Part shown: positions 1 through 64,000 of the stretch, in pieces
How the letters are laid out: each line of letters begins with the position of its first letter
Numbering within the stretch: position 1 is the stretch's first letter
Assembly: GCA_963930775.1 (NCBI GenBank)
Contig: OZ005696.1
Coordinates: forward strand, 9,168,980-9,232,979
Length of the DNA stretch: 64,000 bases
Direction of reading: 5' to 3'
DNA from: Cliona cf. orientalis
Lineage: Eukaryota; Porifera; Demospongiae; Clionaida; Clionaidae
Program-made: the position numbers and the translations under genes
Notes under the pieces: generated by a model
The model's database searches: none
Told to the model about the DNA's origin: nothing
Seen by the model: only the letters and a program-made list of their open reading frames with translations

Positions 1-747
1 AAGATACACCCACTCACCTTGCTGTGGTTTAGCATTGGCCTTGATCTTTTCAGCCACGCTGGTCTCTCTAGCCTTGTGTAGTTGATGTATCAGCATCCTC
101 CATGAGGGTTGGTAGCGACCTTCCCCCAGGAGGAATGACTCCACCACAGCTTTTAGACGAGCATCATCAGAGGTGCGCTGACGTTCGATGGCATCTAGCT
201 TACGGTACAGCCCCAACCCTGTGGCCAGCTCTCTCCAGCTCAGCCTCACTGTCTTCACCGCCTCAAATACATTATTGAGTGTGAGGGGTGGGGCTGGATA
301 GTGTAGATAACAATCACACTCTGATCTGGTACAAGGTTACACCTGTTCAGGTCCTCATCAACAAACACACACACAACTCCCTCTCTCTTCAATAGCTAAC
401 TTTGGCTCCAGCTAGGCTACATGTACTGATATGGAGTCTATTTCAAGCTAAATCAATGGCAGTACTTTAGCTTTGAACACCGGTTATATACAGCAATAGC
501 TACATGATTACAAATCCACAAACCTATTAAAAAGACAAATAATCATGAACAATCGATGTTTTAATATACGATAAGTAGCTTCCATACCATAAATTAAATT
601 TTATGCACCCGTCTGGTTTGGAAATCTAAATCAGCCCACACCCACTATTAACACGCGATTTGATCTTATTTCCACTAATTTGCCTTTTCAGCTTATTGTA
701 CACTCACCTCCTTGGCCGCCGGGTTTGTTTATCGATTGCTCCGCCAT
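1..747 (-). CDS. Partial death-domain/ROCO-like GTPase, array copy 0 (5' end only)
   Basis: This is the 5' end of a fourth copy of the tandem DD-ROCO gene; the rest lies beyond the left edge. Exon 1 (708-747) reads MAEQSINKPGGQG and ends at a GTGAGT donor in phase 1. Exon 2 (18-293) encodes the first death domain, starting APPLTLNNV, with the usual W...LA..LGL...LDAIER and SWRMLIH...AEKI pattern. The acceptor is placed at CCAG before 293 because it keeps phase 1 and aligns with the acceptors of the later death-domain exons. The further upstream AG used by a naive reading is TG here, which supports the downstream choice. The rest of the protein cannot be seen, so whether this copy is intact is unknown. 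Confidence 0.75.
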
Positions 748-801
748 TGTGGTTTGAGGGTTTGAGCGAGCTACGAGCCACACCCATAAAAATGTGTGGT
801 T

Positions 802-817
802 TTAACGACCATTACCA
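802..817 (-). promoter_or_regulatory. Start-proximal motif, array copy 0
   Basis: A variant of the TTGACGACCTTTACCA element (AACGACCATTACCA as read on the plus strand) lies about 55 bp upstream of the copy 0 start codon. The same element sits at the same place in the other three copies. Its role is unknown; a core-promoter or transcription-factor site is an inference from position and conservation. Confidence 0.4.
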
Positions 818-894
818 TCTATCTTTATTTACACTGAAGAGGTATGATACAACTCTGCTCAAAATAAATTTAATAATTATGCATATCCTCTGTG

Positions 895-1096
895 TTATGC
901 AGTAGCTCCATAGTTATTATTCTGCGAGGGTCTCCTCCCTGCACTGGCAGAGAACTTGGTACTCTCCTCATCTCTATGCTGTGAGGTGACTGCTGAAGAA
1001 GCACAGCCACCGTCTCCTCTTAAGAGAGGTTTACGGTCAGAGTCAGTACTGCCTCTAGGGCGACACCTCCCACAGCTCTTGCTAACAATGAAGTGG
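895..1096 (-). pseudogene. Orphan last exon of SLC66A1-like gene (relic 1)
   Basis: The minus strand reads SHFIVSKSCGRC, then DSDRKPLL, and ends YGATA and a stop. This matches the terminal exon of the SLC66A1-like gene at 22155-22364, including the acidic dileucine DRKPLL sorting motif. No other SLC66A1 exons precede it, so it is a stranded exon carried along with the duplicated unit. It joins directly to a POLR2D fragment at about 1097. It may have no function, or it may lie in the promoter or 5' leader of array copy 0. Confidence 0.75.
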
Positions 1097-1097
1097 G

Positions 1098-1168
1098 ACA
1101 TTTTGATGACCTCGAACTCAAACAAACTGGTAGATGACATACAAACACACATGAACTATCAGTACTAA
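1098..1168 (+). pseudogene. POLR2D: POLR2D (RPB4) 3'-exon relic 1
   Basis: The plus strand retains the end of RNA polymerase II subunit RPB4: RFDDLELN-like, then DDIQTHMNYQY and a stop. Human RPB4 ends with an equivalent RFEDEEL...LDDIQTKRSFQY. A small indel breaks the frame between the two parts. Only the C-terminal piece is present and it abuts a minus-strand SLC66A1 exon, so this is a duplication-boundary relic and not a working gene. Confidence 0.7.
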
Positions 1169-1444
1169 CAATATTCATCAATTTGAATTGAAATACACTC
1201 GTAAATGAATAGTGAAAAAATGCAGTATAATATTATTATTATAGTACATGTGCATACAAGCAAGAACATTGTGTCAAGGTAATGCATAACTACAGGTGGC
1301 AATTACACATGGTGCAAATTGAAAATATTTACAATGGGGTGTATTTATACAGGGGATACTATGGTAGTAATAGTGTGATTGTGGAGGTGTATAAAATTTA
1401 ATACTATAATGATACAAACTAACAAAATTAATGAGGAACGAAAT

Positions 1445-4400
1445 TTATGCTGTAAAAACAGCATTCACCTGTCCAGCCAGCTCCTCAAAGTCGCAGTCTT
1501 CGAGCAGTTCAATGAGTTTGCGCCACGAGCAAGGTCTTACTCCACTCCCCTTCAACCAGAGCTGAAACATTTCACGGCAGCATTCTTCAGGATCGCCAAG
1601 ATTCTTGAATTTGATAGTGTCCAACTTTGAACCGAATTCATCAAATTCCAACTGGTCTCCTAGTGCTCTCCACTTTGATGCAACGGCTGAAATTATCTTG
1701 ATCTTCTTCCCTTCTCTAGTCTTTAACATTGCTAACTTTGCAATGGTTGGAGTAGCATCTGTATAATAATATACAATAGAAGATACAATGAATTATTGTA
1801 ATAACAATCGTTCTATAATATTATGCAGAAGATGCAATAAATTGCGATAAAAAATATCACGTCTTACCAATGGCAGCTTGTGAAGGTGATGCTGTTGGAC
1901 GATCAGTAGAAGTTTCTGGACCCTTGGAAATCAACTCTCCTATAATAATCAAATAATAATAATACGATCAAGCAATTCTATAGCCAGGATGTTACGCCAG
2001 TAGCTACATTGATCTCAACAGAATATAATACATTAGCCTTACCTTTCTGGCCAAGCCAGAGCTTGTGTTGCTCCGTCATTTCACTGTAGACTCGGCGGTC
2101 GCTAGTGCAAATCAAAAATTCATCTTCTGAACAGGTAGCAGGGTGAAGGTCTCCATGCTTTAAGCAAGGAAAAGCGACATCCGGAATCGAATTGTTGTAG
2201 TTCAGTCGTTGTGAAGCCTTTCGTATCCCAGTGAGGATCGTCTCACGAATCAATGGACAAATTTTTTTATACATCAGATGGATACGATCACTGCTTGCAC
2301 CCTCAGGGGGCTCAAGCTCAATAGTGACATGAAAAAAGGAAGAAAAAGGATCTGTTATTGTGACGCAGCCTGGATTATCTCCTGGAAGGGCAAACTGAAC
2401 TCTGTTGCGAGAGACTTGTGCAGGGTAGCCGTCCTCTTCAAGAAGCTCCCACTTGGCTTCAGTGATGAGAGAAGCAAGGAGAAAGCAGTAAACTCCAAGC
2501 TTGGGGCCGTCTCGACCAAAGTAGAAGAGAAGAGCAGGGATGACTAGCGATGAAGCACCTGCCACAAGACGTGGTATGCCTTGTTTTCTCAGGAGGCAGG
2601 GCATGAGATACTCACCTTTCCCAACCTCCGCCATGATCCTCAGGTGCTTGAGGACCAAGATCAGCTGCTCCTTCATGAAAAGCTTAGGGACGTAATGAGA
2701 CGAAAACTGTTCAAGTATCTCCGCCGTCACGATTCCACATTTCACGAACTTCTTCAGAGCTCCAAGAAGCTTACCACTTGACTTGGCTTGCAATGATAGA
2801 CTGTGCACCACAAGCTCGGTGATTTTGTCGAGGATGGCCTGGGAATCGATGAACACGACATTCGGAAGAACTTCTTCATAGTAGAAGACCAGCTTCAGCC
2901 CATGAAGGTACTTCAGTGCTGCCTCAAATGATTCTTGTGTGAAATTGTAGGTAGCTGCTACTTCAAAGCACTCTTCTTTACTCATCACCGATTTTCGTTG
3001 CTCCTTGGCCATTCGCTGAAAGGCCATTTCTAGGGGGATGTATCGAAGTGGAACTCTTGTTGGCTTTAACTTTCGTAGTTCTGCCATTGCTTTCTCCCTC
3101 AAAATGGATATCACTTTCTCGTCTTCTTTTCCTGGTGTTTTTACGTTGACAGCAAGCAGCAGTGACTCTCCATCGACGATGATATTATCTTCCATCTCCT
3201 TAGGTATTATGCTTCGAAGCCTTTTCTCCTTTGATTCTATGCTCTCCTGTGGGCATTCACGTGCGAGGTCTTTATGCGTGCCCACAAATGCAATCTTTGG
3301 ACATGTGTTGCAGTCACAGGTTGATCGTATCACCCTCATGCAGTGGCGAAGTGTATCCAAGTGTGTAAAAGGTGAATCAAATGGCTCTCCAACGCGTTCT
3401 CCCCTGGTGTAGAACTCAACTTTTGGAAAGCTATCTAAGGGCTCATTGAGCTTCACTATCAGTGTGCCAAGCATGGTGTTTTTGATGAACACAGGGAGGA
3501 CCTCGTGAAACATAGGCTGGCCTCCTGTGTCATCGACATCAAGCAAATCTTTGTCATTGAGATCTGATTTCTTCTTTGCTCCTGCCTGCATTCGACTCAG
3601 GTACTGCCTCTTCATAGCACGACGAACACACCATGTTTCCTCTCTTTGTGAAGCATCTTCTTTGACAGCTGATGATGGCTGCCTCATGGTTTCCTTCTGA
3701 CTAGGAGATGAAGAACTAGCTAAACTGTTCAAGTCATCCTTAGCTTCAGCTTGGGTAGAAGATTCAGGAACAGCTACACTTACGGTTGATGTCTCAGCTG
3801 TTCCTACAAGCATGTCAGAATAGTGGTCGTCAGTGATCCGTACAAAGTGATCGTCGCTCACTCCTGCCTTACAGCGAGCTACAGCTCTCACTGGCTTCTT
3901 TGCACATGGAGTGCTTTCTCGCATCGATGGAGGATCTTCCTTGAGGAAAGCTGCAAGGACGTGTGTTTTTCCTGATCCTCCCACCCCTAAGAGTAAGGCG
4001 CTGCCATTTCGTAATGACACTTCACCCTCCATCATGGCTGCATCAAAGCACTGCTGAGTTTTCTCACTAACTGTAGGAATAATAATAAAGCAGAATGGCA
4101 TAGAGATGAGGGGTCAACTATAGCATTCTACTAAATCTGGTAAAGGTCATCCAACTTATAAGTGTGTTAGCACTAGCTGCATGGTTGAGCTAATAAGCAT
4201 GTCTGAGCTGCTATGAGCTGCTATAGTACATGTATGTAGAGTGCAAACACCCCCTCCACTTTCCACAGACATGCACACCTTTTGATTAGTCATACCTCAT
4301 AATATTATCATACAGACCGAATTTCCTCTGCTTCTGCATGGGATACACCCACTCATTTATGTAAGGATAACAATGCAAGTCATAAGTACCCTTTGTGCAT

Positions 4401-7400
4401 ACACACAGTTCGTGGTTTTCCACATTGTGCACATGATCATAGTATTGATTATTGATAATCTCACAGTGTGTCTTAATTGTGTACCTTTGACGTAAGTTTT
4501 CTCCACCAAGTCAGCCTGTTGGGGAAGATAGACCCTCCAATTGCGGAGTACCTCAGTGACCTGCCTCCAAGTAGGGCAGGGATGTTGATGGACGTAGAGG
4601 TCTAGGTAGGCCTCTTTCCTCTGGGTGGGGCTCTGGTAGTCCTTCTGTATTCTGTCTATCTCAGACTGTGGTAGATCTAGGTAGTCTTCACCTCCAAGCT
4701 CATTTACCTCCTCAGGGTCCAGTGGTGCAAACAGCTCCATTAGTTTCTCAGTAGTTATGGTGAGGTCTGTGTAAAAAAGGAAGTTCAATATAGGAATCAA
4801 AAATATAATATTACCACAATAGTTCTGCATGGCCAATTATTACTGCAGTGTATGTAGTCATTAACACAGGACAAAATTTCATGGATAAAATCCACCAATG
4901 AAACTGGGTAGCAAAATTGATGAAATTTTTCTCTTAATAATTATTGGCAAAAATCACGAACTAATATGGTATCCCTGCTTGCCGTATAGTGGGCGAAATG
5001 GCTCTCCATTGGCATTGGCAAAGTTTAAATTTGGCAACCTGAATACTTACTGCCGTAGGGACACGTGCATTAGCAAATTTTTAATTTACTGATCTATACC
5101 AAATTCACCAAATCAAAAACTTTGCCAATGTTTTATGCTATTCATGCCTGCGCTACACTTACATGATCATATGTGCACTGAAAAAGGTTATTAGCAACAT
5201 ATGTACTAGCCACAGTAAGTCAGGCTCACCTCTAGGAGGGAGATATGACCTCACTTCCTTAACTGCAGCCACCTGGTGATGACGATATAGTGTCCTGGCA
5301 AGAAGTTCCCATGAAGAACCTGGCTTGCAGTTGGCATAGAGATCAGCATACGTAGGATCATTTTCACTTGAATACCCCTCTTCTTGAATCACTCTCTCAA
5401 TAGCAGGGGACAACTCTTCCCATATCTGTGGCCTCAGTTCGCCTTTCACCTTCTCCATAACACGACTGACATTGTCCACTGTTAGAGTGGGGTCTGGGGG
5501 GAAGAGGGTGGACAACATCACTACTATCAAGCTGGTATAAGAAACTTAGCTATAGACAATGCTAATATTATTATTATTAATGGTCATGTAGGTAGCTACG
5601 GTTACCATACTTAATCAAATATATATGTATACAACCAGGAGCATATGAGCCGGCGAAGGAGCGTCCGGGTTGGCTGTAGTATGTGTTAGGCGAAGTACTC
5701 AAGACTACAGTTCCTTATTTGGAACGTGTAGCTGGTGTGGTGCATGGCAGATTACTTTTGTACAAGCCACACTGTACTAGCTAACTGACTTAGTCTGTAG
5801 TGTGGTTGTAGACTGTCTAGTGTAGTACGGGCGGTGCTATCACTTTGGAGGTTAACCAATGAAAATACCCTGCAGCTGGCCACTCCATATAAGGTAAAGC
5901 ATTGCTAATGAACTTCGCCTAACAGATCTGACACGCAGTCGGATACTCCTTCGCCGCCCTTTAGGCGGCTCATATGCTCCTGCTACAACATATGGAAAAT
6001 TAATTTAAAACACATACTTTTCTGGTAAATTGCTCATATACTGTATTTTCCCCACTATTAAGCGCATGTGCTTATATCTCCACATCAAGAAAACCTATGC
6101 TTAATAGCGAAGTGCGCCTAATAGCAAGATGCGCCTAACTGCATTTGCAATCGTTTGCGGTATCATTTAGGGGCGTGGCCAATCGATTGATCGCACAATC
6201 ATTCGTGTTGCTGCATTCCGCCCAGCTCGAAATGGCGCTCATAGCTCGAAGAATCTGAGAATCGATAGCAGCCATCATCGTGATTTCGAGTAACTTGAAA
6301 CAGCTGGAACCTTGGGCTAGCAAGAAAGCATGCAGATATCGAGGTCAAGGGTCACATATGTGCTTATACGCAAAATGCGCCTAACAATGAGTACTTATGT
6401 CAGGAAAATGGCATGTGCTTAATAACGAATATGCACTTATAAGCAAGATGCGCCTAATAACGAGAAAATACGGTATATATACATGTTATGAGAATCCATA
6501 AAATCTGCTAAATTGGATTATTGTATTCGATTAACTATGGTATTATATACACAACTTACCAGTTGACACAAATGACTTGGATTCCTTTGCTAAAGCAAAT
6601 TGATGCGTTTGGTACAGTTTTAAGGAAATATTTTCCCACTCAGCCTCAGGATGGCAGTTGACATAGTAGTCAGCACATGCATGGTTCTTCTCTGTGTCAG
6701 TGGAGTATCTCCTCTGGATCTCCTCACGCAGTGGCCTGGGAATATCAAGTCCTAGTCCTGTACCCATCACCTCCTCCCACTTGTCTTTTGGTATCTTGTT
6801 CAGTATTTGAGTGACATTATCCACAGTCATAGTGGGGTCTGGGGGGACAGAGCAACACACTCATTATAATGACCAGTGCTATGGAAGAAATAAGCTTGTG
6901 AGGAGAACCCCTTGAGGTTTGATCATTGTATCATGCTCATTACACACACAGATTTGTCATGCTCAGCTCAGTAAATACACAGAAACACACATAAAATGAA
7001 AATGCACACACTCACATGCACATGCTCATACAATCAGCATACTAACAAGTTAAGGATGCATACATACCTCCACCCCGTCCCCCACATACATGTATGTACT
7101 GATAATAAACTTTTATCATAGTATACCCACTCACCTTGCTGTGGTTCAGCATTGGTCTTGATCTTTTCAGCCACGCTGGTCTCTCCAGCCCTGTGTAGAG
7201 CATGGATCAGCATCCTCCATGAGGGTTGGTCGTGACCTTCCCCCAGGAGGAATGCCTCCACCACAGCTTTTAGATGAGCATTATCAGAGGTGTGCTGATG
7301 TCCAATTGCATCCAGCTTACTATAGCCCAGCCTCAGCCACTTGGCCAGCTCTTCCCAGCTCACCCTCACTGTCTTTACCACCTCAAATACGTTATTGAGT

Positions 7401-8269
7401 GTGAGGGGTAGGGCTGGATAGGGTAGACAACAATCACACGTACACTCTGGTACAATTGAGGCTACACCTGCTTCAGGTTCCTCATCTACAAACACACACA
7501 CAACTCCCTCCCTCTTTAATACCATATTACCTCTAATTTAACGGACACCAGAAAAATAATTATTTTGGCCAATGTCCGCTATAATTAGAGTATACATGAA
7601 AATAGTTGGCGTTCAAAGTGTCCGATGAATTAGAACACACTTTCACGCATGCGCATTCGGTCAAATGGACGTGCATCGAGCAGCTGCAGAGATTGAGAAG
7701 ATGAGACGGTACCTGGAGCTCCCTGTTCATGGTGGGAAAGAGAATAATTCGCCTCCTTCATACACTGATATGGGTATAGGTAGTGGGCTAGTGCGAGCTG
7801 TCTGCATTAGAACAACGATGTCCGGATAATTAGAACAACAAAAATTCAAACTTCATTGACTGTCTGGTGTAATTAGAGGTAAAAAATAATTCCAAATGGT
7901 GTCCGGATAATTAGAGATGTCCGTTAAATTAGAGGCAATACGGTAGCTAACTTTGGCTCCAGCTAGCTACATGTACTGATACGGAGTAGTTCAAGCTAAA
8001 TCAATGGCAGTACTTTAGCATTGAACACCGGTAGCTACATACAGCAGTAGCTTCATGATTACAAACCCATAAACCTAAAAGAGAAACAATCGATGAGTAG
8101 CTACCATACCATAAATTAAAATTTATGGACCCGTCTGGTTTGGATTATAAATTAGCCCTTACCCACTATTGCACACGATTTGATCTTATTTTTTCACTAA
8201 TTTACCTTTTCAGCTTATTGTACACTCACCTCCTTGGCCGCCGGGTTTGTTTATTGACTGCTCCGCCAT
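1445..8269 (-). CDS. Death-domain/ROCO-like GTPase, array copy 1 (DD x4, ROC-COR, DD)
   Basis: Eight exons (8230-8269, 7135-7413, 6560-6838, 5230-5493, 4485-4766, 2043-4070, 1868-1939, 1445-1758) join in phase to 1185 aa. Residues 14-381 hold four death-domain-like repeats, one per exon, each opening with a (L/M)T(L/V/I) motif. Residues 382-1057 form a ROC-COR GTPase: P-loop GVGGSGKTH (410-418), G3 motif DVDDTGGQ (559-566), G4-like THKD (646-649), then a COR region from about 716. The last exon carries a fifth death domain (WRALGDQLEF...SWRKLIELL). ROC-COR-DD is known from DAPK1; proteins of this kind act in cell-death or innate signalling, so a cytosolic signalling role is inferred. The G1-G3 spacing is unusually long, with a Ser-rich insert. 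The apparent ATG at 4101 lies in the intron before the CCTACAG acceptor. Four death domains in series differ from vertebrate relatives. Confidence 0.88.
5636..5982. mobile_element. Short inverted-repeat transposon (MITE), 347 bp
   Basis: The element begins CAGGAGCATATGAGCC and ends with the reverse complement. The flanks ATACAAC and CTACAAC match at six of seven bases, consistent with a 7-bp target duplication. It has no coding capacity. It lies in the intron between death-domain exons 2 and 3 of copy 1, which is 1066 bp long against 108-126 bp in copies 2 and 3. Confidence 0.75.
6041..6473. mobile_element. TA-flanked MITE, 433 bp
   Basis: The left end is CTGTATTTTC and the right end GAAAATACGG, with about 35 bp of imperfect terminal inverted repeat and flanking TA dinucleotides. 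The TA target and CNGTATT-type ends suggest a Tc1/mariner-pogo-like parent transposase, which is absent here. It is the second insert in the same intron of copy 1. Confidence 0.75.
7522..7943. mobile_element. TA-flanked pogo-like MITE, 422 bp
   Basis: The ends are CCATATTACCTCTAATTT and its near-exact reverse complement, flanked by TA on both sides. The same position in copy 0 (near 395) and copy 2 (near 15445) reads TTCAATAGCTAACTTTGG without the element, which fixes the ends and the TA duplication. A relative in the opposite orientation is at 53747-56314. It has no coding capacity. Confidence 0.85.
8230..8269 (-). other. First coding exon of array copy 1
   Basis: This 40-nt exon reads MAEQSINKPGGQG plus one base and ends at GTGAGT. 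It is too short to stand out as an ORF. It recurs at 708-747, 15764-15809 and 21889-21928 as the start of every copy; the copy at 15764 has two extra codons (MADPEQS). Confidence 0.8.
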
Positions 8270-8328
8270 TGTGGTTTGAGGGTTTGATCCAGCTTCGAGC
8301 CACACCCACTTATAAAATGTGTACAATT

Positions 8329-8344
8329 TTGACGACCTTTACCA
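8329..8344 (-). promoter_or_regulatory. Start-proximal motif, array copy 1
   Basis: TTGACGACCTTTACCA as read on the plus strand, 60-75 bp upstream of the copy 1 start codon. It matches the motif at the same place in copies 2 and 3 exactly. Confidence 0.45.
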
Positions 8345-8463
8345 TCTACCCCTTCTCCAAACAAGAAGACGTAGTGACTCTTGGTGTTATTACACTGACA
8401 GGTATGATACAACTCCGCTCATATAAATTATGGTAAGCATTGTAATTATGCATGTCCTCTGTG

Positions 8464-8672
8464 TTATGCAGTAGCTCCATAGTTGTTATTCTGCGAGGGT
8501 CTCCTCCCTGCACTGGCAGAGAACTTGGTACTCTCCTCATCTCTATGCTGTGAGGTGACTGCTGAAGGAGCACAGCCACCGTCTTCTCTTAAAAGAGGTT
8601 TACGGTCAGAGTCAGTACTCCCTCTAAGGTCACACCTCCCACAGCTCTTGCTAACAATGAAGTGGCTAATGC
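8464..8672 (-). pseudogene. Orphan last exon of SLC66A1-like gene (relic 2)
   Basis: The minus strand is open over the whole exon from SHFIVSKSCGRC through DRKPLLRED to YGATA and a stop, close to the terminal exon at 22155-22364. About 170 bp of sequence resembling the preceding SLC66A1 intron remains beside it, more than in relics 1 and 3. No upstream SLC66A1 exons follow. Confidence 0.75.
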
Positions 8673-8841
8673 GGATTTAACAAGAGGTAAAAGAACAATA
8701 GCTATTTAGCTAATATGCCTAGTTCAGAGTTATGTAGCTACGACAGTAATTGATGTGACGTTAGCTATTTCTGAGTCTACTTTAATCCTGTCTATGTATA
8801 TGCAGTAAATACAACTGTAAGATATTAAATAATATGTGCAG

Positions 8842-9030
8842 GCAGTGAGAGAGACACTTCAGAAGCAGAAATTGCATAAATTTAAAGTTACTTTATTGTC
8901 TGGCAAACCTGGCTCCTAGCGCGGCTGAGGAGGCTAAGGCACTACTGCCAAGCCTGGAGGGACGTTTTGATGACCTCGAACTCAACGAACTGCTTAATGA
9001 CATAATATGAACAGTGTACACACATGAACT
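8842..9030 (+). pseudogene. POLR2D: POLR2D (RPB4) 3'-exon relic 2, frameshifted
   Basis: After a GTGCAG acceptor the plus strand reads [14 protein letters not shown], matching the LLLQKKLHKF region of RPB4. It then shifts frame and continues as [18 protein letters not shown], then [15 protein letters not shown], as in RPB4's CLANL...[20 protein letters not shown]. A further change gives an early stop at 9008-9010. This is the longest of the three RPB4 relics and shows that a whole 3' exon was captured. Confidence 0.8.
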
Positions 9031-9319
9031 ATCAATACTAACAATATTCATCAATTTGAATTGAAATATTATACTTGTGAACAAACAGTGAGAAATATTG
9101 TGGTATATAATATACAAGTAAGAAAATAATAATATTATGTGAAAAAGTATTACAGGTACTGGTATATAAAATTAAATTGGTAATTTCATACAGTGCAAAT
9201 TGAAGATATTCATGATGGGATGTATTAAATTTTATATCATTCAAGTTGGGGATGGCAATAATGGTGTGATTAATATGAATAATCATAAAATTAATTTGAT
9301 ACAAATCAAAAAATATTAC

Positions 9320-12300
9320 TCACGTTGTGAAAACAGCATTCACCTGTCCAGCCAGCACCTCAAAGTCACAGTCTTCGAGCAGTTCAATGAGTTTGCGCCA
9401 TGAGCAAGGTCTTACTCCACTCCCCTTCAACCAGAGTTGGAACATTTCACGACAGCATGCTTCTGGGTTGCTGCGGTTCTTGGTCTCAATCGTATCCAAT
9501 TTTGAACCAAGCTCGTCAAATTCCAACTGGTCTCCTAGCTCCTGCCACCTTGATGCAACGGTTGAAATTATCCTGATCTTCATCCCTTCTTTTGTCTTCA
9601 ACATTGCTAATTTTGCAATGGTTAGAGTAGCATCTGCATAATATTATTATGTAGATCTAAGCTTAAGGTGCAATGAATTATTACAATAATGAACCCTTGA
9701 CCATCTCCCCAGTAGCTGCACAGTGTAATGGTGCATGTGGTAAAAGGTCGTCAATAGAATGCGTACACATCGATCGATGCTGACCCCAGAAATCATGGAG
9801 ATGGCGTTTAAGATCGACTCTCAATCTTGGTAGCGACAGGTTTCGATGCTTCAATCACAGAGACGAACTCGACAGCACAGTATTCCTTCCGAACTTCAGG
9901 TTGGTCGCGCTGCTGCAGTCTCGCGCGGGCCAGCCCCTTGTGACAATGATGCGTGCTATATATAGCACAAGGCTATCCACGGCATTACGTTAGCCAAGAA
10001 AACACGTGAAGTTCAACCAACAGAGAAAGTAGCGCTCAGCTTGTAATCTATTCACTGGATACACGCGTAAGATACTCTACATATTTACTGACTTTCAAGT
10101 CCCAGAAAGGCTCCAGCGAGGCCCTGGGTTTTTCATAATTACCTCATAGGTTGCATCATAATTTCATCATAATTTCATCATAGATTACACCACAATTACC
10201 TCATAACCACAGAAAAGTAAATTGCTACTGGGGAGATAATAAAATATCATATCTTACCAATGGCGGCTTGTGAAGGAGATGCTGCTGAACCATCAGTAGA
10301 AGGACCCTTGGAAATTGGCACTCCTGTAACAATCATAATAATAACTATTACGATCAAGCAATGCACCAGACTATAGCCAGAAATATTATGCCAGTAGCTA
10401 CATTGATCTCAACATATTACAACACATCACTTAAGACAGCTCTAGATAGCCTTACCTTTTTGGCCAAGCCAGAGCTTGTGCTGCTCCGTCATTTCACTGT
10501 AGATTCGGCGGTCGCTGGTGCAGATCAAAAATTCATCTTCTGAACAGGTAGCAGGGTGAAGCTCTTCATGTTTCAAGCAAGGAAAAGCAACTTCCGGAAT
10601 TGAATTGTTGTAGTTCAGTCGTTGTGAAGCCTTTCGTATCCCAGTAAGAATCGTCTCACGAATCAATGGACAAATTTTTTTATATATCTGATGGACACGA
10701 TCAGTGCTTGCACCCTCAGGGGGCTCAAGCTCAACGGTGACATGAAAGAAGGAAGAAAAAGGATCTGTTATCGTCACGCAGCCTGGATTATCTCCCGGAA
10801 GGGCAAACTGAACTCTATTGCGTGAAACTTGCACAGGGTAGCCATTCTCTTCAAGAAGCTCCCACTTGGCTTCAGTGATGAGAGAAGCAAGGAGAAAGCA
10901 GTAAACTCCAAGCTTGGAGCCGTCTCGACCAAAGTAGAAGAGAAGAGCGGGGATGACTAACAATGAAGCACCTGCCATAAGACGTGGTATGCCTTGTTTC
11001 CTTAGGAGGCAGGGCATGAGATACTCACCTTTCCCAACCTCCACCATGATCCTCAGGTGCTTGAGGACCAAGATCAGCTGCTCCTTCATGAAAAGCTTAG
11101 GGACGTAATGAGACGAGAACTGTTCAAGTATCTCCGCCGTCACGATTCCACATTTCACGAACTTCTTCAGAGCTCCAAGAAGCTTACCACTTGACTTGGC
11201 TTGCAATGATAGACTGTGCACCACAAGCTCGGTGATTTTGTCGAGGATGGCCTGGGAATCGATGAACACGACATTCGGAAGAACTTCTTCATAGTAGAAG
11301 ACCAGCTTCAGCCCATGAAGGTACTTCAGTGCTGCCTCAAATGATTCTTGTGTGAAATTGTAGGTAGCTGCTACTTCAAAGCACTCTTCTTTACTCATCA
11401 CCGATTTTCGTTGCTCCTTGGCCATTCGCTGAAAGGCCATTTCTAGGGGGATGTATCGAAGTGGAACTCTTGTTGGCTTTAACTTTCGTAGTTCTGCCAT
11501 TGCTTTCTCCCTCAAAATGGATATCACTTTCTCGTCTTCTTTTCCTGGTGTTTTTACGTTGACAGCAAGCAGCAGTGACTCTCCATCGACGATGATATTA
11601 TCTTCCATCTCCCGAGGTATTATGCTTCGAAGTTTTTTCTCCTTCATTTCTACGCTCTCCTGTGGGCACTCGTGTGCGAGGTCTTTGTGAGTGCCCACAA
11701 ATGCAATCTTTGGACATGTGTTGCGGTCACAGGTTGATCGTATCACCCTCATGCAGTGGCGAAGTGTATCCAAGTGTGTAAAAGGTGAATCAAATGGCTC
11801 TCCAACGCGTTCTCCCCTGGTGTAGAACTCGACTTTCGGAAAACTGTCTAAGGGCTCATTGAGCTTCACTGTCATTATGCCCAACATGGTGTTTTTGATG
11901 AACACAGGGAGGACCTCGTGAAACATAGGCTGGCCTCCTGTGTCATCGACATCAAGTAAATCTTTGTCATTGAGATCTGATTTCTTCTTTGCTCCTGCCT
12001 GCATTCGACTCAGGTACTGCCTCTTCATAGCACGACGAACACACCATGTTTCCTCTATTCCTGAAGCATCTTCTTTGACAGATGATGATGGCTGCCTCGT
12101 GGTTTCCTTCTGACTAGGAGATGAAGAACTAGCTAAACTGTTCAAGTCATCCTTAGCCTCAGCTTCAGCAACAGCTACACTTTCGGTAGACTGTGGTATA
12201 TTCGCTACAAGCATGTCAGAATAGTGGTCGTCGGTGATTCGTACAAAGTGGTCGTCGCTCACTGCTGCCTTACAGCGAGCTACAGCTCTCACTGGCTTCT

Positions 12301-15300
12301 TTGCACATGGAGTGCTTTCTCGTATCGATGGAGAATCTTCCTTGAGGAAAGCTGCAAGGATGTGTGTTTTTCCTGATCCTCCCACCCCTAAGAGTAAGGC
12401 GCTACCATTTCGTAACGATGCTTCACCCTCCATCATGGCTGCATCAAAACACTGCTGGGTTTTATCACTAACTGTAGGAATGATAATAAAGCAGAATGGC
12501 ACATTGGTGAGGGATCAACCATAGAATTCTACTATATCTGGTAAAGGTCCTCCAAGTCATTAGCGTGTGAGCACTAGCTGCATGATTAACATGTCTGAGC
12601 TGCTATGTACAGTGTAACACCCCTTTCCACAGATATGCATGTCCTTTGATTAACCATACCTCATAATATTATTATTATAGACCAAATTTCTACTGCATCA
12701 GCATTGAATACATCCACTCATTAAGTTTTGTGCAAGGATGACAATAATAAGTCACAAGTACAAGTACCCTTTGTGCATACACACAGGGTTGTGGTTTCCC
12801 ACATTGTGCACATGATCATAGCATTGATTATTGATAATCTCACATTATAGTATGTCTTAATTGTGTACCTTTGACATAGGTATTCTCCACCAAGTCAGCC
12901 TGTAGGGGAAGATTGACCAAATTGCCGAGTATCCAAGCAACGTGGCTCCAAATAGGGCAGGGATGTTGATGGACGTAGAGGTCTAGGTAGGCCTCTTTCC
13001 TCTGGGTGGGGCTCTGGTAGTCCTTCTGTATTCTGTCTCTCTCAGTCTGTGGTAGATCTAGGTAGCCTTTACCTCCAAGCTCATCTACCATCCCAGGGGC
13101 CAGTGGTGCAAACAGCTCCATTAGTTTCTCAGTAGTTATAGTGAGATCTGTGTAAGAAAGGAAGTTCAATATAATAATTATTCAAAAATAACTTGACACA
13201 AAACAATAGTTCTGCATAGTCAAATATTACTATAGTGTATGTAGTCATTAACACAGGACAAAAATTTCGTGGATAAAAATCCACCAATGAAACTGGGTGG
13301 CAAATTGATGAAATTTTTCTCTTAATAATTATTGGAAAAAAATATCAGCTAATGTGGTATGCCTGCTTACCGTATACATGTAGTGGGTGAAATGGCTCTC
13401 TATTGGTATTGGTCGAAATTTAAATTTGGTGACCTGAATGCTTACTGCCATAGGCAAACGTGCATTAGCGAGTCTTTAATTTATCCATCTATACCAAATT
13501 CACCAAATTGCCAAAATTAATTCAAAACCTTGCCCAAAGTTTCTCACTGCTCATGCATGTGCTACACTCACATGATCACATGTGCACTGAAAGAGGATTA
13601 CTGTAACCTTACTATAATTTTTAGCAACATACTAGCCACAGTAAGTGTGGCTTACCTCTAGGAGGGAGATATGACCTCACTTCCTCAACTGCAGCCACCT
13701 GGTGATGACGGTATAGTGATCCAGCAAGACGTTCCCATGAAGCCCATGAATAACAGTTGACATAGAGATCAGCATATGTAGGATCTTTTTCACTTGAATA
13801 CCCCTCTCTTCCAATCACTCTCCCAATAGTATAGGACAACTCTTCCCATATCTTTGGTCTCAGTTCACCTTTCACCTTCTCCATGATGTGACTGACGTTG
13901 TCCACTGTTAGAGTGGGGTCTTGGGGGGGGGGGGGGGGAGAACATCACTACTATGGTATAATATTATTGTAGTGCACATGCTAATTAATTATTAATGATC
14001 ATAACATGCAGTCACGTAAGTAGCTACATAATTAATAAAACTTACCAGTTGACATGAATGACTTGGATTCCCTTGCTAAAGCAAATTCATTGTTTTGATA
14101 CAGGCAAATGGAAAGACGTCCCCACTCAGCTTCAGGGTGGCAGTTCACATAGTAGTCTGCACATGCATGGTTCTTCTCTGTGTCAGTGGAGTATCTCCTC
14201 CGGATCTCCTCAAGCAATGGCTCGGGAATACGAAGTCCACCTCCATATGCACCCATCACCTTCACCCACCTGTCTCCTGGTATCTTGTTCAGTATTTGAG
14301 TGACATTATCCACTGTCATAGTGGGGTCTGGGGGGACAGAGTTATGTGCAGCAACACACTCATTATAATGACCAGTGCTATGGAAGAAATAAGTTTGTGA
14401 GGAGAACCCCTTGAGGTTTGATCATTGTATCATGCTTATTACACACACAGATTTGTCATGCTCAGCTCAGTACATACACACACACACATAAATTGAAAAT
14501 GCACGCACACTCATATGCACATGCTCATATTATCAGCATAAGTATACTAACATGTTAAGGGTGCATACATACCTCCACCCCGTCCACGACATACATGTAC
14601 TGATGATAAGCTTTCATCATGAGACACCCACTCACCTTGCTGTGGTTCGGCATTGGTTTTAATTTTTTCAGCCGTGTGGGTCTCTCCAGCCTTGTGTAGA
14701 GCATGGATCAGCCTCCTCCATGAGAGTCGGTAGCGACCTTCCCCCAGGAGGAATACCTCCATCAAAGCTTTTAGTCGAGCATCTATAGAGGTGTGCTGAC
14801 GTTCAATGGCATCTAGCTTCTTTCGACCTGCACTACCCTCAAAGTTAGCCCAGCCCATCAGCTCTTCAGCCAGCTTTCTCCACCTCCTCACTGTCTTCAC
14901 CACCTCAAGCACATTATTGAGTGTGAGGGGTGGGGCTAGATAGTATAGATAAAAACAAGAGTAAATAATAAGGAGGGGAAGAGAGTGTCGAACACGCTAT
15001 ATACCCCGTGTAATATGTTTTTGGCAAGTAACGTGACTTGCAGCCGTGCGCACGTGACCAGCCAAAGGCTAAACACTTGATTATTCTTAGAACTGAGAAG
15101 AATGGAGGCGTTTTTCATGAGTTTTATGCTAGATTCTTCGTAAACGCTCGTTTTATATTGTGATCTGCTCGTGCTTTCGGTCGAAATCGTGCTCACGTTA
15201 GCGTGCACTCGAGGCCACGCCCACAACGTTCGATTTGAATCGAGCGCTCTGATTGGTCAATTTTGAAATTCCTGGCGCGTGACTTTCCGAAAACATCTTA

Positions 15301-15809
15301 TACGGAGTATATAGCGCGTTCGATACTCTCTTCCCCTCCTTATTATTTACTCTTGATAAAAATCATACTCTGATCTGGTACAAGGCTACATCCGCTTCAG
15401 GTTCCTCATCTACAAACACACACACACACACCTCCCTCCCTCTTCAATAGCTAACTTTGGCTCCAGCTAGCTACATGTACTGATATGGAGTATTTCAAGC
15501 TAAATCAATGGCAGTACTCTAGCATTGAACACCGGTTATATACAGCAGTAGCTACATGATTACAAACCTACAAATCTAGAAGACAAACAATCGATGTTTA
15601 TAGGATGAGTAGCTACCCTACCATACCATAAATTAAATTTTATGGACCAGTCTGGTTTGGAAATAAATTATGTATTATAAACTAGCCCACACCCAATTAT
15701 TAATACGCGATTTGATCTAATTTGCCTTTTCGGCTTATTAATTATTGTACACTGAGGACTCACCTCCTTGGCCGCCGGGTTTGTTTATCGACTGCTCCGG
15801 ATCCGCCAT
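9320..15809 (-). CDS. Death-domain/ROCO-like GTPase, array copy 2 (DD x4, ROC-COR, DD)
   Basis: Eight exons (15764-15809, 14636-14935, 14046-14327, 13656-13919, 12869-13147, 10456-12471, 10258-10323, 9320-9633) join in phase to 1188 aa. The domain order is as in copy 1: four death-domain exons, a ROC-COR exon with GVGGSGKTH, DVDDTGGQ and THKD motifs, a short linker and a final death domain. Differences from copy 1 include two extra N-terminal codons, an insertion in the first death domain (WANFEGSAG), a shorter Ser-rich linker in the ROC domain and a diverged last death domain (NRSNPEACC). A MITE sits in intron 1 just 5' of the first death-domain acceptor, and another in the intron before the last exon. 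The acceptor of the third death-domain exon is CAAG after a G-rich (minus strand C-rich) tract, weaker than in the other copies. Confidence 0.87.
9703..10236. mobile_element. Inverted-repeat element of about 534 bp in last intron of copy 2
   Basis: The termini ATCTCCCCAGTAGC and GCTACTGGGGAGAT are exact inverted repeats. The same intron in copies 1 and 3 is short and lacks the insert. The right part has short direct repeats of CATCATAATTT type. No coding capacity was seen, and the target duplication is unclear. Confidence 0.65.
14956..15355. mobile_element. MITE of 400 bp with about 50-bp terminal inverted repeats
   Basis: The ends CAAGAGTAAATAATAAGG are inverted at 15355, with similarity extending about 50 bp inward. 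Both flanks carry the 7-bp duplication ATAAAAA (14949-14955 and 15356-15362). Copies 0, 1 and 3 lack it. It ends about 20 bp 5' of the first death-domain acceptor of copy 2 on the far side of a TATCTAG site, so it now supplies the branch-point region of that intron. Confidence 0.85.
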
Positions 15810-15866
15810 TGTGGTTATTGAGGGTTTGATCGAGCTACGAGCCACACCCATCAAATGTGTATAATT

Positions 15867-15882
15867 TTGACGACCTTTACCA
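15867..15882 (-). promoter_or_regulatory. Start-proximal motif, array copy 2
   Basis: TTGACGACCTTTACCA as read on the plus strand, about 58-73 bp upstream of the copy 2 start codon. Confidence 0.45.
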
Positions 15883-15905
15883 CCTAATCATTCTAGACTC
15901 GGTAT

Positions 15906-16016
15906 TAATGACTGCTGAAGGAGCACAGCCACGGTCTTCTCTTAAAAGAGGTTTACGGTCAGAGTCAGTACTGCCTCTAGGGCCACACCTCCCACAGCTC
16001 TTGCTAACAATGAAGT
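15906..16016 (-). pseudogene. Truncated SLC66A1-like last exon (relic 3)
   Basis: The minus strand keeps VSKSCGRCGPRGSTDSDRKP and the LL of the dileucine motif, then breaks off after GCAPSAV. About 30 codons and the stop present in relics 1 and 2 are deleted. It joins the POLR2D relic at 16016/16017 through the bases TGG shared by both parents. Confidence 0.7.
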
Positions 16017-16092
16017 GGAGGGACGCTTCGATGACCTCGAACTCAACGAACTGCTAGATGACATACGAACACACATGAACTATCAGTACTAA
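16017..16092 (+). pseudogene. POLR2D: POLR2D (RPB4) 3'-exon relic 3
   Basis: The plus strand reads [20 protein letters not shown] then NYQY and a stop, an undamaged RPB4 C-terminus with no upstream exons. It joins an antisense SLC66A1 exon, as in relic 1. Confidence 0.75.
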
Positions 16093-16363
16093 CAATATTC
16101 ATCAATTTGAATAGAAATGCACTCGTAAATGAATAGTGAAAAAATGCAGTATATTATTAATAGTACATGTGCATACAAGCAAGAAAATTGTGTCAAGGTA
16201 ATGCATAACTACAGGTGGCAATTATACACGGTGCAAATTGAAAATATTCACAATGGGGTGTATTTATACAGGGGATACTATGGTAATAATAGTATGATTG
16301 TGGAGGTGTATAAAATTTAATACTATAATGATACAAACTAATAAAATTAATGAGGAACGAAAT

Positions 16364-19300
16364 TTATGCGGTAAAAACAGCATTCACCTGTCCAGCCAGC
16401 ACCTCAAAGTCACAGTCTTCAAGCAGTTCAATGAGTTTGCGCCACGAGCAAGGTCTTACTCCACTCCCCTTCAACCAGAGCTGGAACATCTCACGGCAAC
16501 ACTCTTCAGGATCACCGAGATTCTTGGATTTGATAGCGTCCAACTTTGAACCGAATTCGTCAAATTCCAACTGGTCTCCTAATGCTCTCCACTTTGATGC
16601 AACGGCTGAAATTATGTTGATCTTCTTTCCTTCTCTTGTCTTTAACATTGCTAACTTTGCAATGGTTGGAGTAGCATCTGTATAATATACGTGAAGATAC
16701 AGTGAATTACTGTAATAATTATTGTTCTATAATATTATTATGCAGAAGATGCAATAAATTGCGATAAAAAATATCATGTCTTACCAATGGCAGCTTGTGA
16801 AGGTGATGCTGTTGGACCATGAGTAGAAGTTTCTGGACCCTTGGACCCCGACTCTCCTATAATAATCAAATAATAATATATGATCAAGCAATTCTATAGC
16901 CAGGATGTTACGCCAGTAGCTACATTGATCTCAACAGATTACAATACATTAGCCTTACCTTTCTGGCCAAGCCAAAGCTTGTGTTGCTCCGTCATTTCAC
17001 AGTAGACTCGGCGGTTGCTGGTGCAGATCAAAAATTCATCTTCTGAACAGGTAGCAGGGTGAAGGTCTCCATGCTTCAAGCAAGGAAAAGCGATATCTGG
17101 AATCGAATTGTTGTAGTTCAGTTGTTGTGAAGCCTTTCGTATCCCAGTGAGGATCGTCTCACGAATCAATGGACAAATCTTTTTATACATCTGATGGACA
17201 CGATCAGTGCTTGCACCCTCAGGGGGCTCAAGCTCAATGGTGACATGAAAGAAGGAAGAAAAAGGATCTGTTATTGTGACGCAGCCTGGATTATCTCCCG
17301 GAAGAGCAAACTGAACTCTGTTGCGAGAAACTTGCACAGGGTAGCCGTCCTCTTCAAGAAGCTCCCACTTGGCTTCAGTAATGAGAGAAGCAAGGAGAAA
17401 GCAGTAAACTCCAAGCTTGGGGCCATCTCGACCAAAGTAAAAGAGAAGAGCGGGAATGACTAACAATGAAGCACCTGCCACAAGACGTGGTATGCCTTGT
17501 TTCCTCAGGAGGCAGGGCATGAGATACTCACCTTTCCCAACCTCCGCCATGATCCTCAGGTGCTTGAGGACCAAGATCAGCTGCTCCTTCATGAAAAGCT
17601 TAGGGACGTAATGAGACGAGAACTGTTCAAGTATCTCCGCCGTCACGATTCCACATTTCACGAATTTCTTCAGAGCTCCAAGAAGCTTACCACTTGACTT
17701 GGCTTGCAATGATAGACTGTGCACCACAAGCTCAGTAATTTTGTCTAAGATGGCCTGGGCATCGATGAATACGACATTCGGAAGAACTTCTTCATAGTAG
17801 AAGACCAGCTTCAGCCCATGAAGGTACTTCAATGCTGCCTCAAATGATTCTCGTGTGAAATTGTAGGTAGCTGCTACTTCAAAGCACTCTTCTTTGCTCA
17901 TCACCGATTTTCGTTGCTCCTTGGCCATTCGTTGAAAGGCCATTTCTAGGGGGATATATCGAAGTGGAACTCTTGTTGGCTTTAGCTTACGCAATTCTGC
18001 CATTGCTTTCTCCCTCAAAATGGATATAACTTTCTCATCTTCATTTCCTGGCGTTTTTACGTTGACAGCAAGCAGTAGTGACTCTCCATCGATGATGATA
18101 TTATCTTCCACCTCCTGAGGTATTATGCTTCGAAGCCTTTTCTCCTTCATTTCTATGCTCTCATGTGGGCACTCATGCTGGAGGTCTTTGTGCGTACCCA
18201 CAAATGCAATCTTTGGACATGTGTTGCGGTCACAGGTTGATCGTATCACCCTCATGCAGTGGCGAAGCGTATCCAAGTGTGTAAAAGGTGAATCGAATGG
18301 CTCTCCAACGCGTTCTCCCCTGGTGTAGAACTCGACTTTTGGAAAGCTGTCTAAGAGCTCATTAAGCTTCACTGTCATTATGCCCAACATGGTGTTTTTG
18401 ACAAACACAGGGAGGACCTCGTGAAACATAGGCTGGCCTCCTGTGTCATCGACGTCAAGCAAATCTTTGTCATTGAGATCTGATTTCTTCTTTGCTCCTG
18501 CCTGCATTCGACTCAGGTACTGCCTCTTCATAGCACGACGAACACACCATGTTTCCTCTCTTGGTGAAGCATCTACTTTGACAGCTGATGATGGCTGCCT
18601 CGTGGTTTCCTTCTGACTAGGAGATGAAGAACTAGCTAAACTGTTCAAGTCATCCTTAACCTCGGCTTGGGTAGAAGATTCAGTAATAGCTCTATTTTCG
18701 GTTGATTGTGGTATATTCGCTACAAGCATGTCAGAATAGTGGTCGTCAGTGATTCGTACAAAGTGGTCGTCGCTCACTCCTGCCTTACAGCGAGCTACAG
18801 CTCTCACTGGCTTCTTTGCACATGGAGTGCTTTCTCGTATCGATGGAGGATCTTCCTTGAGGAAAGCTGCAAGGACGTGTGTTTTTCCTGATCCTCCCAC
18901 CCCTAAGAGTAAGGCGCTGCCATTTCGTAACGACGCTTCTCCCTCCATCATGGCTGCATCAAAGCACTGCTGGGTTTTCTCACTAACTGTAGGAATGATA
19001 ATAAAACAGAATGGCATAGAGGTGAGGGGTCAACTATAGCGTTCTACTAAATCTGGTAAAGGTCATCCAATTTATAAGTGTGTTAGCACTAGCTGCATGA
19101 TTGAGCTAATAAGCATGTCTGAGCTGCTATGAGCTGCTATAGTATATGTATGTAGAGTGTAAACACCCCCTCCACTTTCCACAGACATGCACACCTTTTG
19201 ATTAGTCATACCTCATAATATTATACAGACTGAATTTCTTCTGCATCAGCATGGGATACACCCACTCATTTATGTAAGGATAACAATACAAGTCATAAGT

Positions 19301-21928
19301 ACCCTTTGTGCATACACACAGTTTGTGGTTTCCCACATTGTGCACACGATCATGGTATAATATTGATTGTTGATAATCTCACAGTGTATCTTGATTATGT
19401 ACCTTTGACATAAGTATTCTCCACCAAGTCAGCCTGTTGGGGAAGAGCGACCCTCCGGTGGAGTACCTCGGCAATCTGGCTCCATGTAGGGCAGGGATGT
19501 TGATGGACGTAGAGGTCTAGGTAGGCCTCTTTCCTCTGGGTGGGGCTCTGGTAGTCCTTCTGTATTCTGGCTATCTCAGACTGTGGTAGATGTAGGTAGC
19601 CTCCAAGCTCATCTACCTTCTCAGGGTCCAGTGGTGCAAACAGCTCCATTAGTTTCTCTGTAGTTATAGTGAGGTCTGTGCAAAAAAGGAAGTTCAATAT
19701 AGGATAATAATTATTAATAAAATAATTTGATACAAAAAATTACCACATTAGTTTTGCATAGGCAAATATTACTGCAGTGTATGTAGTCATTAACACAGGA
19801 CAAAAATTTCGTGGATAAAAATCCGCCAATGAAACTGGGTGGCAAATTGATGAAATTTTTCTCTTAATAATTATTGGAAAAAAAATACCAGCTAATGTGG
19901 TATCCCTGCTTACCGTATACATGTAGTGGGTGAAATGGCTCTCTATTGGTATTGGTCGAAATTTAAATTTGGCGACCTGAATGCTTACTGCCATAGGCAC
20001 ACGTGCATTAGCGAGTCTTTAATTTATCCATCTATACCAAATTCACCAAATTGCCAAAATTAATTCAAAACCTTGCCCAAAGTTTCTCACTGCTCATGCA
20101 TGTGCTATACTCACATGATCACATGTGCACTGAAAGAGGATTACTGTAACCTTACTCCAATTTTCAGCAACTTACTAGCCATAGTAAGTCTAGCTTACCT
20201 CTAGGAGGGAGATATGACCTCACTTCCTCAACTGCAGCCACCTGGTGATGACGGTATAGTGATCCGGCAAGATCTTCCCATGAAGAGTTTGGTTTGCAGT
20301 TGGCATAGAGATCAGCATAATATGTAGGATCTTTTTCATTTGAATACCCCTCTCCTTGAATCACTCTCTCAATAGCAGAGGACAAATACCCCCATATCTG
20401 TGGCCTCAGTTCACCTTTCACCTTCTCCATGACACAACTGACATTGTCCACTGTTAGAGTGGGGTCTGGGGGGAAGAGGGTGGACAACATCACTGGTATG
20501 GTATATTGTAGTGTGCGCATGCTAATTAATTATTAATGATCATAACAGTCACATAAGAATTAATACAACTTACCAGTTGACATACATGACTTGGATTCCC
20601 TTGCTAAAGCAAATTCATCGTTTTGATACAGGCAAATGGTAAGATGTTCCCATTCAGCCTCAGGATGGTAGTTCACATAGTAGTGTGCACATGCATGGTT
20701 CTTCTCTGTGTCAGTGGAGTATCTCCTCTGGATTTCCTCCAGCAGTGGTTCAGGAATACCAAGTCCATAATATCCTTCACCCATCAGCCACTTCCACTTG
20801 CGTCCTGGTATCTTGTTCAGTATTTGAGTGACATTATCCACTGTCATAGTGGGGTCTGGGGGGACAGAGTTATGTGCAGCAACACACTCATAATGACCAG
20901 TGCTATGGAAGAAATAAGCGGTTTGTGAGGAGAACCCCTTGAGGTTTGATCATTGTATCATGCTCATTGCACACACAGATTTGTCATGCTCACCATATTA
21001 TGCATATCATGCTTACATACACACATGCACACATGCACACATGCACACATATATTGAAAATGCACACACACTCACATGCACATGCTCATATAATTAACAT
21101 ACCGGTAAGTATACTAACAAGTTAAGGGTGCATACATACCTCCACCCCCCCCCCCCCCCCCCCCCCCCACATACATAATATTATACTGATGATAAGTTTT
21201 CATCACAGTACACCCACTCACCTTGCTGTGGTTCAGCATTGGTCTTGATCTTTTCAGCCACACTGGTCTCTCCAGCCAGGCAGTGTAGAATATGGATCAG
21301 CATCCTCCATGAGGGTTGGAAGGGACCTTCCCCCAGGAGGAATGCCTCCACCACAGCTTTCAGACAAGCCTCATCAGAGGTGTGCCGACGTTCAATGGCA
21401 TCCAGCTTACGGTGCAGCCCCAGCCCTGTGGCCAGCTTTCTCCAGCTCAGCCTCACTGTTTTCATCGCCTCAAACACGTTATTGAGTGTGAGGAGTAGGG
21501 CTGGATAGTGTAGACAACATTCACACTCTGGTAGTCCGTACAAGGTTAGCTACATCTGCTTCAGGTCCCCATCTACAAACACGCCCAGAAGCCCCCCTAC
21601 ATATAGCTACTCCTGTATTAAAAACTTCGGCTCCCGCTAGCTACATGTACTGATATGTTTCAAGCTAAATCAGTGGCGGTATTTTAGCATTGCTGGTTAC
21701 ATACAGCAGTAGCTACATGATTATAAAACCGGAAGACAATTTACTTTAATAATAATAATAATTTATTATTATGATGATCAATTTTATGGACCCTGGAAAT
21801 CTGTATAATTTATAAATTAGCCCACACCCACTATAAATATCTGATTTTATTTCCACTAATTTACCTTTTCAGCTTATTGTATACTCACCTCCTTGGCCGC
21901 TCGGTTTGCTTATCGATTGCTCCGCCAT
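16364..21928 (-). CDS. Death-domain/ROCO-like GTPase, array copy 3 (DD x4, ROC-COR, DD)
   Basis: Eight exons (21889-21928, 21222-21500, 20574-20855, 20199-20465, 19403-19675, 16959-18986, 16785-16856, 16364-16677) join in phase to 1184 aa. Domain order and motifs match copy 1: four death domains, a P-loop GVGGSGKTH with DVDDTGGQ and THKD motifs, COR, linker and a C-terminal death domain close to that of copy 1 (NLGDPEECC). This copy has the fewest transposon inserts and may best reflect the ancestral unit. An in-frame stop appears if the first death-domain exon is extended to the upstream TTTGTAG acceptor; the phase-matched CCAG acceptor avoids it. It is the copy next to the complete SLC66A1-like gene, whose terminal exon lies immediately upstream. 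Confidence 0.88.
21147..21168. repeat. Poly-C tract
   Basis: A run of about 22 C in the intron between the first and second death-domain exons of copy 3. The matching place in copies 1 and 2 reads CCACCCCGTCC. Its length may be unstable or a sequencing artefact. Confidence 0.7.
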
Positions 21929-21978
21929 TGAGGGTCTGATCGAGCTATGAGCCACACCCATAAAAAGGTTATTTAATT

Positions 21979-21994
21979 TTGACGACCTTTACCA
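21979..21994 (-). promoter_or_regulatory. Start-proximal motif, array copy 3
   Basis: TTGACGACCTTTACCA as read on the plus strand, about 51-66 bp upstream of the copy 3 start codon. Confidence 0.45.
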
Positions 21995-22061
21995 TCCACC
22001 CCTTCTCCAAACACCAAGACGTAGTACATTTATGATTACATGGATTATCACACTGACAGGT

Positions 22062-22089
22062 TAGCCTCGTACCCAGGCTCTCGAGGCTA
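22062..22089. mobile_element. 28-bp minimal insertion with 10-bp target duplication
   Basis: The insert starts TAGCCTCG and ends CGAGGCTA. It is flanked on both sides by ACTGACAGGT (22052-22061 and 22090-22099). Copy 1 reads CACTGACAGGTATG uninterrupted near 8393. The ends match the 309-bp foldback element at 55110-55418, so it looks like an internally deleted family member. The 9-10-bp duplications suggest a Mutator-like transposase. Confidence 0.8.
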
Positions 22090-22154
22090 ACTGACAGGTA
22101 TGATAACATAAAATTATGGTACGTAAATATTATTATGCATGCCCTCTCATGATA

Positions 22155-23968
22155 TTATGCAGTAGCTCCATAATTGTTATTCTGCGAGGGTCTCCTCCCT
22201 GCACTGGCAGAGAACTTGGTACTCTCCTCGTCTCTATGCTGTGAGGTGACTGCTGAAGGAGCACAGCCACCGTCTTCTCTTAAAAGAGGTTTACGGTCAG
22301 AGTCAGTACTGCCTCTAGGGCCACACCTCCCACAGCTCTTGCTAACAATGAAGTGGCTAATGATCTAACAGTCTGTCAAGAAAAAGTGACTGCTATAATG
22401 CTATATTAAACTATCCGCAACATGATAATTTTCTGAGTCTATGCTTGTACATTGAATACAATGATTGTAAGAAGCCTAGCCATGAATAATATTATAGCAA
22501 CAGCTGCAAGTACATCTTTGATGTAGATTATTAAAGAAGGATACTATTATGTCAAAGACCATTGTTCCCAGGCTGCCCACCAACCAGGGCAGCTTCTGAA
22601 GGAGAAAGACGCCATCCATCGAGTAGAGGAGAATGCCCAGACCATAAGTGACATTGCCAAGGACTGACAGAATGAACATGTGCACAGAGAGACCCTCCAC
22701 AGAACAACGCATGAACTGGATGCATGCAACATGGTGCCATCAAAGATATGAAAGAGAAAGAGAAAGAGGGGGAGGGGGCTTACATTTTTTACAATCTGAG
22801 GTACCCTAGCAATGACATAAAAGCCAGCTGACACAACTCCAATAATATAGCCAGCAACATATAGTTTATCATCTGGATCAATGATTCTCTTGTCCCACAA
22901 GAGTGTGCGTCCTGCTTTTGCTGGAGTGTGGTAGAGCTGCTGGCTTTGGTAGAGTGTGAGGTAAGGTGCCCCAGCTGCTAGGAAGACAGAGCTCACTAAC
23001 ACAGGGAGTAGGAGAGAGAGAACAACGCCATTTTTCCCACTTTTTCCATTTGACTGACAGACGAAAGCTTTGTAAAGACCTGCAAGCATAGATAATTAAA
23101 ACTGCTAGCAAAACTGCTAACTATATCAGGAAGAATTGCACCATCTTTTGCTAAACATTAATAAGCTAAACTATGTGGCCACCTGTGTATACATACATAA
23201 CTATGATCCCACCTGAGCACCCTTGATTCTTGATGACATAGTAAATGTATTGGCCCACAGTGATGACATCTATTACTACATGATAGAGAGCTGTAGCAAT
23301 CTATTAAATGAAAATGTTTAATTTGTCAAGAAATTTTGATCAAGTGACTGCATGGATTTATGAAATAATTGTGTATACCTCTGTCGCTAGTTGTTTAGAT
23401 AAGAATGCTCCAATGAAGTTTGCACTGTCACCAAGGAGCCACAGTGTCAGAAACCAGAAGGACAGTGCCTCATCACCCTTCCCCGTCCGACAGTTGGTCA
23501 CCAGCTGCCTGCATCAGATCAATAATTTGAATATTAGTACAAGTAAATGAACGGGATATCTACCATAGGGATTCTACAAGGGTCACTATTGCGCATGCGT
23601 AAGCACTATTGGAGCGTACATAGTCTAGTGCACGCGCTAACTAAGTAGACTACACGCATCCTTTTTTTACATAGTGAATTATGTGTAATACGCTGTATAA
23701 TAATTTGTAACCATCAATGCAATGATACTGATTCAATTTTAACTCACGGAACTTGCGCTACGAGCCAGCAGGCGATCGAGAGCATGCCGATCACGAAGGC
23801 GAACCACTGGCGAACGTTCGTCACGCACTCCTTAAAATACTTGAACACCAAGGCCGAGTGCATCGCGGCAGTCAGTTCCGGCGGACATTCAGTAGCATTA
23901 TCAGCCACGACGGACCAGCTGGTATTAGTACTCAGCATCAAATTCCATGGTTCCTCCACCAACGCCAT
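22155..23968 (-). CDS. SLC66A1: SLC66A1/PQLC2-like lysosomal amino-acid exporter, copy A
   Basis: Six exons (23748-23968, 23379-23508, 23213-23300, 22784-23079, 22545-22715, 22155-22364) join in phase to 371 aa, close to the roughly 367 aa of the human protein. The start MALVEEPWN is chosen because copy B begins equivalently (MMDDPWS); the longer upstream frame lacks this support. The first PQ-loop (VPQLVTNCRTGKGDEALSFW) and LWLLGDSANFIGA are typical of the family, and the second PQ-loop is RVPQIVKN. Several membrane helices are visible. The tail contains DRKPLL, fitting the [DE]xxxL[LI] lysosomal sorting motif known in PQLC2. Family members export cationic amino acids from lysosomes. Its 3' end abuts the 5' flank of array copy 3, and its terminal exon is the one found as relics in the array. 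Confidence 0.87.
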
Positions 23969-24268
23969 CAAAATTAAATTTTTTATGCCACGCGTCCACC
24001 GCGATCTAAAATTAATAAATACACGCCGTTGAAAGTATTGCATTTTGGCTAATAACTCATACTTACCTGCTGGTTGGAACGTAAGCCGGAGAGAAGAATG
24101 GGAGAGGGGAGGATGAAGATGTAGAGCCGAATTATCCCAGTGGTCTCTCTCGCGCCGTTTGACTGCGTAGCTAGTGGAAGGGTTGTTGACTTGCTTGCTA
24201 AGTGGAGAGTGTTGTACGCGGTATTGAAACCACATAAACGGCGACATGCTCAACACGTGGACACAACG

Positions 24269-24823
24269 ACGTTCATAGGAAATAAGTATTCAATGTAGCC
24301 ATGCAATGATGCATGCACATCCATGTATTCCGACATACAGTGTGGTTTGGCACACAAAAATAACGTAATGCAACTGGGACACTAGGGCCTAGTATTTAGA
24401 ACAGTACTATCATAGATTTAAAACATTACCAGTAATGTTAGTGGTAGCAACTAGAAATAGGTCAGATCTATGTGCCGATTACAACCAACATCATTCATCT
24501 CTATATAATATAATAAAATTATTATACGTACTCTCTTCAACTTACCATGCAAGCCCTTGGTTCCAGCTGGCAGCTGCTACACACTGACTGACTGCTTGGC
24601 ATGCAAAGTCATGGATCACAGTAATTAATTACTATACACTCACCAGGCATGCATCAAATGAACTGTATTATTTGGAACCACCTGATTTCATGAACACGTG
24701 CATGCATAGCTAATATACAAAGAATAACAGCCTGTGATTTTTTTTGCAAATGGTTGTGATGACAAGTATAAAGTATGATGAGTGGTTTGTAAAATTAATT
24801 ATACACACGTTACAATTGTTATA
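24269..24823. other. Gene-free interval between SLC66A1 copies
   Basis: About 850 bp separate the start codon of copy A (23968) from the stop of copy B (24824). Part is probably the promoter and 5' leader of copy A and the 3' UTR of copy B. No further gene or repeat was recognised. Confidence 0.4.
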
Positions 24824-26898
24824 TTAAGCAGTCGAGCCATAATCGTTAATCTGCACAGTCTCCCTCCCTTTTCTGACAGTGAGCTTCTCCTCTGCACTAC
24901 TGGAGTCCAGTCCAGCGGTAGTCCCATGGCCTTCGACATCTTTATCTCCTCCTAACAGTGGTTTACGGTCATCATGATCAACATCAGCGCCAGCTCTTGT
25001 ACGGCAGGTGCCACAGGTTTTGCTCACAAAGATGTGGGTAATGATCAGTTAATCGCTTGATCAAGGAACAACTATTCAAGGGGTTAACTATAACTATTAT
25101 ACTTAATATCTGAATATTGATAGTATTTGATACACAAAAGTATTGATAATAGTCAGTCTAGTCTTGTCCCCAGCTGGTTTCCTGCAGCCTTTGAATAATA
25201 TTTTATGTATAATATTATAAGGTGACTAAACATTAGTGCTGCCGTACGGTGTACTAAACTGACTGACAGCTTAGTGACAGCTTAGTGAGTGACAAGTAAC
25301 ACTGAGGAATGGGTGACATAAATAGAAGAAGGTTCCTCCTAAAGCAGTGAAGTGATTCTTGAGCAGTGATGCACTAACACTATTTGCTGAATGTGTCACC
25401 TATAGCTAGTAGCAGGAGTGCATTACTACTGCTACTAGTGTAGTAAAAGGATACTATTATGTCAAAGACCATTGTTCCCAGGCTGCCCACCAACCAGGGC
25501 AGCTTCTGAAGGAGAAAGACGCCATCCACTGAGTAGAGAAGAATGCCCAGACCATAAGTGACATTGCCAAGGACTGACAGAATGAACATGTGCACAGATA
25601 GACCCTCCACAGAACAACGCATGAACTGTATAAAAATTTAATGTCGTAGTTAGCATAATAACACAGAGAGAGATTCAGAGGGTGAGAGAGAGATATCTAG
25701 ACTTACATTCTTTACAATCTGAGGCACCCTTGCAAACACATAGAATCCAGCTGAAAACACACCAAAGATATATCCAGTGACGTATAATTTATCGTCGACA
25801 TCAATGATTCTCTTGTCCCACAATAGCGTGCGTCCTGCTTTTGCTGGAGTGTGGTAGAGCTGCTGGCTTTGGTAGAGTGTGAGGTAAGGTGCCCCAGCTG
25901 CCAGGAAGACAGAGCTCACCAACACAGGGAGTAGGAGAGAGAGAACAACATTGGTTCTCTTTGCCTGTTTCTTATTTGATTTACACAAAAATGCAGAGGC
26001 AAGACCTGCATGGAAGTATTGAATTTTTTATCACTCGACACATGAAGTATAATATATGACTGGCTATTCTTGAGTTGTTTATAACTTGGCCACATGTTTA
26101 AAATTAGTTTCCTTACTGCAGTAATCTAAACAATCAATAATAATATTATGATTGTAGCTAGACTCCACTTGTAGTAGTCTTCTCAGAAGTATACAAATAC
26201 TTTTAGGCATCAGTATTAGTTTCGACTAATGGAGATTCCACTTACCATCACAACCTTGATTCTTTATTACATAGAAGAGGTATTGGGACATTGTGATAAA
26301 GTCTAGCAATAAATAGTAAACTGCCGTTGCAATCTGTAGAAGTTAAAAATGAGATGATATTTGCGATCAATTGTGCATGAAGTTATGACAAACTGATTAG
26401 TGTATTCATATTCACCTCTGTGCCCAGTTGTTTGGAAAATATTGCTCCTATTAAATTTGTGCTATCCCCAAAGATCCATAGCATTAAGAACCAGAAGGAC
26501 AATGCTTCATCACCTTTCCCTGTCCGACAATTGGTCACCAGCTGCCTACATGTACAGATGAGTAAAGACACGCATACTTTTTAATAATAGGGTTTTTGAC
26601 GACCATTACCAACAATGCAGCAACACTGCATACTGCTATATAGCTAGCTCAGATATCTGACAATGATTCTTTAGTTTCCAACTTACGGAACTTGCGCAAC
26701 TAGCCAGCAGGCGATCGAGAGCATGCCGATCACGAAGGCGAACCACTGGCGAACGTTCATAACACATTCTCCAAAGTACTTGAACACCCAGGCCGAGTGC
26801 ATCGCGGCGGTCAATTCCGGGGGGCATTCGGTGGCATTATCGGCCACAAGGGACCAGCTAACGTTGCTGCCCAGCAAGCTCCAAGGATCGTCCATCAT
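24824..26898 (-). CDS. SLC66A1: SLC66A1/PQLC2-like lysosomal amino-acid exporter, copy B
   Basis: Exons 26687-26898, 26416-26545, 26246-26333, 25707-26005, 25455-25625 and 24824-25045 sum to 373 aa. Both PQ-loops (VPQLVTNCRTG and RVPQIVKN), the FGDSTNLIGAIFS helix and a DRKPLL tail are present, so a lysosomal cationic amino-acid exporter is the likely product. The exon 5 sequence is nearly identical to copy A while exons 2 and 3 have diverged. Oddity: the base pair before the terminal exon is TG where copy A has AG, so the conserved last exon may not be spliced in. Without it, exon 5 runs on to a different short tail ending GDTFSK and a stop, lacking the sorting motif. The gene is head-to-head with eIF4G. 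Confidence 0.82.
26596..26611. promoter_or_regulatory. Copy of the GACGACC(T/A)TTACCA motif
   Basis: TTGACGACCATTACCA in the first intron of SLC66A1 copy B. Unlike the array copies it is not just upstream of a start codon, so a promoter role here is doubtful. Confidence 0.3.
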
Positions 26899-28500
26899 CT
26901 ACCTCGTGCCTCGCCTAGCTGCTTGGTACGATCACCTTTTGCCCTTTAAATGGTAAATCTAGCGCCAAAACGCTCCGCCTCGCCACAGAGGTGACAATAA
27001 CTACTTTCCATCTATGTTTTGCATCACTACAGAAGTTGGCACATGTTGTGCGCATGCTACAAGAGATGGAGCTTGCGCAACAACACTACCGTCGGTTCGA
27101 TATTTCTCACCAGCCATTCCAGGAATTCGGTTAATTGGCGCAATCCACGTGCCAGGTCACCGTGACCTTTGGCCTTCCCCCGTGGCTTACTCGTATAAGC
27201 ATTTGCCACGGACAGTGGTAGATAGTATTATCCGCTCCAATCCTCCTCTCAGAGACTACCTAGCATAGGTTTTTAGCAGTAGGCTACGTAAATAGAACTA
27301 TATTTATCAATAAGTAAACGATCGTGTCTTCGTAAGTAGGGCGATCATCGCTACAAACCGCCAAAAAACAAGAAACCCCGAGTGCAACTTTTCACACACT
27401 CTACCACAGGGATCAAGCGACGCAGAGACTTTTATATCAAGCTAGAAGATACACACGGTACCTCTCAAGACAAGAAGACTAAGGAAAAGCACAAAGATCA
27501 GACGATTTTTTTGACCACAGAGTCGTGACTTCGCCAGCTTTTACGGTGTTGTAAATATACCACTCTCTCTACATAGGCAGTAGACCGGATACAACCTTTG
27601 GTGAGTTCACAAATTCATAGGTACAGTCGACAAGTAAGTCTTGTGGCGTATGATTCCCGTTACCCCTGTATCAGTGGGCTATTTTAGTTATATGTGTGCT
27701 AAAAATAGGACTCCTATCCCATTGAGACCCTAGAGTTTGGCCCATAATGCACACAGCCTTACCCCCTCTCTCTGTGTGTGCAAACCAATAGCAACCAACT
27801 TAGACTAGGAGCCAGCTTCTATTTTGATAGTACATGATGGCCTGTACACGACTAGATGGTATTAGGAGTATTCTGTATGCATGTACAACAGCAGGATTTG
27901 CTCTAGGGTCTGTAGTACACATAGAGTAGCAAAAAGAGGGGGGTATTGCGCAACATCCTCCCCTAAATTATTCTATAGTTATACTGTGTCACATGGCATA
28001 ATCATGGCATGACTGTGCTTCTATGATGTTAAATAGAGGTATGTTGAGATAATTATGGCGATATGTTGGCATAGTATGCATGTAGTGTGTTCTGTGCTAG
28101 TTTTTGGTACTGAAACTGTTTGAAGCAGACCTATGTTATGCCATGTTGCATGCTACCTGGCTGGCTTTATCATAATGTTGTTACTAAAAATAGTAACTGG
28201 TAGTTTATTTATTGAATTTCACATTCACTGTGTAACATATTCAGGTGGCCCCCTCTCTATTTCCTTGCAACTTTGTGCATGTATATTTGATAATATTGCG
28301 AGATTGTGGTGATGAAATGATTGTTGGCTGAAGCCCCTGTGATTGAGATTTTGATTTCTCTTGTGTATGCAATGATAATTTACTCACACACACTACACAT
28401 GTTGGCTCTCCCCCCATATGTAAATACAGTACATTGAGTATAGAGTATTATACCCCCCCCCCCAATAGATGCACATCATTTGTATGGTTATATCATTTTT

Positions 28501-28573
<73 letters not shown>

Positions 28574-28698
28574 CACGCATACACACTCACACACACTTTA
28601 GTTTCACCCTGGCTCCCTCTTTGTTCTCTCTCCCTCTTCATCCTTCCCCACTGGTGGCCAGCTCCTCGCGCTAGTGAGCACGCCACACCCACCCCATC
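26899..28698. other. Bidirectional promoter region and eIF4G 5' leader
   Basis: This interval separates the divergent SLC66A1 copy B and eIF4G. A CCTTTG|GTGAGT junction after 27600 could be the donor of a noncoding first eIF4G exon, and CGCGCTAG before 28678 could be the matching acceptor. A CT dinucleotide run occupies about 28505-28570. The small ORFs here show no family signature. Confidence 0.35.
28505..28570. repeat. (CT)n microsatellite
   Basis: About 33 uninterrupted CT units in the presumed 5' intron of eIF4G. Long Leu-Ser or Arg-Glu frames across it are artefacts of the repeat. Confidence 0.9.
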
Positions 28699-38634
<9,936 letters not shown>

Positions 38635-39896
38635 CACATTTTATCAGCTAAGCTGATCACATTCGTTTAATCTCTACTCTCTTCAATCACCAACTCTTTT
38701 AAAAATGAAATATTTCGTATCATTTTTTCTTTGTCAACTATGTTTCGTATGTTCATATTTCCTCCCTTTTCTCTTTCTCTTTCTCATTTTTTTGGTTTTT
38801 GCTGCATCTGTCATTGGCAAGTCAGTGATTGTCCGATGATTTTCTTTTGATGTCCGTCCGGTCATGTGATTTACTGTGTTTGATCATGTGACTTTCGTGG
38901 AATGTACGTGTATATATATTGTGTGTATGGCAAGATTGTCTTTAAATTATTATTTAAATATTATGTCAAATAATATTATTGCTAATTAATCTATTATTGT
39001 GTGTATAATGAATTTGTGACGGTGGTACAACATAACACACATATTTCATGATATTATGTACATGTAAATTTGTTCACTGTTCAGTCAAATGCATGATACC
39101 TTGTACCTACTATATTATACCTAGGGCTTAATGGTCTATAAGCCCTTGCTATATATAATAAATTATAGTACCTATAGAATTGTAGGCTGTCCTAGTAGTG
39201 GATGGGAAGATCCTTGCTGAGAGCTGTTGATTGGTGACAGCTGCTCACTTATCACATGCAGGCTATCAAAGTAACCTCATTGTTCCTTTATTAACCACTA
39301 GACTGGGGCCGTTTCAAATGCACAATGGTGCAGCGCAGGTAGCTGTAACATGAACACAGAAAGCCAGTACTCTTCTAAGGCTGCATGAATAGGGTAGGAT
39401 CTAGGAGGTGGCGAAGATGATGTAACACAGTTTTCCTGAATTGAGACGATAATAATTTCATGTTTCCAATTTCACAGAAAAGATGTAGCTGATTGATTTG
39501 ACAGTTGTGTGTAAAAACTAATAATTAACATACCAGCAGAATGGGGAAGCCACGTGAGTCTTGCAATTAAAGACTCTTTCGCTTTGATCTTTTGTGCATT
39601 GAAGTTATTGCAATAGCTTTCTGAGAAGTACCTTGCAAGTATTTTGTCTCCACGCAGTACATCCGTGCTTTGCCCACATGTGGTGGCCTTGTTTAATATT
39701 ATGGCTGCGGGTGACGATTACTGGTATACATACATTAATTACATGTAGCCAGCACATGCGCAGCGTGCACCACAGTACTAGCATACGCTGACCGCATAAT
39801 TGACTCACTGCTGCTCTGAGCTGCCTCGTGTGTACACATCCATACCGTCGCCACATCGTATGGCAGCAGCCAGACCATTCTACCTTCCAGAACTCT
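38635..39896. other. Intergenic interval between eIF4G and SLC45-type gene
   Basis: Presumed eIF4G 3' UTR (TTTT-rich, with ATATTATT stretches) followed by the promoter of the transporter gene. No RNA gene, repeat or further coding exon was recognised. Confidence 0.4.
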
Positions 39897-42819
39897 ATGC
39901 CGTCTGACCAGCTTCTTCCCAACAATGGGGAGCTCCACACTGACTTCGACTCGACCTCTACTAGTAGATCTACTACTGCTAGCGGCCATAGCCACAGCCA
40001 CAGCCATAGAAGATCGCGCGGCAGCACCCCTATGAAGTTCTGGCTGAGGGTCTTCATGCTCTCGTCCACAGTCTTCGCTTTGGAGTCGGCCTACACCGTG
40101 GAAGTTAGCTACGCATTCCCGGCTCTCCTGAAGACGGGGATGAGCGACAGATACGCTAGTCTGATGTGGGCATTCAGCCCTCTACTGGGGATCCTCTTTC
40201 AAGGGTACCTCGGCTCAGCTAGCGATCGTTCGCGATGTCGCTGGGGCAAGAGACGGCCGTTCATCGTCGGGCTAGCCGTGTGCGTATGCGTGTGTCTAGC
40301 TCTGTTCCCCTACGGCGAAGAAGTGGCCGATTCGGTTCTCCATCTCCCTTCTAATTCGGGGGGCAAGCAAATGTTCGTCTTCCTCTACACCGTTGTGGCG
40401 TTCGGTTTCATGGACTTCAGCCTGGACATGGTGGAGCCTCCTGTGCGGATGTACCTGCTCGATTCCGTATCGGTGGACCAAAGTGATCGTGCCAATTTCA
40501 TCTACTCGGTGATGATCGCAATGGGCGTGGGATTTGGTGCGCTGATCGGAGCCGTCAACTGGTCCACCCTCTCCGTGGACCCCTCCCTTGCTGCCCTCGG
40601 GGAGGACGACAGTCTGGTCAAGGTTGACAATTTCGAGTTCCAAGTGCGCGTGGTGTTCGGGATCAATTTGGTACTATTCGCCGTGTGTGTAGTGCTGACG
40701 GTGCTAAGCTTTAGCGAAAAGAACCCACGAGTTGCTATTGATACCGACATGGATACGTCTGCCCCTCCCTTGGTGGGAAAAGACAGTTCAAGAATTCAAT
40801 TAAACGGTAAAATTGAACACGAATCCCTGCTTCCGATTGAGTTAAAAGTTGAGCAATATCCTCCGCATACGCTCGAATCGCTTCTAATCGTGGACGACAA
40901 AATTCATACAAAGTCGCTAACTGGAAACAATCATCATCATCATCATCATCATCCAATCAGCATTCAGAATGGCAACCATCCCAGTCTAGCTTACCTATCT
41001 ACGGACACAAAGCTGAAAAATTCCCACAAAAGTGACCACAATGCGTATAGAACTCGTTCGCCTCTCTATCTCCTGCCCAGAATATGCAGCCTTAGAGTCG
41101 TTGCGTCATTTATCAATGATGTCATCGACAATCTACAGGGAATGTTGGAATTTATTCGCTACGCTTCACCCTCGACCCTTGTGGTATGGCTCGTCACATG
41201 GTTCGGGTGGATGGCCTATCTAGGATTCTCTTTCTTCTTTTCGGACTACCTCGCAATCGAGGTGTACGGGGGATCCCCCCAGTCTGCTGACGCGTCTGCC
41301 GTACAGCGCTACAGCCAGGGGGTGAGAATGGCCTGTGTCCTGCGAGCCTTCGTGGAGATTGTGAGCATCATGTACACCGTGGTGCTGGACTGGTACTCTC
41401 AGCAGATCAACTATCGGTGGTTGGTGGTCGTCGGGAATATCATCCACATGGCAGCCGTCGGTCTGATGCTTCTCTCTCCCTCTCTCCTCACTGCGTTCCT
41501 CGTGACTCTATCCGCTGCCATCATGGGCTCCAACCAAGACTGTGTCCCATACATGTTAATACACTACTATCATGTAAGTTGATGATGTAATTTTATACAT
41601 CTCCCCCATTCCCCTACATACTCGTATAATAATTGTTATAATATCATACTATCATACTAGTATTGAGTTGGGTGTGTTAGTTCCTATGCTATCATAATTA
41701 TTGCCTGAATTTGCCTCATCCCACTAGTGCCTGGCTCCACGATTTTATGAAGAAAGCCAGGAGTTAAAACTTATAGTACAGTATGTTCACATTATATGGC
41801 GTATGTCTTTATAATTATTAGGAATCCCAGACCCTTTCTCAAGGTTTGGCCTTTCAGTAATACCTGGTGAAAAGACTTGGAGTACTCTATACTCACTCTC
41901 TCACTCCTCCAATTTCTCACTAGACAATAATATAATAATAACTGAATAGTTTAAGGCTCGTCCCTCCCACTCTTTACGGTATTGTTGGTGGCCGAAGTAG
42001 AATAATGGAGGGGGGGGGGGGGTTGGCAGAGTATTGGGAACTTTCTTTGTATAGGATAATAATTATTATTGTTAGTTGCTAAAATTGCCTAGTATGTGGT
42101 TGTAGGGATGGGTATAACAATATTGTGTGAGGTTGGCATCTGAGTTTGATTGATACCGCCAGTTGGCAGAATGTTGTTTTTATGTACTGCACAGTGCAGT
42201 GCATCTGGGCTGGGTTGTATAATTCCATGACATTGTGTATATATGTAGCTTTATTACACAGTAGCAGCTAAGGCAAGGGCTTATGGATGTTGTCTACAAA
42301 ATTTAATATGTTATCATGGTGCCAGGTGCCTTGTGCTCATTAATTTTAATAAGGATAAGGAATTTACTGGCCGACTGCTTCGTGTTTGGCTTGCACTGTG
42401 CACTCGAAAGACCACAATTTTGTATTGACCATCACTGGCGGTACTGTTCATGTTGTGTAGTGTGTGATTTTGTGACTTGACAAGACATTTTGCTGGTCAC
42501 AACTCTTCTAACAATCACACGTTGTACTATACAAGGAACCATCATCATCACTGTCTGTATTCCATTCCAGGACTCTGGAACCCTTCTCTCTCGTCCCTGG
42601 CCCCATTCCAGCGACACAAAAGGCAAGGCCGTCTCCTTTCTTCGAATCTCCATGTTCATCGCACAGCTGTTTCTCGCCATCTCCATGGGCTCCCTGATCG
42701 ACATATGGGGAGGCCCCTCAATCATAATGTTCATCAGTCTATTGGCCGCGCTCCTCGGAGGCTGCACAGCCTACAATCTGACCGTCCAATCAGATCTTCG
42801 CAAAATTTCATTAAAATAG
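39897..42819 (+). CDS. SLC45A: SLC45-type sugar transporter (major facilitator superfamily)
   Basis: Two exons (39897-41573 and 42571-42819) encode 641 aa. The start MPSDQLLPNN is the first in-frame ATG; the frame is open further upstream only with a GTG. Residues 106-123 (GSASDRSRCRWGKRRPFI) are the MFS motif A as found in the SLC45 family, and helix 1 (FMLSSTVFALESAYTVEVSY) is also typical. About twelve helices are visible, with a long central cytosolic loop that holds an eight-His run. A second His-Ser repeat (GHSHSHSHRR) lies in the N-terminal tail. Family members move sucrose or glucose with protons, and SLC45A2 works in melanosomes. Which vertebrate paralogue is closest cannot be told here. 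The intron is about 1 kb; HPS3 starts 281 bp downstream on the same strand. Confidence 0.88.
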
Positions 42820-43100
42820 ATAAAATTTCATCCAATTATTTATTATTGATCATTGATGGGATTTCTTTTTATTTGATGTGGCACATATATAACATTAATA
42901 TTTTATGCACTTGATTGTACTATTACGGCTGGTAAAGTGTCGTTCGACGAAATTTATTGCGCATGCGCATTATTGATCACAGAAGGGGGCGTGGTGGTAT
43001 GCACAAATTGCTGAGTCAGCTGAAATTTCAGCTAGCTGAACCATCTCCTCCACTTATCGAGCTCATTTGATCGATCGCGCAGTGTTGATGAAGCAATAAG

Positions 43101-46074
43101 ATGGTGAAAGTATTCCCCGGAAGCTTCAGCTTCTTCGAGAAGCAAGACATCCTCACTCCCGACTCTGGAGAACCGCTGGCCATCACATGTTCTGACGAGT
43201 TCCTCTTCGTGGCCGAGGAAGGCTGCCTCCTGGAGGTGTACGATCTCGCTACGCTCCAACTCGTCGCCCGATTCCGGACCGTCAGCCCTGTGGTCGATTT
43301 CGTCTACAACGCAAAGGGCGACTGCATCGTGACGGTCGAGAGTAAGAGCCCCGGATCGCACGGATTTGCCCGGATTTACTTCAAATGGCGAGGCTCCTCA
43401 GTTGACAAACCGATGCGCGTGAGCCTGCTCGAGTCGCTCTCGCGCGGTCTGATGCAGTCAGCTGCCACGCAGGATCGAATTGCGGCCGAGATCGTGGAGC
43501 TGCCAGCCGAGTACAACAGTTCGGTGACGTGCCTGGCCTGCTGCAAAGAGAGTGGACGGATTGCTGTCGGGATGGACACCACAATCCGTGTATTCAGCCT
43601 CTGCCCCGAAATCGAGGGGGGAGGGGGAGGAGGGGGGCCATCAGTTAGTACCCCAATGAGTTCCCCCCAGCGTAGTAGGCTTAGAAATTCACCCACAAAA
43701 GCTGGGGGGAAAGTGATCTCTCACTCGATCGAGATTCTGCTCGACATCAAAACTAGCATCCCCCTCAGTAAGATCTCCATTTTCAACGATTACATCGCTT
43801 TTATTTCTCCGTTTGAGGCTCGTGTCCTCAAGCTTTCGTTCCTTGCCCATCCGGTGCCTCCTCCCACTGCTACCCTCAGGGAACAGCCCTTCTCTACGCT
43901 ACGCAAAGAAACCTCTACCAGTCGACTAACTAGTAGTGAAGACGAATCTTTGCCGAGGGTGGCATCAAGGTCGCGCAGGAACGATGTTCAAAGTGATTCG
44001 GTAAAAATGGACCCAAATTTTGTTTTGTGGTCGCCTTCAAAAGTGTGGGAGGTGGAAAAATTCTCGGCAAGTTACACGATGAGCTTGAGCGGCAATGGAG
44101 CCAATAGTCCTTTTCTCAATGTTCTCCCGCATCGTCCGACGATTAGCAGGAGTCACATGACATCACATGATCCACGACGATCTCCAGTGGTGGGCACGAT
44201 CTCGCTACAGTCAGTTGGCCAATCGACATCCTCGAAGACGTCAGACCAACACGACTTAGAGGTGCTGGGACCGTCCGAGTATGTTTGGGGACAACCCATC
44301 GATGTCAGCATCGAGGAGTCGATCAGTGAAGAGCCAATTGTTCCTCCCCAGTGCCGAGTCCTCACCATGCTCTACAGAAGGTGAGGGTCTATACTATGCT
44401 GTGCAGTACAATATCATTAATTTTTGATGTAGTGATATATGGAAGCTGAAAAGTATTACCAACATTACCTTCAAAAGGAATATTACTTACAATACCAATG
44501 TTACCGTTACCGTACTTATCTAATACAATGCACGGAAAAAATTTTTCGAAAAATCTGGTAAAGGTCGTCAATCGCTCATATATAAACGTTTTGAGAATTT
44601 GTAAAAATTAATGCTAATTTCTTGCGTTAAATTGGATCATGCATTGTATTTGATTAACTATGGTATTAATAGTATTATTCTGTGGGTTATGATAATCATT
44701 GGTCTGGCTGAAAAGAGTTTGAAATTGAAACTAATGTATTTTCGTACTGTTTGTGTGCCTAGATTCACTCCAACAGTCAGCAGGCAGCAGAGTGAGACTG
44801 AGAGCCTTCGGACAAAGTCTCTCACTTTGCCATCTAGAAATACACTTCAACAGCAGCACTTGCCATCAATTGGACTTCACAGCGTGCAGCTGCTACCAAC
44901 TATAGTGTCAGGTGAGACATAGATTACATATAATCTATAAGTGATCATGAGAGAAGTTAGCTCCTTTTTGTAATTTTACTGAACATCCATCTTTAATCTT
45001 CCTTCTCTCTCTCTTTCTCTCTTCTTCCTTCTCCCTCCACAGATGCCAGTGGTACTCCTCAGCTAGCTGGTATCAGCTGCTTCATTGCCAACATGTTCCA
45101 TGGCTACCTCTATGACGTCCACGTCAAGACACGTCTTGTCTCCTCCTTCTCCTTCATGTCCAAGATGGAGACGATCGTAGCTGACTGTTCCTTTCTCCAT
45201 GCCCTCTCCGGAGACTCTGTCGAAACATACACCAACAGATCCTTCCAGGTGAGTGGGTGGAGCTAAGCTAGTGGGTGGAGTCGGGTTATTAATTAATGGT
45301 TTATTAATGTTACCTAATGTAGGCAGCTGTTTGGAGTCAGAGTGGTGGGAGTGGGAAGGAGGATACAGATGATGACGTTGATGAGGATATCGCTCCTGAG
45401 CATGCTCAGTGGATGAAGCAGGTGAACTATAGCTAACTATTTATATAACAGCAATAATTATAATATAGGCAAGCTAATGATTTGCCTCACATTTTGCTGC
45501 TATAATATACATGTGTAATAGCTCTGGTTATAGAACTTAACATACTGAACATACTGAATATACGTATACTCATTATCTTTAATATTTTTATCTTAGCCCT
45601 GCCCACCTCCTAATATGGATCTGACTCTTGTATCGGCAAGCAAATTTGTTGGTAGCTGTCGCCTGGCAACCAGTACGGATTATGTCATAGTTTTGACGAA
45701 GAGTGTTGACTCCTCCCCCTCCCAGGCGGCTGGCTCCAAATGGCTACTGTAAGTCAAGGCAAAAAATATTTTATTCGAGCTCTATAAAAAATTAATATTT
45801 TTTACGTTATAGGCAATCATTATCAATTCGTAAGCCTGCCATTGAACCAACTTGGAATGTCTATATTTTGAAGAAGAAGGATCCTATGGCTCTCTACCAC
45901 CACTTTGTAAGTTTTGGCATCAATTCATATGAGCATCAAAAATGATTTTTTTTCTTGAAATTTCAGCTTGAATATGCTAATAGTTTGAAGGCGAATTCTC
46001 CTCCCATGTATCAACATGTGCTGAGTGAATGCCACGCTCTATTGAGAAGCCAGGTACACACACGCACAATATCC

Positions 46075-46136
<62 letters not shown>

Positions 46137-49100
46137 AACGATACTTTTCCTCTTGTAGCTTGTTCAGAACAGTACCCTCTCTCCTACCCTGGTGACAGAC
46201 ATGGTCCAGACTCTTCACGGAAACTGCCACAGTTTGGCAGACTCCCTCTGTACCTACTCCACCGACACACCCAGCGCAGCTGCTCTCAATGGAGCAAGAT
46301 ATTTCATACTTTCCGGAGCACACATATCGGATGTTGTACAACACATAACAACCACGTATTCCAAGGTAAAGCTATCATGACATGTACCCTTTTTTTGTTA
46401 TGATCATCAGCATTTTCTTTACTGAATATTGTATTTATAATATTATATTATAATTATGCCAGAGTTGGCTTCATAAAGATTTTCCCTAGGTCTGATTCCC
46501 AAATTTCAATCTGTGTGCAGTATGAATGGGATCTGGGAATGAAGATTTAACATAATCTTACAATGACATGCAGTGCACTTCATATTTTTTTTGCAGGATT
46601 CAGCAAAAGCCTACTCTGTTCTGATGAGCTATCTGAACCTAATCCTGTTCGACCATCCGGGTAACCATAGCAACCACGTCCCCACTCCAGGTCATGTGAC
46701 CGACGCTGGTACTGGTGGCGTATCTCGACAGCTTCTCTCTCCACTACTGGCCGACAGCCTGGTGGAGATCTACGCCGAGCACAGGCCAGAACAACTCACT
46801 AACTTTCTTCTTCATTCATGGGTGAAAAACTACTCGCCAGGTACCACTTTAATAGATACAGTAACCTACACATTATAATGGGAATTGAAGCTTAGTTAAC
46901 TAAAGTACAAGTACCAATAGGTGTGGGGAGATCTATAGACAATTACATGATGATTAATAAAAATTTTTTTTTCATTTCTTCCTGCAGAGAAGGCGCTGGG
47001 ATTACTGAACAGAAGCTCACAAAGTCCTCGGCAGCTGTGAGTAAAACACACTGGACTATCATTCATGCCATATTGTCATAATAATTAATATACTATAGTA
47101 TATTTCTAAGGATATATTGGTCATTAAAATTTCCATTTCAGGCAGAAGATCCAGCTGTGCCAGGCTCTGTTACTCCTTCGCATCAACTCCATGGAGAGGC
47201 TGAGGGAGAAGCTGGTGCAGCTGCCAGACGAATTCCTCACCAGCTGGCTCAAGAAGAACCTCCAGTTTGCTGTTGAAGCTTCTTCAGCAAGACTGACAGA
47301 ATTTGGAAAGGTATGATAATTTACCCTAATTCTCAATATTTTGAAGTTGATTAGATCTTCAAGCTAATTTTTTGTATTTTGTGTAGGTCCTGCAGCTGCA
47401 CAAGGAGAACTGTTTACTCGATGTTCTCTCTCACTGCCTCTCAACTGACTACCTCAGCTTTCAACTTCTCTGCCAACTACTTCAAGTGAACTTCATGAAT
47501 TATTCATGATTACGGTATATTATATAGGCACGCAATAATACACTATACTACAGGCGGACAGTACCGATCAGGATGAGTTGGCTGATAATGTGGTGTTGAA
47601 GCAGTTTCTAGATCGAATCATCTTGGACAGGATTCCAGTGAAGGGAGGCCTTGACCCGGGAGAGAAACAGAAAGCAATGGTACGTTAATTTTCAATACTG
47701 TACTATGATAATAATATTGTAATGTTGATAAAGTTGGTAAAATTGGTATAAAGTTAGTAATTTTGGTGCCGTAGGTGATGGCAGTGACAATGGTAATGTT
47801 GGTAAAGTTGGTAAAATTGGTAAAATTAGTAATTTTGGTGCCGTAGGCGACGGCAGCGACAAGGATAATGTTGGTAAATTGGTAAAATTGGTAAAGTTAG
47901 TAATATTAGTGCTGTAGGCGATGGCAGTGACAAGGGTAATGTTGATAATATTGGTAAAGTTGGTAAAGTTAGTAATATTAGTGCTGTAGTTGACGGCAGT
48001 GACAATGGTAATGTTGGTAAAGTTGGTAAAATTGGTAAAATTAGTAATTTTGGTGCTGTAGGCGATAGCAGTGACAAGGGTAATGTTGATAAAGATTGGT
48101 AAAGTTAGTAATATTAGTGCTGTAGTTGACGGCAGTGACAATGGTAATGTTGGTAAAGTTGGTAAAATTAGCAATTTTGGTGCCATACGTGACAGCAGCG
48201 ACAAGGGTAACGTTGGTAAAGTAAAGTTGGTAAAATTATCAATTTTGGTGCCGTAGGCGACAGCAGCGACAAGGGTAATGTTGGTAAAGTTAACGATTTG
48301 CCTACTTTTCGCTGAAAATTGTACCCGTGAATATTAAATTTTTCAACATTTTCGAATAAATAGAATGTTATTATTTTGAAAATCGCCAAAATGAGTACCT
48401 GCTAAATGCACTATTTCCAAAATCCACTAAAATTTATACCTGCAAACAATTGTAGCCCTAAGGTACATTACTAACTTGTTAACAATCATCGTTATTCGTG
48501 CAGATTTTGTTGGTGGATGTGCTAATGGCGAGGCTGTCCAGCAGCCGCAGTCCCAGACCCTCCACTGCCACACCCTTCAGTCTCTACGGATCTAGGCACA
48601 AGTGGCTCGACAACCTGCCTCCTTTTGATGGTGAGCACAACTCAGGCTATAAATTTAGCGAACAATGTACAATAGGCATGATATGCATTATGTAAATGTA
48701 ATTAAGATCTGAGAAAAATTAATAAGTTTACTGGTAGTTTGAGATAATATCATCATAGCTTCATTCCCCCCCCCCCCCTTCCAATTTTTTTTGATCAGGT
48801 TCAGTGTCTAAGGTGTCCCAGAGCCTGCTCCAGGACCTGATGCAGCTGCAGGCATTGCTCTGCCGCAGTGAGGGGGTGGAGGTCACAGGTCACCTGGAGA
48901 CAGTGATGGAGGAGGCTGGACTGAAAATGGAGGAAGGGGCTCTCTCTCTGCAGCTACTCTCCTTCCCTCACACCGGAAAGATCAAACAAGTGAGTCTCAA
49001 AATTCAACGATTAATACCAGCTATCCTATTTAATATGATAGAATGTTTCTTCCAAGGCCAAATTGTGTGAAAATTAAATCTCGCAATAGATGACGCGTAC

Positions 49101-49656
49101 ATGTCACTTTGCTAAAATGAGCATTGTTTACCACCACTATTATGCTATGTATCCTGCTCTCAGGCCATCCAGCTTGTTCTCCGGTATGCTCCAGTGCTGA
49201 CAGTGGAGTACTGTCTCACCTACCTTCCCCCTCAGCTGGACCACTGGAGAGACCTGCTGGCCTCACTGTTGGACATCTGCACCAGCCACGACCAGCAGGG
49301 CAGCTCAGCCAACCCTCAGCTGGTGGAAACACACCGCTCTCTCTATAAAGGTGAAGTACAATGATATTATTCTTGAAAAATGAATGGCCACGACTTCATT
49401 CCACAATGGTGGCTGCTATTGACTTAGATATCTCTTCTCCCTCTCTCCTTCTTTTCCTCCCCCATCCCTGTGCACTCACACTGCAGCTGCTCTCAACCAT
49501 GTTCTGACGGTGACTACTCCGGAAGAGTTCATGGCGCTCCTCCCTCCCTCTGGATCAATAGACTTTTATCTCCCTTTCATTGAGCACAGCTGCAAACTGT
49601 ACCTTTCCAGACAAGTGGCGGAGGAACTGCATTCCAACACTAGCTTACATCACTAG
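43101..49656 (+). CDS. HPS3: HPS3, BLOC-2 complex subunit
   Basis: Seventeen exons (43101-44380, 44763-44911, 45043-45248, 45323-45421, 45597-45748, 45813-45906, 45967-46053, 46159-46365, 46597-46840, 46988-47036, 47142-47310, 47387-47485, 47554-47679, 48504-48630, 48799-48989, 49164-49350, 49487-49656) give 1211 aa in frame. The N-terminus resembles human HPS3, notably IVELPAEYNSSVTCLACCKE and VGMDTTIRVFSL against the EMPLSEAPLCISCCPVKGD and CTNKLVLFSL regions, a beta-propeller-like domain. HPS3 with HPS5 and HPS6 forms BLOC-2, which directs cargo to lysosome-related organelles. The protein is longer than the human one (about 1004 aa), largely from a Ser-rich insert in exon 1 and a Gly run. 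Part of its last two exons is duplicated at 63063-63895. Confidence 0.85.
44556..44571. promoter_or_regulatory. Copy of the GACGACC(T/A)TTACCA motif, reverse orientation
   Basis: TGGTAAAGGTCGTCAA in the first intron of HPS3, the exact reverse complement of the array motif. Function unknown. Confidence 0.3.
46078..46132. repeat. (CT)n microsatellite in HPS3 intron
   Basis: A CT run just upstream of the exon starting at 46159. The long frames over it are not coding. Confidence 0.85.
47712..48290. repeat. 72-bp-type minisatellite in HPS3 intron
   Basis: Eight imperfect copies, marked by GGTGCCGTAGG or AGTGCTGTAG near 47766, 47840, 47910, 47982, 48052, 48115, 48179 and 48249. Spacings are 63-74 bp. 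Each unit combines GGTAATGTTGGTAAAGTTGG-type steps with a GACGGCAGCGACAA block. It lies in the intron between 47679 and 48504. Confidence 0.88.
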
Positions 49657-49761
49657 TTATCACTATGATGTCAATTAAGCTTTTAATATACTATAATTAT
49701 AATATGATTCTGTGAAAGTTTAATACTGTTAATACCCTGCCTTAACATAGATTATATTATA

Positions 49762-49764
<3 letters not shown>

Positions 49765-49799
<35 letters not shown>
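49765..49799. repeat. Poly-C tract
   Basis: About 35 consecutive C downstream of HPS3. Such runs are prone to length error. Confidence 0.85.
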
Positions 49800-49871
49800 A
49801 TGGCCTTGATTGTCAAGATCACCGTTTAGCCCATTAACTGCATATGTTGGTGGTCAACGTTGCCATAGCTT

Positions 49872-49980
49872 TATAGCAAGAATTTCTAGTGAGTAAATTC
49901 TCGGGCGATCGTACGCTGTATAAAGTTTATACAGCGTACGATCGCGCCCGAGAATTTACTCACTAGAAATTCTTGCTATA
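49872..49980. repeat. Near-perfect 109-bp palindrome
   Basis: A left arm of 53 nt starts TATAGCAAGAATTTC and a right arm of 55 nt ends GAAATTCTTGCTATA. They are complementary apart from a two-base indel near the centre, with a one-base spacer. It lies about 210 bp upstream of the CARD-protease start codon. It may be a foldback transposon or form a cruciform. Confidence 0.9.
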
Positions 49981-50188
49981 CAAAGTGCGCATGCGCATAA
50001 TATTGTTGTTGTTATTGCGCATAATATTAATTGATACTGATAATATTGCCAAACGGACACCCCCACATGATGGGCGGATTCCAGAAGTGGAGTATAGCAT
50101 TTCTGAGTTTCTAAAAGGTCTGATCCGTCTACTATACCTGATCCCACAGGAGAGTGTAAAGCTACTTTTAATACTACTTTAATAGACG

Positions 50189-53100
50189 ATGTCGAAGTAC
50201 AATAGCCCCGAATATAGGGCCATCAAAAAGTGCTCTCCTGATCTTGCAAATGCTGTACAGGATGATCTCGCTCCGCTAAGTGGAGAGCTATCTGCCGCGG
50301 GGCTTATCACTAAAAACAACGCAGCTAATCTCCAGAATGAGTTTATTGGCGCAGCTGAGCGAGCAGCCAAGCTCGTGGGGTATTTGTTGAACGGAGTCTC
50401 CTTGAACACTGGCGAATACCACTCCTTTGTTGGAGTGCTGGAGAACAGAAAGGATGATTACAAGCGTTACGAAAATACTCTGGAAATATTGGATAAAAAT
50501 TTCAGGGAGCTCGGTGAGTCAGATCTGATACCTGTTAGTCTTGTATTAATAATAATTATTGACTAATTATTAGTTGGCCTTGTACGCCTCCAAGCCACCC
50601 TCATGATCAGTTTTCACCGTTGTGTATGGAGTGGCCTGGGGACGAGGCTACAGTACTATACCAGCCAAGTAGCTGCTACCACAACTTCCACCACTAATAG
50701 TATACTTGTACTTGGATGTGTACAAATCTTGATTACAAGTATTACAAGTGAAATAGGCACCTGAGTTTGAAATACCATTCTGAGTTGAAATACCTATCTG
50801 ACTTTGTGTATGTATACTATTAGCCTGTGATAGTGAGGTTGTATGTTGAATTTGGATAAATAGCACCTGAAATAGGCATTTGGTTCATCAAATTGTACTC
50901 GCTATTGCTCATACAATTTTTTAACCAAATACCTATTTCAGAGTGCTATTTTACCCAAATTCAACATACAACCTCACTATTACTTATACAAATAGTTTAA
51001 TTGGACAGAAAGAGACATGGTTTAATATAGCCTTGCTTCTCTCAGAATAATTTATTGTTTGAACATGGACTCAAAATATATAATATCTAGAACTCATATC
51101 CTGTTTAGCTCATACATTAGAAGCATCATAATGGCTGTACTAGGTGTGGTCGATATAGAATTCACAATTTTTACATGACCAGTGTAACGTGCTAAGAAGC
51201 AAAGAAAATAGTTCTTCACCATTCGATGACGCTTACCAACTATCTATAGACTGGTTGGCCAGCCGCTTCCTCCCTCTTATGAAGGGGCTGGCCCACTAGA
51301 CTACCATCTACCCTGATGCCTGAATCTCCAGATCTGGCTTTTTTTGGTGACAGACAGACAGAACCAATTTTTGCTTCACCCAATATACCTTGAATTTACT
51401 GAAACACTTGGTTGTATGCAAAATGCTACTAATAATAATTATATTATATCGTAGCTTATTATAATATACTGTTCATTTGTTTATAGGTGGGAGATACCCT
51501 CTTCCAAAACCCAGCAAGAGCTACAAAGATGGTGAGGATCGATAACTGCATGCATTTTATTGATAAGTTAGTGTACTGGGAGACGGTAGGGCTTATGGCC
51601 ACATGGGATTCCTCATTCCCATAATTACCCCACGTGCATGTGCAAAAGTAATCGGTCGTGTCGTTGTTGTCGTTATGAGCACTAAAACTGCCTTATCTCG
51701 AGACCTATGCACCTGAGCAACTCGTAAGCACAACGAATCAGTCAAATTTGGCGAAATGTGCACACGGGGTATGTGCTCTACTGAGCTCTAGTTATCTAAA
51801 TTAGATACATGATTCGTAAATACACTTCTAGAATCAACTAGCTATTATTCTCAAAGGGGGCGGGTAAGTACCACAAGGAACATTAATCTGCTCAGTTTTC
51901 AAAGGCCTAGACGGGGGTGTGGAGAGGCATCACAGCTTGCTTGAGAATTGGTAGCCTAGGCAATTATGAATGCACCAGGAGAGGCAGAGGGAAAAGCAGC
52001 ACTCTGACGATGAGGTTGCCTACATTAATTTTAGGCCTAACCATCACAAGCATATCCCTTCAAGAGTTATCCCACTATGTGTGTATAATAATCTTTGCTG
52101 TGAGAATTTGAGATGTTTATAAACTATGAATATAATTTAGATTGGTTTTTGGATAAGCTTTAGTTTGGTACTTTTGTGATAAGAAATTATATTTCACAAG
52201 TTTTTTTTTTACCAGAGGCCTATAGCTGTGGTGCTTTTGAGTGCAAGGACTATAAAATTACACATGGACGACTCTTGAAGGAATATGCTTATGGTTGTCA
52301 GGCCTAAAATTAATGTGGTTGCATCTGCATCTAGCTCTCCTGGTGCATCCGTGATTGCTACAGCTACTACCAATTAATCCTCGAGTTCAACTTCAGTAGA
52401 GCTGTTACCATTTAGTCATGTAGTAGGTATACGTAATACTATACTGTTGGCCATGAGGCTGCAGCCCATCATGGTCTATCTGAGGTTGGGCAGTGCTTAA
52501 CGCATTGTTGCAGCCAGCTCCATCACCATGCAAGGTCCAATGTTGTCAGAAGACTTGTTCAGTGGCCGAAGTCAATTTAAGCTGGCTGAGAATGAACAGA
52601 TTCATATCCCACAGGCTGTGGTGCCCCCTTTGAGAATTTGAGAACTATGAAGTTGGATTCCATATGGTGCCGGGATAATTTTCGGCACTTAAAAGGCTGT
52701 AAGAGATGTGCAGCTGATTATTACTAATGGATGATTGTAGGTACATTGGCGTATGCTTGACTATCCGAAACACCTTGAATGTCAGAAATGCCTGACTACC
52801 AGAAACAAACAACAATGGTTGTATATTATATTGTGTGAATCACTACAACTGTGACCAACCAGCTGCAAGCTAAAGACTACACCAGGCAAGCTCAAACACG
52901 TCATCCACCAATCCCCAAAGCTAGCTAGACACCATAGCTACATGGCGACAATATTATTATAGTACTTCACAGCTGGATAGTGAGGGAAGTTAGATCTTGC
53001 TCTGGTCTATTATATTTACGAAGCTTATTTTGTGTGAAATAATGATTAACTAAAAGGGTATGTATCTATATAATATAGTCCAGGTATAATATAAAATATT

Positions 53101-56100
53101 ATATTATTTTAGGCCTCTGGTAAAATTCGGTGGATCGCTATCATAATAGTACAATTTATCACAAATCATAATCATAGAATCGATAGACTCTCTAAGTAGG
53201 GATGGCCTGGACACTCATGTTGCTGATTATTACCATCTTAGCTATTAGGCTACTTCAATTAATATTCTGTTTCTTCAGCTGGCCTTTTATCTGGTACTAA
53301 ATGTTTGATATATTTTTATGGATTGGCCCAAAATGCAAAATTTTGTACCCACTAACATTAGCTACATGCTCTATAGAATATTAGAATAATATTATAAGTC
53401 TACCCCTAGCCTGTACCATTTTTTGCACAAATAGCCTTTCCGTTATCTAATTGCATGCAGGGAAGACACCTGGGAAACCCTCCCATCCACCACAAATACC
53501 ATTACTGCAGGGCATACTATGATTGTGGCAAATTATCTGTAATATTATATATATGTTACCAGTGTGTGGTACTTTGGGTATTGGGGTGGTTCTTTTCCTA
53601 GTTTACATTGCCAGATGGTTACCCCTGGCCTATTTTAATCACAGATGATGAAACTCTTCCATCAGCACCAAAAAGAGCTAAGACTGAGACCAGCAGTAAG
53701 TTGCATGTTGCTGATTATTATCTATTTAGGCCATTTCAATTGATTACCGTATTGCCTCTAATTTAACGGACATCTCTACACTGCAAAAATTTTGGGGTGA
53801 TATCACTCCAAAAATGGGTGCACTTCATCCCACCAGTCAATCACTCCAGTGGAGTGAAGCACCAAAAGAGTGAATTCACTCCAAGGATGAGTGGAGTTCA
53901 CTCCTTCAGCAACTCACTCCAGTGGAGTGAAGGACTAAAAGAGTGAATTCACTCCAATGATGAGTGTGGTTCACTCTCGTAGCAAACCACTCCTAGGAGT
54001 GAAGCAGACTCACTCCAGCTAACGATGGCCTTGGAGTGACTAATTGAGGAGTGATTTCACCCATCATGCACTTTCAACATTAATATCTATCTGATAACTA
54101 TTTTGCATAGCTAACATCATAGTATTGAAGTTATTTCTAGCTAGCAAGACTCCTGCATGTGAAAAACTGAAGAGCTAGTCAATGGCTGTCACAAGTTAGC
54201 TATTCAAGCCTGAGTCACCTCTAAAATTGTGGTATATCTACAATGAAGATGGATTTCTAAATGCTAACTTAGGCTACACTGAGCTGCCAAAAGATGGAGC
54301 ATCTTGGCAGAGTACTACCTAAAGATGATACATCTTGCAGTACAATCAGTCACTGCTAGCTATAGTGATGACCCACTGACCAACTGCCAAAAGATGGAGC
54401 ATCTTGGCAGAGTACATACTACCCAAAGATGAGGCATCTTGGTAGCACTGGTCACTACTACTATGCTTTTCCTCCCCTCTCTTGCTAGTACTACTCAGTT
54501 AAACTAACCTTCAAAAGTCATATGCAGCTTGCCATAGCGCGCGCAAATGTAGTGTTCACGTGAAAATCACATGACTCAGATTGCACTGTCACTATGGGAT
54601 TCAAAGGTTATGTGTGGGTGGTACCAGGAGCAGCTGCAGGCGTTAAAGTAGACAAGAAGAGAAAGCTGTTTTCGTGCCTTGTGCCCGCCGAAAAAGCTCA
54701 TCCTTGGAGTCCTTTTTATCAGTGAAGGTTGTATAATGAAAGAAAAGGCTCGTAGAAGCTCTTTTGAGGTGAGTGAAATGCGGTACATAACAATTTTAAT
54801 ATGCCCGTGCCATTTGGCAAAATTTTAATATAATATGGCTGATAAAAATGTCCAGGCATTATTGATACCAAAAGACTGGGACGAAATGGATGCTGAATCG
54901 GAATCTAGTCTTCACAAAGAGAAGGATTAAGTTTGCTGTTGAAAATGTAAGTACTAAAAAATAACATACTGCCCTAGGGTACAGTGTCTGGGGGACAACT
55001 TTTTAGGGGGGCCATGTGACACTATTACAACGTAGCTGGCTAGCTACTATGCATGCAGTAAAAAAATTGAATCTCTGGTTCAAGTAAAGGGAGGGGGTGG
55101 GGAAAGTTGTAGCCTCGTACCCAGGCCCTTTGATCGAGGAGAAAGCGCCTGGTACCTATTGCACGCGCATGCGCTAGCTACCCCAAGAAAACCTAGGGTG
55201 CTGCAAACTACTGTACGCTTTTTTGCCCTCCTCCCGCGGCCTAGAGTACGAGACTACACCAATATCAACATCGCTTCGTACCCTAGGCGTGAGAAGAGGG
55301 CAAAATAAGCGTACAGTCGTTCTCGGCATCCCAGGTTTTCTTGGGGTAGTTGGCGCATGTGTGTGCAATAGGTACCAAGCCCTCTTTCCTCCTCCTTCCG
55401 GGCCTGGGTACGAGGCTAGGGAAGTTGGTACATATTATATCTTTTTTATGTAGTTTAATTGGATCAGTGATGATGTACTTTTCTGCATGCATGCATACAT
55501 TTGCTGGAAGAAAGACAGCAGGCAATGTGCGACCTTTAGCTACAAAATTGCTCAAGGTCCCTGTGTCAGTAAGGCTTGGATTTCTCATCCGTGACCTATA
55601 TTGAACTTGAACAGAATTTCTAGAAGTTGAGACATTCCTATTGTTGTTTTCTTGCTATTAATTTTGTGTAATCTGTGTTTACTTACCGTGTACCACCTAT
55701 TGATATAATACTGTACAGTGTATACTACAGTACTAGTATTGCTAGTAGCCAGGAGTGATGGCCACCTTAACTTAGGAGTGAGATCACTCCTAGTCTAACA
55801 TGAGGAGTGGGTGTCACTCCAGAAAAAAGAGTGCTATTTGTGGCAATCATTTCACTCCAATTTTGGGGTGAAGTTCACCCTTCCATTTTTGCAGTGTAAT
55901 TATCCGGACACCATTTCGAATTATTTTTTTTACCTCTAATTACACTGGACAGTCAATGAAGTTTGAGTTTTTGTTGTTCTAATTATCCGGACATCGTTGG
56001 ACAGCTCGCGCTAGTGTGGTACTGATCGAGCAAAATTTGCAATGGACAGCTGCTTCTTTGGTGGTACTGAAGGAGGCAAGTTGTTCTCTTTCCCACCATG

Positions 56101-59100
56101 AACAGGGAGCTCCAGGTAGCTACTGTCTCATTTTTTCAATCTCTTGCAGCTGCTCGATCGCACGTCCATTTGACCGAATGCATGCGCATGCGTGAAAGTG
56201 TGTTCTAATTCATCGGACACTTCGTATGCCGACTGTTTTCATGTGCTCTAATTATAGCGGACATTGGCCAAAATAATTATTTTTCTGGTGTCCGTTAAAT
56301 TAGAGGTAATACGGTAATATTCTGTTTCTCTAGCTGGCCTTATCTGGTACTAAATGTTTAATATTTTTTGCGGATTGACCAAAAAATGCAAAATTTTGTA
56401 CCCACCAACATTAGCTACATGCACTATGTAGAACACTAGAATACAATATAAGTCGACCCTGTACCATTTTCACGTACAAATAGTCATACTTAGCACTCAT
56501 AAAATACCAAATTCGCAGAAAAATGTACCTATAATTATAATTATCACCCTATGTATAAGGTATCAAATTTAAAGTACTAGGATGTCGGTCCATAGTTGAA
56601 GTGGCCCTGTCAATATCATTACTTCCTAGCTGCATGTGTTTGGCTAGTGAGGACCTGCGTTGTGAGCCTTTCTGTTATCTAATTGCATGCAGGGAATGTC
56701 GTAGTTCTTACTTTGATCAATAAGACTTTAATGTCATTCAACTGACAGAGAGAGAGAATGCACAATGCACACACAAACAACACTTTATATACGCAAACGT
56801 ATGCATGACACTGAATGACACATGATACTAAAAATAGCACAAATAACAATAATAATATTAAGGAAAGTCATTTCCTCCACAGGGAAGACACCTGGGAAAC
56901 CCTCCCATCCACCACAAATACCATTACTACTATACAGGGCATACTATGATAATATGGCAAATTATATATCTGTAATATTATTATGTTGCCAGTGTGTGGT
57001 ACTTTGAGTATTAGGGTGTTTCTTTTCCTAGTTGACATTATCAGATGGTTACCCCTGGCCTATTTTAATCACAGATGATGAAACTCTTCCACCACCATCA
57101 AAAAAGGCTAAAGCTGAGACCAGTAAGTTACATGTTGCTGATTATTACCATCTTATGCTGCTAGGCTACTTCAATTAATATTCTGTTTCTCCAACTGGAC
57201 TAAAATTTAATGTTTGAAATTTTTATGGATTGGCCCAAAAATGCAAAATTTTGTAGCTACATGCACTACAGAACATTAGAATAATATAAGTCGACCCTAG
57301 CCTAGCTATATCATTTCCATTGTACAAATAATCACACTTAGCTAGCACTCACAAAATATCAAAATTGCAGAAAAATGTACCTATAATATTATAATTATCA
57401 CCTATAATTTAATAGGGTCGGTCCATAGTTGAAGTGGCCCTATCACTACTTCCTAGCTGCATGTGTTTAGCTGGTGACGGCCTGTGGGCCTTCCTGTTAT
57501 GCAGGGAAGACACCATATAGGAACCCTCCCACCCACCACAAATACCATTACTGCAGCGCAGGGCGTACTACGATGTGGTAAATTATCTATAGTGTTGCCA
57601 GTGTGTGGATCTTGCACCTTATGTGGTGCTTGGGTGATTCTGCATGGGGTAGCTACAAAAAAAACTTAAATAATATTGTGCATGCATTTGAACCATTAAA
57701 TTTTGTACTGTATTTCTATGATCATAATATTATGCATATTATAGGTTTATCTGCCACAAGTCCATCTACAGTTGCAGGTAAATAATCACTATGGGTACAA
57801 CATACTGACATAAGTTGTGTTAATAAACCCCACCCCCATCCCCATAGATTCATGTGAAATAATTGATGGCACAAATACAGCTCCAAATGAAGGTTCTGAC
57901 TTAGAGGTACATAATCACAGTGATAAATGTAGTTGCAACCCACTGTTTTGCTATGGTTATGAAGTGTATAGCTTTGTGCAATGCCATACAGAATGATCCG
58001 TTCCATTGCCGGTGCTCCTTTATCGGTCAGCAAGACATTTCACCTCCACCATCAGATGTGGATTCAAGTGGAGACCATTATGCCGCATTTAAACGTGGTG
58101 TCAATCTGTGGAATGAGCCTACGGTCACTGTTGCCTTCACACCCACGTCTTTTAATTATATTGAGACGCGCAATGCCACATGGAAGCTAGACTCAATAGA
58201 GAAGATCCTCGAATTGGCAAATACGTGGCATAAGCTACAAAAAGACCCCAAACATATTCCAAAGTTTATCCCTTTTCCTGGCCAAAATATTCAACGTGCT
58301 GACATTATAGTGGAATTGAATGGTAATAATAATGCATGGCTATAATTATACATCTCCATCAATAATTATACTGTTGTCCTATATTTACACCGGTATTGAA
58401 TAGAAAAAGGCGTAAGCAAGTCAAAATGTGGAAATGATAGAGAAGCTGGTAGCACCGAACCCTCCATGTGGCTTGATCTCAGTGGCCCAAACGACAACTA
58501 CAATAAGCATCTTGTGGTACATGAGTTTGGCCATGCCCTTGGACTGGGGCATGAGCACCAGAGGTCTGACTTTCGGGCCTGTGTCATTCCCTTCCTTGAC
58601 GAAACGAAGATGCATAAGAGTCTTGGAAAAAGATACAAGGATTGGGAAAGAAATGATGAATTGGACATAGACAGCGCTACGGAGTACGACTCTGAAAGTG
58701 TGATGCACTACTGGTGAGTGTGCTACGTATAATAATTATTACTAGCTAGTCGTACGTGTTACATGTCATTGTATATATCAATGTATGAAACTTCAAAAAG
58801 TAGCTAGGAGCCAAAAGTGTGACTGTAGACAGCTGTTTCACCTCAGTATCACTTGGCTCATCATGAATTGTAGGTTTGAGAAAAAATGGCTGAAACATGG
58901 CTATGATGACAGGAAGCAAATTTTGAAACATTTCGAAAAACAGATCCTATCTGAGAAAATGAAGAATGCTCTCTTGGCGGTTCATACCTGCAAGTACGAA
59001 ACACTGCCAACCAAACCTTCTGCAAAGGATCTCGCCTTTGTCAATGGTCCAGTAATGTATGGTTAGTTAAATAAGATTGATTTGAAGGCTAATCACCTAG

Positions 59101-59141
59101 CTACTACCTTTATTACAGGAAAAATCAAGCCTGAGAATTAA
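50189..59141 (+). CDS. CARD-like domain fused to astacin-like zinc metalloprotease
   Basis: Ten exons (50189-50513, 51487-51531, 53645-53695, 57075-57122, 57745-57777, 57848-57906, 57992-58322, 58404-58713, 58874-59061, 59119-59141) join in frame to 470 aa. Exon 1 encodes a six-helix death-fold domain that looks like a CARD (GLITKNNAANLQ, KLVGYLLNGVS). Exons 3 and 4 repeat DDETLP followed by a basic KRAK or KKAK cluster, resembling nuclear localisation signals. The C-terminal half has HEFGHALGLGHEHQR, the HExxHxxGxxHExxR zinc site of astacins, and SVMHY, the Met-turn. No signal peptide is visible, so an intracellular protease recruited by CARD contacts is inferred. Astacins are normally secreted, so this arrangement is unusual. 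The exon 1 to exon 2 link and the very short exons rest on splice sites and frame only. Confidence 0.7.
50829..50991. repeat. Long hairpin in intron 1 of the CARD-protease gene
   Basis: Arms of about 57-60 bp (50829-50885 and 50932-50991) are inverted with only a few mismatches, sharing GTTGTATGTTGAATTTGG. The loop is about 46 bp. In RNA it would form a stable stem. Confidence 0.8.
51970..52350. repeat. Imperfect inverted repeat in intron 2 of the CARD-protease gene
   Basis: Arms at about 51970-52072 and 52268-52350 share TGCACCAGGAGAG, ACATTAATTTTAGGCCT and CCTTCAAGAGT in inverted order. No coding content was seen; a decayed foldback transposon is likely. Confidence 0.6.
53779..55896. mobile_element. 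2118-bp CACTG-ended transposon inside the pogo-like MITE
   Basis: The element starts CACTGCAAAAATTTTGGGGTGA-like and ends TTTTTGCAGTG, with a TA duplication; the intact MITE reads CTCTAATTATCC at the target. Its left part is rich in CACTCC and GGAGTG subterminal repeats. No transposase was recognised, so it is probably non-autonomous. It carries another insert at 55110-55418. Confidence 0.82.
55110..55418. mobile_element. 309-bp foldback element, third nesting level
   Basis: The termini TAGCCTCGTACCCAGGCC and GGCCTGGGTACGAGGCTA are inverted repeats. Flanks GGAAAGTTG and GGGAAGTTG match at eight of nine positions. The 28-bp insert at 22062 has the same ends. Confidence 0.8.
56696..56885. mobile_element. 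190-bp insertion with CAGGGA duplication
   Basis: The sequence GCATGCAGGGAAGACACC seen at 53459 is interrupted here after CAGGGA, which is repeated at 56880-56885. The insert contains a GA run and CA-rich sequence. Its family is unknown. Confidence 0.6.
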
Positions 59142-59354
59142 CTGGCCTGATGTTAATGCTAGTCCACATAGCTAAGTACGAATTAGTTAGCCATACACCT
59201 ATTATAGCTGTAGTGTTGCTGATTATGTGGTGTACAGATAGGATTAAACCCTTATTGTATATAGTTAGATATACCATAATAATATTATTATAAAATTTGA
59301 TTTTTGTATATTTCACCTAAAAATTGTTTGGCAAATGAGTCTGCCAGTTTAAAC

Positions 59355-59534
59355 ATGGCTTGTTCAGAGGAGTCACTAAAACACAGTGAACTAGCCTTGC
59401 TGGAGGCCGAGCTATCATGTAGGGATGACCCTGTAATTAGTGAGTGGATGTGCACACGGCCTGTGGACGTGGCAGATTTGGGGGAAGGAAGTCCTTTTCG
59501 GTGGAAATTTCTCAGTAACCCAGATGAAAATTGA
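59355..59534 (+). other. Small unassigned ORF
   Basis: A 59-codon frame starts MACSEESLKHSELALLEAEL and ends SNPDEN, with a balanced composition. No family was recognised and no splice partners were found, so it may be chance or an exon of something lost. Confidence 0.2.
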
Positions 59535-59559
59535 TCCTGCATGACAATGCATTATGATT

Positions 59560-60030
59560 AAATTACATAGGGTTTCCACACAAAAAAATGAAGTTTTTCA
59601 AAACATCTCAAAACTCTGGTAGGACGAAGATGTTCTTGGATTAACACTAATTCTCACTCCAGGTCACGCCCCCATGTTCATTTGCTGAGATATCGAGACT
59701 TTAATTATTCTCCAAATTTTGGCAAAATTGGCCAAAACGTGGGGTACCATCGTTATACAGTGTGGTAAATGCTTCCTCATGCAGTCACTGGATGAGGACG
59801 ATCAATTTAGTAAGGCAGCCACAATAAATCACAGGTTGGAGCATATTAACCATCTGGCACGACAATTTCGCCAAAAAACGCCAAATTTTTGTATCTCCAC
59901 GTAAGAGTAATTTTGCACGGTAGCTATATCATTCGAGATTTAGGGACCGTCCCAGCAGGCTAGCTAAATGCCGCAAAATGAGCGGTTTTTGGAAAGTTTG
60001 ATTTTTTCGTTGGATACCCTATATTACATC
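59560..60030. repeat. Interspersed repeat; one end recurs inverted at 63895-64000
   Basis: The last 100 bp (CGAGATTTAGGGACCGTCCC through GTTGGATACCCTA) reappear as the reverse complement at 63895-64000. The left limit is uncertain. A short open frame inside (59719-59904) has no recognised relatives. Confidence 0.6.
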
Positions 60031-60166
60031 ACTATGATATCATTAAACATTTAATATTTCGGGGCGAGCCTGAGCGAGCTCGAGCCCCGAATACACAGGA
60101 CTGAGCGGTTTTATATGTATAATATTATAGCATAATATTCTTGTATGTGGGGTGGTCATTTCAGTT

Positions 60167-60269
60167 AGGTAATGGTCGTCCCGCACTGATGATTTTCATC
60201 ACCACTTGAAAATGCTAATGTAGTACTGCACCGTTACCCTGCCGTAATAAAAAAGGTAAAGGTCGTTAG
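60167..60269. promoter_or_regulatory. Two copies of the GGTAA(A/T)GGTCGT motif upstream of protease copy 2
   Basis: TAGGTAATGGTCGTCC at 60167-60182 and AGGTAAAGGTCGTTAG at 60254-60269 lie about 90-190 bp before the start codon at 60360. They match the start-proximal motif of the death-domain array. Confidence 0.4.
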
Positions 60270-60873
60270 TATCGCAACACCGTTAGCGCTAGCGCTGGTA
60301 TAAATCTATACTACGTATATAGTCCGTATGGACAGTTAGCGTTGAAGGAAATTTTCAATATGGAGGAGCCACATCCTTGTGAGTCTGGCATGCGTTTTGA
60401 TCTCGACCAAGTAATAGTAATGTTTCCATCCCCTAGATCTATAGTCTTTTGGCAACTCGAGCATTGTATAAGACTAATAAGTACATGCGTTTTAATACAG
60501 TAGTCTAGAAATATTAAATGTCATACTATCCAATCATCAGTTGTATTGTACATAGTGTTTAATATTGATCCTACGGTTGTAGTACAATATTGTGAATCAC
60601 AGCCATGCATGACTTTTTAAATATAATAACTCTAGCCCAACATGCAGAGGAGCGTATAGCCAGTGACTGTGTTTTAGCACCTGGAGATGTTGATCTGTGG
60701 GATGTACCTACAACACTTCTGGTCCAATTCATGGAGGAGATCAAACAGAATCAGCTAGAGATGTGAGATATTTAATACGAGCACCTAGTTACGTCACAAG
60801 CCAGTGTGCATTATTAGAAATTTAACACTGTAGGCCTAAAGATGCCATTGTAGACCATGCCAAGGGCCTATAG

Positions 60874-60968
60874 CTACTGTGCTTTGCAGATCAGTTGTCT
60901 AGGAAAAAATTAGGAATTGGCACCTGTCTCTCCTTTCCACTAGACAACTGACTTGCAAAGCACAGTAG
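60874..60968. repeat. Hairpin with 29-bp arms
   Basis: CTACTGTGCTTTGCA...CAGTTGTCTAG at 60874-60902 is inverted at 60940-60968 with two mismatches, in an intron of protease copy 2. Confidence 0.75.
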
Positions 60969-61345
60969 ACCCCAAAGAGAAAGAGGGCACAGCATGTAAT
61001 GTCCTATGGTACCTAGAAAAAGTCAGTGGTTTGTAACTAATTATAGTAACAGCTGCTATCTGGATTTCACTAAGATTTCTACTATTTTTTGTGAATTTTG
61101 CCAGGTGCCTACTTACATGCCCTCTTCTCCTTTAGAAGTCTATAAGCCCTTGATACAAAATTTAACACTGTAGGCCTGAAAATGCCATCCAGAAGAGGCC
61201 ATGTGCAGAAAAGTGGGGCCTAACAGCTGAACAGATTCTGCAGTGGGCCAATAGGTGGTCCACAACTCCCAAATCAAGTGCACGAAACAAAAACTTCATT
61301 CCAAAGTTCAAATTGGCTGAAGGAAGGGGAACACCACACATAGTG

Positions 61346-61628
61346 CAAGGGCGTAGACACAATTTTCAAAGTGGGGGGGGGGGGGGGCTTGTGATAGCTG
61401 TGCGCGAAGCGTGCGAAAATTTTTGATCCTATTGTGTCCAGAACCTTTAAAATCAGCTATTTCCAGCAATTACTTCCCAAATTTGTTGGCTATCCAACTA
61501 TGATTACAGTGAATACAACTAGAATTTCATCTAACTCTAACAATCCCATATATTATAGTACATAAATTAATGCTCAAAAAGTGGGGGGGGCTAAAGCCCC
61601 CCCAAGCCCCCACCTGTCTACACCCTTG
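61346..61628. mobile_element. 283-bp MITE in protease copy 2, TAGTG duplication
   Basis: The ends CAAGGGCGTAGACA and TGTCTACACCCTTG are inverted repeats with one mismatch, flanked by TAGTG on both sides. The interior ends are G-rich and C-rich. A 5-bp duplication fits hAT5-like or Transib-like transposases, but the family is not settled. Confidence 0.85.
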
Positions 61629-62431
61629 TAGTGGTTGTGCTCAATGGTAAAGTATTTTATAAAAACGAGGACAATCTTCAACATTTTATTGGTATTTTGT
61701 TTAGAAAGAGGGACGAATTTTACTAGGTATGGAGAACATCAGGGTAGCGTTGAACATCCGAACATGTGGCTTGATCTTAGTACCGGTGATGACCGTCACA
61801 AAGAACACCTTGTCGTTCATGAATTCGGCCACGCCCTGGGGCTGGGCCACGAGCATCAGCGGCCTGACTTTTGGAAGCTCATTGAACCCTTTGTCGACAA
61901 GAACAAGATGGAGAGGGCTACGGGTGCATTGTGTTATTGCTGGAAGATGGATAAAGGTCTGAAGGTCAAGAAGGGAAAAGCCACTAGATACGACAGTGAG
62001 AGCGTCATGCACTATTGGTAAGAGATTACTGCATAAAGAGCTTGGGATTGGACAAGGCTAGCTCTTATCAAGCCTATACAGTGTCATACTGAAGCATGAT
62101 TCCTGGTATGCCACAATTATTCAACAGGTTTGCGAAAGAGTGGCTGACCAATGGCTACCATGACAAACAGAAAATTGAAGATGACTATAAGTGTGAAAAG
62201 CTAACGAAAAAGAAAAGGGATGCACTTATGGCTGTCCATGACTGTGACAAGAGAGAAACTACTGAGCCTTCTGCTAAGGATATTGAGTTTCTCAACAAGA
62301 TATACCATAGTACGTCAGTGTTATAAAACTAGCTGTATACTGTTGTTATAATGTACAATAATCATTGCATTGCCCTTCTTCTGGTTTCAGGAAAGAAGAC
62401 ACAGACTACGTGTATGTGCATATGCAGCTGA

Positions 62432-63062
62432 AAAACTTTTACTTAAATCTCTACCTTTTTTTAATACTAATCCAATTTCAGATCTCATTAACTGATTTCC
62501 TTGAAATGTGGCTATTACCTAATAAAGAGACTCAGACATCACACAAGTGGCACGTGGGCCATGGCCCTGTGGTAGCCTAATTGGATCTAAGGTGTGGATA
62601 CACAATAGCCTGATTCCCCAGGAGGGAATTCGAACGTGTTTCAGTATAGTACATGTGCTTGGGTGCTCTCTATGCCGATATCACATGTTGGCCATGATCC
62701 TGTGGCAATCTAAGGCATTGACTCCCCAGGAGGGAATTCAAACGTTTCTGATTACCACATCCCTAGTAGCTTCATTGCGTGTGGTAAAGGGTCACTACGT
62801 GATGTAAGTAGCATACTTGAGTTATGCAACTTTACGTAATCATCAAATGCTTTGAAGTGCAACAACTTGAAAATGCAAAACGGATGATAAACTTAATTCC
62901 CCAGGATCTAGAAGGGAAGTCAAACATGTTTCAGTATAATATCATGTACTTTGGTGCTCTCCATGTGGGAAATTTTAGGGAGGAGAACCCCCTGCAAGGC
63001 ATGTACATGTATGAATGTACCACTGTTATTAATTTTGCTAAAGTAACCAAAATTTATTAATA
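62432..63062. other. Gene-free interval with short duplicated text
   Basis: The 3' flank of protease copy 2. A segment with CCCCAGGAGGGAATTC and GATCCTGTGG(C)AATCT-type text occurs about three times between 62560 and 62920, suggesting local duplication. No gene recognised. Confidence 0.35.
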
Positions 63063-63895
63063 CTGTATCCTGCTCTCAGGCCTTCCAGCTGGTTCTCCGG
63101 TATGCTCCAGTGCTGACAGTGGAGTACTGCCTATACCTTCCCCCTCAGCTGGACCACTGGAGAGACCTGCTGGCCTCACTGTTGGACATCTGCACCAGCC
63201 ACAACCAGCAGGGCAGCTCAGCCAACCCTCAGCTGGTGGAAACACACCGCTCTCTCTATAAAGGCAGGCCCGTACACAGGGGGGGTTCGAGGGGGTTCGG
63301 ACGAACCCCCCTTTTTTGGCCACCTAGCATACTAGCACTAGAAACAATCCAGGTGTAACTTACATGCTTCTTTACAAAACGAAGTGTTATTAATTTTTCC
63401 AAATAACGCACACCGGATGTGCAATAGTCAGTGTACATATACATAGTGCTAGTCTAGTAGCTAGCAGCATGAGCCCATAATTGTAAACCACTGTCAGAAT
63501 GCCTCAGAATCACCCTCAAAGAGTCTAAATTTCCAAAATTTTCTGGGGGAGCATGCCCCCAGACCCCCCCTAGGTGGCTGTGGGCTAATGCCCACAGCAC
63601 ACCTGTCTGAGCCACGCCCCCATGTAACCCCCCTTTGAGAAAGTCTGCGTACGGGCCTGAAAGGTGAAGTACAATGATATTATTCTTGAAAAATTGAATG
63701 GCCACGACTTCATTCCGCAATGGTGGCTGCTATTGACTTAGATATCTCTTCTCCCTCTCTCCTTCTTTTCCTCCCCCATCCCTGTGCACTCACACTGCAG
63801 CTGCTCTCAACCATGTTCTGACAGTGACTACTCCGGAAGAGTTCATATCACTCCTTCCTCCCTCTGGGTCAATAAACTTTTATCTCCCTTTCATT
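63063..63895 (+). pseudogene. HPS3: Duplicated fragment of the HPS3 3' end
   Basis: The sequence matches 49145-49588 of HPS3: the intron end, the whole penultimate exon (here 63082-63264), the last intron and about 100 bp of the final exon. One codon is lost in the penultimate exon (frame kept). A 395-bp transposon interrupts the junction of exon and intron, and the copy stops mid-exon at the start of another repeat. It cannot encode HPS3. Confidence 0.88.
63265..63659. mobile_element. 395-bp MITE in the HPS3 fragment, AAAGG duplication
   Basis: Perfect ends CAGGCCCGTAC and GTACGGGCCTG are flanked by AAAGG on both sides. The parental HPS3 site at 49347 reads TATAAAGGTGAAG without the element, which proves the boundaries. 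It has G/C-run subterminal sequence and a 5-bp duplication, like the element at 61346-61628. Confidence 0.92.
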
Positions 63896-64000
63896 AGGGT
63901 ATCCAACGAAAAAATCAAACTTTCCAAAAACCGCTCATTTTGGGGGCATTTTGCTAGCCTACTGGGACGGTCCCTTAATCTCGAATGATACTGTGCAAAA
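63895..64000. repeat. Interspersed repeat, inverted relative to 59930-60030
   Basis: From TAGGGTATCCAACG to the window end the sequence is the reverse complement of 59930-60030 with few mismatches. It marks one end of the HPS3 fragment duplication. Confidence 0.75.

Follow-up and report, generated by a model that had tools for sequence, protein, structure and literature searches.

A candidate CARD-linker-astacin gene, and its relatives with upstream adaptor exons, in the sponge Cliona cf. orientalis

The window that we analysed, a 64,000-nucleotide stretch of the Cliona cf. orientalis genome (C8:9168980-9232979), carries at 50189-59141 on the forward strand a predicted gene joining a CARD-family domain, a linker and an astacin-type (M12A) metalloprotease, an observation first made in a sequence-only reading and confirmed here. 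Judged from sequence matches in the 217-Mb, 149-contig genome that was searched, it belongs to a set of about 22 related genes, and many of the set have CARD, DEATH, TIR or SAM-like exons upstream. We think it probable that the window holds a single gene for a CARD-recruited intracellular M12A protease, laid out like the CARD-caspases and perhaps kept latent by a cysteine; on recruitment through the CARD as such, which we argue by analogy, our own opinion is evenly divided.

A predicted ten-exon gene

Between 50189 and 59141, ten exons whose every border is an AG acceptor or a GT donor join into an uninterrupted frame of 470 codons and a stop, which bears out the single 470-aa frame proposed in the sequence-only reading. 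We hold this gene structure with high confidence, the spliced transcript being a prediction from the same signals. The donor of the CARD exon is in phase 1, each of exons 2-5 is 1-1, exon 6 restores phase 0, and the protease is made up of exons 7-10. The features of the gene and of its tandem relative are as follows.

Exon 1, 50189..50513, + strand: 109 aa from the ATG, CARD-family domain, donor in phase 1
Exon 2, 51487..51531, + strand: linker GRYPLPKPSKSYKD, phase 1-1
Exon 3, 53645..53695, + strand: first basic cassette DDETLPSAPKRAKTETS (KRAK), phase 1-1
Exon 4, 57075..57122, + strand: second basic cassette NDETLPPPSKKAKAETS (KKAK), phase 1-1
Exon 5, 57745..57777, + strand: linker SLSATSPSTVA, phase 1-1; short, weakly supported, placed by splice signals alone
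Exon 6, 57848..57906, + strand: linker DSCEIIDGTNTAPNEGSDLE, phase 1-0; short, weakly supported, placed by splice signals alone
Exon 7, 57992..58322, + strand: phase-0 acceptor, C[ST] motif with its possible latency cysteine, then the first (N-terminal) half of the M12A catalytic domain
Exon 8, 58404..58713, + strand: zinc site HEFGHALGLGHEHQR and Met-turn SVMHYW
Exon 9, 58874..59061, + strand: C-terminal extension FEKKWLKHGY..., shared with relatives
Exon 10, 59119..59141, + strand: the final residues, KIKPEN, and the stop; first codon split between exons 9 and 10
Tandem M12A relative (the L013 place), 60605..62296, + strand: no CARD exon of its own seen
Exon-7-like part of L013, ATG 60605 to the donor after 60762, + strand: read by eye, E 0.03
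Further exon-7-like sequence of L013, about 61.2-61.35 kb, + strand
Zinc exon of L013, 61698-62027, + strand
Exon-9-like sequence of L013, 62126-62296, + strand

A peptide close to that of exon 2, GRYPLSKPSESYKDG, follows a 71%-identical CARD exon on C14 (L065), and exon 9 is matched in a C1 relative (L061, E 7e-10) and in L033-L035; exons 5 and 6 find no support from relatives. Exon 4, whose first codon is completed as Asn in the spliced frame, duplicates exon 3 together with flanking intron at 88% identity, and the genome search for the DDETLP segment gave three matches, one of them a partial copy without the exon and all of them within the window gene. Exons 3 and 4 are, on this sequence comparison, an intragenic duplication. 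Two nested inverted-repeat elements, transposon-like in form, lie in intron 3. Two further loci in the genome, with YPES[VL]DWRTKGAVT...CGASYAFSA, we take to be silicatein-like, which fits a siliceous sponge; a literature search on them gave no result.

The CARD family and the M12A family

The CARD-like domain of the sequence-only reading stands at the level of the family, and the window copy on its own gave nothing to sustain it. Indeed, a Pfam scan of the window protein found no CARD (PF00619) match, and PDB searches with window exon 1 alone, or with a C5 CARD alone, returned nothing useful. The exon 1 family, however, numbers at least 111 matches in the genome at E 0.01 or lower (150 of 182 candidates scored), and PF00619 at E up to 1 was found in nine of the 21 members sampled, with a best value of 6.3e-7. 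A rescan matched six of ten members at E up to 0.01, one of them above the 23.9-bit cut-off and one exactly at it. In addition, a profile from the 21-sequence alignment A1 (20 fetched family members and the window copy) was compared with the PDB, and the best eight of the 24 rows were Apaf-1, over its CARD, as weak matches at E 0.007-0.023. Single-sequence AlphaFold made exon 1 all helical with four helices, at a pLDDT (58.5) too poor for a fold search. Because its family matches CARD and Apaf-1, we call window exon 1 a CARD-family domain, and as profile evidence goes this is right at the family level; death-fold similarity, on which the earlier CARD call had been made to depend, was thereby found in the family-level searches. 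Another copy of the CARD family lies at the end of an 874-aa frame whose match to COR-A of the Roc-COR GTPases scores 33.3 bits, just short of the cut-off of 35.3.

The protease is recognisable from the window copy itself, which matches Pfam Astacin (PF01400) at 1.2e-8 and 35.3 bits (cut-off 22.5). Its zinc site, HEFGHALGLGHEHQR, is a complete HExxHxxGxxHExxR, followed by SVMHYW as the Met-turn (SxMHY), exactly as first read from the sequence, so that exons 7-9 hold the astacin (M12A) site in full, and proteolysis is predicted. A profile of seven M12A family members (A2) found bacterial myroilysin, the nearest solved relative, at 3e-12, ahead of BMP1 at 1e-5. Scanning bacterial and archaeal genomes with the family gave at least 79 loci; of the 79 listed, 34 reach 50 bits or more with a six-member profile (best 64.6), and eight ordinary astacins of the sponge score 20-32 bits, mostly over the C-terminal part of that profile. 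Bacterial astacins, in other words, score above the sponge's own ordinary ones.

A tree of 44 rows was built from seven members of the sponge family, seven of the eight ordinary astacins (L001 was left out because its zinc motif departs from the pattern) and 30 of the 79 listed bacterial loci, chosen at 50 bits or more and near-full coverage. The sponge family forms one clade (99/98), apart from the ordinary astacins (100/100) and from the bacterial rows (81/68), and within it the window copy and two C5 copies group weakly (82/40). The tree is unrooted and came with long-branch warnings, and we therefore make no claim of transfer from bacteria.

The genome search found 21 M12A family loci besides the window (22 in all), and 19 of the 21 relatives, with the window copy 20 of the 22, have kept the zinc motif intact. 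Over the catalytic exon, dN/dS is 0.03-0.53 in the 16 pairs of relatives with dS under 0.75, pairs that overlap and from which the window copy is absent as too diverged; on these sequence comparisons the catalytic exon of the tested relatives is under purifying selection. All of this bears on whether the window gene might be a decaying copy devoid of function, as the transposon-like repeats of its intron 3 and the presence of two frame-broken relatives (L030 and L032) could suggest. Since the window copy has an open frame and an unbroken zinc site, and its testable relatives are under purifying selection in the catalytic exon, we find decay scarcely credible.

Adaptor exons upstream of M12A genes elsewhere

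A second gene of the same build lies on C5 (L039, C5:9773200-9778700), where a CARD, an NKRTKL linker and M12A exons 7 and 8 are joined in one frame and in the phases of the window gene, at about 33% identity over the CARD and 50% over the zinc exon. Exons 9-10 were not found at this locus, which among the relatives is the one for which a gene model in the complete order was built, through exon 8. Two more C5 genes, L038 and L063 with L064, have a CARD and then M12A exons in the same order, and in L038 the linker phase, read by eye, misfits the CARD donor unless a further exon exists.

These genes matter for the question of whether the window in fact holds two genes, one with a CARD-linker transcript that ends in the introns and another, for the M12A protease, with its own start near 57.95 kb. 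An in-frame ATG does lie at 57953, just before exon 7 (MVMKCIALCNAIQNDPF...), a start there would give a mildly hydrophobic beginning (12-residue Kyte-Doolittle value 1.83), about 7.5 kb separates the CARD from exon 7, and the tandem neighbours L012 and L013 seem to be CARD-less. However, a C[ST] right after the exon-7 acceptor is common to 16 of the 18 loci that could be read among the 22 tried (L148 and the broken L030 lack it), and the phase-0 acceptor of exon 7 recurs, by script, in L039 and, read by eye, at L058, L059 and L145, so that exon 7 looks internal. With L039 also passing from CARD through linker to M12A exons in the phases of the window gene, we regard two genes as improbable, and the one-gene reading, which had originally been drawn from the window by itself, is strengthened by a second example.

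How far does the joining extend beyond C5? With 119 CARD places (111 listed and eight more) and all 141 DEATH matches as input, ten of the 22 M12A genes are preceded within 12 kb by a same-strand CARD or DEATH exon, with no M12A in between, eight of the 22 have one within 8 kb, and 12 have no such upstream exon. Random placement on the same contigs, a procedure that ignores clustering, gave a mean of 0.34 and a maximum of 3 in 2000 trials. The control positions gave 1/22 upstream on the other strand, 5/22 downstream on the same strand and 0/22 downstream on the other strand, and because five genes have a same-strand downstream exon, clustering explains part of the association. Nevertheless, we take the joining of CARD and M12A to be more than chance, because L039 repeats the order and phases of the window gene and because ten genes stand against a random expectation of 0.34. 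Among the ten, several are weaker cases, namely L014 (a 31-aa partial DEATH), L021 (a DEATH with stops), L025 (E 5e-4), and L022 and L027, where the CARD or DEATH exon is 11-12 kb away. The joined DEATH exons upstream in L015 score 25.3 bits against a cut-off of 22.6, and the DEATH exon on C9 (L060), which has no Pfam match, is called from the genome search at E 5e-4.

Other adaptors are met in similar positions. In L016, a TIR exon (PF13676, 5.6e-17) lies about 1.9 kb before the zinc exon in the same orientation, in a frame that runs into a stop if it is not spliced earlier. The SAM-like pair of exons preceding L024 (L145) scores 19.5 bits, just below the cut-off of 20.5, gives four weak rows of SAM proteins in the PDB (E 0.1-0.59) and, read by eye, leads into exon 7 in phase 0; single SAM-like half domains were also seen by eye before L028 and L029 (L146 and L148). 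For the exon pair of L058, a SAM identity was considered and was not confirmed.

Location, proposed working and known systems

The sequence-only reading saw no signal peptide, and we agree: the first 40 residues of the window protein contain no hydrophobic stretch (Kyte-Doolittle 12-residue maximum 1.0), on a crude check that consisted of hydropathy alone and was made on the predicted transcript. The window protein is also without FxGD, the aspartate switch of the astacin prosegment, and since seven single-exon frames of ordinary astacins are without it too, this control failed. With both sets cut at MHY, the catalytic domain, where astacins have two or three disulphides, has no conserved cysteine column in seven rows of the family (0-2 cysteines each), compared with three in seven rows of the ordinary astacins of the same genome and four in longer rows. 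Given the absence of a visible signal peptide and the missing conserved cysteines, a cytosolic or nuclear protease is our best reading of the sequence.

The more conventional view would be of an ordinary secreted astacin, at work in digestion or matrix turnover, with a CARD that lies upstream by accident. Pfam does place the window protein in Astacin above the cut-off, and astacins are described as secreted in PMC9848320. We nevertheless consider secretion very unlikely for this protein, not only for its want of a visible signal peptide, of conserved cysteines and, though the ordinary frames lack it too, of FxGD, but also for the separation of its clade from the sponge's ordinary astacins (99/98) and for the recurrence of death-fold exons upstream of the family's genes.

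Whether the protease might enter the nucleus is a matter of a four-letter motif, K(K/R)xK, which occurs twice in the window linker (KRAK and KKAK). The case for this NLS-like motif is somewhat stronger than was first stated, for NKR[TM]KL stands in an open frame shortly before exon 7 in four of the seven relatives scanned (L038, L039, L064 and L032), these four being close C5 relatives of which L032 is broken and has no upstream CARD that we could see. A K(K/R)x(K/R) scan before exon 7 found none in L028 or L030, and in L024 one in a stop-ridden frame alone. From the same motif it may be argued that the protein is an adaptor-linked signalling protease, cleaving for instance transcription regulators in the nucleus, and not a killing or anti-microbial effector; its presence twice in the window linker and as KRxK in four C5 relatives favours this, the argument being a motif match throughout, and by eye the motif is not seen in the linkers of L058 and L059. 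We judge signalling of this kind to be rather unlikely.

The CARD-recruited protease that we prefer might work as follows. The protein would be a soluble intracellular zinc protease, made of a CARD, a flexible linker with two K(K/R)xK motifs and an M12A domain. An upstream CARD protein would sense infection or damage and nucleate a CARD assembly, in which CARD-CARD contact would concentrate the protease. The cysteine of the C[ST] motif, just before the catalytic domain, may block the zinc as long as the protein is neither clustered nor cut. Proximity or processing would then free this cysteine, whereupon the enzyme could cleave proteins of the host or of an invader, perhaps inside the nucleus. 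Activity, assembly, latency, nuclear entry and an immune role are all predictions for the window protein.

The closest parallel in layout is provided by the CARD-caspases, of which caspase-9 and caspase-1, with their Apaf-1 and NLR platforms, are the familiar cases. Like the window gene, these have an N-terminal CARD, a linker and a protease domain, and the likeness drawn in the sequence-only reading is supported by our analysis, including the fact that Apaf-1 is the best solved relative of the CARD-family profile; the difference is that theirs is a caspase-fold cysteine protease and that of the window gene an M12A zinc metzincin. With the astacins and myroilysin (5zjk, 5czw, 5gwd) the window gene shares HExxHxxGxxHExxR, the Met-turn, the profile match and possibly a latency cysteine, and it differs from M12A astacins in its N-terminal CARD and in having no visible signal peptide, no FxGD and no conserved catalytic-domain cysteines. 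LegP, a zinc protease injected by bacteria, is an astacin-type enzyme that acts inside cells; no CARD is known in it, and its model (NF045530) matches weakly over the zinc site, at 25.5 bits against a cut-off of 300 bits.

Within sponges, Kaur et al. (2021, PMC8195603) describe Amphimedon proteins in which Death-like domains and TRADD-N are combined with variable C-terminal effectors, likewise a sponge lineage-specific expansion in which death-fold adaptors are shuffled with enzyme effectors; the text sections of that paper name caspase, PNPase and HD, and no astacin-type enzyme among them. A general Pfam scan of the window protein found no TRADD-N. Sponge NLRs with CARD or DEATH are reported for Dysidea avara in PMC12909245, and these share their adaptor domains with the M12A family and may be upstream partners, being NACHT-LRR receptors and not proteases.

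Among the titles and abstract openings listed from the open literature on astacins or metalloproteases in connection with CARDs, death domains, sponges or immunity (and once, optionally, TIR), none describes an astacin joined to a death fold. The general kind of system we count as known, because the Amphimedon theme of PMC8195603 already covers it, and what looks new is the M12A effector, the combination of death-like adaptors with shuffled effectors having been described before. For this reason, both the building blocks and the overall theme being known already, the undescribed system of the sequence-only reading, whose interpretation is on the whole partly supported, is a bolder phrase than the evidence allows. 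More broadly still, one may envisage a class of CARD-, DEATH-, SAM- or TIR-linked cytosolic astacins, held latent by a cysteine switch, as a non-caspase, inflammasome-like arm on a bacterial-type astacin base, and this we offer tentatively, with doubt somewhat outweighing belief.

The best-known end points of death-fold signalling in animals are caspases, kinases and pore-formers. What an M12A family with adaptor exons suggests is a protein-cutting arm of innate immunity in animals that is so far undescribed, and an adaptor-linked metalloprotease family would bring in a further class of executor, found in a lineage that is among the earliest of the animals. It would also bring the astacins, described as secreted, inside the cell, and would put to the test the idea that animals couple the same adaptors again and again to any available protease, much as bacterial conflict systems do.

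Duplication and repeats around the CARD gene

Exon-bearing stretches of the gene lying 5' of the CARD gene (the CARD-family domain, basic linker and astacin-type M12A protease) at 49148-49581 recur 14 kb downstream at 63064-63895 with 96-99% identity, so the locus has undergone segmental duplication. Read by eye, the downstream copy of these stretches is split by an insertion. Inverted repeats are also found in and near the gene:

Inverted repeats (window coordinates)
53743-53772/56289-56318: outer arms, intron 3 of the CARD gene, 97%
53777-53818/55857-55898: inner arms, intron 3 of the CARD gene, 71%
49872-49980: near-palindrome of 109 bases, made up of two inverted repeats, one nested in the other, both 100%

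The intron 3 elements are nested, together covering 53743-56318, and look like DNA transposons. The near-palindrome lies 5' of the CARD gene, about 210 bases before its start codon.

Other protease genes

For the tandem M12A relative at window 60605-62296 we saw no CARD exon of its own, and its own ATG at 60605 may be the start. Another M12A gene, at locus L059, is preceded by a different exon:

L059 4990-5472 (C8 about 245.3-245.8 kb), same strand as the M12A gene and upstream of it: TIR-domain exon (PF13676, 5.6e-17)

Its frame runs into a stop unless it is spliced earlier. Among the sponge's ordinary astacins, the top-scoring locus in the genome (L001, C1:1817222-1820809) may be inactive, because HKIGH replaces HExxH in its zinc motif.

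Other partners of the CARD-family domain

On contig C7, where six copies of the domain lie in frames of 423-459 aa, locus L149 (238-1524; C7:1355400-1357300) carries it in a single open frame, in which the roughly 300 aa after the domain match nothing in Pfam at E up to 0.01. At L150 (C18:2317500-2320700), the same domain as the CARD gene's closes, at the C-terminus, an 874-aa frame resembling a Roc-COR GTPase; the frame's COR-A score of 33.3 bits falls below the cut-off of 35.3.
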